From: Haloflavibacter putidus
Lineage (GTDB): Bacteria; Bacteroidota; Bacteroidia; Flavobacteriales; Flavobacteriaceae
Direction of reading: 5' to 3'
Length of the DNA: 56,013 bases
Assembly: GCF_006546625.1 (NCBI RefSeq)
Contig: NZ_VIAR01000016.1
Span: forward strand, 1 to 56,013
The notes beneath the pieces are model-generated. The model saw nothing but the letters and a program-made list of their open reading frames with translations, made no database searches and was not told where the DNA came from. Below are positions 1-56,013 of the stretch, piece by piece. The position numbers were made by a program, and so were the translations under genes. The first letter of the stretch is position 1. The number at the start of each line of letters is the position of its first letter.

Positions 1-78
1 TTCAACGGCCGTTTTTCCGTTATCAAATTCTTTGAGGATCTTAGCGATCTGTTGTGGGGAAAATTTACTCTTTTTCAT
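1..78 (-). CDS. IS3-family transposase OrfA, N-terminal fragment
   Basis: The minus strand reads from an ATG at 78-76 to the window edge and gives 26 residues, beginning MKKSKFSPQQIAKILKEF and continuing DNGKTAVE. This is the usual opening of the helix-turn-helix OrfA of IS3-family elements, which binds the IS ends and is fused to OrfB by frameshifting. The rest lies beyond the window. A short inverted repeat (80-88 with 109-117) sits just upstream, followed by the IS end at 140. It faces away from secA. The family call is from pattern recognition of the N-terminus and is supported by the matching IS end at the right of the window. Confidence 0.8.
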   Translation of the reverse strand, partial: MKKSKFSPQQIAKILKEFDNGKTAVE

Positions 79-112
79 ACTGTTTAAATTTAAGATAAAT
101 ATTCTACTTTTA

Positions 113-140
113 AACAGTTCGGTTTTAAGGGAAGCTTACA
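113..140. repeat. Terminal inverted repeat of the left IS3-type element
   Basis: Read on the minus strand from 140 the end is TGTAAGCTTCCCTTAAAACC then GAACTGTT. It matches imperfectly the sequence starting at 55875 on the plus strand (TGTAAGCTTCCCCTAATTAG then AACTGTT). The IS therefore ends at 140. This is the end upstream of OrfA. The partner flank and any target duplication are outside the window. Confidence 0.75.
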
Positions 141-175
141 CTTTTATGCGCTTCTCAAATGTAAACATTTATTCA

Positions 176-222
176 TAAAAAAAGTAGTTGCCTCAAAAGC
201 TATGTGTTTTAAGACAACTACT
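176..222 (-). terminator. Rho-independent terminator of secA
   Basis: On the minus strand an 8-bp stem AGTAGTTG/CAACTACT, extended inward by an AT-rich stem with two mismatches, is followed by seven T. It lies just past the secA stop codon and before the IS end. Confidence 0.8.
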
Positions 223-245
223 AATTCTATAAACTTTTTAATTTT

Positions 246-3200
246 TTAATACTTCGTCAAAACCCATTCTCCTTTTTGAATAAGCGGAATGGCTTGTTTG
301 TATTTTAAAGTTTTACTTTCCCCGTTTCGCACATTTTTGATGGTAACCTTATCATTACGTCCAATTTTTGGTCGGTCGCGCGTTATGGTTTCGGTTACTT
401 GTGGTTTTTGTTGTGCTTGCTCGCCGGCAGCTCTGCTTTGTGCCGCACGCTCGTCCATATTAGGAATTTCTTCCTTGCTGGTTTCTACTTGTTCTTTCGG
501 TTTTTCTGCAGCCTCCTGAATATTATTTTCTTGCTGCTGCGGAATTTCCCCTTTAAACAAGAACGAAATTACATCTCTATTAACCTCTTCTAACATGGCT
601 TTAAAAAGTTCAAAAGCTTCAAACTTATAAATTAATAAAGGATCTTTTTGTTCGTGAACGGCCAATTGTACACTTTGTTTTAGCTCATCCATTTTGCGTA
701 AATGGGTTTTCCAAGCATCGTCTATAATCGCCAAGGTAATATTCTTCTCAAAATCTGTGATAAGGTTTTTACCTTCGGTTTCGTAAGCTTCTTTTAAGTT
801 GGTAGCAACCTGCAAGGTTTTGCTGCCATCTGTAAACGGTACGGCAATGCGCTCAAAACGGTCGCCTTGCTCTTCGTAAACCCGTTTAATTACCGGATAG
901 GCTAATTCTGCATTCCTATCCATTTTATTTTGGTAGTTTTCGTAGGCTAAATCATAAACCTGCGCAGATAATTTTTGCGTGCTTATTTTTTCAAATTCTT
1001 TTTCCGTTACCGGGGAATTCATCGAGAAGTACCGAATTAACTCAAACTCAAAGTTTTTAAAATCGGCTGCAGCCTTATTGTTTTCGGTAATCGAAGCAGC
1101 AATATCAAACAACATATTGGCAATATCTACGCGCAATCTTTCGCCAAATAAGGCGTGGTATCTACGCTTGTAAATTACCTCCCGTTGGGCGTTCATCACA
1201 TCGTCATATTCTAACAATCGTTTACGTACGCCAAAGTTGTTTTCTTCTACTTTTTTCTGGGCGCGTTCTATAGATTTTGAAATCATTCCGTGCTGAATAA
1301 CTTCGCCTTCTTCCAAGCCCATTTTATCCATCAGCTTCGCAATACGTTCCGAACCGAAAAGACGCATTAAATTGTCTTCTAAAGAAACATAAAATTGCGA
1401 ACTTCCGGGATCTCCTTGTCGACCGGCACGACCTCTTAACTGGCGGTCTACTCGTCTGGAGTCGTGACGTTCTGTACCAATAATGGCAAGACCTCCGGCT
1501 TCTTTTACTTCTTTGCTTAATTTAATATCTGTACCACGTCCGGCCATATTGGTCGCAATGGTTACAATACCAGATTTACCGGCTTCTTCTACAATATCTG
1601 CCTCTTTTTTATGCAATTTGGCGTTCAAAACATTATGCGGAATGTTTCTAATTTTTAACATTCTGCTTAGCAATTCAGAAATATCTACAGAAGTAGTACC
1701 AATTAGCACCGGTCTGCCGGCTTTAGAAAGTTGGGTTACTTCTTCTATAACTGCATTGTACTTTTCGCGTTTGGTTTTGTAAACCAAATCTTCTTTATCT
1801 TTTCTTGCAATTGGACGGTTGGTAGGTATTTCTACTACGTCTAATTCGTAAATTTCCCAAAACTCTCCTGCTTCGGTAACCGCAGTACCGGTCATCCCCG
1901 AAAGTTTATGGTACATTCTAAAGTAATTTTGAAGCGTTACGGTTGCAAAGGTTTGTGTGGCGTCTTCAATTTTTACATTTTCTTTGGCTTCTATAGCTTG
2001 GTGTAAACCATCACTATAACGGCGCCCGTCCATAATACGACCGGTTTGCTCGTCTACAATTTTAACCTTGTTTTCCATCACCACATATTCGGTATCTTTC
2101 TCGAATAGGGTATAGGCTTTTAATAATTGTCTAAGGGTGTGAATGCGTTCACTTTTAACGCTATAATCTCTAAAAAGCTCTTCTTTTTTCTCTGCTTCTT
2201 CTTCTTTGCTGAGGTTTTGGTTTTCTATTTTAGAAATTTCCATTCCCATTTCCGGCATTACAAAGAAATCCGGATCTTCTTTTCCAGATAAAAACTCAAC
2301 CCCTTTATCGGTAAGTTCTATTTGGTTGTTTTTTTCATCAATAGTAAAATACAACTCGGCATCTACCTTTGGCATTTCTCTATTGTTGTCTTGCATATAA
2401 TGGTTTTCGGTTTTTTGTAGCAACTGCCGAATACCTTCCTCACTTAAAAATTTAATAAGAGCTTTGTTTTTTGGTAAACCACGGTAAACGCGTAGCAGTA
2501 AAAATCCGCCATCTTTGGTATCTCCTTCTTTAATTTTCTTTTTAGCTTCTGCCAATACGCCAACTAAATATTTGCGTTGGGCTTCTACCACTTTAGAAAT
2601 TTGCGGTTTTAATTGGTCAAATTCGTGCACATCGCCTTTTGGCACCGGTCCCGAAATAATAAGCGGCGTTCTGGCATCGTCTATTAAAACGGAGTCTACC
2701 TCATCTACAATAGCAAAGTTATGCGGACGTTGTACCAAATCTTTGGGTGAATGACTCATATTGTCACGCAGGTAGTCAAAACCAAATTCGTTATTGGTGC
2801 CATAAGTAATGTCTGCATTATAAGCTTTTCTACGCGCTTCAGAATTTGGGCGGTGATAGTCTATACAATCTACACTCATCCCATGAAATTGAAATAAAGG
2901 TGCCATCCAGGCGCTATCTCTTTTTGCCAAATAATCGTTTACGGTAACCAAATGTACCCCGCGCCCGGTTAAAGCATTTAGGTATACCGGTAAGGTAGCT
3001 ACCAAGGTTTTACCTTCACCGGTTTGCATCTCTGCAATTTTACCTTGGTGCATGGCAACCCCGCCAATAAGCTGTACATCGTAGTGAATCATATCCCAGG
3101 TTACTTCTTTCCCAGCGGCATTCCATTGGTTGTGCCAAATGGCTTTTTCGTCTTCGAGTACCACGTAATCTTTGGTAGCCGAAAGTTCGCGGTCATAGGC

Positions 3201-3602
3201 GCTGGGTGTAACTTCTAAGGTTTCGTTATGGTAAAAGCGTTTTGCGGTTTCTTTTACTACGGCAAAAGCTTCGGGAAGTATGTCGTTTAATACAGCTTCA
3301 GAAAGTTCGTAAACTTTTTCTTCTGCAGCATCTATTTGGGCATAGATATCTTCTTTTTCGGTAATATCTTCTGATTCTTCTGCTTTCTTTTTTAAATCTG
3401 CTATTTCTTGGGTAACAGATTTAGTAGCTTCTGCTATCTTTTCTTTAAACTCGGTGGTTTTAGCACGAAGTTCGTCTAAAGATAGTTGTTCTAATTTTTC
3501 TTCAAAAGATTTTATTTTGTCTACGATAGGCTGTAGCGCCTTTACATCCTGTTTGGATTTATCGCCTACAAATAATTTTAGTATAGAGTCTAAAAAACTC
3601 AT
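246..3602 (-). CDS. secA: Preprotein translocase ATPase SecA
   Basis: SecA is the ATP-driven motor that pushes unfolded preproteins through SecYEG at the inner membrane. The 1,118-residue protein has Walker A MQTGEGKT near residue 192, the [18 protein letters not shown] motor segment, [12 protein letters not shown], and the [20 protein letters not shown] arginine-finger region. The length and the acidic insertions near residues 57-100 and 145-165 fit Bacteroidota SecA. The C-terminus is Gln/Glu-rich and ends in a basic block without the CxCxnCH zinc motif of proteobacterial SecA. The gene is monocistronic, with its own terminator and a good TAnnTTTG promoter. Confidence 0.98.
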
Positions 3603-3629
3603 AATAGGTGTTTGTTTTTAAATAGGGTT

Positions 3630-3657
3630 CAAATGTAAGCAAAAAAAAAGCCTCAAT
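3630..3657 (-). promoter_or_regulatory. Predicted secA promoter (Bacteroidota type)
   Basis: Minus-strand TACATTTG at 3637-3630 matches TAnnTTTG, and a TTG lies 16 bp upstream. It ends 27 bp before the secA ATG and overlaps the terminator hairpin of the upstream gene. This is a pattern match only. Confidence 0.55.
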
Positions 3658-3670
3658 TTGAGACTTTTTA
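3641..3670. terminator. Short hairpin terminator between the DUF2795 gene and secA
   Basis: GCCTCAATTTGAGAC is flanked by nine A on one side and five T on the other, so either strand gives a short stem followed by U-rich RNA. On the minus strand it lies just beyond the DUF2795 stop codon. The stem is short. Confidence 0.55.
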
Positions 3671-3689
3671 TACTTAGTTTTTTGCTTTT

Positions 3690-3911
3690 TTAATATTCAT
3701 CCTCGTTCCAGAGATAATCTTCATCTGTGGGATAGTCCGGCCAGATCTCTTCTATAGAGTCGTAAGAATCTCCTTCGTCTTCAATGGCTTGCAGGTTTTC
3801 TACAACCTCTAAAGGAGCTCCTGTTCTAATTGCATAATCTATTAACTCATCTTTTGTTGCCGGCCAAGGAGCATCACTTAAATAGGATGCTAATTCTAAC
3901 GTCCAATACAT
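3690..3911 (-). CDS. DUF2795 family small acidic protein
   Basis: The 73-residue protein opens MYWTLELASYLSDAPWPATK, followed by DELIDYAIRTGAPLEVVENL and an acidic tail rich in Asp, Glu, Tyr and Trp. This is the small conserved Bacteroidota family annotated DUF2795. Its molecular function is unknown to me; the usual reading is a small cytosolic protein. It is a single-gene unit with a clear promoter upstream and a short terminator downstream. Confidence 0.85.
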   Translation of the reverse strand: MYWTLELASYLSDAPWPATKDELIDYAIRTGAPLEVVENLQAIEDEGDSYDSIEEIWPDYPTDEDYLWNEDEY

Positions 3912-3935
3912 CTGATTCTAGTGTTTTAATTTTTG

Positions 3936-3966
3936 CAAAAATAAATTTTTAATTGTAATAAGCAAG
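3936..3966 (-). promoter_or_regulatory. Predicted promoter of the DUF2795 gene
   Basis: On the minus strand CTTG (3966-3963), a 19-bp spacer and TATTTTTG (3943-3936) match the Bacteroidota TTTG / TAnnTTTG pattern, with three of four bases at the upstream box. The ATG is 24 bp downstream. Confidence 0.6.
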
Positions 3967-4122
3967 TAAAAAATCTATTAATTAATCAATACTTTTAAGA
4001 ACTTAGTTTGTTTTTTACAATTTTGCTAGATGGATTCTTAATGGCCAAAAAATATAGCAAAAAATTTTAAAAACAATAATTTTTTCTCTTAAAAGAAATA
4101 AAATGGTAAGTTTTTAAGGTAA

Positions 4123-4701
4123 TTATTCCTTTTCCTTTTTCGGAATCCATTGTATTTCTTCTGCGTTTAAGTCTTTTGTCAACTTTCGTGCCAGCACAAA
4201 TAAATAATCTGACAATCTATTTAAATATTGCAAAATAGCATCGTCAAATGCTTCTTCGTGGTATAAAGCAGCAGCACGGCGTTCTGCGCGTCTGCAAACG
4301 CAACGCGATAAATGACAATATGACACGGTTGGGTGGCCGCCCGGAAGTATAAAATGCGTCATTTGTGGTAAATCATCGTTCATCTTGTCTATTTCTTTTT
4401 CCAATTGCTCAATATGACTGGCATTTATTTTAGAAATATCAAGTCGGTCTTTACCGCTTTTTAGCTTTGCTTTTTTAGGATCTGTGGCCAATTCCGCGCC
4501 AAGCGTAAATAAATTATATTGTATATCTTTTAAAACATCTTTGCTATGCTTGTCAATAGCTTGATCTGCTATTAAACCAATATTCGCATTTAACTCGTCT
4601 ACCGTGCCGTAAGCTTCAATACGGTAATGACTTTTAGGAACGCGCGAACCGCCAAATAAAGCAGTAGTGCCTTTATCGCCGGTTTTAGTATATATCTTCA
4701 T
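4123..4701 (-). CDS. ATP:cob(I)alamin adenosyltransferase, PduO type
   Basis: The enzyme transfers the adenosyl group of ATP to cob(I)alamin to make coenzyme B12. The 192-residue protein starts MKIYTKTGDKGTTALFGGSR, the P-loop-like ATP site of the family. It has GTVDELNANIGL near residue 32, CRRAERRAA near residue 140 and LNRLSDYLFVLARKLTKD near residue 165, all in family order, so it appears complete. The family usually forms trimers in the cytosol. It stands alone between spacers, and no other B12 genes are in the window. Confidence 0.93.
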   Translation of the reverse strand: MKIYTKTGDKGTTALFGGSRVPKSHYRIEAYGTVDELNANIGLIADQAIDKHSKDVLKDIQYNLFTLGAELATDPKKAKLKSGKDRLDISKINASHIEQLEKEIDKMNDDLPQMTHFILPGGHPTVSYCHLSRCVCRRAERRAAALYHEEAFDDAILQYLNRLSDYLFVLARKLTKDLNAEEIQWIPKKEKE

Positions 4702-4794
4702 AGTATTTTTTCTTTTAATCTCTAAAGGTATAAAAAGTTTTTGAGTGGTTTGGTTTGTGAGTTAAGGAGTTTTTGAGTTTTCAGTAAAAAAGTA

Positions 4795-4877
4795 AACCAG
4801 TGAATCGGTAAATTAGTGAACGAGTCAACGAATCAACAAATCACCGAATCAACCAATTAACCCATCAACTAATCAAC
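4795..4877. repeat. Degenerate 7-9 bp tandem strings at a gene end
   Basis: Strings of the type GTGAAnnnGT followed by AATCAAC/AATCACC/AACCAATTAAC repeat across the spacer. The last unit supplies the TGA stop codon of the minus-strand membrane-protein gene at 4873. No terminator or promoter stands out. Confidence 0.6.
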
Positions 4878-5061
4878 TATTCTCTTCTTTATTCTGTTGC
4901 TTTTCTCGTTTTTCGTAAAAATTTTCTCTGAAATTTCTACTTTTTCTATGGTAGCGTTTGTTTTTGTTTCGGCGATTATTGGCTACTACCGCAAAAAACA
5001 AAATACCTATTAAGACAATGCTAATTATAAGTTGAATTTCTTCGGGAATACCTTTTAACAT
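4873..5061 (-). CDS. Small membrane protein downstream of an ABC ATPase
   Basis: The 62 residues contain one strong transmembrane segment (residues about 10-28, IISIVLIGILFFAVVAN), followed by a very basic tail rich in Arg, Lys and Asn and an acidic end. The start codon lies two bases beyond the stop codon of the upstream ABC ATPase gene, so the two are probably co-transcribed and coupled. I do not recognise the family. The stop codon falls inside a tandem-repeat string, so the extreme C-terminus may have been altered by the repeat. Confidence 0.65.
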   Translation of the reverse strand: MLKGIPEEIQLIISIVLIGILFFAVVANNRRNKNKRYHRKSRNFRENFYEKREKQQNKEENS

Positions 5062-5063
5062 CC

Positions 5064-5756
5064 TTATAGCTTTTTACGTTCGTCGCTTTCTATCAAGCCG
5101 TCCCGAAGTCGGATGATTCTGTGTGCGTGTTCGGCGATGTCTTCTTCGTGGGTAACCAAAATAACGGTATTTCCGGCTTGGTGAATGCTGTTAAACAGTT
5201 TCATTATTTCTACTGAAGTTTTAGAATCTAAATTTCCGGTAGGTTCATCTGCCAAAATAATGGAGGGCTTGTTTACCAAAGCTCTTCCTACAGCAACACG
5301 TTGCCGTTGTCCCCCCGAAAGCTGATTGGGTTTATGGTCCATCCGGTCGCCCAGCCCTACTTCTGTTAAAACTTGTTCTGCTCTTTTTACGCGGTCTTGT
5401 TTGCTTTTTCCGGCATAAATCATTGGTAAAGCCACATTATCTAAAGCAGTGGTGCGGGGTAAAAGGTTAAAGGTTTGAAACACAAAACCAATTTCTTTAT
5501 TGCGTATTTCTGCCAATTCATCGTCGCTTAACTCCGATACATCTTTTCCGTTTAATACATAGCTGCCGGCAGTGGGCGTATCCAGACATCCTAATAAATT
5601 CATTAGAGTAGATTTACCCGAACCCGACGGTCCCATAATGGCAACATATTCTCCTTTATCTATTTGTAAATCTATACCTTTAAGAACCTTAACTATTTCC
5701 TGCCCTAGCGGGAAATCTCTTGTAATTTTTTTTATCTGTATAACTTCCTTGTGCAT
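5064..5756 (-). CDS. ABC transporter ATPase, LolD/MacB type
   Basis: This is the ATP-binding subunit of an inner-membrane ABC transporter of the LolD/MacB class, which powers lipoprotein release or efflux. The 230 residues carry Walker A GPSGSGKS near residue 42, the Q-loop [18 protein letters not shown] typical of LolD/MacB/FtsE, signature LSGGQRQR, Walker [13 protein letters not shown] and the H-loop VTHEEDIA. No permease gene is adjacent; the downstream gene is a 62-residue membrane protein. The exact cargo cannot be told from the sequence. Confidence 0.92.
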
Positions 5757-6189
5757 GCTGGTTTTCTTTCTAAATTAAAGACGCTTTTATATTGCATTTG
5801 TTACAAATATACTAACAAGTGAAAGAGTAAAATAGTCAAAAAGGTTAATAGTTGATTAGTCATTGAGTCAATGAGTTAAGAAGTGAAAGAGACAAGGGGT
5901 TTAAAAGATAAAAGTCAATGAAGGCGATAAGGTTTATGCTGTAAGTAATGTTTTATACTGTATAATTTTTAATTTAAAATTCTGAATTTTTTATCCCTAC
6001 TTGGAATAAAGATCTCTCCTTCGTCGAGATGACATTTCTAAGTCAAAGAATATTTTCGCATTCATTGCAGTGGAGAAAATGATTAATAAATCCATTCGCT
6101 TAAAGCATATAGCATTAAAAAAAGATGGAGGAATGACTGAGCAATCTTTTTGCTTAAAGCTTATTGCTTACCGCATATAGCGTTAAAAA

Positions 6190-6280
6190 CAGATATCTTC
6201 TTTCGTCGAGATGACTTGCGAAAAACAAAAACTATACTCGCTGTCATTTCGATGGAGGAACGAGTGAGAAATCTTTTTCT
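6190..6280. repeat. REPIN-like inverted pair
   Basis: The left half resembles AGATCTCTCCTATCGTCGAG. The right half, TGTCATTTCGATGGAGGAAC followed by GAGTGAGAAATCTTTTTC, is an imperfect reverse complement. It is followed by CTATCCAAAACGGTTAA, a tail shared with other copies. The RNA would fold into a long hairpin. Confidence 0.75.
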
Positions 6281-6420
6281 GCATTAACATGAATCTATCC
6301 AAAACGGTTAACATTATGTAGGGCAGCGCAGTCTAAATTTGAAATTTGCCCTCACCACTCACCACTGCCAACTTAAAACCAACATTCACCAATACGAATA
6401 TTCGAAAAGAGCGATAAAGA

Positions 6421-6468
6421 GATTCTGAATAAAATCTTTCCTCCGGTCAGATTTTTCCAGAATGACAG
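6421..6468. repeat. Palindromic repeat R3, copy 1
   Basis: GATTCTGAATAAAATCT and AGATTTTTCCAGAAT form an imperfect stem around TTCCTCCGGTC and lead into GACAG. Four more copies occur in the window. Confidence 0.75.
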
Positions 6469-6478
6469 CTTTTGATAT

Positions 6479-6504
6479 TTCCTAATCCCTAATCCCTAAT
6501 CCCT
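6479..6504. repeat. Telomere-like CCCTAAT heptamer, three units
   Basis: CCTAAT then CCCTAATCCCTAATCCCTATG runs up to 3 bp before the stop codon of the minus-strand methyltransferase gene. Confidence 0.8.
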
Positions 6505-6507
6505 ATG

Positions 6508-7278
6508 CTACAATCGAACCTTAAAATGTTCTTTACGTTGCTCTTTACGGAAAAAAATCAGGCCCCAGAAAAAGGTGTCGATACTAACTTTTACTTGCGG
6601 ATACGCCTTGATTGTTTCCCAAGCTTCTTGCATTTCCGGAGACCAATAAATATCGTCTAAAATGAAAAATGAATTGTTATGAATGTAAGGTAAGAGTTTT
6701 TCGAAGTAACTTAAAGTAGCTTCTTTTTGGTGATTGCCGTCTATAAACGCCATATCTATTTGCTTAAATGGTATTTCGGCAATTTTTTCCGTAAAGTCAC
6801 CTTGGGCCAATTGAATATTATTAAATCCGAATTTTTTAAAGTTATTGCGCGCCACATTAGCAATCTCGGGACAACCCTCTATCGTATATAAATTCACCGG
6901 ATTTTCACAAGCAATGGCGGCGCTGCCCATTCCCACAGAAGTTCCCAGTTCTACTGCATTTCTTACCTGAAAATAGGCCGTTAACCTATTTAAAAACTTG
7001 CTGCGTTTTAAACCTGTAGCCGAATTTTTTGCTACCTGTGCAACTTTTCTTTTTTCGTTATTAAACACGCGCGACCCAGCACCTAAGTCGGTTACATTTA
7101 ATTCCCGTTGATCACGCAACAAGTTTTTGCGATATTGCTTTAAGATAGGATAGGAGGGATGTTCTTTTTTGTCGTAAAAACACCGCGTTACCAATTGGTA
7201 TACAAAAGGAGAATGTATACCGTGTTGGTTAGAACTTTTCCACCAGAATTTTGGATACGATTTTACTAAATGCTGCAT
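6508..7278 (-). CDS. SAM-dependent O-methyltransferase-like protein
   Basis: The 256-residue class I methyltransferase has the SAM-binding motif VELGTSVGMGSAAIAC near residue 112, an acidic end of strand 2 (YTIEGCPEIANVARNN), and FIDGNHQKEATLSYFEKLLP near residue 178, the IDGxH motif of metal-dependent catechol and small-molecule O-methyltransferases (Methyltransf_24-like). The substrate is unknown. The N-terminal HGIHSPFVYQLVTRCFYDKK is typical of a Bacteroidota subgroup. It is a single gene flanked by repeat-rich spacers. Confidence 0.85.
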   Translation of the reverse strand: MQHLVKSYPKFWWKSSNQHGIHSPFVYQLVTRCFYDKKEHPSYPILKQYRKNLLRDQRELNVTDLGAGSRVFNNEKRKVAQVAKNSATGLKRSKFLNRLTAYFQVRNAVELGTSVGMGSAAIACENPVNLYTIEGCPEIANVARNNFKKFGFNNIQLAQGDFTEKIAEIPFKQIDMAFIDGNHQKEATLSYFEKLLPYIHNNSFFILDDIYWSPEMQEAWETIKAYPQVKVSIDTFFWGLIFFRKEQRKEHFKVRL

Positions 7279-7373
7279 AGCTGTGTTTTTGCAAAGATAC
7301 GGAATTGGGGGATTAGCTGTAAACGATTTTTAATTTTGAAATTTTTTGCGAGTTATCGGAATATCACGCGCCA

Positions 7374-7537
7374 AAAGATCTCTCCTTTCGTCGAGATGAC
7401 AAACGGAAAGCAAAACACCTCATTGCCGTTGGAAGAATATCCAAAAATTGATAATTAAAAATTCATCATTCCTAATTAAGTAAATCTATATTCTCCTGTC
7501 ATTTTGATGGAGGAACGACTGAGAAATCTTTTTCTGT
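7374..7537. repeat. REPIN-like pair with wide spacer
   Basis: The left half is AAAGATCTCTCCTTTCGTCG then AGATGACA, and the right half TGTCATTTTGATGGAGGAAC then GACTGAGAAATCTTT. The spacer is about 95 bp instead of about 15-30. The tail CTATCCAAAACGGTCAATGTT follows. Confidence 0.75.
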
Positions 7538-7730
7538 ATTGTCTTTTAGCCTATCCAAAACGGTCAATGTTATTTTTGAGAACATCAGCTATTTGCTATT
7601 TTTTAAACTGTATAATGTATACTGTAAATTGTATAATGCGGTTTAGAATTCACTGACTAATAAACACTTGCCATATCAAGGACAAAGTAGTATTTCTGAC
7701 ACCTAATGACTAATTCTTAATCCCTAATTT

Positions 7731-7760
7731 TGATATTTGATATTTGATATTTGATATTTG
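7731..7760. repeat. TGATATTT octamer tandem
   Basis: Nearly four exact units of TGATATTT are followed by degenerate AATTTGAA. It has no coding potential. Confidence 0.85.
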
Positions 7761-7870
7761 TAATTTGAAGTTTTTTCATTTTAAACTCACCAACTCACCA
7801 ACTCACCAACTCACCACTGTCTACTTAAAACCACTAATCGCCAATACGAATATTCGGATACCCTATAAAG

Positions 7871-7920
7871 AGATTCTGAATAAAATCTTCCCTCCAGTCA
7901 GATTTTTTCAGAAGGACAGT
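7871..7920. repeat. Palindromic repeat R3, copy 2
   Basis: AGATTCTGAATAAAATCTTC and CAGATTTTTTCAGAA form the arms around CCTCCAGT, leading into GGACAGT. Confidence 0.75.
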
Positions 7921-8007
7921 TTAACTTTTTTTACCATAACTGACCACTAAACCCTGCCAACTTAAAACCAACAATCACTAATAGGACTATTCGGATACCC
8001 GATAAAG

Positions 8008-8057
8008 AGATTCTGAATAAAACCTTCCCGCTGGTCAGATTTTTTCAGAATGACAGT
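8008..8057. repeat. Palindromic repeat R3, copy 3
   Basis: This is the same unit as copy 2, 137 bp away, with AACCTTCCCGCTGGTCAG as the centre. Both copies are preceded by the shared phrase ATTCGGATACCC. Confidence 0.75.
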
Positions 8058-8068
8058 TTGGATTTTTT

Positions 8069-8101
8069 TACTCATCAACTCATCAACTCATCAACTCACC
8101 A
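8069..8101. repeat. CTCATCAA nonamer-like tandem overlapping a gene end
   Basis: Units of (A)CTCATCA repeat three times and pass into ACTCACCA. The stop codon and last codons of the Uup-like gene (8083) lie inside the array, so the array has entered the coding sequence. Confidence 0.75.
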
Positions 8102-9948
8102 AGCTCAAACCAGCGTTCTGTTTTTTGTTCTATATTATCTTCTATTTCTTGGAGTTTAATGGACTTTTCTGTTATTTCTTCTTGACTTAAGTCCTTTAGG
8201 AAATCTTTTTGTAGTTTTTCTTTTTTAGCTTCTAATTTGGCGATTTCCTTTTCTAAATTTTTGTATTCCTTTTGCTCCTGATAGCTCAGCTTGGCCGTAG
8301 TTTTACTCTCTTGCCATTCTTTTTTGGCGGCAGAGGTTTTCTTTTCGGTTTCTCCTTGGTGTTTTTTGCTGCTTTCGTAACTGCGATAGTCGCTGTAATT
8401 GCCGGGGAAATCCTGAATTTTGCTTTCTTTCTTAAAGATAAATAAATGGTCTACTATTTTATCCATAAAATATCTATCGTGGGAAACTACGATTAAGCAT
8501 CCCGGAAAATCTAATAAGAAATTTTCTAAAATATTTAAGGTTACAATATCCAAATCGTTGGTAGGCTCATCCAGAATTAAAAAGTTGGGGTTTTGTATTA
8601 AAACCGTACACAAATACAAACGCTTTTGTTCGCCTCCGCTGAGTTTCTCTACAAAATCATACTGCTTTTTACGATCGAATAGAAAGCGTTCCAACAATTG
8701 CTGCGCAGAGATTTGCCGACCTTTCTTTAGCGGAATATAGTCGCCAAACTCCCGAATTACATCAATTACTTTTTGACCTTCTTTTATAGTAATGCCGCTT
8801 TGGGTGTAGTGACCAAATTTTACGGTTTCGCCAATAACAATTTTGCCGGTATCCGGTTTAATATTCCCCGTAAGGGTTTTTAGAAAGGTGGTTTTACCCG
8901 TGCCGTTTTTACCGATAATGCCAAGTCGCTCACCGGGTTGAAAATTATAATCAAAATTTTCAAAAAGCGTTTTTTCTTCATACGATTTAGAAATATTATG
9001 CAGCTCTACAATTTTGTTTCCCAAACGTTCCATATTTATTTCCAACTGCACTTTTTGTTCGTTTCGGCGTTGCGATGCACGAGCTTTGATATCCGAAAAG
9101 TCTTCTATACGCGATTTAGATTTGGTGGTGCGGGCTTTGGGTTGCCTGCGCATCCAATCTAATTCTTTTTTATAGAGTTGTTTGGCTTTTTCTGTATTCG
9201 ATTTTTCGTTTTCTATGCGAGCTTCGCGCTTTTCTAAATAATAGCTGTAATTGCCTTTATAATTATAAAGAATGCCGGCTTCCAGCTCTATAATCTCGTT
9301 ACACACCCGCTCTAAAAAATAACGATCGTGGGTAACCATAAATAAGGTGATGTTTTGTTTTTTAAAGTAACCTTCCAACCACTCTATCATCTCCAAATCG
9401 AGGTGGTTGGTGGGCTCGTCTAAGATTAAAAGATCAGGATTATCTAATAAAGTTCCCGCCAGGGCCAAACGCCGTTTTTGTCCGCCAGAAAGTAATTTTA
9501 CTTTTTTATCTAAGTTTTCCAGGTTTAGTTTAGAAAGTATTTGTTTGTATTGGGTTTCAAAATCCCAGGCCTGTTTTGCTTCCATTTGGTCAAAAGCTTT
9601 TTGATAAGCCTCGGTGTCACCGGCATTTTTTAAAGCCTTTTCGTAAGCAGCAATAGTTTTTAAAATTTCGTTATCGGAAGAAAGAATGGTTTCTTCTATC
9701 GTTAAGTTTGCATCTAAGCTTGGTTGTTGCGGTAAGAAAGAAACTTTTATGTCTTTACGATAAGCCACTTCGCCACGATCGGGGAGATCTAATTTGGCCA
9801 AAATATTCAGTAGGGAAGTCTTGCCTGTACCGTTTTTGGCAATCAAGCCTATTTTTTGACCTTGGTTAATACCAAAGGATATATCCTCAAACAAAACCCG
9901 CTCGCCATAAGATTTTGCAATTTGTTCAACCGAAACGTAATTCACCAC
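8083..9948 (-). CDS. uup: ABC-F family ATPase, Uup-like
   Basis: ABC-F proteins are soluble twin-ATPase proteins acting on ribosomes or on DNA/replication intermediates, and Uup is the member with a C-terminal coiled coil. The 621 residues hold two ABC cassettes: Walker A GLIAKNGTGKTS near residue 34, signature LLSGGQKRRLALAG and LLILDEPTNHLDLEM; then GIIGKNGTGKTT near residue 340 and LSGGEQKRLYL with LILDEPTNDLD. Between them is the ABC-F linker, and the last about 90 residues are a charged coiled coil. The first codon is GTG at 9948, and a second GTG follows immediately, so either could start. The 3' end lies in a tandem repeat. Confidence 0.92.
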   Translation of the reverse strand: MVNYVSVEQIAKSYGERVLFEDISFGINQGQKIGLIAKNGTGKTSLLNILAKLDLPDRGEVAYRKDIKVSFLPQQPSLDANLTIEETILSSDNEILKTIAAYEKALKNAGDTEAYQKAFDQMEAKQAWDFETQYKQILSKLNLENLDKKVKLLSGGQKRRLALAGTLLDNPDLLILDEPTNHLDLEMIEWLEGYFKKQNITLFMVTHDRYFLERVCNEIIELEAGILYNYKGNYSYYLEKREARIENEKSNTEKAKQLYKKELDWMRRQPKARTTKSKSRIEDFSDIKARASQRRNEQKVQLEINMERLGNKIVELHNISKSYEEKTLFENFDYNFQPGERLGIIGKNGTGKTTFLKTLTGNIKPDTGKIVIGETVKFGHYTQSGITIKEGQKVIDVIREFGDYIPLKKGRQISAQQLLERFLFDRKKQYDFVEKLSGGEQKRLYLCTVLIQNPNFLILDEPTNDLDIVTLNILENFLLDFPGCLIVVSHDRYFMDKIVDHLFIFKKESKIQDFPGNYSDYRSYESSKKHQGETEKKTSAAKKEWQESKTTAKLSYQEQKEYKNLEKEIAKLEAKKEKLQKDFLKDLSQEEITEKSIKLQEIEDNIEQKTERWFELGELMS

Positions 9949-9999
9949 AATAATTTTTGCTGCAAATTAAAATAAATTATGGAGTATTCCCATTTCATG

Positions 10000-10030
10000 T
10001 TTTAATATTAAGCTTGAAAACTTATATTTG
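10000..10030 (+). promoter_or_regulatory. Predicted promoter of the export operon
   Basis: TTTT at 10000-10003, a 19-bp spacer and TATATTTG at 10023-10030 fit the Bacteroidota pattern, one base off at the upstream box. A small inverted repeat TCGCT/AGCGA (10031-10050) follows in the leader, and the ATG is at 10061. Confidence 0.6.
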
Positions 10031-10060
10031 TCGCTCAATTTTTTAGCGAAAAGAAAATAG

Positions 10061-10867
10061 ATGAAATATATACGCTTTTTAACGCTTTTGTTGTTGGCTC
10101 TACAAATGGGTTCGTGCATTGGTACCAAAAAACTTACTTATTTGCAACAGCCCGAAAATCAAGAGATGCTAGATAGTTTGGTAAGCGTAAAGCGTATACA
10201 AAAGCCGTATCGCGTACAGATTAACGATTTGTTAGACATTAATGTAAAAGCTTTGGATCAAGCTGTGGTCCAAATGTTTGATAAATCTACGCAAGAAGGT
10301 AGTAGTGGGGGCCAGAAAATGAATGCGGAACAATTATATTTTGATGGTTATCTAGTAGACGCGCACGGCAACATACGTGTTCCTACTTTAGGAGAAATAA
10401 ACGTCTTAGGCTATACTACCGAAGAGATTCGTAAAAAAATAGAAAGTCTATTATTGGAAAATTATTTTAAAGAAGAGGCAAATTTATTTGTCACCGTAAA
10501 GTTGGCCGGGGTTCGTTATACTACTGTCGGTGAAATTGGTACGGGAACACAAATTTTATATGATAATGAAGTTACCATTATGGAGGCTATTGCGAATGCT
10601 GGCGATATTCCCGTGACCGGCGACAGAAAAGACGTTATGATTTTACGCCAATATCCCGAAGGACAAAAAGTACACCATATAGACCTTACCAGTATAGATG
10701 CCGTAAACTCTCCTTATTATTATATACAGCCAAACGATTTGATTATCGTAAAACCCCTGCCGCAAAAATCTTATGGTTTTGGGGTTAGTGGATTAGAAAC
10801 TTTTTCGGCAATTGCCAGTGTAGTAACCTTGTTTACTTCCTTGCTTATTTTAACAACCCGCTTATAG
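10061..10867 (+). CDS. Wza-like polysaccharide export lipoprotein
   Basis: This is an outer-membrane polysaccharide export protein that builds the exit channel for capsule or EPS. The 268 residues begin with a lipoprotein signal ending LLALQMGSC, so Cys19 is the likely lipidated residue. Next comes the poly-export domain (KPYRVQINDLLDINVKALD, near residue 47), then SLBB domains (TVGEIGTGTQ, YYYIQPNDLIIVKPLP). A C-terminal hydrophobic segment (residues about 245-265) would span the outer membrane. It is immediately followed, with no gap, by the Wzc-like gene, the usual pair. Confidence 0.93.
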   Translation: MKYIRFLTLLLLALQMGSCIGTKKLTYLQQPENQEMLDSLVSVKRIQKPYRVQINDLLDINVKALDQAVVQMFDKSTQEGSSGGQKMNAEQLYFDGYLVDAHGNIRVPTLGEINVLGYTTEEIRKKIESLLLENYFKEEANLFVTVKLAGVRYTTVGEIGTGTQILYDNEVTIMEAIANAGDIPVTGDRKDVMILRQYPEGQKVHHIDLTSIDAVNSPYYYIQPNDLIIVKPLPQKSYGFGVSGLETFSAIASVVTLFTSLLILTTRL

Positions 10868-13330
10868 ATGGAAGAAGAATTTGAAGTACAGGAATCGAAT
10901 ATAAACTTTGATTTTAAAGGGTTTTTACTTAAAATCTTAAGTTATTGGTATGTGTTTGTACTGGCTATTGTAATTGGCTTGGGCATTGCCTATTATATAA
11001 ATGTACGCAAGTTGCCGGTATACCGTTTAAGCAGTTTAATTACCATAAAAGATGCACAAAATCCGTTATTTACCTCTAATCAAAGCTTAACATTTAACTG
11101 GGGAGGCGTTTCCGATAAGGTAAATACCGCCGTAACTACTTTGCAAACCCGTTCGCATAACGAAAAGGTAGTGGAGCGTTTAGAATATTATGTACAATAT
11201 TTACAAGAGGGCGAATATCAAAAAGTAGATGCTTATGGCAGAGTACCGTTTCGTTTTGAAGTAGATAGTTTACATGGACAAATTTTAAACACGCCTATTG
11301 CCATAGAGTTTATAGATTCTACCCGTTTTAAACTTCGGCTTAGTATAGAAGAACCGGGTAGCTTTAATCTGATGCGTTACGATCAAAACTTGGTTAAATC
11401 TTTATATATAGACAAAAAACTCAGCGAGTATAAATTTAGATTGGGACAGCCAATAGATTTACCGTTTATTCATGGTAAACTAGAAAAAAATGAGCGTAAA
11501 ATACTTCCCGGTCAAATTTACTACCTTCAATTTTTAAACTTTAACAGTGTTGTTCAGCAGTACCAAAATATTCAGGTGGGTAATCAAGGTAAAGGTAGTT
11601 CTATCATTAATTTGGCGCTGACCGGAAACAACAAAAAGAAAATAGCAGATTATCTTAATACTACTACCAAGGTATTGCGGGAAGATATGCTTAACCGTAA
11701 GAATTTGTTTGCTACCAAAACCATTCGGTTTATCGATTCTACTTTGGCGGTAAAGGCAGATGAGTTGCGGGATGTTGAAAACGAGATGAACCAATTCCGT
11801 ATAGAAAACGAAATTCTCGATATTACCGCAGAAGGGCAGGAATTGCGTACCAAGCTTACAAAGTTAGACCTGCAAGAAGAGGAGGTAGAACGGGAAGTTT
11901 CCTACTACAATACCTTACGAGATTATTTAGAAACCCGGGACGATTATTCTAACGCGCCGGCACCATCGGTGGCGGGTATTCAAGAACCCAGTATAAGTGC
12001 TGCGGTAGGCCGTATCGTACAGTTGGCAGAACAACGCAAGCAGTATGCTTATTCTATGCAAGAAAGTTCTCCGGTTTTTGAAGATATAGATAGAAAAATA
12101 AATGCTACCAAATCGGTTTTATTAGAAAATATTAGCTCCTCCAGATCTTTACTGAATAAAGAACTCAATACTATTCGTGGCGAAATTGCACGCTTAGAGC
12201 AGCAAGTGCGGTCTCTACCCAAGGAGCAGCAAAATTTACTTAAAATTGAGCGCCGCTATAATATTAGCGAACAAACCTATAACTTGTTTTTGGCAAAACG
12301 CAACGAAGCCGGTCTGGTAAAAGCAGCCAATGTAAGCGACGTTAAAGTTATTGATAAAGCTAAAGACGTAGGCGGCGGAAAAATTGGTCCCAATACGCAA
12401 CTCAATTATGTGATGGCCATATTAATTGGCAGTTTTGCGCCTTTGGTTATTATATTTTTGCTGGTATTTTTCGATAATAAAATAAAAACCGTAAAAGATG
12501 TGGAGCGCTTGTCCAACATTCCGGTGCTCGGGTTAATTGGAAAAAGTAGGCAAAAGACCAATCTCGTAGTATACAACAAGCCAAAATCGGCTATAGCCGA
12601 AAGCTTTAGAGGTCTGCGCACCAGTTTGCAATTTATTTATCGACAAAAAAATATTCAAGGCTCAAAAACCGTGTTGGTTACTTCCTCGGTCAGCGGGGAA
12701 GGAAAAACCTTTGTTTCTATGAACTTGTCTTCTGTTTTCGCTTTAAGCGGAAAACGATGCATCTTGGTTGGCGTTGATTTAAGAAGACCGAAGATTTTTG
12801 ATGATTTTGAAATCAGTAATGATATTGGTTTAGTAAACTATCTGATAGGCGATAAAAACAAAGCGGAGGTTATTCAGGAAACCCGTTTTGATAATTTAGA
12901 TGTGATTACCGCCGGACCCGTTCCGCCCAATCCGTCAGAGTTGTTGATGGATGACAAGATGGAGGTTTTAATGAATGAATTAAAAACAGAATACGATTAT
13001 ATTATTTTAGATAGTCCGCCAATTGGTTTGGTGGCAGACGCTTTAACCTTGGGTAAGTTCGCTGATGCTTCCCTGTATATCGTTCGGCAGAATTATACCA
13101 AAAACGGTATGCTCAACGTTATCAACGAAAAGTATAAAAAAGGGGAAATTGGCAGTATAAGTTTTGTCTTGAACTACTTTCAGCAAAAAGCTAAATACGG
13201 TTATGGTTACGGCTACGGTTATGGCTATGGTTATGGCTACGGCAGCAACTATAACAAAGGTTACCACGAGACCGAAGTACACGAAAGTTGGTGGCAGCGC
13301 ATAAAAAATAAAATAAGAAAAAGAAGATAG
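10868..13330 (+). CDS. Wzc-like polysaccharide co-polymerase and tyrosine autokinase
   Basis: This inner-membrane chain-length and export regulator cycles by tyrosine phosphorylation. The 820 residues contain a Wzz domain with a first membrane segment near residues 28-45 (YWYVFVLAIVIGLGIAYYI), a long periplasmic coiled coil, a second membrane segment near residue 517, then the BY-kinase domain: Walker A SSVSGEGKT near residue 605, Walker A' LVGVDLRRPK and Walker B YIILDSPP. The C-terminus has eight Tyr-Gly repeats plus more Tyr, the autophosphorylation cluster, then a basic end RIKNKIRKRR. It starts right after the Wza-like gene, and the dehydrogenase gene follows 2 bases later. Confidence 0.95.
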   Translation: MEEEFEVQESNINFDFKGFLLKILSYWYVFVLAIVIGLGIAYYINVRKLPVYRLSSLITIKDAQNPLFTSNQSLTFNWGGVSDKVNTAVTTLQTRSHNEKVVERLEYYVQYLQEGEYQKVDAYGRVPFRFEVDSLHGQILNTPIAIEFIDSTRFKLRLSIEEPGSFNLMRYDQNLVKSLYIDKKLSEYKFRLGQPIDLPFIHGKLEKNERKILPGQIYYLQFLNFNSVVQQYQNIQVGNQGKGSSIINLALTGNNKKKIADYLNTTTKVLREDMLNRKNLFATKTIRFIDSTLAVKADELRDVENEMNQFRIENEILDITAEGQELRTKLTKLDLQEEEVEREVSYYNTLRDYLETRDDYSNAPAPSVAGIQEPSISAAVGRIVQLAEQRKQYAYSMQESSPVFEDIDRKINATKSVLLENISSSRSLLNKELNTIRGEIARLEQQVRSLPKEQQNLLKIERRYNISEQTYNLFLAKRNEAGLVKAANVSDVKVIDKAKDVGGGKIGPNTQLNYVMAILIGSFAPLVIIFLLVFFDNKIKTVKDVERLSNIPVLGLIGKSRQKTNLVVYNKPKSAIAESFRGLRTSLQFIYRQKNIQGSKTVLVTSSVSGEGKTFVSMNLSSVFALSGKRCILVGVDLRRPKIFDDFEISNDIGLVNYLIGDKNKAEVIQETRFDNLDVITAGPVPPNPSELLMDDKMEVLMNELKTEYDYIILDSPPIGLVADALTLGKFADASLYIVRQNYTKNGMLNVINEKYKKGEIGSISFVLNYFQQKAKYGYGYGYGYGYGYGYGSNYNKGYHETEVHESWWQRIKNKIRKRR
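13196..13243. repeat. Hexanucleotide tandem coding for (Tyr-Gly)8
   Basis: There are eight in-frame units of TAYGGY. Third-base variation shows the array is not freshly expanded, but changes of unit number would keep frame and alter the number of phosphorylatable tyrosines. Confidence 0.9.
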
Positions 13331-13332
13331 GT

Positions 13333-14610
13333 ATGGATAAAGATCCCATAATTGCAGTAATTGGTTTAGGTTATGTAGGCTTGCCGTTGGCAGTGGCTTT
13401 CGCCGAAAAATATAAAGTAATTGGTTTCGATATTAACAAGGCTCGAGTAGAAGAATTGCGTACCGGGCACGACCATACCTTAGAAGTAGAAGATGAAGCT
13501 TTGCAAAAGGTCTTATCTACCGGCAATTTAGAAGTAAATACTGCGGTAGACACGCTAAAAACCGCGCAAGTATATATAGTAACCGTACCAACCCCAACAG
13601 ATAAAAACCATCGGCCTATTTTAACGCCTTTGGAAAAAGCCAGCGCTACCATAGCAAAGGTTTTAAAACCGGGCGATACGGTAATTTATGAATCGACCGT
13701 CTATCCCGGGGTTACCGAGGAGGTTTGTGTACCTATTTTAGAAGAAATTTCCGGCTTGATCTTTAATAAAGATTTTTATGCCGGTTATTCTCCAGAGCGT
13801 ATCAATCCGGGCGATAAAGTACATACTGTAACACAAATTTTAAAAGTAACTTCCGGTTCTACTCCGGAAATAGCCAAAGACATAGATGCTTTATACGCTT
13901 CTGTGATAACAGCCGGCACGCATTTAGCACCAACTATAAAAGTAGCAGAAGCCGCAAAAGTTATTGAAAATTCGCAACGCGATATTAATATTGCTTTTGT
14001 AAACGAACTTTCAAAAATATTCCGATTATTAGATATAGATACCGATGCGGTTTTAGATGCGGCAGCAACCAAATGGAATTTTATTAAATTTACCCCCGGC
14101 TTGGTGGGCGGACATTGTATCGGCGTAGATCCTTATTATTTGGCGCAACGCGCACAAGAAGCAGGTTATAATCCGGAAATCATTTTGGCCGGCCGCCGAA
14201 TGAACGACGGAATGGGACGTTATGTGGCGCAAGAAGTTATCAAATTGATGGTAAAAAAAGACGCTCCCATAAAAAATGGGAAAGCTTTAGTTCTGGGCAT
14301 TACCTTTAAAGAAAACTGTCCCGATGTACGCAATACCAAAGCCATAGACGTAATAAACGAATTAAAAGGCTATAATTTAGACGTAGAAGTTTGCGACCCG
14401 TGGGCCAATCCAAAAGAAGTAAAAGAGATTTTCGATATAGATTTAACCACCTCTTGCGATGCGTTAAAACAAAAATACGACAGCATTATTTTATGCGTTT
14501 CTCACCAGGAATTTTTAGAATTAGACTATAAAAACCTAAGCAAAGACCACACGGTTATTTTTGACGTAAAATCATTTTTACCAATGGCATTGATAGACGG
14601 GAGGCTGTAG
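13333..14610 (+). CDS. tviB: UDP-N-acetylhexosamine 6-dehydrogenase (TviB/WbpA/WbpO-like)
   Basis: The enzyme oxidises C6 of UDP-GlcNAc or UDP-GalNAc twice with NAD+ to the uronic acid. The 425 residues show Rossmann motif AVIGLGYVGLPLAVAF (near residue 9), the central ERINPGDKVHT segment, the catalytic Cys in GLVGGHCIGVDPYYLAQ (near residue 262) and the C-terminal UDP-binding domain with CPDVRNTKAIDVI. GHDHTLEV and AGRRMNDGM favour the TviB group over UDP-glucose dehydrogenase. A WbpP/TviC-type epimerase lies downstream, so the likely product of the pair is UDP-GalNAcA. Confidence 0.92.
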   Translation: MDKDPIIAVIGLGYVGLPLAVAFAEKYKVIGFDINKARVEELRTGHDHTLEVEDEALQKVLSTGNLEVNTAVDTLKTAQVYIVTVPTPTDKNHRPILTPLEKASATIAKVLKPGDTVIYESTVYPGVTEEVCVPILEEISGLIFNKDFYAGYSPERINPGDKVHTVTQILKVTSGSTPEIAKDIDALYASVITAGTHLAPTIKVAEAAKVIENSQRDINIAFVNELSKIFRLLDIDTDAVLDAAATKWNFIKFTPGLVGGHCIGVDPYYLAQRAQEAGYNPEIILAGRRMNDGMGRYVAQEVIKLMVKKDAPIKNGKALVLGITFKENCPDVRNTKAIDVINELKGYNLDVEVCDPWANPKEVKEIFDIDLTTSCDALKQKYDSIILCVSHQEFLELDYKNLSKDHTVIFDVKSFLPMALIDGRL

Positions 14611-14630
14611 ATTTTATATTGTATACTGTC

Positions 14631-14686
14631 AGGTCGAGTGCTGGTTTTTGGAAGCGATAGCGAAGAAAAGCAGTGTATCGAGACCT
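14631..14686. repeat. Mirror-core hairpin repeat, copy 1
   Basis: AGGTCGAGTGCTGG and CAGTGTATCGAGACCT form imperfect arms, and the centre contains GAAGCGATAGCGAAG, which reads the same backwards on one strand. Other copies are at 17505, 19595 and 19927. Confidence 0.8.
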
Positions 14687-14762
14687 GGTATACAAGAGTC
14701 AAAGAGTCAAGGAGCCAAAGAGTAAAGTAGGGTTAAGCTATAAATTCTTAAAAAAAATTCCA

Positions 14763-14858
14763 TTGTCTTTTCGATGGAGGAACGAAGGAGAAACCCTTTC
14801 TCGCTTACTGTTTATCCAAACTCGGAAAAAAGATCTCTCCTATCGTCGAGATGACAGT
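14763..14858. repeat. REPIN-like pair in reversed half order
   Basis: The right-type half TGTCTTTTCGATGGAGGAAC comes first and the left-type half AGATCTCTCCTATCGTCGAG comes second, so the unit is turned round relative to most other copies. Confidence 0.7.
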
Positions 14859-14913
14859 TTGATTTTTTATAAGAATTAAGATTTTTAATCCCCTAATCCC
14901 TAATCTCCAATAC

Positions 14914-15112
14914 ACGAATACACGAATACACGAATACACGAAAAACTAAAAATGCCCAACTAAAAACGCCCAACAAACCAACACACCACTGCCAACTAAT
15001 CACTGATCACTACCAATCAACAAAAAACGCTAAACGCTAAACGAATAACGAATACACCAATACACGAATACACCAATACACCAATAATCAAATAATCAAA
15101 TACACGAACCAC
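14914..15112. repeat. AATACACGA / AATACACCA tandem strings
   Basis: Runs of a 9-bp unit (ACACGAATA) at 14914-14945 and its ACACCAATA variant at 15050-15095 are separated by GCCAACTAA and ACTGATCACT phrases. The spacers vary and the unit is too short for a CRISPR array. Confidence 0.75.
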
Positions 15113-15132
15113 ACTGGTCTATCAAAAAAAAC

Positions 15133-15140
15133 TATATTTG
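15133..15140 (+). promoter_or_regulatory. Predicted promoter -7 box of the epimerase-wzm operon
   Basis: TATATTTG followed by GCAAGCGG. Because transcription should start just after this box, the TTG inside it (15138) cannot be the start codon, which decides for the ATG at 15174. Confidence 0.55.
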
Positions 15141-15173
15141 CAAGCGGTATTTTTAATTAGAAAAAATAATTGG

Positions 15174-16148
15174 ATGTTTAAGCACGCCTATCACGAAAAA
15201 GATTTACATAATTATATATTTTTAGTAACCGGAGGAGCCGGGTTTATTGGTTCTAATCTGGTTGCGTATCTTTTAAAATACGGGGCTAAAGAAGTGCGGG
15301 TGTTAGACAATCTTTCCAACGGCTATTATGCTAACATCAAAGAATTTGAAGATCAGCCGAATTTTAAATTTATCGAAGGGGATATTCGCGATTTAGAGAC
15401 TTGTAAAAGCGCCATGCAAGGTGCAGATTATGTGTTGCATCAAGCTGCATTGGGTTCGGTGCCGCGTTCTATAGACGATCCGGTTACTACCAATGCCGTT
15501 AATATTAGCGGGTTTGTAAATATATTGGTGGCACAAAAAGAAACCAATAGTGTAAAACGTCTGGTTTACGCAGCTTCGTCTTCCACTTATGGCGACAGTA
15601 AAGAATTGCCTAAAAAAGAAGAAAATATAGGAAATCCGTTATCGCCCTACGCTGTAACAAAGTATGTCAACGAGTTATATGCTAATGTGTTTGCCAATAC
15701 TTACGGCATCGAAATTATCGGGTTGCGCTATTTTAATGTTTTTGGACCAAAACAAAGTCCGCAAGGCGCTTATGCTGCGGTAATCCCATTGTTTATGCAA
15801 GCCTTAAAAGACCAAAAGGCACCTACTATTAATGGCGATGGCGAGCAGACACGCGATTTTACTTTTGTAGAAAATGCGGTACAAGCCAATATAAAAGCCT
15901 TATTCGCTTCCGCGGAAGCGACAAATAAGGTCTATAATGTAGCTTACGGAGAACGAATAAGCTTAAATGAATTATGGCAAAGCTTGCAACAAGCCGCCAA
16001 TACAAGAATACAAGCCAATTACGGACCGCCGCGCCAAGGCGATGTGCGCGACTCGTTGGCCAACATTCAAAAAGCAAAAGATTTATTAGATTACCAGCCG
16101 CGTTTTAGTGTACAAGACGGCTTACAACTAACCTGGGAAAACTTTTAA
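15174..16148 (+). CDS. UDP-GlcNAc/GalNAc 4-epimerase, WbpP/TviC type
   Basis: This SDR-family enzyme interconverts UDP-GlcNAc and UDP-GalNAc, or the matching uronic acids, at C4. From the ATG at 15174 it has 324 residues: NAD site FLVTGGAGFIGSNLV near residue 16, AASSSTYGDS with the catalytic Ser/Thr, and YAVTKYVNE with the catalytic YxxxK. ALGSVPRSIDDP and RYFNVFGPKQSPQGAYAAVIP are typical of the WbpP group. An upstream in-frame TTG overlaps the promoter box and was rejected. Two bases separate it from the ABC permease gene. Confidence 0.92.
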   Translation: MFKHAYHEKDLHNYIFLVTGGAGFIGSNLVAYLLKYGAKEVRVLDNLSNGYYANIKEFEDQPNFKFIEGDIRDLETCKSAMQGADYVLHQAALGSVPRSIDDPVTTNAVNISGFVNILVAQKETNSVKRLVYAASSSTYGDSKELPKKEENIGNPLSPYAVTKYVNELYANVFANTYGIEIIGLRYFNVFGPKQSPQGAYAAVIPLFMQALKDQKAPTINGDGEQTRDFTFVENAVQANIKALFASAEATNKVYNVAYGERISLNELWQSLQQAANTRIQANYGPPRQGDVRDSLANIQKAKDLLDYQPRFSVQDGLQLTWENF

Positions 16149-16150
16149 AA

Positions 16151-17011
16151 ATGAAGAAAACGCAAACCGATTGGTTATACGAAATTACGCCGCATAGAAG
16201 TCTATTCAACCTGAATTTAAAAGAAATTTGGCGGTATAAAGATTTGCTTATTCTTTTTGTAAAGCGCGATATTGTTACGGTTTACAAACAAACCATTTTA
16301 GGGCCCTTGTGGTATTTTATCCAGCCTTTGTTTACCTCGGTAATTTTCACCTTGGTATTTAACAATGTGGCCGGGGTTACCACTGGTGCGGTGCCTTCGT
16401 TTTTGTTTAACTTAGCAGGAATTACGGCGTGGAATTATTTTAAAGAATGCCTTACCGGTACTTCCAATACCTTCCGTGGCAACGCAGCTATTTTTGGAAA
16501 AGTGTATTTTCCCAGAGCTATTATGCCAATGTCGGTTACCATTTCTAATTTGGTTAAATTTGGTATTCAGCTGCTTATTTTTATAGGCTTTTATATCTAT
16601 TTTGTTTTAAGTGGGGCAGAGGTTGCGCCCAATTCTTTGTTGCTGTTGTTTCCGCTTTACGTATTGATGATGGCTTTAACCGGACTTGGTTTGGGAATGA
16701 CTATTTCGGCAGCTACCACCAAATATCGGGATTTAACCGTGTTGGTTGGTTTTGCCACTTCTTTATTGATGTATATTTCGGCAGTGCCTTTTCCGTTGGA
16801 TAAAGCCGAAGAAAAGTTGCCGGAAATAAGCTGGTTGTTTGAGTACAATCCTTTAGCACAAATCATTGAAGGTTTCCGATTTATCACGTTAGATTTTGGT
16901 GATTTCACTTGGGGCGGATTGCTTTATGCCTTCTGTTTTTCGGTAGTTATCTTTTTTATAGGCTTAGTAATTTTTAACAAAACCGAGAAGAATTTTATTG
17001 ATACAGTTTAG
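16151..17011 (+). CDS. wzm: ABC-2 type polysaccharide export permease (Wzm-like)
   Basis: This is the membrane subunit of an ABC exporter for lipid-linked O-antigen, capsule or teichoic-type chains. The 286 residues show the Wzm/TagG N-terminus with an amphipathic KEIWRYKDLLILFVKRDIVT, then ILGPLWYFIQPLF and about six membrane segments (near 60-80, 110-140, 145-165, 175-200, 205-225 and 255-278). The matching ATPase is not adjacent but 4.5 kb downstream, separated by repeats, wecE and a toxin-antitoxin pair. That split is unusual, since wzm and wzt normally touch. Confidence 0.9.
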   Translation: MKKTQTDWLYEITPHRSLFNLNLKEIWRYKDLLILFVKRDIVTVYKQTILGPLWYFIQPLFTSVIFTLVFNNVAGVTTGAVPSFLFNLAGITAWNYFKECLTGTSNTFRGNAAIFGKVYFPRAIMPMSVTISNLVKFGIQLLIFIGFYIYFVLSGAEVAPNSLLLLFPLYVLMMALTGLGLGMTISAATTKYRDLTVLVGFATSLLMYISAVPFPLDKAEEKLPEISWLFEYNPLAQIIEGFRFITLDFGDFTWGGLLYAFCFSVVIFFIGLVIFNKTEKNFIDTV

Positions 17012-17195
17012 GAGGTAGTAGTAAAAGAGGTAAAAAGTTAAAGAGGCAAATAGATAAAGAGGCAAAGAGTCAAGGAGATAAAGAACAAAGTAGTATTTCT
17101 GACACCTAATGACCTTAATCTCTAATTTTGAAATTTAAAATTTGAAAATTGCAATTTGAAATTTCTCCATTTTTAATTCACCAACTCACCACTAA

Positions 17196-17281
17196 AAAGA
17201 TCTCTCCTATCGTCGAGATGACAGTTAAATAAAATTCTCGCTGTCATTCCGATGGAGGAACGACTTAGAAATCTTTTTTTT
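17196..17281. repeat. REPIN-like inverted pair
   Basis: The left half is AAAGATCTCTCCTATCGTCG and the right half TGTCATTCCGATGGAGGAAC, about 15 bp apart, then the CTATCCAAAATGGTCAAC tail. Confidence 0.8.
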
Positions 17282-17311
17282 ACACCGTATTTGAGTCTAT
17301 CCAAAATGGTC

Positions 17312-17613
17312 AACATCAGCTGTACGCTAAAAAATTAAAAATCATCCAACGAAAAACACCAATCGAAAAAATACCTGCTTGTTAGTCAGCATCACAGTTT
17401 TTGATATAGACTTCTCGATACAACCGATTAAGAAAACTTACGCAATTCTCAATTGCTTGTTTTCTAAAACCGCCCACTCGAAGTGACAGTTAGGAGCCAT
17501 TGTCAGGTCGAGTGCTGATTTTTTGTAGCGATAGCGAAGAAAAAGCAGTGTATCGAGACCTAGTTTATTGACGAATTTTTTTGTAGTCTGCTAACACCCA
17601 TTTTTGAAATTTA
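17312..17613. repeat. 302-bp dispersed repeat, copy 1
   Basis: It is nearly identical to 19402-19703, with the same length and about six or seven substitutions by eye. It starts AACATCAGCTGTACGC and ends GAAATTTA. It contains a full mirror-core hairpin (17505-17561) and CTCGATACAACCG. No frame long enough for a protein is seen. Confidence 0.9.
17505..17561. repeat. Mirror-core hairpin repeat, copy 2
   Basis: This is the same unit as 14631, inside the 302-bp repeat. One base of the outer part of the mirror core differs (GTAGCG instead of GAAGCG). Confidence 0.8.
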
Positions 17614-17649
17614 TAACCACTCAGCAACTCACCAACTCACCACAATCAA

Positions 17650-17734
17650 AGAGATCTCTCCTATCGTCGAGATGACAGTTAAATAAAATTCTCGCTGTCA
17701 TTCCGATGGAGGAACGACATAGAAATCTTTTTCT
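17650..17734. repeat. REPIN-like inverted pair
   Basis: It is almost identical to the pair at 17196, including the spacer TTAAATAAAATTCTCG, so these two and the pair at 21029 form a recent subgroup. Confidence 0.8.
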
Positions 17735-17745
17735 ACTTAACCCAA

Positions 17746-17794
17746 AGATTCTGAATAAAACCTTTCCGCTGGTCAGCTTTTTTCAGAATGACAG
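17746..17794. repeat. Palindromic repeat R3, copy 4
   Basis: AGATTCTGAATAAAACC and GTCAGCTTTTTTCAGAAT are the arms, leading into GACAGG. It follows a REPIN-like pair directly, as does the copy at 21126. Confidence 0.75.
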
Positions 17795-18011
17795 GTCTTG
17801 GGAGTGTTTGCCCAATTTTGAATTTTTTTATTACCCACGACCACCTATTACCGACTAGGATCTACACAAAAAAACGAATATTGGAATTATCGAAATACGA
17901 AAAACGACCAACGACCAACGATAAACGCTCAACCAAAAACGCCAAACGCCCCACGACTCTCGCCCCACAACCCACGAATATACCAATACACGAATACACG
18001 AATAAAAACCT

Positions 18012-18019
18012 TATCTTCG
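18012..18019 (+). promoter_or_regulatory. Possible promoter -7 box of wecE
   Basis: TATCTTCG is one base off TAnnTTTG and lies 18 bp before the ATG. The identical octamer precedes the AsnB-like gene at 43101. Confidence 0.4.
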
Positions 18020-18037
18020 GGGCAATAATTTGTAGTT

Positions 18038-19162
18038 ATGATTCCGTTTAATAAGCCTTTTCAATCGGGGAAAGAAATTAATTATTTACAACAAGTTTTG
18101 GCCGTGAATAAGTTGGCGGGAAATGGCGTGTTTACCGAGCAAGTCCAAGCTTATTTTGAACAACATTACAATCTTAAAAAAGCTTTTTTAACCACTTCTT
18201 GCACAGATGCTTTAGAAATGGCTGCTTTACTGATAGAGGCTTCTCCCGAAGATGAAATTATTATGCCTTCCTATACTTTTGTTTCCACGGCTTTGGCTTT
18301 TGACCGGCAAGGGGCAAAAGTAATTTTTGCCGATGTAAAAAAAGAATTTCCAAACCTGTCGGTTGCTGCGGTTGCAGAAAAAATAACGCCTCGTACAAAA
18401 GCGATTGTGGTAGTGCATTATGCCGGTGTTCCGGTAGATATGGACGGAATTATGGCTTTAGCAAAAAAACATAATTTATATGTAATAGAAGACTGTGCTC
18501 ACGCCATAGGTGTAAAACAAGAGGCCGGATATCTTGGCAGTATCGGACATTTATCGACTTTTAGTTTTCACGAGACCAAAAACATAAGCAGTGGAGAAGG
18601 TGGAATTTTGGGTATCAACGATCCTATATTTGTAAAACGTGCAGAAATGATTTGGGAAAAAGGAACCAATCGCGCTGCTTTTTTTAGAGGCGAAACCACT
18701 GCTTATAATTGGAACGATACCGGCTCTTCTTTTATGCCGGCCGAGTTTATTGCAGCGGTTTTATTGGCACAACTCCCCGAAATTAAAAAGGTAAACCAAA
18801 AGCGCTTAGACTTATGGAATTATTATTACCAAAAATTAGAAGTTTTACAAAAAGAAAATAAAATAAAACTTCCGCAGCTGCCACAAAACACGCCCCACAA
18901 CGCACATATTTTTTATCTGCTTTGTTCTTCCGCCAACGAGCGTAATGATTTAATAGCTTTTTTAAAAGAGAAGAAAATTCATAGTGTTTTTCATTATTTA
19001 GGTCTGCATACCAGTCCGTATTATTTAAAAAACAATCCACAACAATCTTTACCCAATACTGAATATTTTGCAAGTTGTTTATTGCGCTTGCCTTTATATT
19101 ACGGCCTAAGTCAAGCAGAACAAGACCAGGTGATTGAAGCTATTTTTGAGTTTTATGAATAG
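18038..19162 (+). CDS. wecE: dTDP-4-amino-4,6-dideoxygalactose transaminase (WecE/RffA-like)
   Basis: This DegT/DnrJ/EryC1-family PLP enzyme aminates C4 of dTDP-4-keto-6-deoxyglucose with glutamate. The 374 residues open MIPFNKPFQSGKEINYLQQV, the WecE-type opening, and continue with the substrate segment TTSCTDALEMAALL, VIEDCAHAIGVK and the PLP lysine in FSFHETKNISSGEGG (near residue 181). The product would be Fuc4N or a similar 4-amino-6-deoxy sugar. It is transcribed alone from a TATCTTCG box; repeat strings start right after the stop codon. Confidence 0.88.
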   Translation: MIPFNKPFQSGKEINYLQQVLAVNKLAGNGVFTEQVQAYFEQHYNLKKAFLTTSCTDALEMAALLIEASPEDEIIMPSYTFVSTALAFDRQGAKVIFADVKKEFPNLSVAAVAEKITPRTKAIVVVHYAGVPVDMDGIMALAKKHNLYVIEDCAHAIGVKQEAGYLGSIGHLSTFSFHETKNISSGEGGILGINDPIFVKRAEMIWEKGTNRAAFFRGETTAYNWNDTGSSFMPAEFIAAVLLAQLPEIKKVNQKRLDLWNYYYQKLEVLQKENKIKLPQLPQNTPHNAHIFYLLCSSANERNDLIAFLKEKKIHSVFHYLGLHTSPYYLKNNPQQSLPNTEYFASCLLRLPLYYGLSQAEQDQVIEAIFEFYE

Positions 19163-19269
19163 TGAAAAAGTGAAAGAGTGAAAGAGTAAAGTAGCGTTAA
19201 GCCATATGCTTTAAGCTGTATGCTACTTAAATAATTTTAAATTTTGAGTTGTTTTATCCACATTCAGAA

Positions 19270-19357
19270 TAAAGACCCCTCCTTTCGTCGGGATGATAAA
19301 GGAAAAACAAAATAACGATGTCATTTCGCGGGAGGAACGACATAGAAATCTTTTTCT
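19270..19357. repeat. REPIN-like inverted pair, degenerate
   Basis: The left half AAAGACCCCTCCTTTCGTCG and the right half TGTCATTTCGCGGGAGGAAC are more diverged than other copies. The CTCTCCAAAACGGTCAATG tail is kept. Confidence 0.7.
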
Positions 19358-19401
19358 GTATTGTCTTTGAGTCTCTCCAAAACGGTCAATGTTTTTTGGG
19401 A

Positions 19402-19703
19402 AACATCAGCTGTACGCTAAAAAATTAAAAATCATCCAACGAAAAACACCAATCGAAAAAATACCAGCTTGTTAGTCAGTATTACAGTTTTTGATATAGA
19501 CTTCTCGATACAACCGATTAAGAAAACTTACGCAATTTTCAATTGCTTGTTTTCTAAAACCGCCCACTCGAAGTGACAGTTAGGAGCCATTGTCAGGTCG
19601 AGTGCTGATTTTTTGAAGCGATAGCGAAGAAAAAGCAGTGTATCGAGACCTAGTTTATTGATGAATTTTTTTGTAGTCTGCTAACACCCATTTTTGAAAT
19701 TTA
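19402..19703. repeat. 302-bp dispersed repeat, copy 2
   Basis: This is the partner of 17312-17613 in direct orientation. The two copies bracket wecE, so recombination between them would delete or duplicate wecE. Confidence 0.9.
19595..19651. repeat. Mirror-core hairpin repeat, copy 3
   Basis: It carries the intact mirror core GAAGCGATAGCGAAG and lies within the second 302-bp repeat. Confidence 0.8.
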
Positions 19704-19756
19704 CTCACCAACTCACCAACTCACCAACTCACAAACTCACGACTCACCCACTCAAA

Positions 19757-19843
19757 AAAGATTCCTCCTATCGTCGAAATGACAATTGGAAAGCAAAATA
19801 ATACTGTCATTTCGATGGAGGAACGACTGAGAAATCTTTTTCC
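19757..19843. repeat. REPIN-like inverted pair
   Basis: The left half AAAGATTCCTCCTATCGTCG then AAATGACA pairs well with the right half TGTCATTTCGATGGAGGAAC then GACTGAGAAATCTTTTT. Confidence 0.8.
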
Positions 19844-19926
19844 GCATTTGTGTTAAGACTATCCAAAACGACTCATGACTTAACTGTATAATGTATACTG
19901 TAGATTGTATATTGAGTAATTTTGTC

Positions 19927-19983
19927 AGGTCGAGTGCTGATTTTTTGAAGCGATAGCGAAGAAAAAGCAGTGTATCGAGACCT
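19927..19983. repeat. Mirror-core hairpin repeat, copy 4 (solo)
   Basis: It is identical to copy 3 over the full unit but without the rest of the 302-bp repeat, so the hairpin is an independent unit. Confidence 0.8.
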
Positions 19984-20039
19984 TATTTTAGCATCTCATT
20001 CCCGTTATTCATTATATGTAAGGTTATTGGTAGCAGACT

Positions 20040-20369
20040 TTATTCCAATGCCTTGATTTCTTGTTTTAGTTTTTTCAAATGACGATTTAAAATTGCCCAA
20101 ACTATTGAGTTGTCTATACTATCGTAGGCGTGTATTAATCTATTTCGGAAGCCAATAATTTGCTTATCATTCTCAATCTCTATAGTAGGTTTGATTTTTT
20201 TGAGTTTATTTAGAGCTTCTCCAATAATTGCTAATTGCCTTTCGACGGCACTTTGGGTTTTTAAATCATTCTGATAAACCTCAAAATCTGTAATGTCAAC
20301 CGTAAATTTCTCTATCAAATCGACAGCTATTAAAATATCAGATAGATATTTTTTGCTCTTTTCCGTCAT
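20040..20369 (-). CDS. hepT: HepT-like HEPN-domain toxin (DUF86)
   Basis: This is the HEPN RNase half of an MNT-HEPN toxin-antitoxin pair. The 109 residues include IGFRNRLIHAYDSIDNSIVW near residue 74. RNRLIHAY matches the family Rx4-6H catalytic motif, whose nearby Tyr is the residue modified by MntA-type antitoxins in characterised systems. The start overlaps the antitoxin gene by 32 bases, so translation is probably coupled. It runs against the surrounding operons and is set in a repeat-rich stretch. Confidence 0.88.
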   Translation of the reverse strand: MTEKSKKYLSDILIAVDLIEKFTVDITDFEVYQNDLKTQSAVERQLAIIGEALNKLKKIKPTIEIENDKQIIGFRNRLIHAYDSIDNSIVWAILNRHLKKLKQEIKALE

Positions 20370-20673
20370 AGATCAAAATTTTCGTTGAATCAATACTTTT
20401 TCTGAGAATAGGGTTTTTAATGGAAGTGTTTGTCAATAAATTGACTTTTCTTTGAAAGAACTGTTCCAACTTATCCCAAATATTCATAAGGTCTTCTCCG
20501 CGTTCAATTGGGTCATCATTATCAATCTCAATCAATAAATCAATATCGCTTGATTTCTCATTAAATTGATTTGTAATGGAAGAACCAAACGCGTACAGTT
20601 CTTTTACATTATGAGCTTTACACAATGTCAAGAAATCTGCCATTTTATCCTTAATAGACTCTTTCAAATTCAT
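20338..20673 (-). CDS. mntA: MntA-like minimal nucleotidyltransferase antitoxin
   Basis: This is the antitoxin half of an MNT-HEPN pair; characterised MntA proteins inactivate HepT by adding AMP to a tyrosine. The 111 residues have the nucleotidyltransferase motif GSSITNQFNEKSSDIDLLIE near residue 30, with the GS and the DxD (DID) that bind nucleotide and metal. A third acidic residue is not certain by eye. It is the first gene of a two-gene minus-strand unit; TATATTAG upstream could be a weak promoter box. Confidence 0.85.
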   Translation of the reverse strand: MNLKESIKDKMADFLTLCKAHNVKELYAFGSSITNQFNEKSSDIDLLIEIDNDDPIERGEDLMNIWDKLEQFFQRKVNLLTNTSIKNPILRKSIDSTKILIYDGKEQKISI

Positions 20674-20762
20674 AAGGCTAATATAATGGTTTTTTTCGAA
20701 ACCGTTTTTCTAATTTACTACCAGCTTGAGACTAAGCAGAATCTTAATACTAACTTTTGACC

Positions 20763-20896
20763 AGAAATTTCTCCTATCGTCGAAATGAACTGGGAAAACA
20801 AAACAACACTCGTAAAAAAGATCTCTCCTATCGTCGAGATGACACCGGGAAAACAAAACAACACTGTCCTTCGATGGAGAAACGACTGAGAAAATA
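20763..20896. repeat. REPIN-like cluster with two left halves
   Basis: Two left-type halves (AATTTCTCCTATCGTCGAAA and AGATCTCTCCTATCGTCGAG) are followed by one right-type half, TCCTTCGATGGAGAAACGAC. Confidence 0.7.
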
Positions 20897-21028
20897 AATG
20901 TGTTGATTAGTTAATTAGTTGATTCGCTTACTTCAAACGGTGGAAGATTTCATAAACTTTTAAATTAAAAACTCATAATTTAGCTAGCTGCCAAGTGAAC
21001 ACTGATCACTGAACACTGACCACAACCA

Positions 21029-21115
21029 AAGAGATCTCTCCTATCGTCGAGATGACAGTTAAATAAAATTCTCGTTGTCATTTCGATGGAGGAACGACTG
21101 AGAAATCTTTTTCTA
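21029..21115. repeat. REPIN-like inverted pair
   Basis: It has the same spacer (TTAAATAAAATTCTCG) as the pairs at 17196 and 17650, and an R3 palindrome follows it as at 17746. Confidence 0.8.
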
Positions 21116-21125
21116 CTTAACCCAG

Positions 21126-21174
21126 AGATTCTGAATAAAAGCTTCCCGCTGGTCAGCTTTTTTCAGAATGACAG
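21126..21174. repeat. Palindromic repeat R3, copy 5
   Basis: AGATTCTGAATAAAAGC and GTCAGCTTTTTTCAGAAT are the arms, leading into GACAGC. Confidence 0.75.
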
Positions 21175-21378
21175 CTCTGACGGGGGATGGTTGCTAAATT
21201 TTCTACTACTTACTACCCAAGACTCTCAACTAAAGACTAGCACCTACCCGAATACACGAATAAACGAATATTCGGAAAACAAAATAAAGCAATAAGCTCT
21301 ATGCAATAAGCTTTAAGCGAATGATTTTTTTGAAATTTTACTGACCACTGAATACTGACCTCTTACCAACTAAGCCAA

Positions 21379-21406
21379 AAAAGATTTCTCCTATCGTCGA
21401 AATGAC
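21379..21406. repeat. Solo left half of the REPIN-like repeat
   Basis: AAAAAAGATTTCTCCTATCG then TCGAAATGACA, with no right half nearby. It is the last such repeat before the AT-rich gene block. Confidence 0.7.
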
Positions 21407-21497
21407 AAATGCCCCATAAACAAATTCAAAAATCCTTCTTAAAAACCCATCTAATTTCTTTTAATCCCTTAAATTTGACTTTTTTAGAAAAAAAGCA

Positions 21498-22751
21498 ATG
21501 AGTGATATAATTTTAAAAGCCGAAAATGTATCCAAACAATACCGTTTAGGGGTTGTTGGTACCGGTACCTTGAGCCATGATTTAAACCGTTTTTGGCATC
21601 AAATACGCGGAAAAGAAGATCCATATACTAAGGTGGGAGCGGTAAACGACCGTAGTGCCAAGGCAGAAAGTGAATATGTATGGGCGTTACGCGACATTAA
21701 TTTTGAAGTAAAACGCGGGGAAGTCTTAGGTATTATTGGTAAAAACGGAGCCGGTAAATCTACACTTTTAAAAATCTTATCGCGGGTAACCGGCCCAACC
21801 ACCGGCAGTATTAAAACCCGCGGCCGTATTGCTTCTTTGTTAGAGGTAGGCACGGGCTTTCATCCCGAGCTTACCGGAAAAGAAAATATTTACCTTAACG
21901 GTGCTATCTTGGGAATGACCAAAGACGAGGTAAGTGAAAAATTAGACGAGATTGTAGAGTTTTCCGGCTGTAAACTTTATATAGATACCCCGGTAAAAAG
22001 ATATAGTAGCGGAATGCGCGTACGTTTGGCTTTTGCCGTAGCTGCCCATTTAGAACCGGATATTCTTGTAATAGACGAGGTATTGGCCGTTGGTGATGCA
22101 GAATTTCAAAAAAAGGCTATTGGTAAAATGCAGGATATTTCGCAAGGAGAAGGAAGAACAATTATTTTTGTTAGTCATGATATGGGAGCTGTTCAAAATT
22201 TGTGCAACAGATTGTTAATTTTAGAAAATGGAAAAACTTGCTTTGAAGGAGATGTTCAAGAAGGAATTGATAATTATTTAAAAGACAATGAAACGAAAGA
22301 TAGTGTTTACTTTAATCCTGACGTAACTACAGGTATTTTGAAATTAGAATTTTTAAATAGTAAAGGAGAGGTTGTACAAAATATAATGACCGGTCAAAAT
22401 GTGTTTGTCAGGTTGCACTATTTAAATGCAGAGCAGAAAAACTTATCTTTTACCGTAGCGTTTAGTGATACTAACGGTACTTTCATGTTTGGATGTAGAA
22501 GCGATATAGTTAATACTACTTTTAGAAAAAAAGAAGGAGTAGCTGTTTTACAGATACCTAAATGGCCGCTAAGTGAAGGAGTTTATCACTATAATATTCT
22601 TTGTCACTTCCGGGGACAACCTTTAGAATATAAGAAAGGAGTTGGGGCTATTACGGTATACAAAGGAGATTTTTACGGCACTGGTAAATTACCCGGAGGT
22701 AAAAAAGCTTTTTATGTAGATTATGACTGGAAGGAGAAGGAAGATGCTTAG
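21498..22751 (+). CDS. wzt: ABC transporter ATPase with carbohydrate-binding C-terminus (Wzt-like)
   Basis: This is the ATPase of an O-antigen/capsule exporter; in studied systems the C-terminal domain recognises the modified chain end. The 417 residues show Walker A GIIGKNGAGKST near residue 77, the LTGKENIYLNGAILG helix, YSSGMRVRLAFAVA (signature) and ILVIDEVLAVGD (Walker B), then FVSHDMGAV. A beta-rich Wzt_C domain spans about residues 275-410. G+C changes inside the gene: 35 of 60 bases at 21781-21840 but 19 of 60 at 22201-22260. This suggests a recombinant gene whose specificity domain came with the downstream cassette. Confidence 0.93.
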   Translation: MSDIILKAENVSKQYRLGVVGTGTLSHDLNRFWHQIRGKEDPYTKVGAVNDRSAKAESEYVWALRDINFEVKRGEVLGIIGKNGAGKSTLLKILSRVTGPTTGSIKTRGRIASLLEVGTGFHPELTGKENIYLNGAILGMTKDEVSEKLDEIVEFSGCKLYIDTPVKRYSSGMRVRLAFAVAAHLEPDILVIDEVLAVGDAEFQKKAIGKMQDISQGEGRTIIFVSHDMGAVQNLCNRLLILENGKTCFEGDVQEGIDNYLKDNETKDSVYFNPDVTTGILKLEFLNSKGEVVQNIMTGQNVFVRLHYLNAEQKNLSFTVAFSDTNGTFMFGCRSDIVNTTFRKKEGVAVLQIPKWPLSEGVYHYNILCHFRGQPLEYKKGVGAITVYKGDFYGTGKLPGGKKAFYVDYDWKEKEDA

Positions 22752-24111
22752 AAACTTTAAAAAAAAATTTTGGAAGTATATTATACCTAAAATTGCTAAA
22801 AAATTAGCTAAAAATAGAATAGAAGAAATTGACTTGCATCGAGAAAAAATTTTTAAGCAATTTCAAAGTGTTGGTGCGAATTGTACTCTAAATGGCGCAA
22901 ATTGGCGAATTAAATCTCCTAAGAAAATTATTCTTAGTAATAATATTCATATTGGTAATAATTTTTTTATGGATGGTAGAGGTGGAATTACAATCGCTAA
23001 CAATGTTCATATAGGCGAGAATGTAAGTATTATAAGTGCTTTTTCAAATTATGAAGGAAATGTTTTACCATTTGATCAAACGGTCAAATTTAGTCCTCTT
23101 CATATAGAGGAGAACGTTATAATAGATAGTGACGTTTCTATAATGCCTGGAGTACATATAGGAAAAGGGGCTATTATAGGAAGAGGGGCTGTGGTAAATA
23201 AAAATATTAAAGCTTACGAAATCGTTAGTGCGCCGGAAGTCAAGCATCTTAAATTTCGGAATGAAAGCCATTATATAAAGTTAGAAAAGGAAAAAAGGTT
23301 TGGTGATATAAAAGGTGCGGCAATGCTGGATTTGAATCAAAATTTTTTACCCACTTATAAAGAAAAGAGAGAAGCAAAGATAATATTTATATTAGGAACA
23401 GGGAGATCAGGGAGCAATGCTATTGTAAATATTCTTAATCAGAACCCTAATTGTAAAGCTTTTCACGAAGATATTCGACAATTAATACGAATAAGTACAA
23501 AATTGGCTGAGAATCCTAACCGTAAAGAGGATTATTTTAAAGAGCTAGAAGATATTTTTAATACTAAAATTTGGCAAGCATCCGATAATCAGATTTTAAT
23601 ACATTCCGATCAGCGCCTATGGAACCTTATTCCATTTTTAAAAGAATATTTTCCTAATTCTAAATATATTCATCTGGAACGAGAAAAGTATTCTTGCATT
23701 AAGTCTATGTATGCTAGGAATTGGTATGCTCAGAATGAATATCCCTATCTTATGGACCATGATTGGGCTAAATATAGACTACAAGCAAATAAAATTAATG
23801 TCTTATCCGATCATGATTGGCAAAAATTAGATGCTTTGGAAAAATGCGCTTGGTATTGGAATTTTATTAATAAGCAGATTGAAAATGAACTATCGCAAAT
23901 AGGAGAAGGTAGAGTGTTGAGTCTAAATTTGAAAAATTTAGAACAAACCAAAGCTAAATGGTCAAGGTTTATTTCCGAGGAGGATTTTAATTATAATATT
24001 GTAAAAACTAATCAAGTTAAAAAGAATCATTTAAATAAATATGAGAATATGGAGGAGGAAGAATTACGCAATAAAATTGATGCATTTTTAAATTTATCAA
24101 AAACCTTCTAA
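22744..24111 (+). CDS. Hexapeptide acyltransferase-sulfotransferase fusion
   Basis: I read this 455-residue protein as two enzymes. Residues about 45-165 are a left-handed beta-helix (IILSNNIHIGNNFF, ITIANNVHIGENVSI, VSIMPGVHIGKGAIIGRGAV) as in maltose/WbbJ-type O-acetyltransferases. Residues about 212-455 look like a PAPS sulfotransferase: phosphosulfate loop IIFILGTGRSGSNAIVNIL near residue 214 and YIHLEREKYSCIKSMYARNW as the 3'-phosphate strand-helix near residue 306. The ATG at 22744, 8 bases inside wzt and after GGAGAAGGAAG, is preferred over the ATG at 22723. It is AT-rich. The alternative of two separate functions cannot be excluded. Confidence 0.75.
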   Translation: MLRNFKKKFWKYIIPKIAKKLAKNRIEEIDLHREKIFKQFQSVGANCTLNGANWRIKSPKKIILSNNIHIGNNFFMDGRGGITIANNVHIGENVSIISAFSNYEGNVLPFDQTVKFSPLHIEENVIIDSDVSIMPGVHIGKGAIIGRGAVVNKNIKAYEIVSAPEVKHLKFRNESHYIKLEKEKRFGDIKGAAMLDLNQNFLPTYKEKREAKIIFILGTGRSGSNAIVNILNQNPNCKAFHEDIRQLIRISTKLAENPNRKEDYFKELEDIFNTKIWQASDNQILIHSDQRLWNLIPFLKEYFPNSKYIHLEREKYSCIKSMYARNWYAQNEYPYLMDHDWAKYRLQANKINVLSDHDWQKLDALEKCAWYWNFINKQIENELSQIGEGRVLSLNLKNLEQTKAKWSRFISEEDFNYNIVKTNQVKKNHLNKYENMEEEELRNKIDAFLNLSKTF

Positions 24112-24263
24112 GTACATAGATAATTATATTTTTATAAGATTATTATATAGGTCCACTAATGACATTATTTATTTTTAAATCATTTGTCAAATATGAAAAC
24201 ATTTAACTAAGTATAGAGCCGGAAAGTTATAAATGAAGCTTTAGCAAAAAGATTGGATATACA

Positions 24264-24815
24264 ATGAAAATAATTAGTACGCAAATAGAAGACTGTTTTA
24301 TAGTAGAACCCTCCGTTTTTAAAGATAATAGAGGGTATTTTATGGAAAGTTATAATTCCAAAGAATTTCAGAATAAAACAAATTTGCGAGTAAATTTTGT
24401 TCAAGATAATGAATCTATGTCCTCTTACGGTGTAATTAGAGGTTTACACGCACAGTTAGGAGCACATGCGCAAGCTAAATTAGTAAGAGTGGTAAAAGGA
24501 AAAGTTTTGGATGTTGTGGTAGATGCCCGATCTTCGTCCCCTAGTTTTGGAAAAATTGTTTCTAAGATATTAGATGCAGATAATAAAAAGCAATTATTTG
24601 TACCAAAAGGTTGTCTCCACGGATTTGCAGTTTTAGAAAATGATACCATATTTTCTTATAAGTGTGATGCATTTTATAATAAAGAAAGTGAAGTAGGAGT
24701 CAATCCTTTAGACTCTGATTTACAAATTGATTGGAAAGTAAAAATAGGTGCAGAAATTATTTCAAAAAAAGATAAAGAAGCTTCTAGTTGGGCTGAATTT
24801 TATAAGCAATTATAA
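24264..24815 (+). CDS. rfbC: dTDP-4-dehydrorhamnose 3,5-epimerase (RmlC/RfbC)
   Basis: This cupin-fold enzyme epimerises C3 and C5 of dTDP-4-keto-6-deoxyglucose in dTDP-rhamnose-type pathways. The 183 residues contain VIRGLHAQLGAHAQAKLVRV (near residue 57), with the catalytic His of RGLH, the core VDARSSSPSFGK, and VPKGCLHGFAVLEN. These are the family motifs, so it appears complete. rmlA, rmlB and rmlD are not in the window and must lie elsewhere if the product is rhamnose. It is preceded by 152 bp of non-coding AT-rich DNA. Confidence 0.92.
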   Translation: MKIISTQIEDCFIVEPSVFKDNRGYFMESYNSKEFQNKTNLRVNFVQDNESMSSYGVIRGLHAQLGAHAQAKLVRVVKGKVLDVVVDARSSSPSFGKIVSKILDADNKKQLFVPKGCLHGFAVLENDTIFSYKCDAFYNKESEVGVNPLDSDLQIDWKVKIGAEIISKKDKEASSWAEFYKQL

Positions 24816-24847
24816 GATTTTTACAATCGTTTATAACTTATCTATCT

Positions 24848-25099
24848 TTATTTCTCAAATTTAATCCGTTGCGCAAAATGTAGGTTTTGGTTGAGCACCA
24901 GTGCAAATTCTACGGGATCTTCCCAAGCATCGTAATTATATAAATCAATCAAAAATAAACAAGAACTTTTACGGTTAAAATAGTCAACTATTTCTTTTTT
25001 TCTTTTGCGGGCTGTTCGTTCTTGCACGCCAAAATACGCCTCTATGTGATAGGTATATAAAGGAGTGTAAAGAAAGTTATGTTTAACAGCCGCTTGCAT
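24848..25099 (-). CDS. Small HTH-like protein of unknown function
   Basis: The 83 residues include YHIEAYFGVQERTARKRKKE followed by IVDYFNRKSSCLFLIDLYNYD. The pattern of a short helix, a turn and a basic helix resembles a DNA-binding helix-turn-helix. Its layout parallels the next gene upstream (DLAAWQNLSLKSAQRKVRTI then KKHYKKEQHHVLNLEEVANYYDF), so the two look like distant paralogues in tandem, 6 bases apart. I do not recognise a named family. It converges on rfbC and opposes the local gene direction. Confidence 0.6.
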   Translation of the reverse strand: MQAAVKHNFLYTPLYTYHIEAYFGVQERTARKRKKEIVDYFNRKSSCLFLIDLYNYDAWEDPVEFALVLNQNLHFAQRIKFEK

Positions 25100-25105
25100 G
25101 CTAAC

Positions 25106-25321
25106 TTATTGTTTATTTATAGTTTGGCAGATTTGTACTAATATTTCTATGGGAAAATCGTAATAATTTGCTACTTCTTCCAAATTTAATACGTGATGCT
25201 GCTCTTTCTTATAGTGTTTTTTGATTGTACGAACTTTTCTTTGTGCCGATTTTAAGGACAAATTTTGCCAAGCTGCTAAATCTTTTGGTTTAATAATTTG
25301 GTATTTTTCTATATCTTTCAT
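25106..25321 (-). CDS. Small basic HTH-like protein of unknown function
   Basis: The 71 residues are basic, with IIKPKDLAAWQNLSLKSAQR followed by KVRTIKKHYKKEQ, a plausible helix-turn-helix in which the second helix carries many Lys and Arg. The C-terminal half VLNLEEVANYYDFPIEILVQ resembles that of its downstream neighbour. It is the first gene of a two-gene minus-strand unit that starts opposite a small membrane-peptide gene and a repeat-rich control region. DNA binding is inferred from composition only. Confidence 0.6.
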   Translation of the reverse strand: MKDIEKYQIIKPKDLAAWQNLSLKSAQRKVRTIKKHYKKEQHHVLNLEEVANYYDFPIEILVQICQTINKQ

Positions 25322-25400
25322 TGCTACATTTTTTTAAATTATTTTTTTACTTTTTAAAACCGATATAAAGCTACTTATGCTTGCCCAAAAAAGTTGTGAC

Positions 25401-25526
25401 ATGAACTTTATAGATTCGGTCATAGTGCTAAGTATTGATTTATATGGGCTTACGAGCATATTGTTTCTGCTTTATATTTCTCTTACAAAGCTTATTTATT
25501 TAAAGAATAAAAAAAAGGACATGTAA
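25401..25526 (+). CDS. Candidate 41-residue single-span membrane peptide
   Basis: An ATG frame encodes MNFIDSVIVLSIDLYGLTSI, then a hydrophobic stretch (LLYISLTK with Leu/Ile/Phe) and ends KNKKKDM. It has one membrane-spanning segment and a positive C-terminus, and its stop codon sits in the stem-loop of a terminator. The size and layout recall small membrane peptides or type I toxins, but no family is recognised and no clear promoter or ribosome site is visible. It could be a chance frame. Confidence 0.4.
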   Translation: MNFIDSVIVLSIDLYGLTSILFLLYISLTKLIYLKNKKKDM

Positions 25527-25542
25527 ATACACCCTTTTTTTT
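25509..25542 (+). terminator. Terminator after the small peptide frame
   Basis: AAAAAAAAGG and CCTTTTTTTT form a 10-bp stem with a 14-base loop, and the 3' arm provides the U-run. It can act on either strand. Confidence 0.65.
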
Positions 25543-25779
25543 GGAGAGGAAAATCTTCTTTTACAAGCAATTGCATTTGCTTTTTTAACAATGTTAAGGT
25601 CTTCATAATCAAAATACTGTAAGATTGTGGCTCTTGTAAAAAGTCGCAGAAAGAACTAAAACGCAGGAGTCTGCATTAGGTGTTTTTCTTGAAATGAAAT
25701 AAAGCGAGGCAGTTGCGACAGAAAGTCCCCAAAAAAGATAAGGTGAAATTCTACTTGCCCTATATTTCAAAACCAACCT

Positions 25780-25822
25780 CTATGCAAAGCCTATGTAAAG
25801 CCTATGTAAAGGCTATACAAGC
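25780..25822. repeat. 11-bp iteron-like array, four units
   Basis: The units are CTATGCAAAGC, CTATGTAAAGC, CTATGTAAAGG and CTATACAAGC. The period is one helical turn, so a protein could bind all units on one face. Confidence 0.85.
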
Positions 25823-25890
25823 TAACTTATGTTTTTACAAATTTTTCCGGCAGTTTCAATGGAGTATTTAACTATTTATAGCGTAAAAAA

Positions 25891-25960
25891 AAGGTACAAA
25901 ATGGAACTAAAAGTTTCAGAAAGTATCAAAAGGTATTAAAAAGTAGCAAAAAGTAGGTTT
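25891..25960. repeat. 10-bp phased array, seven units
   Basis: Seven decamers near the consensus AAGTATCAAA (for example AAGTATCAAA, AGGTATTAAA, AAGTAGCAAA) follow one another. A-runs repeat every 10 bp, so the DNA is probably curved. Confidence 0.8.
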
Positions 25961-26162
25961 TATTAAAAAACCGGTAAATACTGTCACGATTGGTATAGAT
26001 CGGCATTTACAAAAAAGCATTCGATGTAGGTTTGTAGTGTTCTGTTAAAGCTTGGGTGCACATAATAAAAAACCAAGTTTTGACTTGTCGACAACAAAAG
26101 AACAATGTCCTAACAAAGGACTCAGCTAAGGAAAGAGTTTCTAAAGCGAAAAATAAATAATC

Positions 26163-26263
26163 GGAAAACTGTTCACGAACAGTTAGTAAAATATTAGATA
26201 CAAAAAATGTCTGATAAAATAGAAATAGACACTTGCTATCTAAGTTGTTCTAAACAGTTTTCC
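26163..26263 (+). promoter_or_regulatory. Long inverted repeat in the leader of the 250-residue protein gene
   Basis: GGAAAACTGTT at 26163-26173 is the exact reverse complement of AACAGTTTTCC at 26253-26263. The left arm also contains its own palindrome CTGTTCACGAACAG. It ends 15 bp before the ATG, so folding could control translation. Confidence 0.55.
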
Positions 26264-26278
26264 TAAAAATTAATAATT

Positions 26279-27031
26279 ATGGCATCACAAGAGTCATTTA
26301 TCAAAATTAAAGGCAATATAGAAGGGTTGTCTTTTTATAAAGGCGCAGACGGCGCTTATTACGTACGATCTAAAGGCGGAATAGATAAAAACCGAATCAA
26401 AAACGATCCGGCTTTTAAACGCACTCGTGAAAACGGTCGAGAATTTGCACACATTAACACCAGTGGTAAATTATTGCGTAGGGCAATTGCCAATTTATTA
26501 GCTAGTGTGCGGGACAGAACAAAAAGTTATAGGTTAACCCAAGTTTTGTCGCGTATAAAAAATCTGGACACCACCTCCAATAGAGGAGAACGAAAAGTGC
26601 ATATAGGTATGCAAACTCCGGAAGGAAAAGACCAACTTCGGTTTTTTGATTTTAATCAAAGTGCCGGTTTAGATCAGGTCTTAAAGAAGGAGTATAGCTT
26701 AGATGCCACAAACGGACAGGTAGATTTGCTGGAATTTAATCCGGAATTAAACCTAAAGGCTCCCGAAGGGGCAACCCACGTTAAATTTCAGGCGGGACAT
26801 CTTAAGTTCGATTTTGAAACCGGAGAGTCTGATTTGGTGTTAAGCAATACCGAGCAGTTGGAGTTGGATGAAAATGAGACAGACGTCCATTTAATTTTTG
26901 GTTCTGTTCCTACAGGAAACGGATTGGATTACTACTTTTTAAAAGTAGAATTTCAACAGCAACTTAACGGTACGTTTTATATGCTGAACAACGGCGCCCA
27001 CAACGCCTTGCAGATTATAGAAGTGGTGTAA
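26279..27031 (+). CDS. Bacteroidota conserved protein of unknown function
   Basis: The 250 residues begin MASQESFIKIKGNIEGLSFY and continue VRSKGGIDKNRIKNDPAFKR then TRENGREFAHINTSGKLLRR. From memory, proteins with this SKGGID...DPAFxRTRENxxEF opening are common and often multicopy in Bacteroidota genomes, with no assigned role. The C-terminal half is beta-rich. There is no signal peptide or membrane segment. Its base composition is more like the housekeeping genes than the AT-rich block around it. It follows a long repeat-rich leader and ends in a strong terminator. Confidence 0.75.
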   Translation: MASQESFIKIKGNIEGLSFYKGADGAYYVRSKGGIDKNRIKNDPAFKRTRENGREFAHINTSGKLLRRAIANLLASVRDRTKSYRLTQVLSRIKNLDTTSNRGERKVHIGMQTPEGKDQLRFFDFNQSAGLDQVLKKEYSLDATNGQVDLLEFNPELNLKAPEGATHVKFQAGHLKFDFETGESDLVLSNTEQLELDENETDVHLIFGSVPTGNGLDYYFLKVEFQQQLNGTFYMLNNGAHNALQIIEVV

Positions 27032-27053
27032 AATAATTGCATCCTTAAAATTA

Positions 27054-27096
27054 AACCATCCCAAATACTTAAATTAGGTCTTGGGATGGTTTTTTA
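27054..27096 (+). terminator. Strong rho-independent terminator
   Basis: AACCATCCCAA and TTGGGATGGTT form a perfect 11-bp stem with a 16-base loop and are followed by TTTTTA. It ends the 250-residue protein gene 22 bp after its stop codon. Confidence 0.9.
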
Positions 27097-27499
27097 TTGG
27101 TTAGTGAATTTGTTAATAGGTTGATTGGTTAATTTGTGGTGAAATAGTATAACCTCACTAAACTCGAAAACTAAAATTACATAAAAGTAAAATTTGCGTG
27201 ACATAAATAACTTTAAATAGAGATGTAAAAAAATATTTTCTGAAGTAAAAGACGAAATTCTATAGCTAATGTTAGGCTAAATAGTAAACATTACCCTCTA
27301 CCATCTTAAAAATGTGTAATATTGCAGTTGAACTTAATTTTGTTACCATAGATTCAAATTCTATTAGTATTCGAATAAGTGCAATTTTAAGTTATTTTAT
27401 AAATATTTAAAGTCTGGACAAGACAAAATGTTTTTGTTTAAAACCACAATGTAGAGCTTAAATAGTTTCAAAAAACACGAAATTGAGTAATAAAATTAA
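27097..27499. other. AT-rich spacer without a gene
   Basis: After the terminator come short strings (GTTAATAGGTTGATTGGTTAA) and an AT-rich stretch. TAATTTTG at 27335-27342 matches TAnnTTTG and could start the sulfotransferase transcript, which would give a leader of about 150 bases. No protein frame is convincing. Confidence 0.55.
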
Positions 27500-28198
27500 A
27501 TGATTGATTATTTAAAACAAATACTTTCACGTGAAGATAGAAAAAGATTGCATAGAAAGAAATGGGCAATTTTTCATGGCAACGAACCAAAAGTTTTTGG
27601 TATAGGGTTGAACAAAACGGGTACAACATCGTTAACTAAAGCCATGTCTGGTTTAGGGTATAGAGTGGGAGATCAATATAATGCTTTAAAGGACTTTGAA
27701 AGTTACCAAAAAAGAGATTTCAAGCCAATAATTAAATATTGTAAAACTGCACAATTTTTTCAAGACATTCCTTTTAGTTTACCTTTTACTTATGTTATTT
27801 TAGATCATTATTTTCCCAATTCAAAATTTATTTTAACAATTAGAGATAATCCTGAGCAATGGTATGAATCTTTAACAAGTTTTCATGCCAAACTATGGGG
27901 TAAAAACAATAAAACACCAGTAAAGAAAAACTTGATTTCTGCTAAATATATTCGTAAAGGTTTACCTTGGGATTTGATTCAGGAGTTTTTTGACACACGT
28001 GATAATGATCCATATGAGAAAGAAACGCTTATTAATCATTACTTAAATCATAACAAACAAGTAAAACATTATTTTCAGAATAGAACAGAAGATTTGCTGG
28101 TTCTTAACGTATCTAAAAAGGGAGCTTATAGAGAGCTATGTCGATTCTTAAATAAGCCTGTTAATGCAGAAGAGTTTCCTTGGGAAAATAAAACTTAA
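27500..28198 (+). CDS. Sulfotransferase family protein
   Basis: The 232 residues carry the PAPS-binding phosphosulfate loop KVFGIGLNKTGTTSLTKAMS near residue 31 and a 3'-phosphate motif SKFILTIRDNPEQWYESLTS near residue 112, where RDNPxxWyxS is typical of the NKTGTT group of bacterial sulfotransferase-like proteins. It would transfer sulfate from PAPS to a sugar hydroxyl at or near the inner membrane. It precedes an amino-sugar gene pair by 30 bp. The acceptor is unknown. Confidence 0.85.
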   Translation: MIDYLKQILSREDRKRLHRKKWAIFHGNEPKVFGIGLNKTGTTSLTKAMSGLGYRVGDQYNALKDFESYQKRDFKPIIKYCKTAQFFQDIPFSLPFTYVILDHYFPNSKFILTIRDNPEQWYESLTSFHAKLWGKNNKTPVKKNLISAKYIRKGLPWDLIQEFFDTRDNDPYEKETLINHYLNHNKQVKHYFQNRTEDLLVLNVSKKGAYRELCRFLNKPVNAEEFPWENKT

Positions 28199-28228
28199 TT
28201 TTTTTCATCTTTAGCATTTTTAAAAACA

Positions 28229-29293
28229 ATGATTCACGTCACCAAAACTTTTTTTCCGCCCATAGAAGAATACCAAAGCTATTTAGAACGTATTTGGGAA
28301 AATAAATGGCTTACCAATAACGGAGAGTTGTATAAAGAATTATCTGCTAAACTCACCAATCATCTTGGTGTAAAACATATTTTGCCAATGACCAATGGTA
28401 CCTTGCCAATGCAGATTGCGCTTAATGCTTTTGCCAAAGAAAGAGAGGTAATCACAACACCTTTTAGTTATGTAGCAACCACTTCTTCCATAGTTTGGGA
28501 AAAATGCACCCCGGTTTTTGTAGATATCCACCCTGATTATTTAAGTATAGACGAAACAAAAATAGAAGCTGCAATAACAGACAAAACAACTGCAATTTTG
28601 GCAACTCATGTTTTTGGAAATCCTTGTTATATTGAAGAAATCGAGCGTATCGCTCATCAATATAACTTAAAAGTGATTTATGATGCAGCGCATTGTTTTG
28701 CTGTAAAATACCAAGGACAATCTATTTTTAATTATGGCGATGTGAGTACTTGTAGTTTTCATGCCACCAAGCTTTTTCATACAGGCGAAGGCGGAGCTGC
28801 CTTTGTACAAGATGAGAAAACTTATCATGAGATGTTTTACAGACACAACTTTGGTCATAACGGCCCTTTAGAATATCATGGTTTGGGCATCAATGCCAAA
28901 ATGAGTGAGTTGCAAGCAGCAATGGGCTTAAGTGTTTTGCCTTATATGAATAAAATTGTAGCCGAACGTAAAAAAGTTTGTGATTTTTATGACGAACATT
29001 TAAATTTTTATGCAATAAGTAAATTAAAGATACGAGAAGGTACGCAATGGAATTATAGTTACTATCCAATCATCTTTAAAACAGAAAAAGATTTATTGGA
29101 AGCAGAAGCTGCTCTAAAAGAAAAAAACATTTTTCCGCGAAGATATTTTTATCCTAGTTTAGAGCAATTACCTTATGTAAAATCGAATGATTGTACAATT
29201 GCTGCTAGTACTGCTAAAAGAATTATGTGTTTACCTTTGTATGTCGGACTAACAAAAAATGAATTAAATTTAATAATTACTACCTTATGTTAA
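28229..29293 (+). CDS. DegT/DnrJ/EryC1-family nucleotide-sugar aminotransferase
   Basis: This PLP-dependent sugar aminotransferase has 354 residues. It opens MIHVTKTFFPPIEEYQSYLE and has MTNGTLPMQIALNAF near residue 54, VIYDAAHCFAVKY near residue 150, and the PLP lysine in CSFHATKLFHTGEGGAAF near residue 180. It overlaps a NeuD/PglD-type acetyltransferase gene by 7 bases. This is the usual arrangement for making an N-acetylated 4-amino-6-deoxy sugar (PglE then PglD type). The exact sugar is not determined by sequence. Confidence 0.9.
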   Translation: MIHVTKTFFPPIEEYQSYLERIWENKWLTNNGELYKELSAKLTNHLGVKHILPMTNGTLPMQIALNAFAKEREVITTPFSYVATTSSIVWEKCTPVFVDIHPDYLSIDETKIEAAITDKTTAILATHVFGNPCYIEEIERIAHQYNLKVIYDAAHCFAVKYQGQSIFNYGDVSTCSFHATKLFHTGEGGAAFVQDEKTYHEMFYRHNFGHNGPLEYHGLGINAKMSELQAAMGLSVLPYMNKIVAERKKVCDFYDEHLNFYAISKLKIREGTQWNYSYYPIIFKTEKDLLEAEAALKEKNIFPRRYFYPSLEQLPYVKSNDCTIAASTAKRIMCLPLYVGLTKNELNLIITTLC

Positions 29294-29919
29294 TTGTTGG
29301 TGCTAAAGGTTTTGCTACGGAGTTACTACAAAGTTTGCCAGAAGACAACTTACAGTCATTAGTGTTTTTTGATGATGTTAGTCAAGACAATCCTGAAAAA
29401 CTTTATGAGCAATATCCAATTTTAAAAACGAAAGAAGAAGCGAAGAAATATTTTAGCACAGTTAGTCAACATTTCACATTAGGCTTGGGTAATAGTAGTC
29501 TACGTAAAAAGCTTTATTCTCAATTTATAAAATTAGGAGGCATTTTTAAAGGGACAACAAGTAAGATTGCAAATGTTGGCAGTTACACTAATATTAAAGA
29601 AGGCTGTAATATTTTAGCTGGAGCTCATATATCCAACGGAGTAACTATAGGTAGGGGCGCATTAATTTATTATAATGTCATAATTACCCATGATGTTCAA
29701 ATTGGAGATTTTGCCGAGTTATCTCCCGGGTGTAAGATTTTAGGTAGGGTGCAAATAGGTAATCAAGTACAGGTGGGGAGCGGGGCTATTATATTACCTG
29801 ATTTAAAAATAGGAGAAAATGTTGTTATTGGTGCAGGAGCGGTAGTAACAAAAGATGTAGAAGCAAATTCAGTTGTAATAGGAAACCCGGCAAGAAAATT
29901 AAAAAATAAAAGAAAATAG
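29287..29919 (+). CDS. NeuD/PglD-like sugar O- or N-acetyltransferase
   Basis: The 210 residues have an N-terminal Rossmann-like domain (MLIVGAKGFATELLQSL) that binds the nucleotide sugar, and a C-terminal left-handed beta-helix (residues about 95-205, VTIGRGALIYYNVIITHDVQ, IGENVVIGAGAVVTKDV) that binds acetyl-CoA. In PglD the catalytic His lies in a similar NvIitH context, and here the segment reads NVIITHDVQIGDF. It overlaps the aminotransferase gene, so it likely N-acetylates that enzyme's product. Confidence 0.9.
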   Translation: MLIVGAKGFATELLQSLPEDNLQSLVFFDDVSQDNPEKLYEQYPILKTKEEAKKYFSTVSQHFTLGLGNSSLRKKLYSQFIKLGGIFKGTTSKIANVGSYTNIKEGCNILAGAHISNGVTIGRGALIYYNVIITHDVQIGDFAELSPGCKILGRVQIGNQVQVGSGAIILPDLKIGENVVIGAGAVVTKDVEANSVVIGNPARKLKNKRK

Positions 29920-30015
29920 AACTGGCATTCACAAGTATGTTGTAACGCTTTCTATGTGAAAGAAAAGAATAATACTGCGTTTGTGTTTTTATTTTAAATA
30001 GTAATAAAATATTTT

Positions 30016-30831
30016 ATGAAACATTTTTTAATAACCAGGTTTAATGTTAGGGTAGAAGGTTGGGAAACCTCTCGTGATGGGGAAAAAGTACTAACCCCAG
30101 AATGGTTGGAAGAACGTTTTCGCTTGTTTGAAACATATTGCTTACCGTCTGTTATTAACCAAACCAATCAAAATTTTGATTGGTGCATTTTTTTTGATAT
30201 AAATACACCCCAACAGTTTAAACAAAAAGTGACCAAACTTTCTCAAACTTATCCCAATATAGTTGCTATTTATATTAAAGACATGTCTTCCCTTATTCCA
30301 AAGTTTAGGCAATATATATTATCAAAAGCAGATAAAGAAGAGTTTATAATTACCAGCAGGTTAGATAATGATGATCTAATACATAAAAACTTTATACAAA
30401 CTATTCGAGATAATTTTGTAGAAAAAGCTAATGTGGTGATAGATCTGCGTAGAGGTTACCAGGTTACTTTAGGCGATGATTTTCAAGAAATAAGAGCGTT
30501 TGATTTTAATTTTAACCCATTTGTTAGTTATATTGAGAAAGCAAAAGCATCGTTGAAAACTGTAATGCATAAAAATCATAGAGATTTTAAATATACCAAA
30601 TTACAAACTATAGTCAAACAACCGCCTTTGTGGATAGAGTTGGTGCATTCTAGCAATAAGTATAATTCAGTAAGAAAAGAGTATAAAAGAATTTTAGATT
30701 TTGATAATGCTGCATTTGGTTTATCTGGTAAATTGGTTTTTAAAGAGCGAAGCCTTGCGGTTTTTGTGCACAATAATATTATAAATTTAAAAAGTAAACT
30801 AAAAAAAATAAAGAGAAAACTAAATGTATAA
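30016..30831 (+). CDS. Glycosyltransferase, putative rhamnosyltransferase family
   Basis: The 271 residues start MKHFLITRFNVRVEGWETSR and contain PSVINQTNQNFDWCIFFDI, SKADKEEFIITSRLDNDDLI (near residue 108) and YQVTLGDDF. This is the GT-A-like family annotated as putative rhamnosyltransferase (PF11316 type); SRLDNDD would be the metal-binding acidic motif. The rfbC gene nearby is consistent with a deoxyhexose donor but does not prove it. It lies alone, with 96 and 77 bp of spacer on either side. Confidence 0.8.
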   Translation: MKHFLITRFNVRVEGWETSRDGEKVLTPEWLEERFRLFETYCLPSVINQTNQNFDWCIFFDINTPQQFKQKVTKLSQTYPNIVAIYIKDMSSLIPKFRQYILSKADKEEFIITSRLDNDDLIHKNFIQTIRDNFVEKANVVIDLRRGYQVTLGDDFQEIRAFDFNFNPFVSYIEKAKASLKTVMHKNHRDFKYTKLQTIVKQPPLWIELVHSSNKYNSVRKEYKRILDFDNAAFGLSGKLVFKERSLAVFVHNNIINLKSKLKKIKRKLNV

Positions 30832-30879
30832 TCTTTGTTAAGAATCCCGTAATTACATTAAGTACCTGCTAAAAACACC

Positions 30880-30887
30880 TATATTCG
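30880..30887 (+). promoter_or_regulatory. Possible promoter -7 box of the glycosyltransferase operon at 30909
   Basis: TATATTCG, followed by CAATCGC, lies 21 bp before the ATG; it is one base off TAnnTTTG. The operon it would drive runs to about 36.9 kb with small gaps or overlaps. Confidence 0.45.
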
Positions 30888-30908
30888 CAATCGCTATTTT
30901 TAAAAGCT

Positions 30909-31883
30909 ATGTCAAAGCACCCTTTAGTTTCTATTATTATCCCTACGTTAAATCGTGCTGATTTAATCGCAGAAACATTAGGTTCTATCAAAGAGCAAGA
31001 ATATCAAAACTGGGAGTGTATTATCATAGACGATGGTTCTACAGATAATACTATTGAAGTGGTTAAAGCTTTTTCAAAAGAGGATAAAAGATTTTCTGTT
31101 TTTTCTCGTCCCGCAAATTACGCTCCCGGCGGAAATGGTGCCCGTAATTATGGATTCAGAAAATCTCAAGGCACATATATACAGTGGTTTGACTCAGATG
31201 ATATAATGCTATCAACAAAATTGGCAGAAGAAGTAAAAACATTAGAAAAACACAACTTAGATTTTGTAATTAGTTCTGGCTATAGTGCAGATAATAAATT
31301 ACAAAACTTAAAAGAAAAGCACTTAGATGTTGGTCAAGATTTATATGTAAATTATACCACTTGGAAATCCAAAATATTCTTACCATCTATATGTTTTAAA
31401 TCAACTTTTATCAGAAAATATAAGTTGTTTAATGAGAAGCTCTTGCGCGGTCAGGAAAATGAGTTTTTTTCGCGCGTTTTTTATAAGTCCAGAAAATTTG
31501 CCAAATATTTTGCTATAAGCGGTTTTCATTATATTTATCGGCAACACGATAACAATAAACGGAGTAGGCAACGAAACCAATATATTTCTGCTTACATGAA
31601 TTCGTTTGTTTTTTTATCTTTAGAGAACTTTAAAAGAGGAAAAGAAATAGCATCCAAAGAAGTAATAAATTTTCATTATAAAAATTTACTTGCTTTTTTT
31701 TATTTAGCACTTAATAACAACGATAAGAACTTATGTAAACAAATTCTTAGTGATTTTTTGCCATTTCTATGGCAAACTAACAAAAGAATTGCCTTTGCTT
31801 TTTTTGTTGCAGGGCACTTATCTTTAATAAGAGGGAATAGTATTTATTTTTTAGAACAAAAATTAAAAAATACGGTTTTATGA
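30909..31883 (+). CDS. Family 2 glycosyltransferase
   Basis: This inverting GT-A enzyme adds one sugar from a nucleotide donor on the cytosolic face. The 324 residues show PLVSIIIPTLNRADLIAETL at the start, IIDDGSTDNTIEVV near residue 39 and the metal-binding YIQWFDSDDIML near residue 94. An extended C-terminal part, basic and aromatic, may hold the acceptor site. It overlaps the next gene by 4 bases (ATGA). Confidence 0.92.
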   Translation: MSKHPLVSIIIPTLNRADLIAETLGSIKEQEYQNWECIIIDDGSTDNTIEVVKAFSKEDKRFSVFSRPANYAPGGNGARNYGFRKSQGTYIQWFDSDDIMLSTKLAEEVKTLEKHNLDFVISSGYSADNKLQNLKEKHLDVGQDLYVNYTTWKSKIFLPSICFKSTFIRKYKLFNEKLLRGQENEFFSRVFYKSRKFAKYFAISGFHYIYRQHDNNKRSRQRNQYISAYMNSFVFLSLENFKRGKEIASKEVINFHYKNLLAFFYLALNNNDKNLCKQILSDFLPFLWQTNKRIAFAFFVAGHLSLIRGNSIYFLEQKLKNTVL

Positions 31884-32836
31884 AAAGTATTCTTTTAATA
31901 ATACCGTATTTTGGTCAATGGCCTTTATGGTTTGATGCCCATTTAAAATCTATAGAAAAAAACCCTACAATTAACTGGCTTTGTCCAACAGATTGTGTTG
32001 TGCCAAACCGCTACCCAGAGAATATCAAGTTTTTAAAAACGAGTTTAGAAGAGTTTAATCAGAAAATAAATAATAAGGTAAAGGTAGATGTGCCCTTAGC
32101 AGGACGTAAATTTTGTGATCTTAAGATTGCTTACGGAGATGTTTTTGCCGAAGAGGTAGCCGAATATGATTTTTGGGGTATATGTGATATGGATATAATT
32201 TGGGGGGATATCCGAAAATTTATGACAGAAGATTTGTTAATGACCTACGATGTAATCTCTAGTAGGAAAAATGCCATTTCCGGACATTTTAATATATTTA
32301 AAAATGACAAAAAATTGAATGAACTTTATAAAAAACTTCCACACTATAAGACTCTATTCTCTTCTGAAAAGTTATACCGTACCGATGAGGTAACGCTCAC
32401 GGATTTTATTAAAGAATCAGAAGTTTTTAAAAGAGAAGATTTAAAAGTTTACTGGAATAAAATTTTATGCAACCAAGAACGTGGCAGAGACTCGCATCAA
32501 GAGTATTATTTAGACCGCTGGCTATGGGATAATGGTAAAATGCTAAACACCCAAACCGGTGAAGAAGTCATGTATTTACACTTTATTAACTGGAAAAAAA
32601 AGATGCATTTTTCGCAAATAAATTTTAGTGATGCTCAGTCATTTTTTTATATTTCCTTTAATGGCATTCACTACAAGAAAAATTCTAAACTAAAAAAAAA
32701 GATTCAATTTTTTCTCAATAGCTTTATGGGTTATTATATAAAAGAGAAAAGACGCTTACGAATTAAGAAGTTAAAAAAAATAAAGCATCGAATTCAGAGA
32801 AAAATTTTAAAAAATGTTTCTATTTACACATATTGA
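31880..32836 (+). CDS. DUF6625-like putative glycosyltransferase
   Basis: The 318 residues open MKSILLIIPYFGQWPLWFDA and contain FCDLKIAYGDVFAEEVAEYD and WGICDMDIIWGDIRKFM near residue 100, an acidic motif like the DxD of GT-A folds. I recall such proteins in Bacteroidota polysaccharide clusters under DUF6625. The last about 50 residues are very basic, suggesting membrane or polyanion contact. The gene overlaps its predecessor by 4 bases and the following sulfotransferase gene by 23, so it is part of one operon. Confidence 0.7.
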   Translation: MKSILLIIPYFGQWPLWFDAHLKSIEKNPTINWLCPTDCVVPNRYPENIKFLKTSLEEFNQKINNKVKVDVPLAGRKFCDLKIAYGDVFAEEVAEYDFWGICDMDIIWGDIRKFMTEDLLMTYDVISSRKNAISGHFNIFKNDKKLNELYKKLPHYKTLFSSEKLYRTDEVTLTDFIKESEVFKREDLKVYWNKILCNQERGRDSHQEYYLDRWLWDNGKMLNTQTGEEVMYLHFINWKKKMHFSQINFSDAQSFFYISFNGIHYKKNSKLKKKIQFFLNSFMGYYIKEKRRLRIKKLKKIKHRIQRKILKNVSIYTY

Positions 32837-33566
32837 AAAATGTGCGGGGACTAGTTTTAACCGTACTTTAAGTTTAACTTTTCCTGGTTATGTTCATGTC
32901 ACTAGAAATCACTACGGAGGTAATGATTTTAAAAATGACTTAACCCACGATGAATTTAAGCAGCTAAAAAAAATATGGGTATCTGGTATAGGAGGGCACT
33001 CTGTAAGGCCATATTTATCTTTTTTAGAGATAGAGAAAAGTTTTAATATTACTTTTTTAAGAAACCCTATAGAAAGATATATGTCGCAATTTAATCACGA
33101 ACGTGAGATGGGTTTCTCTGAAAATATTGAGTCTTTTATCGCTAAAGATTATACAGAAAATTTCATGGTTAATAAATTGGCAGGTTGTAATGATTTTAAT
33201 TTGGCAAAAAAAATTTTAAATAATTATGATTTTATTGGAGATGCCAATAATTATTTAAAGTCTATATCGCTTTTAGCAGCTAAGATGAATGTTAATTTTT
33301 ATGGAGATGGTATCAAAAGAAATAGTAGAAGACAAAACGAGAATTATCTAACTTATGAAGATTTAAGTTCTACTCAGCAGTCAGTGGTATTAGAGCAAAA
33401 TAAATTAGATATTGATTTATATCAAGATTTCATATTAAAAGATAATTATATAACTAAATGTCAAAAATATGACTTTAAAAAGCCTTCCATTCTAAGATTA
33501 AAAATTATACAGAAATTGGATAAAATAAAAAGACAGAAAGTTAATAAAATCAGAAGAACGCAGTAA
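32814..33566 (+). CDS. Sulfotransferase, family 2 (heparan 2-O type)
   Basis: The 250 residues start with the phosphosulfate loop MFLFTHIEKCAGTSFNRTLS and have the 3'-phosphate motif ITFLRNPIERYMSQFNHERE near residue 80. This pair of motifs is typical of the Sulfotransfer_2 family, which sulfates polysaccharides and chondroitin- or heparan-like chains. SGIGGHSVRPYLSF follows the family order. The gene begins 23 bases inside the previous one, so the two are tightly coupled. It is strongly AT-rich (12 of 60 G+C at 33181-33240). Confidence 0.88.
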   Translation: MFLFTHIEKCAGTSFNRTLSLTFPGYVHVTRNHYGGNDFKNDLTHDEFKQLKKIWVSGIGGHSVRPYLSFLEIEKSFNITFLRNPIERYMSQFNHEREMGFSENIESFIAKDYTENFMVNKLAGCNDFNLAKKILNNYDFIGDANNYLKSISLLAAKMNVNFYGDGIKRNSRRQNENYLTYEDLSSTQQSVVLEQNKLDIDLYQDFILKDNYITKCQKYDFKKPSILRLKIIQKLDKIKRQKVNKIRRTQ

Positions 33567-33637
33567 AATCCTTTAATTTTCTGATATTAGAAAATCATTA
33601 ATAAAATAGTTATTTAAATTTCTATAAAATATAAAGT

Positions 33638-34777
33638 TTGTTAATTAACCTTTTTCACCCATTTTCTGGAGAAGCCATTGGTCTAAAAGAAAATGATTTA
33701 TACCACTCGCACAGCAAACCGCATCAGTTAGCATTAGAAAGTTATGCCGCTAAGACAGGGCATAAAACATCTATTTCTTATTTTACCCAGGGCATTTTAC
33801 CTTATAAAAAAGTATGTGATGGGGTACTTAAAAAGTTTTATCCCGTAACCGCACCTTTAGGTAAACGCAGAAGCTCTTGGAGAGCGCAACATTCTTTTTG
33901 GCATTATTACGCAGCACCAGCAGCTGTAACTATAATAAACATGTCTGGTCATGGAAGTAAATATACCTTTAAATATGCTAAGAAGCTCCATAATAATGAT
34001 AGACCGTACATTGCGATGATAGGTGGTGTAAATATGAGTTTAAAAGGAAATGCACTGCGGTATTACCAAAACGCACACCATATTTTGGTGCATACTAAAT
34101 TGCAACAACAAGAATTATACAAACACGCTAATTTTGCTAAACTGGATATTAGAGTGTTACCTTTAGGAATTGATTTAAATAAATTTAAACCTTTAGAGAA
34201 AAAAGAAATCAAAGTATCTTATAATTTACTATTTGTAGGAAGAATAATGGCTTTAAAGCGGTTAGAATTAATAATAGATGTGGTAAAAGCTTTAAGCGAT
34301 GCAAAAATAAATTGTACTTTGCAGATTATTGGTTTCTCTGGTGATAAAGCTTATTATAAAGGTTTGCAGACCAAAATTACAGCCCTAAAACTTAGAGATA
34401 ATATTAGATTTTTAGGAACAAAAAAACAAGCAGATTTGGTTGCTTACTATCAAGAAGCAGATTTATTATTGTTGCCTAGTGAGCACGAGTCTTTTGGCAT
34501 GGTAATGGTGGAAGCGATGGCTTGCGCTACCCCCGTAGCAGCAATTGCCAACACCGGTGGTGCTGACGAAATAATAAACGCACAAGAAGATGGTTTGTTG
34601 TCGCATAAAGATAATTATGTAGAGCAGGTGGTAAAACTGTTTAAAAACCCGCAGAAGTTAGAAAGTTTGGCAAAAGCGGCAAGAAAAAAAGTAGAGCGAG
34701 AATATAGTTTAGAAAAAACTTTTCGAGTGTTTGAGAATTCTATTAATGATGCTTTAAAAAGCACGAGTAATGAGTAG
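33638..34777 (+). CDS. Family 4 glycosyltransferase (GT-B)
   Basis: The 379-residue retaining GT-B enzyme has YNLLFVGRIMALKRLELIID near residue 190 and the donor-site motif LLPSEHESFGMVMVEAMACA near residue 282, followed by TGGADEII. It starts with TTG (TTGTTAATTAACC): the next in-frame Met would remove the conserved N-terminal strand LINLFHPFSGEAIG, so TTG is preferred. It overlaps the next gene by 8 bases. Confidence 0.92.
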   Translation: MLINLFHPFSGEAIGLKENDLYHSHSKPHQLALESYAAKTGHKTSISYFTQGILPYKKVCDGVLKKFYPVTAPLGKRRSSWRAQHSFWHYYAAPAAVTIINMSGHGSKYTFKYAKKLHNNDRPYIAMIGGVNMSLKGNALRYYQNAHHILVHTKLQQQELYKHANFAKLDIRVLPLGIDLNKFKPLEKKEIKVSYNLLFVGRIMALKRLELIIDVVKALSDAKINCTLQIIGFSGDKAYYKGLQTKITALKLRDNIRFLGTKKQADLVAYYQEADLLLLPSEHESFGMVMVEAMACATPVAAIANTGGADEIINAQEDGLLSHKDNYVEQVVKLFKNPQKLESLAKAARKKVEREYSLEKTFRVFENSINDALKSTSNE

Positions 34778-35897
34778 GTACAAAGTTCTTGTCTATACAC
34801 CTTTAGAGTTAAGCCAATCATCCTATTTCTTGACGGGGCTTTTTATGTTAGCGGAAGAAGGAAAATTGCAAATAGAAGTTAAGCAAGATTTCAAGCTCAA
34901 AAAAGGTCGGTTAATTGTGGCAGACCACAAAGTGAAAAAAGTTAATAAACCATTTCCTAAAGCTGCTTATTTTAAACTAATTGATATTAAAAATCAAACC
35001 TCTATTTCTTTTGCTACCGACACCTATGATTTTGATAACCAGTTTTCTGCTTACGCCCTAAAGCATTGTGATTTTGTTTTTAAACGTAATTATCTTCAAA
35101 AAAACATTGATTTTTTGCCTCTAAACAAGAGAGCTAAGATGTATAAAATGGGCTTGACTTTTAAAGTTTATTCAGATTTATTCAGAAAAAACAAAACTCT
35201 GCAATTAGGTTTCCTAATCGTAAACCTTAAAGCAGATTTTAAAATAGATAGGCACTCTCTTTCAAGATTATATAAAAGTTTTAAAAAGCATAAGAAACAG
35301 ATAAAATTATTAAAGAACGCCAGACTCATAGAGCAGTACAACAAGGTGAAGAAGGGAGATGAAAATATAGTTTTTTTTCAAACTCGTTGTTTTAGCGAAG
35401 AATACCATGAAGATGTAAGACGAATACACGAACAACGCTATCATATTATTAAGCTTCTTAAAAAAGAATTTCCAAAATATTTTCGAGGAGGTTTTATTCC
35501 ATCCAAGATAGTAAATAACAGATTTGCAGATGCTATTACAGATGTGCCTACTGAAGCACACGCTTATTTAGAAGCACTTAAAAACGCTAAAATTGTAATT
35601 TACACACGTGGTTTAGCAAATTCTCCTGCGTGGAAGATGGCAGAATACCTGTCACAAGGCAAGGTAATTATTGCAGAAAGACTCACTACTAATCTGCCCT
35701 TTGAATTAGAGCATGGAAAACATCTTTTATTTTTTCAGAATGATCAAGAATTAATAGAAAATATAAGCCTCGTTTTGAACAATCTTGATTTAGCAGAAAA
35801 ATTATCAAGAAATGCACGTTTGTACTATGAAAATTACGTTCATCCTCGGGAAAACGCTAAACGAATTTTAGAACTAATGACACCTACGAAATTATGA
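34770..35897 (+). CDS. Glycosyltransferase-like protein, GT-B fold
   Basis: The 375 residues lack a strong family 4 signature, but the C-terminal third (ALKNAKIVIYTRGLANSPAW, KMAEYLSQGKVIIAE, HGKHLLFFQNDQELIENISL) resembles the donor-binding half of CgeB/GT1-type enzymes. The middle is rich in Lys and Phe. It overlaps both neighbours by a few bases within a glycosyltransferase operon, so a transferase role is likely, but the acceptor and donor are unknown. Confidence 0.7.
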   Translation: MSRYKVLVYTPLELSQSSYFLTGLFMLAEEGKLQIEVKQDFKLKKGRLIVADHKVKKVNKPFPKAAYFKLIDIKNQTSISFATDTYDFDNQFSAYALKHCDFVFKRNYLQKNIDFLPLNKRAKMYKMGLTFKVYSDLFRKNKTLQLGFLIVNLKADFKIDRHSLSRLYKSFKKHKKQIKLLKNARLIEQYNKVKKGDENIVFFQTRCFSEEYHEDVRRIHEQRYHIIKLLKKEFPKYFRGGFIPSKIVNNRFADAITDVPTEAHAYLEALKNAKIVIYTRGLANSPAWKMAEYLSQGKVIIAERLTTNLPFELEHGKHLLFFQNDQELIENISLVLNNLDLAEKLSRNARLYYENYVHPRENAKRILELMTPTKL

Positions 35898-36937
35898 ATA
35901 CTATATTTATACATCATCGTTCAGCGCATCATGCAAAAAACTCTGGCTATAGTAGGCTATTAGATTATTTTCCTAATGCTAAAAAAATTTACGGCTTAGA
36001 GTCTATGTCGTATAAATTGGCAAAAACAATAAGTCGGTTAAGTTCTAAAAAAGCAGGTTTGTACGATTCTTCCAGTGTAATGAAAGAGTATGAATTGTAT
36101 AAAAGTTTGCAATCTGCTAAAAAAGAAAATGTTACTATACATTATTTAAATGCAGAACGAGATATTAGGTATATAACTAAATTATATGCAGGTAAAAAAA
36201 ACTTTAACTTTGTAGGTACTTTTCATCGTCCGCCTGCTATTTTAGCCCAGCGAATCAAAAATTTAAATTATCTTAAACAATTAGATGCTGCGGTTACAGT
36301 AGGCAAAAACCAAGTAGCTTTTCTTCAAGAATGGTTAAATATAGAACAAGTTGAATACATACCTCACGGGGTAGATGTTAACTTCTTTAGACCGTTAGAA
36401 GACTCCTCATCTCGTTCTTTTAAAAAAATGTTATTTGTAGGAAAGCATCTTAGAGATTTTGATATTTTAAATAAAACCATAAAGGCATTATTACCCAATA
36501 AGAAAGATCTTTATTTAGATGTTGTGGTTGGTAAAAGTTATACTAAGTTTATAGAGAAACATGAAAGGGTAACCTTCTACAGTAATTTAAACGATTTAGA
36601 ATTAAAACGTAAATATCAAGAAGCAGATTTATTACTGTTGCCTTTAAAAGATGCCACGGCTTGTAACTCTATTTTAGAAGCTTTAGCTTGTGGTAAACCC
36701 ATTATAACGTCTAACGTTGGCGGTATTCCGGAATATCTAAATAAGACAGATAATATTTTGTGCCCTCCAAACGATGCAGATGCTTTTGTTGCCAACAGTC
36801 TTGAATTATTATATAACGATAGCAAATTATCGCAATTAGCCATACAGTCTAGAGAGAAGTCTTTAGATTATGCTTGGGATAAAGTAGCATTGCAAATCGA
36901 ATCTTTTCATAATAAAACAATAAGTATCAACGGCTAG
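35894..36937 (+). CDS. Family 4 glycosyltransferase
   Basis: The 347 residues have the GT-B layout: VGTFHRPPAILAQRIKNL near residue 110, VEYIPHGVDVNFFRPLED near residue 155, KKMLFVGKHLRDF, and the donor motif LLPLKDATACNSILEALACG near residue 250, with KPIITSNVGGIPEYL. The last residues are short and polar. It overlaps the preceding gene by 4 bases and is the last tightly packed gene of this run. Confidence 0.92.
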   Translation: MNTIFIHHRSAHHAKNSGYSRLLDYFPNAKKIYGLESMSYKLAKTISRLSSKKAGLYDSSSVMKEYELYKSLQSAKKENVTIHYLNAERDIRYITKLYAGKKNFNFVGTFHRPPAILAQRIKNLNYLKQLDAAVTVGKNQVAFLQEWLNIEQVEYIPHGVDVNFFRPLEDSSSRSFKKMLFVGKHLRDFDILNKTIKALLPNKKDLYLDVVVGKSYTKFIEKHERVTFYSNLNDLELKRKYQEADLLLLPLKDATACNSILEALACGKPIITSNVGGIPEYLNKTDNILCPPNDADAFVANSLELLYNDSKLSQLAIQSREKSLDYAWDKVALQIESFHNKTISING

Positions 36938-36984
36938 TTTAGTTATATAATAATTTCAATCTATTTAACTTACATCTTCTAAGT

Positions 36985-37881
36985 ATGAAAAAATCAAATA
37001 TTTTACTGTCTGTTTGCATGATTACTTATAATCATGAAGCCTATATAAAGCAAGCCATTGAAAGTATTAAAAGGCAAAAAGTAGATTTTGATTTTGAGTT
37101 AGTTATTTCTAACGATTGTTCTACAGATAAAACACATCAAGAAATTTTAAAAAGCACAGCATCATTGCCGCAAAACATTCAAGTTCGTTATTTTAATCAA
37201 AAAGAGAATCTTGGTATGTTTGGTAATTTTACTTTTGCTTTAAAAGAATGTAGAGGGAAATACATTAGCTTTTGCGAGGGAGATGATTACTGGTTGGATG
37301 ACTATAAAATAGCAAAGCAAGTAGATTTTTTAGAAAAAAATAAAGCGTATAGCTTGATTACAGGAGGTATAAAAGAATATCACCAAGATAGCAGTAAAGT
37401 AAAATATATAGGCAAGAAAGAAGCGTATACCTTTACCTATAAAGATATGATTGTACGTAACCATTGCCATACGTGTTCTACCACTATTCGTAATTTTATT
37501 AAATATGAAGAAAATTTTCAATTATATCAAGATAGAGGTAGTGATTCACAAGTTTGGCTACGTGCTTTGGGAAAAGAACAAAAAGGCTGGTACTCTAATG
37601 AAACATTTGCCTTATATAGAAGACATGAAGGCGGAGTATCTATAATAAACGATCAAGAAAATACGGGGTATGAAAATAGAATTAAAGCTTGTAAGCGAAA
37701 AATTAATAAAGCAGAGTTTTGGAATACTTATTTTGATGAGTCTGCTACTTCCTCTGTATTAAAGGTTAAAAAGAAAATGTATAAACGCATGTTTAAAACT
37801 GCTTGGCAACATAAAAAATATTTCGAAAGCTTATCTTTTTTGGCGTATCTTTTAACTATACCAAGTCCAAATGATAATTAA
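36985..37881 (+). CDS. Family 2 glycosyltransferase
   Basis: This inverting GT-A enzyme of 298 residues has LLSVCMITYNHEAYIKQAIE at the start, ELVISNDCSTDKTHQEIL near residue 38, and GKYISFCEGDDYWLDDYK near residue 91, where CEGDDYW is the metal and donor site of a common bacterial subfamily. KYFESLSFLAYLL near the C-terminus may touch the membrane. It is the last complete gene of the AT-rich block; an epimerase remnant starts 31 bp later. Confidence 0.92.
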   Translation: MKKSNILLSVCMITYNHEAYIKQAIESIKRQKVDFDFELVISNDCSTDKTHQEILKSTASLPQNIQVRYFNQKENLGMFGNFTFALKECRGKYISFCEGDDYWLDDYKIAKQVDFLEKNKAYSLITGGIKEYHQDSSKVKYIGKKEAYTFTYKDMIVRNHCHTCSTTIRNFIKYEENFQLYQDRGSDSQVWLRALGKEQKGWYSNETFALYRRHEGGVSIINDQENTGYENRIKACKRKINKAEFWNTYFDESATSSVLKVKKKMYKRMFKTAWQHKKYFESLSFLAYLLTIPSPNDN

Positions 37882-37912
37882 ATTTTTCTTTATTTAAAAA
37901 ATATTCTAACGT

Positions 37913-37978
37913 ATGACTATCAACGAAGGGAATAGAAAAAAACTTCTCATTACCGGCGCAGCTGGGTTTAACCCGTGA
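37913..37978 (+). pseudogene. 5' remnant of a nucleotide-sugar epimerase/dehydratase gene
   Basis: An ATG frame gives MTINEGNRKKLLITGAAGF, the N-terminus and first Gly-rich NAD motif of an SDR epimerase, and then runs into the left terminus of the GIY-YIG element and stops at TGA (adding Asn-Pro). The motif should continue IGxxL. The rest of this gene is not found; the complete epimerase gene 355 bp downstream has its own start and a different N-terminus. Confidence 0.75.
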
Positions 37979-38319
37979 AATAATGGCAAAATGGATAGTT
38001 ATTATTACATATATGTACTTTTAAGTGAGAAAGACGGTAAAAAATATACGGGTTATACAACCAATTTGCCATTAGGAATTGAGGCTCATCACAAAGGAAA
38101 AGTAAAATCAACAAAGCACCGTAGACCATTAAAATTGATTTACTTTGAAGGTTGTTTGTCGCAAGATGATGCTATTAAGAGAGAAAAATATTTAAAAACG
38201 CACTATGGAAAAATGTATTTGGGGAAGCGCCTCAAATCTTATTTATCCTGTCAAACTAAAAACAAAAACAAATAACGCCTTAAGAAATCTAATACTTGTT
38301 TAACAGGATTTCACAGGTC
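37970..38319 (+). mobile_element. Candidate GIY-YIG mini-element, copy 1
   Basis: The left terminus AACCCGTGAAATAA and the right terminus GGATTTCACAGGTC are inverted repeats (ACCCGTGAAAT against ACCTGTGAAAT). Between them is one GIY-YIG frame and about 30 non-coding bases at the 3' side. It sits exactly in the Gly motif of an epimerase remnant and at the right border of the AT-rich block. Exact ends and any target duplication are uncertain. Confidence 0.6.
37991..38275 (+). CDS. GIY-YIG nuclease-domain protein (copy 1, active site altered)
   Basis: The 94 residues match the single-domain GIY-YIG family: YYYIYVLLSEKDGKKYTGYT holds the two strand motifs, LKLIYFEGCLSQDDAIKREK the helix with the conserved Glu, and YLKTHYGKMYLGKRLKSYL the C-terminal part. 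The usual catalytic Arg (LxxR before the H of EAHHKG) is Gly here (NLPLGIEAH; codon GGA, one change from AGA), so nuclease activity may be lost. About 59 of 85 aligned residues equal the copy at 39799. It ends with a Lys/Asn tail. Confidence 0.88.
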   Translation: MDSYYYIYVLLSEKDGKKYTGYTTNLPLGIEAHHKGKVKSTKHRRPLKLIYFEGCLSQDDAIKREKYLKTHYGKMYLGKRLKSYLSCQTKNKNK

Positions 38320-38332
38320 AAGAAGATAAGTA

Positions 38333-39379
38333 ATGAACTTAGAACAATTTAATCAGCTTAAAGATAATAAGATTTTAGTTACTGGTGCCGCTGGGTTCAT
38401 CGGTTTCCATTTATGCAGACAATTGCTGGAACAAGGTTATTCGTTAATCGGATTAGACAACCTAAACAACTATTACGATGTTGGTTTAAAATTTGACCGT
38501 CTGGCAGAATTGGGTATAGAAAAAGACGACGCTTCCTATTATAACAAGCTTTGTACTTCTTCAAAACATGCCAACTTTCAGTTTATACAACTAAAAATAG
38601 AAGATCGCGTCCAGTTGCCTAAATTGTTTCAGCAACATAATTTCGATAAAGTCTGTAATTTAGCAGCCCAGGCCGGCGTGCGTTATAGTATAGAAAACCC
38701 GGAAGTGTATGCAGATTCAAACATCAGCGGGTTTTTAAATCTATTGGAATGCATGCGTCATAACGAAGTGAAAAAATTGGTTTATGCCAGTAGTTCTAGC
38801 GTATATGGTAACAACAAAAAAGTGCCATTTGCCGAAACCGATAATGTAGATGAACCCATAAGTGTCTATGCGGCTACAAAAAAATCGAACGAATTAATGG
38901 CGCATACCTATAGCCACCTTTACGGAATAGAATGTATAGGTTTGCGCTTTTTTACAGTTTACGGACCGTGGGGTCGCCCGGATATGGCATTATTTTTATT
39001 TACCGATGCCATCTTAAAAGACAAACCCATAAAAGTATTTAACCACGGCGATTTGTCGCGCGATTTCACCTTTATAGATGATATTATTACCGGAGTCGTA
39101 AATACTTTAGAAAAAAGTTTACCTAATAAAAGCTTGCACGAAGTTTATAATATAGGCAATTCCAGTCCGGTACAATTAATAGATTTTATAAAAGCCATAG
39201 AAGAAGCAACGAGACGCGAAGCAAAAAAGGAAATGCTCCCCATGCAACCCGGCGATGTAGCAACCACCTACGCAGATGTTTCTAAACTCAAAAGAGATTT
39301 CAATTACGCCCCCAACACCAAGGTAAAAGAAGGAATTCGTAGTTTTGTGGAGTGGTATAAGGGGTATTATGGGGTTTAG
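38333..39379 (+). CDS. UDP-glucuronate 4-epimerase-like SDR enzyme
   Basis: The enzyme likely epimerises UDP-GlcA to UDP-GalA. The 348 residues show NAD motif ILVTGAAGFIGFHLCRQLLE near residue 14, LDNLNNYYDVGLKFDRLAEL (the insertion typical of the CapI/LpsL group), AAQAGVRYSIENPEVY, YASSSSVYG, and YAATKKSNELMAHTY with the catalytic YxxxK, then RFFTVYGPWGRPDMALF. Its composition is higher in G+C than the genes upstream (24 of 60 at 38701-38760). The ATG is 14 bp after the GIY-YIG element. Confidence 0.92.
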   Translation: MNLEQFNQLKDNKILVTGAAGFIGFHLCRQLLEQGYSLIGLDNLNNYYDVGLKFDRLAELGIEKDDASYYNKLCTSSKHANFQFIQLKIEDRVQLPKLFQQHNFDKVCNLAAQAGVRYSIENPEVYADSNISGFLNLLECMRHNEVKKLVYASSSSVYGNNKKVPFAETDNVDEPISVYAATKKSNELMAHTYSHLYGIECIGLRFFTVYGPWGRPDMALFLFTDAILKDKPIKVFNHGDLSRDFTFIDDIITGVVNTLEKSLPNKSLHEVYNIGNSSPVQLIDFIKAIEEATRREAKKEMLPMQPGDVATTYADVSKLKRDFNYAPNTKVKEGIRSFVEWYKGYYGV

Positions 39380-39399
39380 TTGAATAGTCGAAAAAACGT

Positions 39400-39600
39400 A
39401 TATTCGAATAGTCTAGAGAGTCAAGGGTTGAAGAGTCAGGAGTCGAAGAGTCAAGAGTTGAAGAGTCAAGAGTTGAAGAGTCAAAGAGTTAGGGAACATC
39501 AGTTTACCTAATTAAGTCCCAAGACTAATGATTACAGACTAATGACTATCGACTACCGACTAATGACTAATGACTAATGACCACCGACTAAAGACTCCTA
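39400..39600. repeat. Heptamer-type strings: GAGTCAAGAGTTGAA then GACTAAT
   Basis: At 39412-39490 the units are GAGTCAAGAGTTGAA and relatives; at 39520-39600 they are GACTAATGACTAATGAC and relatives. The purine-rich strings stand next to the upstream gene end, the ACT strings next to the downstream gene start. Confidence 0.75.
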
Positions 39601-39771
39601 CTAATAATAAAGAGTATGAATAATTTTAAATTTGAAGAATTAAAAGTATATCAAAAGAGTTTAGACTTCGTTGATCTTATATATGCACAGGTAAAAACCT
39701 TTCCAAAATCTGAACGCTATAATCTCAGTTCCCAATTCCGTAGGGCTTCAACTTCAATTCCCTTAAATATT

Positions 39772-40062
39772 CGACCTGTGAAATAAATTCAAAGCCTTAT
39801 GAAAGATTTTTATTACATTTACGTCCTGCAAAGCGAAGTCGATGGCAAAAACTATACGGGTTATACTCAGGATTTGAATTTACGATTTGAGCAACATAAT
39901 AAAGGCTATGTAGAATCTACAAAAAATCGAAGACCGTTTAAAATTATTTATTTTGAAGCTTGTTTATGTCAAAATGATGCGCTGAAAAGGGAAAAATACC
40001 TTAAAACCCACTACGGTAAAATGTTCTTAAAAAATAGACTCAAATCGTATTTCATAGGTTAG
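39772..40062 (+). mobile_element. Candidate GIY-YIG mini-element, copy 2
   Basis: This 291-bp insert lies inside the four-helix-bundle gene. The left terminus GACCTGTGAAATA and the right terminus TATTTCATAGGTT are inverted repeats with two mismatches. Nearly the whole insert is the GIY-YIG frame, and the right terminus is also its last codons. No transposase and no clear target duplication are seen. The boundaries are set by restoring the host gene frame; a shift of one or two bases (CG at both sides) is possible. Confidence 0.75.
39799..40062 (+). CDS. GIY-YIG nuclease-domain protein (copy 2, active site intact)
   Basis: The 87 residues comprise only the GIY-YIG nuclease domain: FYYIYVLQSEVDGKNYTGYT near residue 4 holds the two Tyr motifs, QDLNLRFEQHNKG carries the catalytic Arg and the following His, and FKIIYFEACLCQNDALKREK then YLKTHYGKMF carries the conserved Glu. 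There is no separate DNA-binding domain. The family cuts DNA in repair and in homing endonucleases. It starts 12 bases after the premature stop of the interrupted host gene and ends exactly at the insert border. Confidence 0.9.
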   Translation: MKDFYYIYVLQSEVDGKNYTGYTQDLNLRFEQHNKGYVESTKNRRPFKIIYFEACLCQNDALKREKYLKTHYGKMFLKNRLKSYFIG

Positions 40063-40388
40063 ACGGAAGGTCAAGGAAATACGAATTTGCAATTTAACAG
40101 ATATATTATGATTGCAAAGTCCTCAGTAAATGAATGTATCGTATGCAATACTATTGCCAAGCGTCAAAATTATATAACCGATAAAGAATATGATAAAAAT
40201 CGAAAAGATTTAGTTGAAATCTCAAAAATGTTAACTAAGTTAAGCCAATATTTAAAAAGAGAGTAAATTATAGGGTCAAGGGGTCAAGAGTCGATAAGTA
40301 AGGAATCAAAGATTGAGTCTATTCAATTAAGTCCCAAGACCAAAAACTACCGACTACAGACTCACGACTCACGACTAAAGACTAACAA

Positions 40389-41558
40389 ATGAAAATCACC
40401 ATCTTCGACGGTTCCTTTAAAACCACCGCTTTTATCCGGCGCTTAATGCAAGGCTTGGTTAAAAATGGGGTGCAGGTTAGTGTTATAGGTTTTAATGAAG
40501 ACAACCCTAATCCGGTGTCCGGGGTAAACTATAGAAGCTTGGGCAGTAACCAAAATAAGTTGAGTTTTATAAAAACCAGTCTAAGCTTAGCTTTAAGATC
40601 TCGATCTTTATCAAAAATCACCTCTACTTTAAATTTTCTTGCTAAAGGTAAACGCAAAGCCTTACAAAACCAAAATCTAGATTTAGTTTTACACGATCTT
40701 CAGCCAGATATTGTTCACTTGCAATGGCCATCCTTATTGCCATGGATGGAGCCCTATTTGGAAAAAGAGAGTTTTAAAGTTATTTTAAGTCAGCGCGGGT
40801 TTCATACCAATGTGCGTCCCTTTGTAAACAAACAAAATTTTGATTATTTGCAGAAAATATATCCACAATTAGATGGTTTACATTCGGTCTCCGAAGCAAT
40901 TTCTAAAGTAGGTAAAAAAATAGGCACTCCGAAAACTAAAATAGATCGTGTGGTATATACCGGATTACATTTAGCAGATTTTCCTTTTGAAGTGAAAGTA
41001 GCAAACCACAAAAAATTGCAATTGTTATCGGTAGGCAGGCCGCACTGGAAAAAAGATTATCCTACAGCTATAAAAGCCTGTGCAATTTTAAAAGAAAAAA
41101 ACATATCCTTTCATTACACCATCGTAGGAGGGGAGGGCGATGAAGAAAGTTTGTTTTTGATACACGAATTGGGATTGGAGAATCATATTAGCCTTACGGG
41201 GAAACTTCCCCAACAAGAAGTTTTTAAAAAAATGCGGGAAGCTGATTTGTTTTTATTGCCAAGTATAGAAGAAGGCATCGCCAATGTTGCAGTAGAAGCG
41301 ATGGCTTTAGGTACGCCGGTAATTTCAACTAATTGTGGCGGAATGGAAGAGTTGATTAAAAACAAGAAAGAAGGTTGGATAATACCCACTCGCGATGAAG
41401 TGGCCTTGGCAGAAGCTGTTGAAGAATTTATTGCTTTAGAAGAGTCTGAAGTAATAGAAGTCATTAAAAATGCCAGAAAAAAAGTAGAATTCCAACACCA
41501 AGAATCAAAAATGGTAAGAGATATGATCGACTTGTATAAGGCTGTAATAAAAGACTAA
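40389..41558 (+). CDS. Family 4 glycosyltransferase
   Basis: The 389 residues begin MKITIFDGSFKTTAFIRRLM and contain LQPDIVHLQWPSLLPWM near residue 107, VSEAISKVGKKIGTPKTKID, LLSVGRPHWKKDYPTAIKAC near residue 213, and the donor-site motif FLLPSIEEGIANVAVEAMAL near residue 290 with GTPVISTNCGGMEELI. It is a GT-B retaining enzyme on the cytosolic side of the membrane. It lies alone: 122 bp of tandem strings upstream and a 1.6-kb repeat spacer downstream. Confidence 0.93.
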   Translation: MKITIFDGSFKTTAFIRRLMQGLVKNGVQVSVIGFNEDNPNPVSGVNYRSLGSNQNKLSFIKTSLSLALRSRSLSKITSTLNFLAKGKRKALQNQNLDLVLHDLQPDIVHLQWPSLLPWMEPYLEKESFKVILSQRGFHTNVRPFVNKQNFDYLQKIYPQLDGLHSVSEAISKVGKKIGTPKTKIDRVVYTGLHLADFPFEVKVANHKKLQLLSVGRPHWKKDYPTAIKACAILKEKNISFHYTIVGGEGDEESLFLIHELGLENHISLTGKLPQQEVFKKMREADLFLLPSIEEGIANVAVEAMALGTPVISTNCGGMEELIKNKKEGWIIPTRDEVALAEAVEEFIALEESEVIEVIKNARKKVEFQHQESKMVRDMIDLYKAVIKD

Positions 41559-41594
41559 AGTTGTAAGTATTTTTAAGACTCCACGTCAAAAAAC

Positions 41595-41742
41595 TGTCAT
41601 TTCGATGGGTGGACGAATGAGAAATTCTCTCCCGCTTACTGCTTATCCACACTCGGAAAAAAGATCTCTCCTATCGTCGAGATGACAATTGGAAAACAAA
41701 ATAACACTGTTATTTCATTGGAAGGAAGACTGAGAAAATTCA
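41595..41742. repeat. REPIN-like cluster, right-left-right halves
   Basis: A diverged right half (TGTCATTTCGATGGGTGGAC), a good left half (AAAGATCTCTCCTATCGTCG) and a degenerate right half (TGTTATTTCATTGGAAGGAA) follow each other. Confidence 0.7.
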
Positions 41743-41954
41743 TTAGTCAATGAGTTAATTAGTTGATTCGAGAAACGAACAACATTAAACGCTAAATCAA
41801 TTCATTAATTTTGAATTTTGAAATCAGTATAACTGCCAACTGACCACTGACCACTGTAAACTAGTATAATGTAAATTGTATACTGTACATTGTGTATTGA
41901 AAAGAATAGTAAAATATACCATCACCACTAATCACTCAGCCACTCAAAACAGCC

Positions 41955-42042
41955 AAAAAGTTTTTTTCTACCGTCCAAATGACAATCAAAAAAATCCTAG
42001 TGTCATTTCGATGGAGGAACGACTGAGAAATCTTTTTCAACT
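41955..42042. repeat. REPIN-like pair, diverged left half
   Basis: The left half AAAAGTTTTTTTCTACCGTC is much decayed, and the right half TGTCATTTCGATGGAGGAAC is intact. Confidence 0.7.
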
Positions 42043-42429
42043 CTGTCTTTAGTCCATCAAAAACGGTCAGCAAATGATTTTTTTTAAAATCTTACTCAGC
42101 ACTGCTTACTAATTTCCAGTTAATCAATTAACGAATTGAACAATACAATGAAATTTCGAGCTGTACTTTTTTACTCACGGTTTATTTTTATTTTACTATT
42201 GGAGTTCGTGAATCTTCGATTTCCATTGCCGTAAAAAGTACCAAAAAAGGCTAGACTTATTTTCCTGGACTTGAAAAACAAGAAAAAAATCTTTTCCACC
42301 GTATGGCAATCACTTCGTTAGGCCATACTGCTACGGCCAACGCTAGATTTTTTTCTGTTTTTACTACGCCCATGAAAAGTAGGTCGGAAAAGGGTGTTTT
42401 CTGCGTAATTTGTAATTTTGCTATTTTCA

Positions 42430-42578
42430 ACTCATCAACTCATCATAACTAAAGAGATTTCTCCTATCGTCGAAATGACAGATAAAAAAGATTCTCGCTG
42501 TCATTTCGATGGAGGAACGACTGAGAAATCTTCTTCTGATCTGTCTTTCAGTCTATCCAAAACGGTCAACGTTGCGTA
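42430..42578. repeat. 149-bp direct repeat with REPIN-like pair, copy 1
   Basis: It starts ACTCATCAACTCATCATAAC, includes both halves (AGATTTCTCCTATCGTCGAA and TGTCATTTCGATGGAGGAAC) and the CAAAACGGTCAACGTTGCG tail. It has the same length as the copy at 42875 and only a few substitutions. Confidence 0.85.
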
Positions 42579-42700
42579 ATAAAGTAAACATCAATCCCTA
42601 ATCTCTAATTAACCAATCAACGAATACACAAAAAAGTATACTGTATAACGTAGATTGTATATTGTATTGTCAGAGATAAAGTTGTGCATTTTAATTCCCT

Positions 42701-42800
42701 ATTCTCTAATTATCTAATACACCAATACACGATTACACCAATCAACGATTACACGATTACACGATTACACCAATCAACGATTACACGATTACACGAACAA
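42701..42800. repeat. ACGATTACAC / AATACACCA tandem strings
   Basis: Units of 9-10 bp (ACGATTACAC, ACCAATCA) are arranged in a higher-order pattern that is itself repeated twice. There are no constant spacers, so it is not a CRISPR array. Confidence 0.75.
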
Positions 42801-42874
42801 CGTTTAACGAAAATAAGCAATAAGCTCTATGCCGTAAGCTCTAAGCAAATGATTTTTTTAAAATCTTACTCACC

Positions 42875-43023
42875 ACTCATCAACTCATCATAACTAAAGA
42901 GATTTCTCCTATCGTCGAAATGACAGATAAAAAAGATTCTCGCTGTCATTTCGATGGAGGAACGACTGAGAAATCTTCTTCTGCTCTGTCTTTCAGTCTA
43001 TTCAAAACGGTCATCGTTGCGTA
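42875..43023. repeat. 149-bp direct repeat with REPIN-like pair, copy 2
   Basis: This is the partner of 42430-42578, 296 bp further on in the same orientation. The substitutions are in the tail (ATTCAAAACGGTCATCG). Confidence 0.85.
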
Positions 43024-43100
43024 GGGAAGCAAACACTAATCTCTAATTAACCAATTAGCAAATACACGAATATACCAATACACGAATAATCAAAAATTCC

Positions 43101-43108
43101 TATCTTCG
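43101..43108 (+). promoter_or_regulatory. Possible promoter -7 box of the AsnB-like gene
   Basis: TATCTTCG followed by TCGC, 30 bp before the ATG, one base off TAnnTTTG. Confidence 0.4.
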
Positions 43109-43138
43109 TCGCTAAATTATTTCCAGAAAGAAAAAGTA

Positions 43139-44518
43139 ATGCAAATAAAAACCGATATCATTCCTTTACACCAGCAATTTGCCAAAAGAGCAAACGCACC
43201 CCAAGGCATAGATAAAAAGGCTATATGTGTTTTCGCGGCTACCGGGTTTTTTCTTGGGGATGATAGTTATTATCAACATCAAAAAGTATTGCAACCCGGA
43301 GTGCAGTATCAGCTTAATAAAAATAAGGAGGTAGTTAGTTCAGAGTCTTATTTCAAATGGCATTACAGTCCGCGCAATATCAGTTTTCAAACAGCGGTAG
43401 ATGAATTTACCGATTTATACGAACAGATTCTAAAAGAGCAAACCGGAAACGAGCGTGTTTTGCTGCCTCTATCCGGAGGTTTGGACAGTAGGAGTCAGGC
43501 TGTGGGTCTAAAACAATTGGGGGCTGAGGTACATTCGTATTCCTATTCTTTTACGGGCGGCTTTAAAGAACATAAAATCTCCGAGCAAATTGCTAAAGTG
43601 TGTGGTTTCCCATTTGATGCTTTTCTTGTTCCGCCAAATTATTTATGGAATTCGATAGAAGATTTAGGAAATTTGAATGGCTGCTATTCCGAATTTACCC
43701 ACGCAAGACAAATGGCAGTTTTAGAACGATTTAAACAAATGCAAGGCGAGTTTTCCCTTGGCCACTGGGGTGATGTTTTTTTTGATAGGGGAATTGCTGC
43801 CGGCGATGAAGATAAATCTGATATTGAACTCATTTATAAAAAAGTCATTAAAAAGGGTGGTTTGGCAGTTGCAGAGCAGCTTTGGAAAGCTTGGGAATTA
43901 GAAGGGAATTTTGAAGATTATTTAAAGCGAAAGATTCAAAAATTGCTCAACCAGATTGAGATAGAGCACAAGCCTTCCAAAATAAGGGCTTTTAAAAGTT
44001 TATATTGGGCCCCGCGGTGGACGAGCATTAATTTAGCCGTCTTTGAAGCGGCGCATCCTATTCATCTTCCCTATTACGACAATCGGATGTGTGAATTTGT
44101 ATGCGGTATTCCCGAAGAATATTTGGCAGATAGAAAAATGCAGATTGAATACATAAAGCAACGCAACCCAAAAGTGGGTAAAATTATGTGGCAAGACAAT
44201 AAGCCTTATAATTTATACGATTACCACAAAAACACTTCTCCCCGAAATTTACCCTATCGCATAAAAAATAAGTTAATTCGTGAAATCAATGCAAAACTGG
44301 GGAAAAAATATGTACAACGTAATTGGGAAATTCAGTTTCTCGGCAAAGAAAATGACGCTAATTTACGTAGTTATTTGTACCGAAAAGATTTTGTAGATTT
44401 TGCGGGAAAAGAAACCATCGATATTATTTACAACAATTTCAAAAATAAAGACGCGGTATTTTATTCTCATCCAGTTAGTATGTTGTTAACCTTGAGCGTG
44501 GGGTTAAAGCAGCAGTAG
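43139..44518 (+). CDS. Asparagine synthase-like amidotransferase (surface polysaccharide type)
   Basis: The 459 residues carry the ATP-pyrophosphatase loop VLLPLSGGLDSRSQAVGL near residue 114 and the AsnB-like synthetase domain after it (YSYSFTGGFKEHKISEQIAK, HWGDVFFDRGI, LPYYDNRMCEFVCGIPEEY). The N-terminal part keeps only the end of the glutaminase fold (FAATGFFLGDDSYYQHQKVL); the catalytic Cys2 is absent, so ammonia must come from elsewhere. In polysaccharide loci such proteins are thought to amidate uronic acids (WbpS type). With the TviB and epimerase genes present, GalNAcA amide is a likely product. It is monocistronic. Confidence 0.85.
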   Translation: MQIKTDIIPLHQQFAKRANAPQGIDKKAICVFAATGFFLGDDSYYQHQKVLQPGVQYQLNKNKEVVSSESYFKWHYSPRNISFQTAVDEFTDLYEQILKEQTGNERVLLPLSGGLDSRSQAVGLKQLGAEVHSYSYSFTGGFKEHKISEQIAKVCGFPFDAFLVPPNYLWNSIEDLGNLNGCYSEFTHARQMAVLERFKQMQGEFSLGHWGDVFFDRGIAAGDEDKSDIELIYKKVIKKGGLAVAEQLWKAWELEGNFEDYLKRKIQKLLNQIEIEHKPSKIRAFKSLYWAPRWTSINLAVFEAAHPIHLPYYDNRMCEFVCGIPEEYLADRKMQIEYIKQRNPKVGKIMWQDNKPYNLYDYHKNTSPRNLPYRIKNKLIREINAKLGKKYVQRNWEIQFLGKENDANLRSYLYRKDFVDFAGKETIDIIYNNFKNKDAVFYSHPVSMLLTLSVGLKQQ

Positions 44519-44553
44519 CTTTTACCTACAACCCACCACCCACCCACATAAAA

Positions 44554-44600
44554 CTGTCTTGCTGAACGTCCGACGATAGGAGGACTAGATTCAGCATCTC
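44554..44600. repeat. REP-like repeat, family 2, copy 1
   Basis: CTGTCTTGCTGAACGTCCGA continues CGATAGGAGGACTAGATTCA and GCATCTC. It differs from the REPIN-like family but keeps the CTGTC start and the GGAGGA centre. Confidence 0.7.
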
Positions 44601-45098
44601 ATGCGATAGAAACCCGACCTACCCGAATCAAAACTCCATCACAAATACCGCAGAAACTAAAGCTTCTATTAACATATATCGCTTTTGCAAGAAATTTAGG
44701 TCTTTCCAATCCCAAGACCCTGAATGCAACCTCCCTCCGGTCGTTTGCTTCAGAGTGACAGGACGAGAAGGCTTTTAGCAGAAACATGACTTCATAACGT
44801 GAATTCGATATAAGATTTAAATTATTTTCTTCTTTTTCTTCCGTATAGCTAAACTTTTCCGTCAAGAATTTTCGAAGCCTTGGAGAAAATTTAGGAAAAG
44901 CTTAGCGGTTTTTCGCCCTAAGCGAAAAAATACCTTAGAAAAAGCGTCTTTTCTTTTGGTTCGTTTTCTTTGGACGAGCAAAGAAAATGAACAGTGCTTC
45001 TTAAAATGCAAAATTCTTCCGGTCGTTTGCTTCAGGCTGACAGATAAGGGTGTGTGTTTTCTGAAAAATAATTTGTATAGTAAACCGCTCAAAAATAA

Positions 45099-45147
45099 CT
45101 GTCATACTGAACGGTCCGACGGTAGGAGGACTAGACTCAGCATCTCC
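45099..45147. repeat. REP-like repeat, family 2, copy 2
   Basis: CTGTCATACTGAACGGTCCG continues ACGGTAGGAGGACTAGACTC and AGCATCTCC, in the same orientation as copy 1. Confidence 0.7.
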
Positions 45148-45300
45148 ACGGGGAAGCATCCAAACAGCTCAAATCAAATCCTACCTCAAAAATAAAACAG
45201 AAAACAAATTACTTACTACCATATCTCGATGTCACGAACCAACAAATTAACCAATCCACCAATCCACCAATCCACCATATATTATTTCATTTAAAATTTC

Positions 45301-45308
45301 TATTTTTG
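45301..45308 (+). promoter_or_regulatory. Predicted promoter -7 box of the operon at 45333
   Basis: TATTTTTG fits TAnnTTTG and lies 24 bp before the ATG. The upstream box is unclear. It could drive the genes to about 50.8 kb. Confidence 0.5.
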
Positions 45309-45332
45309 TTTTTTTAATCCACGCCTTACTAT

Positions 45333-46400
45333 ATGTCAAAAAAGATTAGAATTCTTTATACTATTCCTAATTTCAAAACGGCTGGTAGTCAATACGTAGT
45401 TTTGTCTTTGATTGCAGGTATAAATAAAGAAAAGTTTAATGTATATATAGGGGTGGAAAAATATCCCGAACTAATACCCGATCTAGTACCGCATGAAAAC
45501 AAAATACACTTTGCTAGAGAAGGTAATTCAATAAACGATATTCATAATTTTGCTCAATTAGTAAAGCAACACAAAATCGAAATCATACATTCTTGGGATT
45601 ATAAATCGCAGTTTGTAGAAGTATTGGGTAGCCGGTTGGCGGGAGTTAAATATCTATATACAAAGAAAAATGCTGCTTGGTCTAAGCGCTGGTTTCTTAA
45701 AAGTATGTTATCATCCCATATTGCATACGATAACCCCGAAATGGAACAAGCTTTTTTTAGTAGTATTGTATTAAAAAATAAGATAAGTTTTATACCGCAT
45801 GGTGTAGATACAAAATTATTCCGCCCTTTAGATTCGTCAAAAAGCTCGAATAATTCTAAATTTAACATGTGTTGTATAGGAAATATTGGTGAGAATAAGA
45901 ACCAACTTTTTCTCATTAAAGCTTTAAGAAATCTACCATCCGATATTTATTTAAACCTTTATGGAAGAGCAGAGACCGTTTATTTGAAAAAACTAGAAAA
46001 ATACATAGTAGAATTAGATTTAGAAAATCGCGTGCATTTTAAAGGTTTTGTTAAAAATCACGAACTACCGAGAGTATTAAATGAACAAGACTTGTTTGTT
46101 TTGGCGTCCAAAAAAGAAGGTTTGCCTGTTTCTATTCTGGAGGCACTGGCTTGCGGTGTTCCGGTATTAACTTCTGATTCAGGTGGTGGCACCCGTCATA
46201 TTTTTAAAGATAGAAAAGGAGGAGAAGTTTTTTCTATAAAAGATACTTTAGAGTTTGAAGAGTTTGTGCGTAAATTGTTTAAAAGCAAACAAACTTATAA
46301 CAAGAAAGCTAAAGAAGCAAGAGATTTAATTTTAGCTAATTACAGATTAGATAAGGAAATTGAATCTTATGAAAAACTTTATTTAAACTTAAAATGCTAA
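45333..46400 (+). CDS. Family 4 glycosyltransferase
   Basis: The 355 residues start MSKKIRILYTIPNFKTAGSQ, typical of GT4 enzymes of the EpsD/EpsF kind. They contain VKQHKIEIIHSWDYKSQFVE near residue 74, ISFIPHGVDTKLFRPLDSSK near residue 150, FNMCCIGNIGENKNQLFLIK near residue 175, and the donor motif LFVLASKKEGLPVSILEALA near residue 255. The stop codon overlaps the next gene's ATG in TAATG, which suggests coupling. Confidence 0.92.
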   Translation: MSKKIRILYTIPNFKTAGSQYVVLSLIAGINKEKFNVYIGVEKYPELIPDLVPHENKIHFAREGNSINDIHNFAQLVKQHKIEIIHSWDYKSQFVEVLGSRLAGVKYLYTKKNAAWSKRWFLKSMLSSHIAYDNPEMEQAFFSSIVLKNKISFIPHGVDTKLFRPLDSSKSSNNSKFNMCCIGNIGENKNQLFLIKALRNLPSDIYLNLYGRAETVYLKKLEKYIVELDLENRVHFKGFVKNHELPRVLNEQDLFVLASKKEGLPVSILEALACGVPVLTSDSGGGTRHIFKDRKGGEVFSIKDTLEFEEFVRKLFKSKQTYNKKAKEARDLILANYRLDKEIESYEKLYLNLKC

Positions 46401-47572
46401 TGAAAATAGGTATTGTGCTTTCTTCCCCTCCTGCTTATTCCGAAACTTTTTTTCGTTCGAAAATAAAAGGATTACAGGAAAATGGGCACGAAGTGGTTTT
46501 AATTACTGCTAAAAGTAAGAATACTTTTGACCTATGTTCGCATAAAACGCATCCCAAAGTTTATTCCAATAAATTAGTACAAGTTGGAGCTATGTTTTTG
46601 GTTGGCTTAAGCTTACTTCCTTATTGGCGACGCGTAAAAAACTATTACCGTTTAGAAAAAAGGCAAAAAACTTCCGTAAAGCGAAGTATAGAAAAAATAT
46701 ATATTAATTCCACACTTTTAAAATTAGAGGTAGATTGGTTGCATTTTGGTTTTGCAACAATGGCTATAGAACGGGAATTGGTAGCTAAAGCTATTGGGGC
46801 AAAAATGGCGGTTAGTTTTAGAGGCTACGATATAAATGTTTATCCACTAAAACACGCTGGTTGTTATAAAAAGCTTTGGCAGCAAGTAGATAAAGTACAT
46901 AGCATTTCAGAATTTTTAATTCAAAAAGCCTATGCTTTGGGCTTATCAACCAAAACAAACTATAAAATCATACCTCCGGCAGTTAACATTCCGCCATTAA
47001 CGAAGTTGACAGAAAATTCTACACCAACAACTAAAATAAATATTGTAACCATAGCTAGGTTGCAATATATAAAAGGCATAGATATACTTTTACAGACCGC
47101 GGAATTTTTAAAAAAACAACAACTAGGTTTTAATTGGTATATAATTGGCGATGGTAAAGCGGCCGATAAAGAGCGCTATTTATACCATCGTTATGAGGCA
47201 GAATTAGAGAATGAGGTGCATTTTCTTGGGAAACTTACACATACAGAAACTTTAAAGAAACTATCTCAAGCAACTATATATGTACAAACCAGTCTTAACG
47301 AAGGTTTTTGCAATGCGGTTTTGGAAGCACAAGCTTTGGGGAAAATTGCTGTTGTTTTTAATACCGGCGCATTGAAAGAAAATATTATAGACCGTTATAC
47401 CGGCTTTTTAGTAAAGGTGGTAACACCCACCGCTCTTGGTCGAGAAATAATAAAGGTCTTAAATCTTTCTAGCATAGGAAAAGATAAAATTACCCAACAA
47501 GCCCAAGAACACGTAAAAAATAGCTTTACTTTGCAGGAACAAAAAGAAGTATTTAATCAATTTTACAATTAG
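46400..47572 (+). CDS. Family 4 glycosyltransferase
   Basis: From the ATG that overlaps the previous stop codon the protein has 390 residues and starts MKIGIVLSSPPAYSETFFRS; an in-frame ATG six bases earlier is also possible. Motifs are WLHFGFATMAIERELVAKAI near residue 113, VSFRGYDINVYP near residue 137, VTIARLQYIKGIDILLQTAE near residue 216 and the donor motif VQTSLNEGFCNAVLEAQALG near residue 295. This is the colanic-acid WcaL/AmsK-like group of GT-B enzymes, which often act late in repeat-unit assembly. Confidence 0.9.
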   Translation: MKIGIVLSSPPAYSETFFRSKIKGLQENGHEVVLITAKSKNTFDLCSHKTHPKVYSNKLVQVGAMFLVGLSLLPYWRRVKNYYRLEKRQKTSVKRSIEKIYINSTLLKLEVDWLHFGFATMAIERELVAKAIGAKMAVSFRGYDINVYPLKHAGCYKKLWQQVDKVHSISEFLIQKAYALGLSTKTNYKIIPPAVNIPPLTKLTENSTPTTKINIVTIARLQYIKGIDILLQTAEFLKKQQLGFNWYIIGDGKAADKERYLYHRYEAELENEVHFLGKLTHTETLKKLSQATIYVQTSLNEGFCNAVLEAQALGKIAVVFNTGALKENIIDRYTGFLVKVVTPTALGREIIKVLNLSSIGKDKITQQAQEHVKNSFTLQEQKEVFNQFYN

Positions 47573-47575
47573 TTT

Positions 47576-48430
47576 ATGAATATAATCTTTTGTGCCGGTA
47601 TATCGGTTAGGACAGGTACTAACTATATGGGTAGTATTTTTTCTGAAATACCAGAAGTAGCTTCTGTGCCTAAGAATTATTCGAAAGGTGAATTTCCTTT
47701 TTTTAGAAAACAAGTTATTCAAAATTATGACAGTTGGATTAAAGGTTTTAACAGAAGAATGTTTGCGCAGCCACCATTGAATAAAAAGAAATTTGCTTCT
47801 TTTTACGGAGAAAGTTTCCTGAATTATTTAAAAGCAGAATATGAAATAAAAGAAAAAACAATTTTCGTAAAAGATCCGGGGTTGTATAATATTGAGCGGT
47901 TTTATGACTACTTCCCAAAAGGTAAATTAATAATATTAACGCGTAGCGCACCGGATTTAATTGCTTCTTCTTTGAAAGCTTCTTTGCAAATTAGGAAAAG
48001 TCAAAGCAAGAAGAAAAAAATTAGTGCTAAGATAAAATACTATAGCGGTTATAATATGTATACCTATGCAAAAGCATACAAAAAACACGCTACACATTTG
48101 AGGTTTTTGAGAGAACAATTAAAAGGGGGCTTTCTTGAAGTTAAATATGAAAATTTGGTAAATGAGCCGAATAAATATATTTGTGAAATTTTAGATTACT
48201 GTGAGGTGCCTTATAATAACGAAATAATTCAAAATACAGTTAATGCTAAAGTTGTCGGATCATCATACTTTGGCTCTAAAAAACATTCGCAAGAGTGGGG
48301 GGCTTTAGAGAAAACTAGTGATTTTAAACCTGTTGGGAGATACAAATCTTGGGGATGGTTCAATAGGTTTATTTATAATAGAATAGCTAAAAAAAGTAAT
48401 GAATTTGTAGGTTACAGTCATAATTTATAA
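47576..48430 (+). CDS. Sulfotransferase family protein
   Basis: The 284 residues open with MNIIFCAGISVRTGTNYMGS, where SVRTGTNYM is a variant of the PAPS phosphosulfate loop, and have GKLIILTRSAPDLIASSLKA near residue 120 as the 3'-phosphate strand-helix with the conserved Arg and Ser. LEVKYENLVNEPNKYICEIL near residue 184 matches the C-terminal helix of Sulfotransfer_1/3 proteins. It starts 3 bases after a glycosyltransferase gene and is part of that operon. The acceptor is unknown. Confidence 0.82.
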   Translation: MNIIFCAGISVRTGTNYMGSIFSEIPEVASVPKNYSKGEFPFFRKQVIQNYDSWIKGFNRRMFAQPPLNKKKFASFYGESFLNYLKAEYEIKEKTIFVKDPGLYNIERFYDYFPKGKLIILTRSAPDLIASSLKASLQIRKSQSKKKKISAKIKYYSGYNMYTYAKAYKKHATHLRFLREQLKGGFLEVKYENLVNEPNKYICEILDYCEVPYNNEIIQNTVNAKVVGSSYFGSKKHSQEWGALEKTSDFKPVGRYKSWGWFNRFIYNRIAKKSNEFVGYSHNL

Positions 48431-48434
48431 TACA

Positions 48435-49490
48435 TTGAAAATATATTATCCTCAAAAACACTATAATAAAGAACATCGCGGACAGTTATTCCCGTTACTA
48501 AAGCCTTTTATAAAAAATACAGACTTTACCGATGTGGATAGGATAAAAATGTATGGGCTAAGCGAAAAAGATTATTTTTTTACAGATAAGTTGCAGGATG
48601 CGGAGGTGGTAATTTTAACGATGTCGTGGAACTATTATCAAAAAAAGCAACAAATACAGCTTGCCGTAGACTTAATTGAAAAGGCTGCAAAATACCAAAA
48701 AACAGTATGGAGTTATAATTCCGGCGATTTTGGAGTAAAAGTTCCTTATTTCTCCAACTTAAAAGTGTTTCGGTTTAGCGGTTACCAAGCCAATAAGCAA
48801 AAAGGACATTACGGTATGCCGGTAATGATAAAAGACTATTTGCAAGAAAATTATGGATTGGACTCGTATTGGAAAAGAAACTATATTCAACAGCCAAGCG
48901 TTGGATTTTGCGGACAAGCGGATGCCAGTAAATTTACCGCAGCTAAAGAAATTACACGCACTTTAATGCGAAATACAAAAAGCAATTTGGGTTGGCGAGC
49001 CGAAGAACCCCAACAAGTTATTTCAACTACCAATTTACGTGCAAGGCTTTTAAAACAACTGGAGAAAGCAAAGACTATAAACGACAATTTTATAAAACGT
49101 AAAAAATACCGTGCAGGGGTCTCCAACAATAAAAGTCAGCACCAAAGCACCCAAGAGTTTTACGACAATATTTTAGAATCCGATTATGTTTTGTGCGTTC
49201 GGGGAGGAGGGAATTTCTCTGTACGTTTTTACGAAACCTTGATGATGGGGCGTATTCCACTGTATATACATACCGATGGCTTTTTACCCTTGGGAGAAGA
49301 TATAAACTGGAAAGAACATGTGGTCTGGGTAGACTATAAAGACATCCCTAAAATGCAAGAAAAGTTAATAACTTCCCATCAAAATTTAAACGAAGAAAAA
49401 CTCCAAAGCTTATTTAAAAAGAACAGAAGATTATGGGAAGAGAAATTACGTTTGGATGGTTTTTTTAAAAGTGAGTTTGGCAAATTATGA
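48435..49490 (+). CDS. Exostosin-family (GT47-like) glycosyltransferase
   Basis: The 351 residues contain AEVVILTMSWNYYQKKQQ near residue 56, the C-terminal exostosin motif NILESDYVLCVRGGGNFSVR then FYETLMMGRIPLYIHTDGF near residue 248, and WKEHVVWVDYKDIPKM. Bacterial exostosin-like proteins usually transfer uronic acid or pentose residues by a GT-B fold. The start is a TTG (TTGAAAATATATTATCC), since no ATG precedes the conserved N-terminal strand KIYYPQKHY. It overlaps the next gene by 4 bases. Confidence 0.82.
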   Translation: MKIYYPQKHYNKEHRGQLFPLLKPFIKNTDFTDVDRIKMYGLSEKDYFFTDKLQDAEVVILTMSWNYYQKKQQIQLAVDLIEKAAKYQKTVWSYNSGDFGVKVPYFSNLKVFRFSGYQANKQKGHYGMPVMIKDYLQENYGLDSYWKRNYIQQPSVGFCGQADASKFTAAKEITRTLMRNTKSNLGWRAEEPQQVISTTNLRARLLKQLEKAKTINDNFIKRKKYRAGVSNNKSQHQSTQEFYDNILESDYVLCVRGGGNFSVRFYETLMMGRIPLYIHTDGFLPLGEDINWKEHVVWVDYKDIPKMQEKLITSHQNLNEEKLQSLFKKNRRLWEEKLRLDGFFKSEFGKL

Positions 49491-50815
49491 TTTTTAATTT
49501 TCTTAAATATTTAAAACCTACATCTTATTTCCGCTTAAAGCGAAACGATAATACCTTCGTTTTTCCGCGAACAGAGAAGCTCAATAAATCTGTATTACAA
49601 AATCTCGATAAAGATAAAAACTATCAAAGCAGCTTAGCTCAAGCATACGATCTTTCTTGGCAAGCCATTCAAAAAGGCTACATAGGTAATGCGAAAACCT
49701 ATACCCATTTTGAAAAACTGCCGATAGAAGATGAATACCGATTTATTCGAAAAAACTTCCATAAAGCTTGGGTGCTTTACGTTTTGTTGCTACGTCTAGT
49801 ATCTTTTAAAAATCCCATTAAAGAAATTCGAGCTTATCGAAAAACCAAAAATGCCAAGCGCCAAAACTTTGCATCAACCCCAATACAATATCCCGCTTAT
49901 AACGAATTTAAGTCTCCGTTGCTGGAGGAGCAACCACTGGTTAGCGTGGTAATTCCAACTCTTAATCGCTATGCTTATTTAAAAGACGTTTTAAGAGATT
50001 TAGAGAAGCAGAATTACAGCAATTTTGAGGTGATTGTAGTGGATCAATCCGAACCTTTTCAAAAAGAATTTTATAAGGATTTTGACTTAAACCTTAATCT
50101 TATTTACCAAAAAGAGAAAGCTTTATGGCTGGCGCGCAATACCGCGATTAGAAAGGCTAATGGAGAATACATTTTATTGTTTGATGATGATAGTCGAGTG
50201 GAGGCCGATTGGATTGAAAAACATCTTAAGAGCTTAGATTTTTTTAAAGCCGATATAAGCTCTGGGGTTTCTATTTCTAAAGCGGGTGATGAAGTGCCGG
50301 AGAATTATGCCTATTTTTTAATCAGCAGTCAGTTAGATACCGGAAATGTGCTTTTACCCAAACAAATTTTTAAAGAAATAGGTTTATTCGACAGGCAGTT
50401 CGAAAAAATGCGTATGGGCGATGGCGAGTTTGGTTTACGGGCTTATTTGGCCAACTACCGCAATATTTCCAATCCGTTGGCAAAGCGTCTGCATCTTAAA
50501 GTAGGCTCAGGAGGTTTGCGCGAAATGGGAGCTTGGGATGCGTTTCGAAGTGCCAAATGGTTTGCGCCAAAACCGGTGCCCAGTGTTTTATATTTATACC
50601 GAAAATATTTTGGAAAAAAAGCGGCAAAGCTAGCCTTGCTAAAAAACATTCCGCCTTCTATGATTCCGTACCGATTTAAAAAAAATAAAAAATTACTGCC
50701 TGTTGGACTTCTATTGGCGTTATTTGCATTTCCTTTAGTGGCCTACCAAGTAAGTAAATCATGGAAAATAGCCGGTAAAATGCTAAAAGAAGGAGCCAAA
50801 ATTGAAAAGCTGTAA
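49487..50815 (+). CDS. Family 2 glycosyltransferase with N-terminal extension
   Basis: The GT-A domain starts late: about 150 residues with no recognised domain (basic and aromatic, AYDLSWQAIQKGYIGNAKTY) precede PLVSVVIPTLNRYAYLKDVL near residue 152, VIVVDQSEPFQKEF, then YILLFDDDSRVEADWIEKHL near residue 226. The C-terminal part has GDGEFGLRAYLANYR and a membrane segment near residues 405-425. The 442-residue length exceeds that of simple family 2 enzymes; the N-terminal part may bind a partner or the lipid carrier. Confidence 0.88.
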   Translation: MIFNFLKYLKPTSYFRLKRNDNTFVFPRTEKLNKSVLQNLDKDKNYQSSLAQAYDLSWQAIQKGYIGNAKTYTHFEKLPIEDEYRFIRKNFHKAWVLYVLLLRLVSFKNPIKEIRAYRKTKNAKRQNFASTPIQYPAYNEFKSPLLEEQPLVSVVIPTLNRYAYLKDVLRDLEKQNYSNFEVIVVDQSEPFQKEFYKDFDLNLNLIYQKEKALWLARNTAIRKANGEYILLFDDDSRVEADWIEKHLKSLDFFKADISSGVSISKAGDEVPENYAYFLISSQLDTGNVLLPKQIFKEIGLFDRQFEKMRMGDGEFGLRAYLANYRNISNPLAKRLHLKVGSGGLREMGAWDAFRSAKWFAPKPVPSVLYLYRKYFGKKAAKLALLKNIPPSMIPYRFKKNKKLLPVGLLLALFAFPLVAYQVSKSWKIAGKMLKEGAKIEKL

Positions 50816-51130
50816 AGAAGAATAGTTAATTTTAAAATTAAAAATGTTTGATAAGAAGTTTTGACTTCCAACACTATGAAAGAGCGCACGCGGAAGGATT
50901 GTTTCTCGATACTTAGGGAGAGTGCAGTCGAAAGGAATGTCTCCCGACACTTCGGGAGAGCGCAGTCGAAAGGCATTTCTCTCAACATTTTGAAAAAGCG
51001 CAGTCGAAGCTTACTTAAAAGTAAAAAAATAATTATTTTGACCAACATGTCAGTCTGAGCGCAGTCGAAATTTTTGTCTCCCGACACTTCGGGAGAGCGC
51101 AGTCGAAAGATAAGACAAAAACATCCCTAA
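50816..51130. repeat. Spacer with five copies of an AGCGCAGTCGAAAG repeat and a duplicated hairpin
   Basis: Copies of AG(T/C)GCAGTCGAA(A/G) lie at about 50921, 50951, 50998, 51059 and 51096. Twice they follow TCTCCCGACACTTCGGGAGA, an 8-bp perfect stem with a CACT loop (50940 and 51078). GTCAGTCTGAGCGCAGTCGA at 51050 is a form I recall as widespread in Flavobacteriia. No U-run follows, so these are not ordinary terminators. Confidence 0.8.
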
Positions 51131-51188
51131 AAAAACGAACAACGAACAACCAAAAACGAACAACGAACAACCAAAAACGAACAACGAA
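51131..51188. repeat. 21-bp tandem repeat directly before a start codon
   Basis: There are two full copies and one partial copy of AAAAACGAACAACGAACAAC(C). The array ends 2 bp before the TTG start of the next gene, so it forms its whole leader and ribosome-binding region. Confidence 0.85.
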
Positions 51189-51190
51189 TA

Positions 51191-52300
51191 TTGAAAAACC
51201 CCAAAACCATACTCCTCATCACCTCTGAATTTCCCCCACAACCCGGAGGGATAGGAAACCATGCCTATAATTTAGCAAAAGGTTTAGACGGGAATAGCTA
51301 TTCCGTAAAGGTTTTAGGCGACAGACGTTCAGCTGACGGGGAAGAAGAAAATGCTTTTGATAGCAGATTAGCTTTTATGGTAAATCGTGTAAAAAGGGAA
51401 AAACTGATTTTTAAAACCTATTACAAACGTCTGCAAAAAGCTAAACACTTAGCTAAAAACGCAGACATTGTTTTGCTTTCTGGGAAGTTTCCTTTGTGGC
51501 TTGGGGCTTATTTACGCTTTGTTTTTCCACAAAAAAAACTTTTTGCCATTATTCACGGTAGCGAGGTGCAATTGGGTTCTTCCGCTTTACGGAAGTTAAC
51601 AAATTTCTCGTTAAAGAAGATGAATGGCGTGATAGCCGTTTCTTCCTTTACCTTAGATTTAGTGAAAAATTTACATTTACAGAATACCAAAATTATTCCT
51701 AACGGCTTTGATTTGGGGAAAAGTATTTCCGTAAAGAAAACTTTCGTAAAAAATAAAGAAAACTTGCGTTTGATTACTGTCGGAAATGTAAGTAGGCGCA
51801 AGGGACAAGAAAATGTAATAAAAGCTTTACCGGAATTATTGGCTGTCTATCCTAAATTGGAATACCACATTGTAGGAATACCAACTTTACGGAAAGAATA
51901 TAGCGCCCTTGCTAAAGATTTGGGAGTTGAAAAACACGTGTTCTTTCACGGAAAAGTAGACGAAACTCGAAAAATAGAACTCTTGCAAACTGCCGATATT
52001 TTTGCGATGCTAAGCCAAACTACAAAAAGCGGCGATGTAGAAGGTTTTGGAATTGCTATTTTAGAAGCAAACGCCTTAGGGATTCCGGCAATAGGCTCTA
52101 AAAACTGCGGAATAGAAGATGCTATAAAAGAAAATTATTCCGGTTTTTTGGTAGATCCTAAAAATAACAAGGAAATACTGCAAGCTGTAGCGGAAATATT
52201 ATCGCATTATGGTAGTTTTGCAGAACAAGCGGAAGAATGGTCTAAAAATTTTAAATGGCCTAAAATTAGTAAGCAATATGTAAAATTTATCGAATCTTGA
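51191..52300 (+). CDS. Family 4 glycosyltransferase
   Basis: The 369 residues begin KNPKTILLITSEFPPQPGGI followed by GNHAYNLAKGL, the classic GT4 N-terminus, and contain LFAIIHGSEVQLGSSALRKL near residue 118, MNGVIAVSSFTLDLVKNL, LRLITVGNVSRRKGQENVIK near residue 194 and FGIAILEANALGIPAIGSKN near residue 284. The start codon is TTG; no ATG is available before the conserved strand. A 21-bp tandem array occupies the leader. Its last codon and stop overlap the next TTG start (TTGA). Confidence 0.92.
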   Translation: MKNPKTILLITSEFPPQPGGIGNHAYNLAKGLDGNSYSVKVLGDRRSADGEEENAFDSRLAFMVNRVKREKLIFKTYYKRLQKAKHLAKNADIVLLSGKFPLWLGAYLRFVFPQKKLFAIIHGSEVQLGSSALRKLTNFSLKKMNGVIAVSSFTLDLVKNLHLQNTKIIPNGFDLGKSISVKKTFVKNKENLRLITVGNVSRRKGQENVIKALPELLAVYPKLEYHIVGIPTLRKEYSALAKDLGVEKHVFFHGKVDETRKIELLQTADIFAMLSQTTKSGDVEGFGIAILEANALGIPAIGSKNCGIEDAIKENYSGFLVDPKNNKEILQAVAEILSHYGSFAEQAEEWSKNFKWPKISKQYVKFIES

Positions 52301-53415
52301 AGTTAGCCATTATATCGCATACCGAGCATTATTATACCAAAGAAGGAGAGTTAGTAGGTTGGGGGCCAACCATTAGTGAAATTAATCATCTTGCCGAAGA
52401 TTTTGACGAAATTATACATGTAGCTTTCTTGTACGAAGAAGAGCCAAAAACAAGTTCGTTACCTTATACAAAGCCCAATATTAAGTTTGTTGCTTTGCCG
52501 GTAAGTGGTGGTAAAACCTGGCTAGAGAAGACGAATATTCTTAGCAATATGCCCAAAACCATTGCTACAATAAATAGTGTGCTTGACAAAGTAGATGTTT
52601 TCCAATTCCGAACCCCCATAGGTTTTGGCGTTTATTTAATTCCGTACCTAACGCATTTTGTAAAAACCAAAGGTTGGTATAAGTATGCCGGGAACTGGAA
52701 CCAGCAAAATGCTTCTTTGGGGTATCGTTTGCAACGTTCTTTTTTAAAAAAACAAAATAGAAAAGTAACTATTAACGGAAGTTGGCCCAACCAGCCTGAG
52801 AATTGTCTCACCTTTGAAAATCCTTGTTTAACCTTACAAGAGCGGAAAGAGGGTAAAGTGATTTTACAAAAAATAAACTATACAGGACCTTTTCAAATGT
52901 GTTTTGTAGGAAGATTGGAAGACCCCAAAGGGGTGCAACGAATAATAGATGCTGTTGCAAGTTTACGTGATAAGACACATATAAGCAATATTCATTTGGT
53001 AGGTGACGGTGAAAGACGAAAAGCCTACGAAGCTCAAGTAGTCGATAAAAACCTACCAATACAATTTCACGGATTTTTATCGCGCGACAAGGTTTTTGAT
53101 TTGTATAGAAACTCCCATTTTCTGTTATTGCCATCCACTGCTTCCGAAGGATTTCCTAAAGTTATTGCAGAGGCAATGAATTACGGCTGTATCCCAATTG
53201 TTTCAGATGTATCAAGCATAGGACAATATATAAACCAAAAAAATGGCTTTATTGTAAACCCGACTACCAGTGAAAAGTTGGAAGAAATTTTTAGTACTTT
53301 AGCCCAAACTAAAAAAGAAGAATTACAAAATAAAGCCGAAAAAGCTTATGCTGTAAGCGAGGCTTTCACTTTCGAGCATTACCGGCACCGTATACAAACC
53401 GAAATTTTAGAATAA
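52297..53415 (+). CDS. Family 4 glycosyltransferase
   Basis: The 372 residues start (TTG)KLAIISHTEHYYTKEGELV and contain GWGPTISEINHLAEDFDEII, VDVFQFRTPIGFGVYLIPYL near residue 102, FQMCFVGRLEDPKGVQRIID near residue 198 and the donor motif LLLPSTASEGFPKVIAEAMN near residue 274. The TTG start overlaps the previous TGA stop in TTGA, an arrangement that allows re-initiation without a ribosome-binding site. Confidence 0.9.
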   Translation: MKLAIISHTEHYYTKEGELVGWGPTISEINHLAEDFDEIIHVAFLYEEEPKTSSLPYTKPNIKFVALPVSGGKTWLEKTNILSNMPKTIATINSVLDKVDVFQFRTPIGFGVYLIPYLTHFVKTKGWYKYAGNWNQQNASLGYRLQRSFLKKQNRKVTINGSWPNQPENCLTFENPCLTLQERKEGKVILQKINYTGPFQMCFVGRLEDPKGVQRIIDAVASLRDKTHISNIHLVGDGERRKAYEAQVVDKNLPIQFHGFLSRDKVFDLYRNSHFLLLPSTASEGFPKVIAEAMNYGCIPIVSDVSSIGQYINQKNGFIVNPTTSEKLEEIFSTLAQTKKEELQNKAEKAYAVSEAFTFEHYRHRIQTEILE

Positions 53416-53431
53416 TTGCTAAATCTGCAAA

Positions 53432-54850
53432 ATGAAAGCTTTTTCTTTTAAGAAAAATTTAAAATCTATCCTGCCAATCCTGTTCCATGTGGGATTGGGC
53501 TTATTGTTTTATTTTGCTGAATCCTTAAGCATTCTCTATTATTTTGGAATTCTTTTTTACTTTCTTTACCATATTTTTAAAAATCCACAGTCAAAAATTT
53601 GGCCTTTATTGGGAGCTGGATATATAACCGGCGTAGAGATTTTTTTACGAATGACTAAAGGTTTTATCTTTTGGGAATTCGGTAAATACTATGTAATACT
53701 TTTTTTAATGATAGGTTTGTTTAATCATGGATTTAAAATTAAAGCTTGGCCGTTTTTACTTTACATACTTTTATTATTGCCCGGAGTTTATGTAGCTTAT
53801 CTAAATATGGACTTTATGGAAGAGAGTTTTAGGAAAACTATCTTGTTTAATCTCTCCGGTCCTTTAAGTTTGTTTGTATCGGCTCTCTATTGCTATCAAT
53901 TGCGTATCAAATTGACAGATATGTTTAAGATTTTAGATTATATTGTCTATCCGCTTATAGCTATGGCCGTTTTTATAATTTTTTATCAACCCGATACACA
54001 AAATGTATTTGCTGCAGCAGAATCGAGTGCAGCGGCTTCGGGAGGCTATAGTGGAAATCAAGTTTCTACTATCTTAGGTCTGGGTATGTTTATTTTGTTT
54101 GTGCGGTTTTTGATTCCATACCGCCATAAAGTAAAACAACTTTTAATGATGGGCGCATTGGCCTTATTAAGTTTTCGGGCGTTATTAACCTTCTCTCGCG
54201 GTGGAGTGGTGGTTGCAGGCTTGATGATGGTATTCTTTAGTTTGTTTTTTTATTTTCGGATTAACTTATTGCAAAAGGCAAAAGCTTCAATAAAATTTAT
54301 TTTACTTGGTATAGGAGTAGTAGCTTTATGGGGCTATTCGGTGGCTACTACCGATGGGATGATTGTAAACCGCTATACCGGAAAAAACTCCCAGGGTATA
54401 GAAGAAGAAGACATCTCTACCGGTCGCTTAACCTTAATCATTGAAGAGTTGGCCGCGTTTGAAGAAAAACCTTTTTTTGGTCTGGGAGTCGGCTTATCTA
54501 AATTTTACCGAGAAAAGAAAACCGGTATAGAGCTACCTTCGCATAACGAAATAACCCGGATGATTGGAGAACACGGTATGTTAGGCATTTTAGCTTTAGG
54601 TGTTTTGTTGATTACCCCCTTAGGAATGCTATTATCTGGTAATCGCAATTTATTTTTAATCCCTTTTGTTATTTTCTGGGGCGCGACCATTAACCACTCC
54701 GCCATGCGGGTAGCAGCTCCGGGCTTTATTTACGGTTTGGCCTTGTTAAATGTAAATTACCGTACCTATAAAAAGAAAAAGAAAAGACCATATGGCAACG
54801 AAGCAAGACGAGTTGGTGTACATAGGCAACCGGCTCTCCCAAAAGGGTAG
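53432..54850 (+). CDS. O-antigen ligase/polymerase (Wzy/WaaL-like) membrane protein
   Basis: This inner-membrane GT-C protein has about ten to eleven membrane segments in its first 440 residues. The Wzy_C/WaaL region has FSRGGVVVAGLMMVFFSLFF near residue 254, TGRLTLIIEELAAFEEKPFF with GLGVG near residue 330, and LPSHNEITRMIGEHGMLG near residue 370. The periplasmic His and the EHG motif fit both ligases and polymerases. The last about 25 residues (after a run of Lys codons) overlap the next gene by 59 bases and are probably an unselected tail. Confidence 0.88.
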   Translation: MKAFSFKKNLKSILPILFHVGLGLLFYFAESLSILYYFGILFYFLYHIFKNPQSKIWPLLGAGYITGVEIFLRMTKGFIFWEFGKYYVILFLMIGLFNHGFKIKAWPFLLYILLLLPGVYVAYLNMDFMEESFRKTILFNLSGPLSLFVSALYCYQLRIKLTDMFKILDYIVYPLIAMAVFIIFYQPDTQNVFAAAESSAAASGGYSGNQVSTILGLGMFILFVRFLIPYRHKVKQLLMMGALALLSFRALLTFSRGGVVVAGLMMVFFSLFFYFRINLLQKAKASIKFILLGIGVVALWGYSVATTDGMIVNRYTGKNSQGIEEEDISTGRLTLIIEELAAFEEKPFFGLGVGLSKFYREKKTGIELPSHNEITRMIGEHGMLGILALGVLLITPLGMLLSGNRNLFLIPFVIFWGATINHSAMRVAAPGFIYGLALLNVNYRTYKKKKKRPYGNEARRVGVHRQPALPKG

Positions 54851-55820
54851 AAATGTTACTTCTATTGAAACTTTAGGTACTTTTTTAGAAAAAGAAGGTT
54901 ATATAGTACATAAAGCTTCGTCAAAAAAGAACCAATTTTTACGCTTGGCAGATATGTGCAGCGAAATTCTAAGAAACCGTAAGTGCGCAGATGTAGTCTT
55001 AATAGATACCTATTCTACCTTAGGATTTTGGTTTGCTTATATTGCTGCTAAAATATGTAAATGGTCTAAGTTGCCGTATATCCCTATATTAAGAGGAGGC
55101 GATTTACCAAAACGTTTGAAAAGCAATCCCAAACTATCGCAAGAACTTTTTGCTGCCGCCAAAGTAAATGTAGCACCATCGGCTTATTTGATGCATTATT
55201 TTAAAAAAGCCGGTTTTACAAACCTGGTTTATATACCCAATACCATAGAAATTAAAAATTATCCGTTTAAAGTCCGTAAAAATATAGCACCTAAATTATT
55301 ATGGGTGCGGGCTTTTGCCGATATCTACAATCCGATGCTGGCATTAAAGGTTTTAGAAAACTTGTTAGCAAAACATCCGGATGCAGAACTCAGTATGGTA
55401 GGCCCTTTTAAAGACAACTCTATCGAAACTTGTAAAGCTTACGCGGAAAAAAAGAGACTTCCGGTTACGTTTACCGGCGGCATGCCGAAAGAAAAATGGT
55501 TGGCCTATGCCAAAGATTTCGATATTTTTATAAATACCACCAATGTAGATAACACCCCGGTAAGCGTTATAGAAGCAATGGCTTTAGGCTTGCCGGTAGT
55601 TTCTACCAACGTTGGCGGACTCCCATTTCTGTTGGAAGATAAAAAAGACGCTATTTTAGTCCCTCCCAAAAACACACAAGCTTTTACAGAAGGCGTAAAA
55701 GTACTTTTAGAAAACCAAGAACTTGCCCAATCCGTAGCAAAAAAAGCCCGAAAAAAAGCCGAAAGCTTCGATTGGGAAAGTGTTAAATACCAATGGGATG
55801 AGATGTTGGGTAGTAGGTAG
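54792..55820 (+). CDS. Family 4 glycosyltransferase
   Basis: The 342 residues begin MATKQDELVYIGNRLSQKGR followed by NVTSIETLGTFLEKEGY and contain KLPYIPILRGGDLPKRLKSN near residue 95, PKLLWVRAFADIYNPMLALK near residue 170 and FINTTNVDNTPVSVIEAMAL near residue 253, with GLPVVSTNVGGLPFLL. The start lies 59 bases inside the ligase gene. It is the last gene of the locus; its GSR-stop end is made of GGTAGTAGGTAG, continuous with a tandem TAGTAGTTAGT string. Confidence 0.92.
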   Translation: MATKQDELVYIGNRLSQKGRNVTSIETLGTFLEKEGYIVHKASSKKNQFLRLADMCSEILRNRKCADVVLIDTYSTLGFWFAYIAAKICKWSKLPYIPILRGGDLPKRLKSNPKLSQELFAAAKVNVAPSAYLMHYFKKAGFTNLVYIPNTIEIKNYPFKVRKNIAPKLLWVRAFADIYNPMLALKVLENLLAKHPDAELSMVGPFKDNSIETCKAYAEKKRLPVTFTGGMPKEKWLAYAKDFDIFINTTNVDNTPVSVIEAMALGLPVVSTNVGGLPFLLEDKKDAILVPPKNTQAFTEGVKVLLENQELAQSVAKKARKKAESFDWESVKYQWDEMLGSR

Positions 55821-55874
55821 TAGTTAGTATTGAGTATTTAGTAGTTAGTGGGTAGAGGCGAAAGGAGAGATTCT

Positions 55875-55901
55875 TGTAAGCTTCCCCTAATTAGAACTGT
55901 T
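55875..55901. repeat. Terminal inverted repeat of the right IS3-type element
   Basis: TGTAAGCTTCCCCTAATTAG then AACTGTT marks the IS end downstream of OrfB. It matches the end at 140 read on the other strand. Confidence 0.75.
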
Positions 55902-56013
55902 CATTTTTCTAAAACTTCGATAAAGTTATTATTTTTTATTCTTCTGGGGCTAGCCCCAGAAGAATATTTTTTTGCATATGCTACCGGGGACATTTTTTCT
56001 AGTGCGTCGTGAG
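55901..56013 (-). CDS. IS3-family transposase OrfB, C-terminal fragment
   Basis: The minus strand enters from the window edge and gives HDALEKMSPVAYAKKYSSGA then SPRRIKNNNFIEVLEK and a TGA at 55903-55901. HDALxxMSPxxYAK is the end of the DDE integrase domain in IS3-family OrfB proteins, where the full phrase is usually RPHxALxxxTP. Most of the gene is outside the window. It has the same orientation as the OrfA fragment at the left end. Confidence 0.8.
   Translation of the reverse strand, partial: HDALEKMSPVAYAKKYSSGASPRRIKNNNFIEVLEK
55938..55973 (+). terminator. Perfect 28-bp palindrome with T-run inside the IS
   Basis: ATTCTTCTGGGGCT and its exact reverse complement AGCCCCAGAAGAAT are adjacent and followed on the plus strand by A then seven T. 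The other strand also has an A/T-rich run after the stem, so it could stop transcription both ways. It lies within the OrfB coding sequence and would end read-through from the glycosyltransferase operon. Confidence 0.65.

What the first reader, a model, noticed from the sequence alone, without database searches (positions are those of the whole stretch)
39616..40266. A 291-bp GIY-YIG mini-element with terminal inverted repeats splits a four-helix-bundle gene and can be removed in frame
Seen: the two halves of a 119-codon IVP-type gene flank a segment that is almost wholly one GIY-YIG frame. Its termini GACCTGTGAAATA and TATTTCATAGGTT are inverted repeats with two mismatches, and joining 39771 to 40063 restores the host frame within the conserved SIPLNI-(A/T)EG motif. 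No transposase is present. Inference: a minimal self-mobile element whose only protein is a nuclease, like a homing endonuclease gene, but with transposon-like ends and no intron or intein. I know of no described element with this exact structure.
Basis: partly seen in the sequence, partly recalled or inferred. Interest (0 to 1): 0.88.

Follow-up and report, generated by a model that had tools for sequence, protein, structure and literature searches.

The report
Tiny nuclease-only jumping gene
A roughly 290-letter piece of DNA that encodes only one small DNA-cutting protein and ends in matching inverted repeats appears to be a mobile element that lands at fixed, conserved spots inside bacterial genes, and one branch of the family carries a replacement start for the gene it lands in.

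Summary
At 39772-40062 a 291-bp segment, almost wholly an 87-residue GIY-YIG frame with 13-bp inverted termini, splits an IVP (four-helix-bundle) gene. Of the 80 closest relatives, 79 have such termini (14 of 435 displaced windows; 0 of 28 distant GIY-YIG genes), and left and right ends co-vary. Insertions sit at conserved motifs of multicopy genes: epimerase GGAGF^IG, IVP NI^AEG, REP transposase, RHS, ORF6N. Matching empty sites exist, one in the window's own genome. Elements 89% identical (window, Psychroflexus longus) have no detectable flanking homology within 2.5 kb. So this is most likely a mobile element whose only protein is a UPF0213/Slx1-like nuclease. In the epimerase lineage it brings a 74-79-nt 'cap' (start codon and N-terminal codons up to the cut) that keeps the host gene open; cap similarity follows the element, not the host gene. 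I found no description in the held papers; fungal mitochondrial endonuclease ORFs that replace a gene end are the nearest precedent. Cutting by the nuclease and use of the termini are inferred.

The parts
39616..39771 (+). N-terminal half of the IVP (23S_rRNA_IVP / four-helix-bundle) gene; its frame runs on to a stop at 39784-39786 inside the left terminus
   Evidence: PF05635 positions 1-47, TIGR02436
39773..39785 (.). left terminal inverted repeat GACCTGTGAAATA of element 1
39799..40062 (+). GIY-YIG nuclease ORF of element 1, 87 aa; conserved residues R29, H33, E65 present
   Evidence: AF2 model pLDDT 91.8
40048..40060 (.). right terminal inverted repeat TATTTCATAGGTT of element 1; it encodes the last residues (YFIG) of the nuclease
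40063..40266 (+). C-terminal half of the IVP gene, no start codon at its head
   Evidence: PF05635 positions 49-105
37913..37969 (+). relic 5' end of an epimerase gene (MTINEGNRKKLLITGAAGF), cut at GAAGF^
37970..37982 (.). left terminal inverted repeat AACCCGTGAAATA of element 2
37991..38275 (+). GIY-YIG ORF of element 2 (69% identical to element 1); conserved Arg29 is Gly, the only such case of 83 rows, so probably an inactive nuclease (inference)
38245..38309 (.). 65-bp piece with its own 12-bp ends (11/12) nested inside the right terminus of element 2; also in L032 and L058
38307..38319 (.). right terminal inverted repeat GATTTCACAGGTC of element 2
38320..38398 (+). 79-nt 'cap': leader, start codon (38333) and 22 codons (MNLEQFNQLKDNKILVTGAAGF) that replace the severed 5' end of the epimerase gene
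   Evidence: two element-free homologues lack the first 11 residues
38333..39379 (+). intact NAD-dependent sugar-nucleotide epimerase gene (host gene of element 2), N-terminus supplied by the cap

Best explanation
This is a TIR-bounded, about 290-bp mobile element whose only protein is a small GIY-YIG nuclease. Shown by comparison: the two ends are conserved and co-vary; lineages sit at fixed codon motifs of multicopy gene families; filled and empty sites exist within the genus; similar elements sit in IVP genes of different genera with unlike flanks; the nuclease is under purifying selection. Shown for the epimerase lineage: a 74-79-nt cap lies between the right end and the cut site, contains a start codon and N-terminal codons, and is more alike between similar elements than between similar host genes. 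Inferred: the nuclease cuts the target motif and perhaps the element ends; host repair joins the element there, helped by a few bases of shared sequence; in the epimerase lineage the donor's cap is copied with the element, so the invaded gene gets a foreign but open 5' end, the old 5' end is left as a relic, and the cut site is rebuilt. Tandem units fit repeated insertion at the rebuilt site. In the window, element 1 broke an IVP gene; element 2 sits upstream of an intact epimerase and has probably lost activity (R29G, nested piece).
For: TIRs at 79 of 80 relatives, against 14 of 435 displaced windows and 0 of 28 distant GIY-YIG loci. Left/right co-variation over 81 loci: 11.46 of 13 matches against 10.26 shuffled, with matching changes on both sides at positions 2, 6, 8, 9, 11. 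Target labels cluster on the protein tree: 24 changes against 47.0 shuffled, 0 of 200 as low. Target family confirmed for 19 of 20 flanking frames tested. IVP locus filled in G014 and G009; intact in G000:C10 and G010 with both neighbouring regions matching, and in G003 and G015 with the downstream one. Window against L046: element 256/288 identical, no flanking match within 2.5 kb; 19 of 28 pairs of the eight NI^AEG loci have no flanking match at all. L048 against L049: element 278/288, IVP N-halves 7/31 aa. dN/dS 0.04-0.20 in six of seven pairs. Cap length 77.7 (SD 1.4) nt in 26 loci while the start codon lies 33-75 nt from the cut. Cap similarity follows the GIY protein (partial r 0.244, 9 of 2000 permutations), not the host gene (-0.03); relic similarity follows the host gene (0.133, 62 of 2000). 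Tandem units in L109 and L094. Patchy: 1 of 148 genomes of the order, the window's own, at E<=1e-25.
Against: No cleavage or mobility assay exists. No GIY-YIG transposase is known to me (recalled). The most recent pair, L048/L049, does share homology further out: 73.5% over 558 nt beginning 295-332 nt to the right and 72% over 89 nt beginning 98-261 nt to the left, so repair through distant homology is possible there. The nuclease has no visible DNA-binding domain, so how it finds gene motifs is unexplained. Junctions are not uniform: some joins look exact (L118, L067), others lose or change a few bases (IVP sites). Seven epimerase caps match their own relic over most of their length at 80% or more; three are tandem units, but L055/L058, L071 and L097 could be local duplications. 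The partial correlations are modest. dN/dS is 0.53 in L048/L049 (few changes). 25 of 83 rows were not assigned to a target gene. Unseen intermediate hosts are always possible.
Confidence: 0.68

Rival explanations
1. An ordinary free-standing homing endonuclease gene: the GIY-YIG protein cuts the empty allele and homologous repair copies the gene; the inverted repeats are incidental (for example operator or transcription signals).
For: Insertion at conserved codon motifs, lineage-specific targets, filled and empty sites, and a cap that could be exchanged through homology. L048/L049, L048/L054 and L049/L054 share neighbouring DNA beyond the IVP gene. T4 seg genes are free-standing GIY-YIG homing endonucleases in intergenic regions (PMC2988022, passages).
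Against: Ends are conserved at 79 of 80 loci and co-vary. 19 of 28 pairs of NI^AEG loci, with elements up to 89% identical, show no flanking match within 2.5 kb, and 4 more only 21-36 nt. I-TevI uses a separate DNA-binding domain (PMC2988022 passages); none is seen here.
Confidence: 0.25
2. A passive element moved in trans by another enzyme, such as a REP-associated tyrosine transposase, with the GIY-YIG gene as cargo.
For: Short ORF-less pieces with similar ends exist (65-bp nested piece 38245-38309; 32-nt palindrome in L055 and L058), as in trans-mobilised elements. REP transposase genes occur as targets.
Against: The GIY-YIG coding sequence is under purifying selection and its phylogeny tracks the target, which a cargo gene need not do. 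Nothing but the GIY-YIG frame lies between the ends in the window.
Confidence: 0.05
3. About the cap only: it is a 77-bp target-site duplication made at each insertion, not a donor-borne segment.
For: Nearly constant length, 74-79 nt in 26 loci, and long relic/cap matches: L055 76/78, L109 71/75, L094 66/70, L058 72/79, L071 65/78, L088 63/76, L097 62/77, weaker L065 56/78. 22 of 28 epimerase loci show a repeat above control.
Against: L109, L094 and L088 relics are preceded by a right terminus, so they are earlier caps of a tandem. Cap similarity follows the element and not the host gene. W_EPI and L032 share a cap that two element-free homologues lack. None of 51 non-epimerase loci shows a repeat above control at the junction; four have repeats elsewhere in the flanks.
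Confidence: 0.2
4. A fixed part of IVP genes, a domesticated insert, or an intron/intein.
For: The frame is kept across the insert.
Against: The uninterrupted motif was read in 23 of 36 genus loci examined; of 98 PF05635 matches in 16 genomes only three genes are split by this insert. No Rfam match in 37800-40450. Stops at both ends rule out an intein.
Confidence: 0.02

Closest known systems
Free-standing GIY-YIG homing endonuclease genes (phage T4 seg genes; PMC2988022, passages seen)
   Same: A lone GIY-YIG nuclease gene at a specific site of or near a conserved gene; empty alleles exist.
   Different: Conserved co-varying terminal inverted repeats; no separate DNA-binding domain; found in genomes of many bacterial groups but only 1 relative among viral contigs.
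Fungal mitochondrial mobile endonuclease ORFs that replace a gene's 3' end (atp6, atp9, cox2, nad3; PMC3630166, passages seen)
   Same: The element brings a replacement gene end, so the invaded gene stays open; the native end remains as a relic.
   Different: There a C-terminal end, mostly LAGLIDADG (GIY-YIG at atp9), in mitochondria; here a 5' end with start codon, in bacteria, with inverted repeats.
Insertion sequences and MITEs (recalled)
   Same: Short, terminal inverted repeats, possible ORF-less derivatives, single protein.
   Different: No DDE, HUH, serine or tyrosine transposase; no target duplication seen at non-epimerase sites; target is a codon motif of particular gene families.
Transposable elements with a GIY-YIG protein beside another integrase (a casposon, PMC4046053; Mariner-related PGv-1, PMC3627910; passages seen)
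   Same: Terminal inverted repeats and a GIY-YIG protein in one element.
   Different: There GIY-YIG is an extra gene in a larger element; here it is the only gene.
UPF0213 / Slx1-type GIY-YIG nucleases (1zg2 BH0048; Slx1 7cq2)
   Same: Nearest sequence (E 1.3e-6) and folds (Foldseek E 3.1e-4 and 7.6e-4).
   Different: Those are chromosomal or eukaryotic proteins without mobile-element ends (recalled).

Membership tests
Free-standing homing endonuclease gene | nuclease of a homing family, alone in the element | tested here: met
   PF01541 E 7.1e-17; AF2 model and Foldseek
Free-standing homing endonuclease gene | cuts the empty allele at the insertion motif | not testable with these tools
   no assay; the conserved motif is only indirect
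Free-standing homing endonuclease gene | spreads by repair through flanking homology | tested here: inconclusive
   19 of 28 pairs of NI^AEG loci have no flanking match within 2.5 kb, 4 have only 21-36 nt; but 5 have longer ones, including the most recent pair L048/L049; unseen intermediates not excluded
Insertion sequence / DNA transposon | terminal inverted repeats | tested here: met
   79 of 80, co-variation
Insertion sequence / DNA transposon | transposase of a known catalytic type | tested here: not met
   only a GIY-YIG ORF within the ends in the window
Insertion sequence / DNA transposon | short target-site duplication | tested here: inconclusive
   none of 51 non-epimerase loci above control at the junction; duplications of a few bases were not tested
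Gene-end-replacing mobile ORF (fungal mitochondria) | element carries a replacement end of the host gene | tested here: met
   27 of 28 epimerase-site loci have an in-frame cap with start codon; the exception is L118
Gene-end-replacing mobile ORF (fungal mitochondria) | the end comes from the donor | tested here: met
   partial Mantel 0.244, 9 of 2000, against -0.03 for the host gene, over 25 loci; modest in size
Group I/II intron or intein | catalytic RNA, or open frame through both junctions | tested here: not met
   no Rfam match at E<=0.1; stops at 39784-39786 and 40060-40062

The most novel reading that the evidence does not exclude
A categorically new class of transposable element in which one 87-residue, single-domain GIY-YIG nuclease of the UPF0213/Slx1 type does the work of a transposase on co-varying inverted repeats, inserts at codon motifs of multicopy gene families without needing flanking homology, and in one lineage carries a 77-nt spare 5' gene end that lets it invade genes such as sugar-nucleotide epimerases without closing them. 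A parallel design would exist at tRNA genes (5' half of tRNA-Arg duplicated around a distant GIY-YIG gene).
Probability: 0.45. Interest if true: 0.92.

Novelty: new variant of a known kind. Interest (0 to 1): 0.8.

Why it matters
If the nuclease alone moves the element, this would be among the smallest self-mobile DNA elements and the first bacterial transposable element run by a GIY-YIG enzyme that I know of. The capped lineage shows how a selfish element can settle inside a conserved gene without closing it, by giving back the severed gene end, and it moves N-termini between enzyme families. It is testable with a two-plasmid assay, and a single small domain with gene-motif targets is of interest for site-specific DNA insertion.

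Tried and rejected
Intron, intein or translational bypass: rejected (no Rfam match; stops at both ends; the insert is almost all ORF). Anti-phage defence: no PADLOC match. Phage-borne spread: only 1 relative in viral contigs (L180, 60% identity, with different but related ends). Short ORF-less copies across the family: pattern searches gave 2 of 199 genomes (in G036 six copies of what looks like another repeat) and 1 of 249 (the window itself). The 77-bp target-site duplication was my own first reading (note), dropped in favour of a donor cap. Complementarity of the outer three bases of the ends (TTY...RAA) is not above shuffles, so the exact borders remain open by 1-3 bases.

Mended after re-checking: I first wrote that L048/L049 lack flanking homology and that the element therefore fails the homing test. 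Searches show homology further out in that pair, so that row is now inconclusive, the label went from 'categorically new' to 'new variant', and the odds of the best reading went from 0.72 to 0.68, plain homing from 0.20 to 0.25, the cargo rival from 0.06 to 0.05, the novel case from 0.50 to 0.45, interest from 0.82 to 0.80.

Errors of mine: the window's IVP-element protein was taken in a wrong frame; the tree was rebuilt and only that is used. L060 was labelled 'PLD' in the tree; Pfam says ORF6N domain protein. L100, L115 and the Y1 labels of L084, L090, L099 rest on motifs that I recalled and read. L058's right end was mis-picked (nested piece), so it was left out of the co-variation count, the cap-length statistics and the Mantel test; L117 (contig end) was left out of the co-variation count; L105 was left out of the Mantel test; L081, L092, L117 and L125 had too little flank. 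The TIR finder prefers pairs that match each other, which favours high left/right identity; the displaced-window control used the same finder and may include tandem copies. Independent-pair tests on starred branches had too few pairs for significance.

Paper searches with nothing on a bacterial element of this kind: (listings only). Passages were read of PMC3630166, PMC2988022, PMC4046053 and PMC3627910; other listed papers were not opened. Most subscription journals and all bioRxiv preprints are missing from that library.

Full report
What is in the window. The finding is confirmed at its coordinates. An IVP gene (PF05635; 'four helix bundle protein' by TIGR02436) is cut after codon 52. The insert 39772-40062 is almost wholly an 87-residue GIY-YIG frame. 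Its ends are 13-bp inverted repeats with two mismatches. The right repeat is coding (the last residues of the nuclease) and the left one is not. The insert is 97 codons, so the reading frame of the two IVP halves agrees. A second copy (69% identity) lies 1.8 kb upstream at 37970-38319 with the same type of ends (AACCCGTGAAATA / GATTTCACAGGTC). To its left is a 57-nt 5' end of an epimerase gene; to its right is a complete epimerase gene.

Relatives. A scan of 84,980 species genomes gave 307 relatives, of which the best 80 were returned. By record titles they are mostly Bacteroidota, with assemblies labelled Patescibacteria, Neomarinimicrobiota, Nitrospinae, Ignavibacteriae and others. With one finder, 79 of 80 have both ends (the miss, L117, is cut by a contig end), against 14 of 435 displaced windows and 0 of 28 distant GIY-YIG loci of the genus. 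Over 81 loci (80 relatives, two window copies and L032, less L058 and L117) the ends match each other at 11.46 of 13 positions, against 10.26 when partners are shuffled (largest of 1000 shuffles 10.56); 18 pairs are perfect, against 2.65 (largest 9). At five positions the same change occurs on both sides: position 2 CC 45, AA 28, TT 6, mismatched 2; position 6 GG 66, AA 10, mismatched 5; position 8 GG 61, CC 14, TT 4, mismatched 2; position 9 AA 78, GG 3; position 11 AA 79, GG 2. Related rows are not independent, and the tree-based paired test had too few supported pairs to decide.

Targets. I assigned the 83 rows by reading flanking frames: epimerase/dehydratase genes 28, IVP genes 13 (8 at the window's NI^AEG site, 5 at three other sites), REP tyrosine (Y1) transposase genes 6, RHS genes 3, 3' ends of Lcl_C / Fib_succ_major / FGE genes 4, ORF6N genes 3, another GIY-YIG gene 1, not assigned 25. 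Of 20 flanking frames given to Pfam or NCBIfam, 19 matched the expected family at E<=0.001 (for L060 the match replaced my first label); L100 matched nothing, and L116, L072 and L089 matched below the curated cut-off. Targets cluster on the protein tree: 24 changes against 47.0 shuffled; epimerase 5 against 23.7; IVP NI^AEG 3 against 7.8. The tree has few columns and many unresolved forks.

Mobility. In the genus (16 genomes) there are 98 PF05635 matches, and three IVP genes are split by this insert (G000, G014, G009), all at profile positions 45-49. The locus that is filled in G014 and G009 has an intact IVP gene in the window's own genome (G000:C10) and in G010, with both neighbouring regions matching, and in G003 and G015 with the downstream one. 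Element 1 and that of Psychroflexus longus (L046) are 256/288 identical, with no flanking match within 2.5 kb. Of the 28 pairs among the eight NI^AEG loci, 19 have no flanking match, 4 only 21-36 nt, and 5 longer ones. The most alike pair, Psychroflexus halocasei L048 and Mesonia L049, is 278/288 identical; the IVP N-halves share 7 of 31 residues and ungapped flanks 26/60 on the left and 36/60 on the right, but the downstream gene is homologous (73.5% over 558 nt from about 300 nt on). So near homology is not needed, while distant homology on one or both sides cannot be excluded for that pair. The nuclease is conserved by selection: dN/dS 0.04-0.20 in six of seven pairs, 0.53 in L048/L049. Occurrence is patchy: of 148 genomes of the order only the window's own has a close member.

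The cap. At epimerase sites, 27 of 28 loci have, between the right terminus and the rebuilt GGxGFIG motif, a stretch with an in-frame start codon; L118 is the exception and is a direct F^I insertion. The stretch measures 74-79 nt in 26 loci (mean 77.7, SD 1.4; L058 left out), while the start codon lies 33-75 nt from the cut. Two readings were compared. A local duplication is suggested by seven long relic/cap matches at 80% identity or more, but L109, L094 and L088 turned out to be tandem units whose 'relic' is an older cap; L109 and L094 still show an upstream GIY-YIG motif. A donor-borne cap is favoured: over 25 loci and 300 pairs, cap similarity (motif and first 12 nt left out) follows the GIY protein when the host gene is held constant (0.244; 9 of 2000 permutations as high) and not the host gene (-0.03; 1299 of 2000), whereas relic similarity follows the host gene (0.133; 62 of 2000) and not the GIY protein (-0.07; 1547 of 2000). 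The window's cap MNLEQF... is shared with L032 and resembles that of L055, whose epimerase body is only 21% identical. The element-free epimerases of G002 and G009 start directly with MKKILVTGAAGFIG or MKNYFITGIAGFIG. The most likely course is that the element and its cap are copied into the cut gene, leaving the old 5' end as a relic.

The protein. AlphaFold2 gives one compact GIY-YIG domain (pLDDT 91.8). The nearest solved folds are UPF0213 BH0048 and Slx1, a nuclease of branched DNA; the I-TevI catalytic domain is much weaker (E 0.39) (sequence search). Arg29, His33 and Glu65 are conserved in 82, 83 and 83 of 83; the one exception at 29 is the window's second copy (Gly), which also has a 65-bp piece with its own inverted ends inside its right terminus. 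That copy is therefore probably inactive. Element 1 looks intact. A link between a branched-DNA nuclease fold and hairpins formed by the termini is an idea only.

Comparison with known kinds. It works like a homing endonuclease gene in that it occupies a conserved motif and leaves empty sites. Whether it spreads through flanking homology is inconclusive here, and its conserved co-varying ends are not a feature of such genes as I know them. I do not file it with insertion sequences, because it has no known transposase type. Two described transposable elements carry a GIY-YIG protein as an extra gene beside other enzymes (PMC4046053, PMC3627910; passages). The cap has a precedent in fungal mitochondrial endonuclease ORFs that replace a gene's C-terminal end (PMC3630166, passages). 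My searches found no paper on such bacterial elements (open-licence library, listings). I therefore rate it a new variant, on the border of a new class; the two-plasmid test would decide.

Noticed in passing
L022 (G012:C12), L023/L033 (G006:C6); also L034 (G008:C29), L025, L024: Distant GIY-YIG genes (34-44% identity) stand between an exact copy of the 5' part of tRNA-Arg (32 nt in L022; 32 and 28 nt in the L023/L033 tandem) and the intact tRNA-Arg: the same 'capped' design at a tRNA gene, cut near the anticodon arm. L034 has a 22-nt copy between the GIY-YIG gene and the intact tRNA (with an assembly gap); L025 has none by exact match. L024 has a tRNA-Leu downstream.
   Followed up: partly
L007:1397-1734 and downstream (G000:C11): A GIY-YIG gene between an intact tRNA-Asn and a degenerate tRNA-Asn-like copy with short palindromes.
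   Followed up: no
window 39417-39490, 39523-39596, 40336-40385: The IVP gene is flanked on both sides by degenerate 7-15-bp tandem repeats (GACTAAT, AGAGTCAAGAGTTGA type); some other IVP genes of the genus have similar runs next to them.
   Followed up: no
L055:2947-2978, L058:2947-2978, L125 from 320: ORF-less pieces with the same kind of ends; in L055 and L058 a 32-nt palindrome stands between the relic and the element.
   Followed up: partly
L158-L163 (G036:C1): One Flavobacteriaceae genome has six palindromes CCYGTGAAAT...ATTTCACRGG at scattered places, like a REP family with a core similar to the termini studied here.
   Followed up: no
L119:2763-2942: One element has inserted into another GIY-YIG gene (PF01541 match of the flank).
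   Followed up: no
L180, about 1460-1765: The only relative in viral contigs (60% identity) has ends TTTACCCCGT...ACGGGGTGAA with a different inner part.
   Followed up: no
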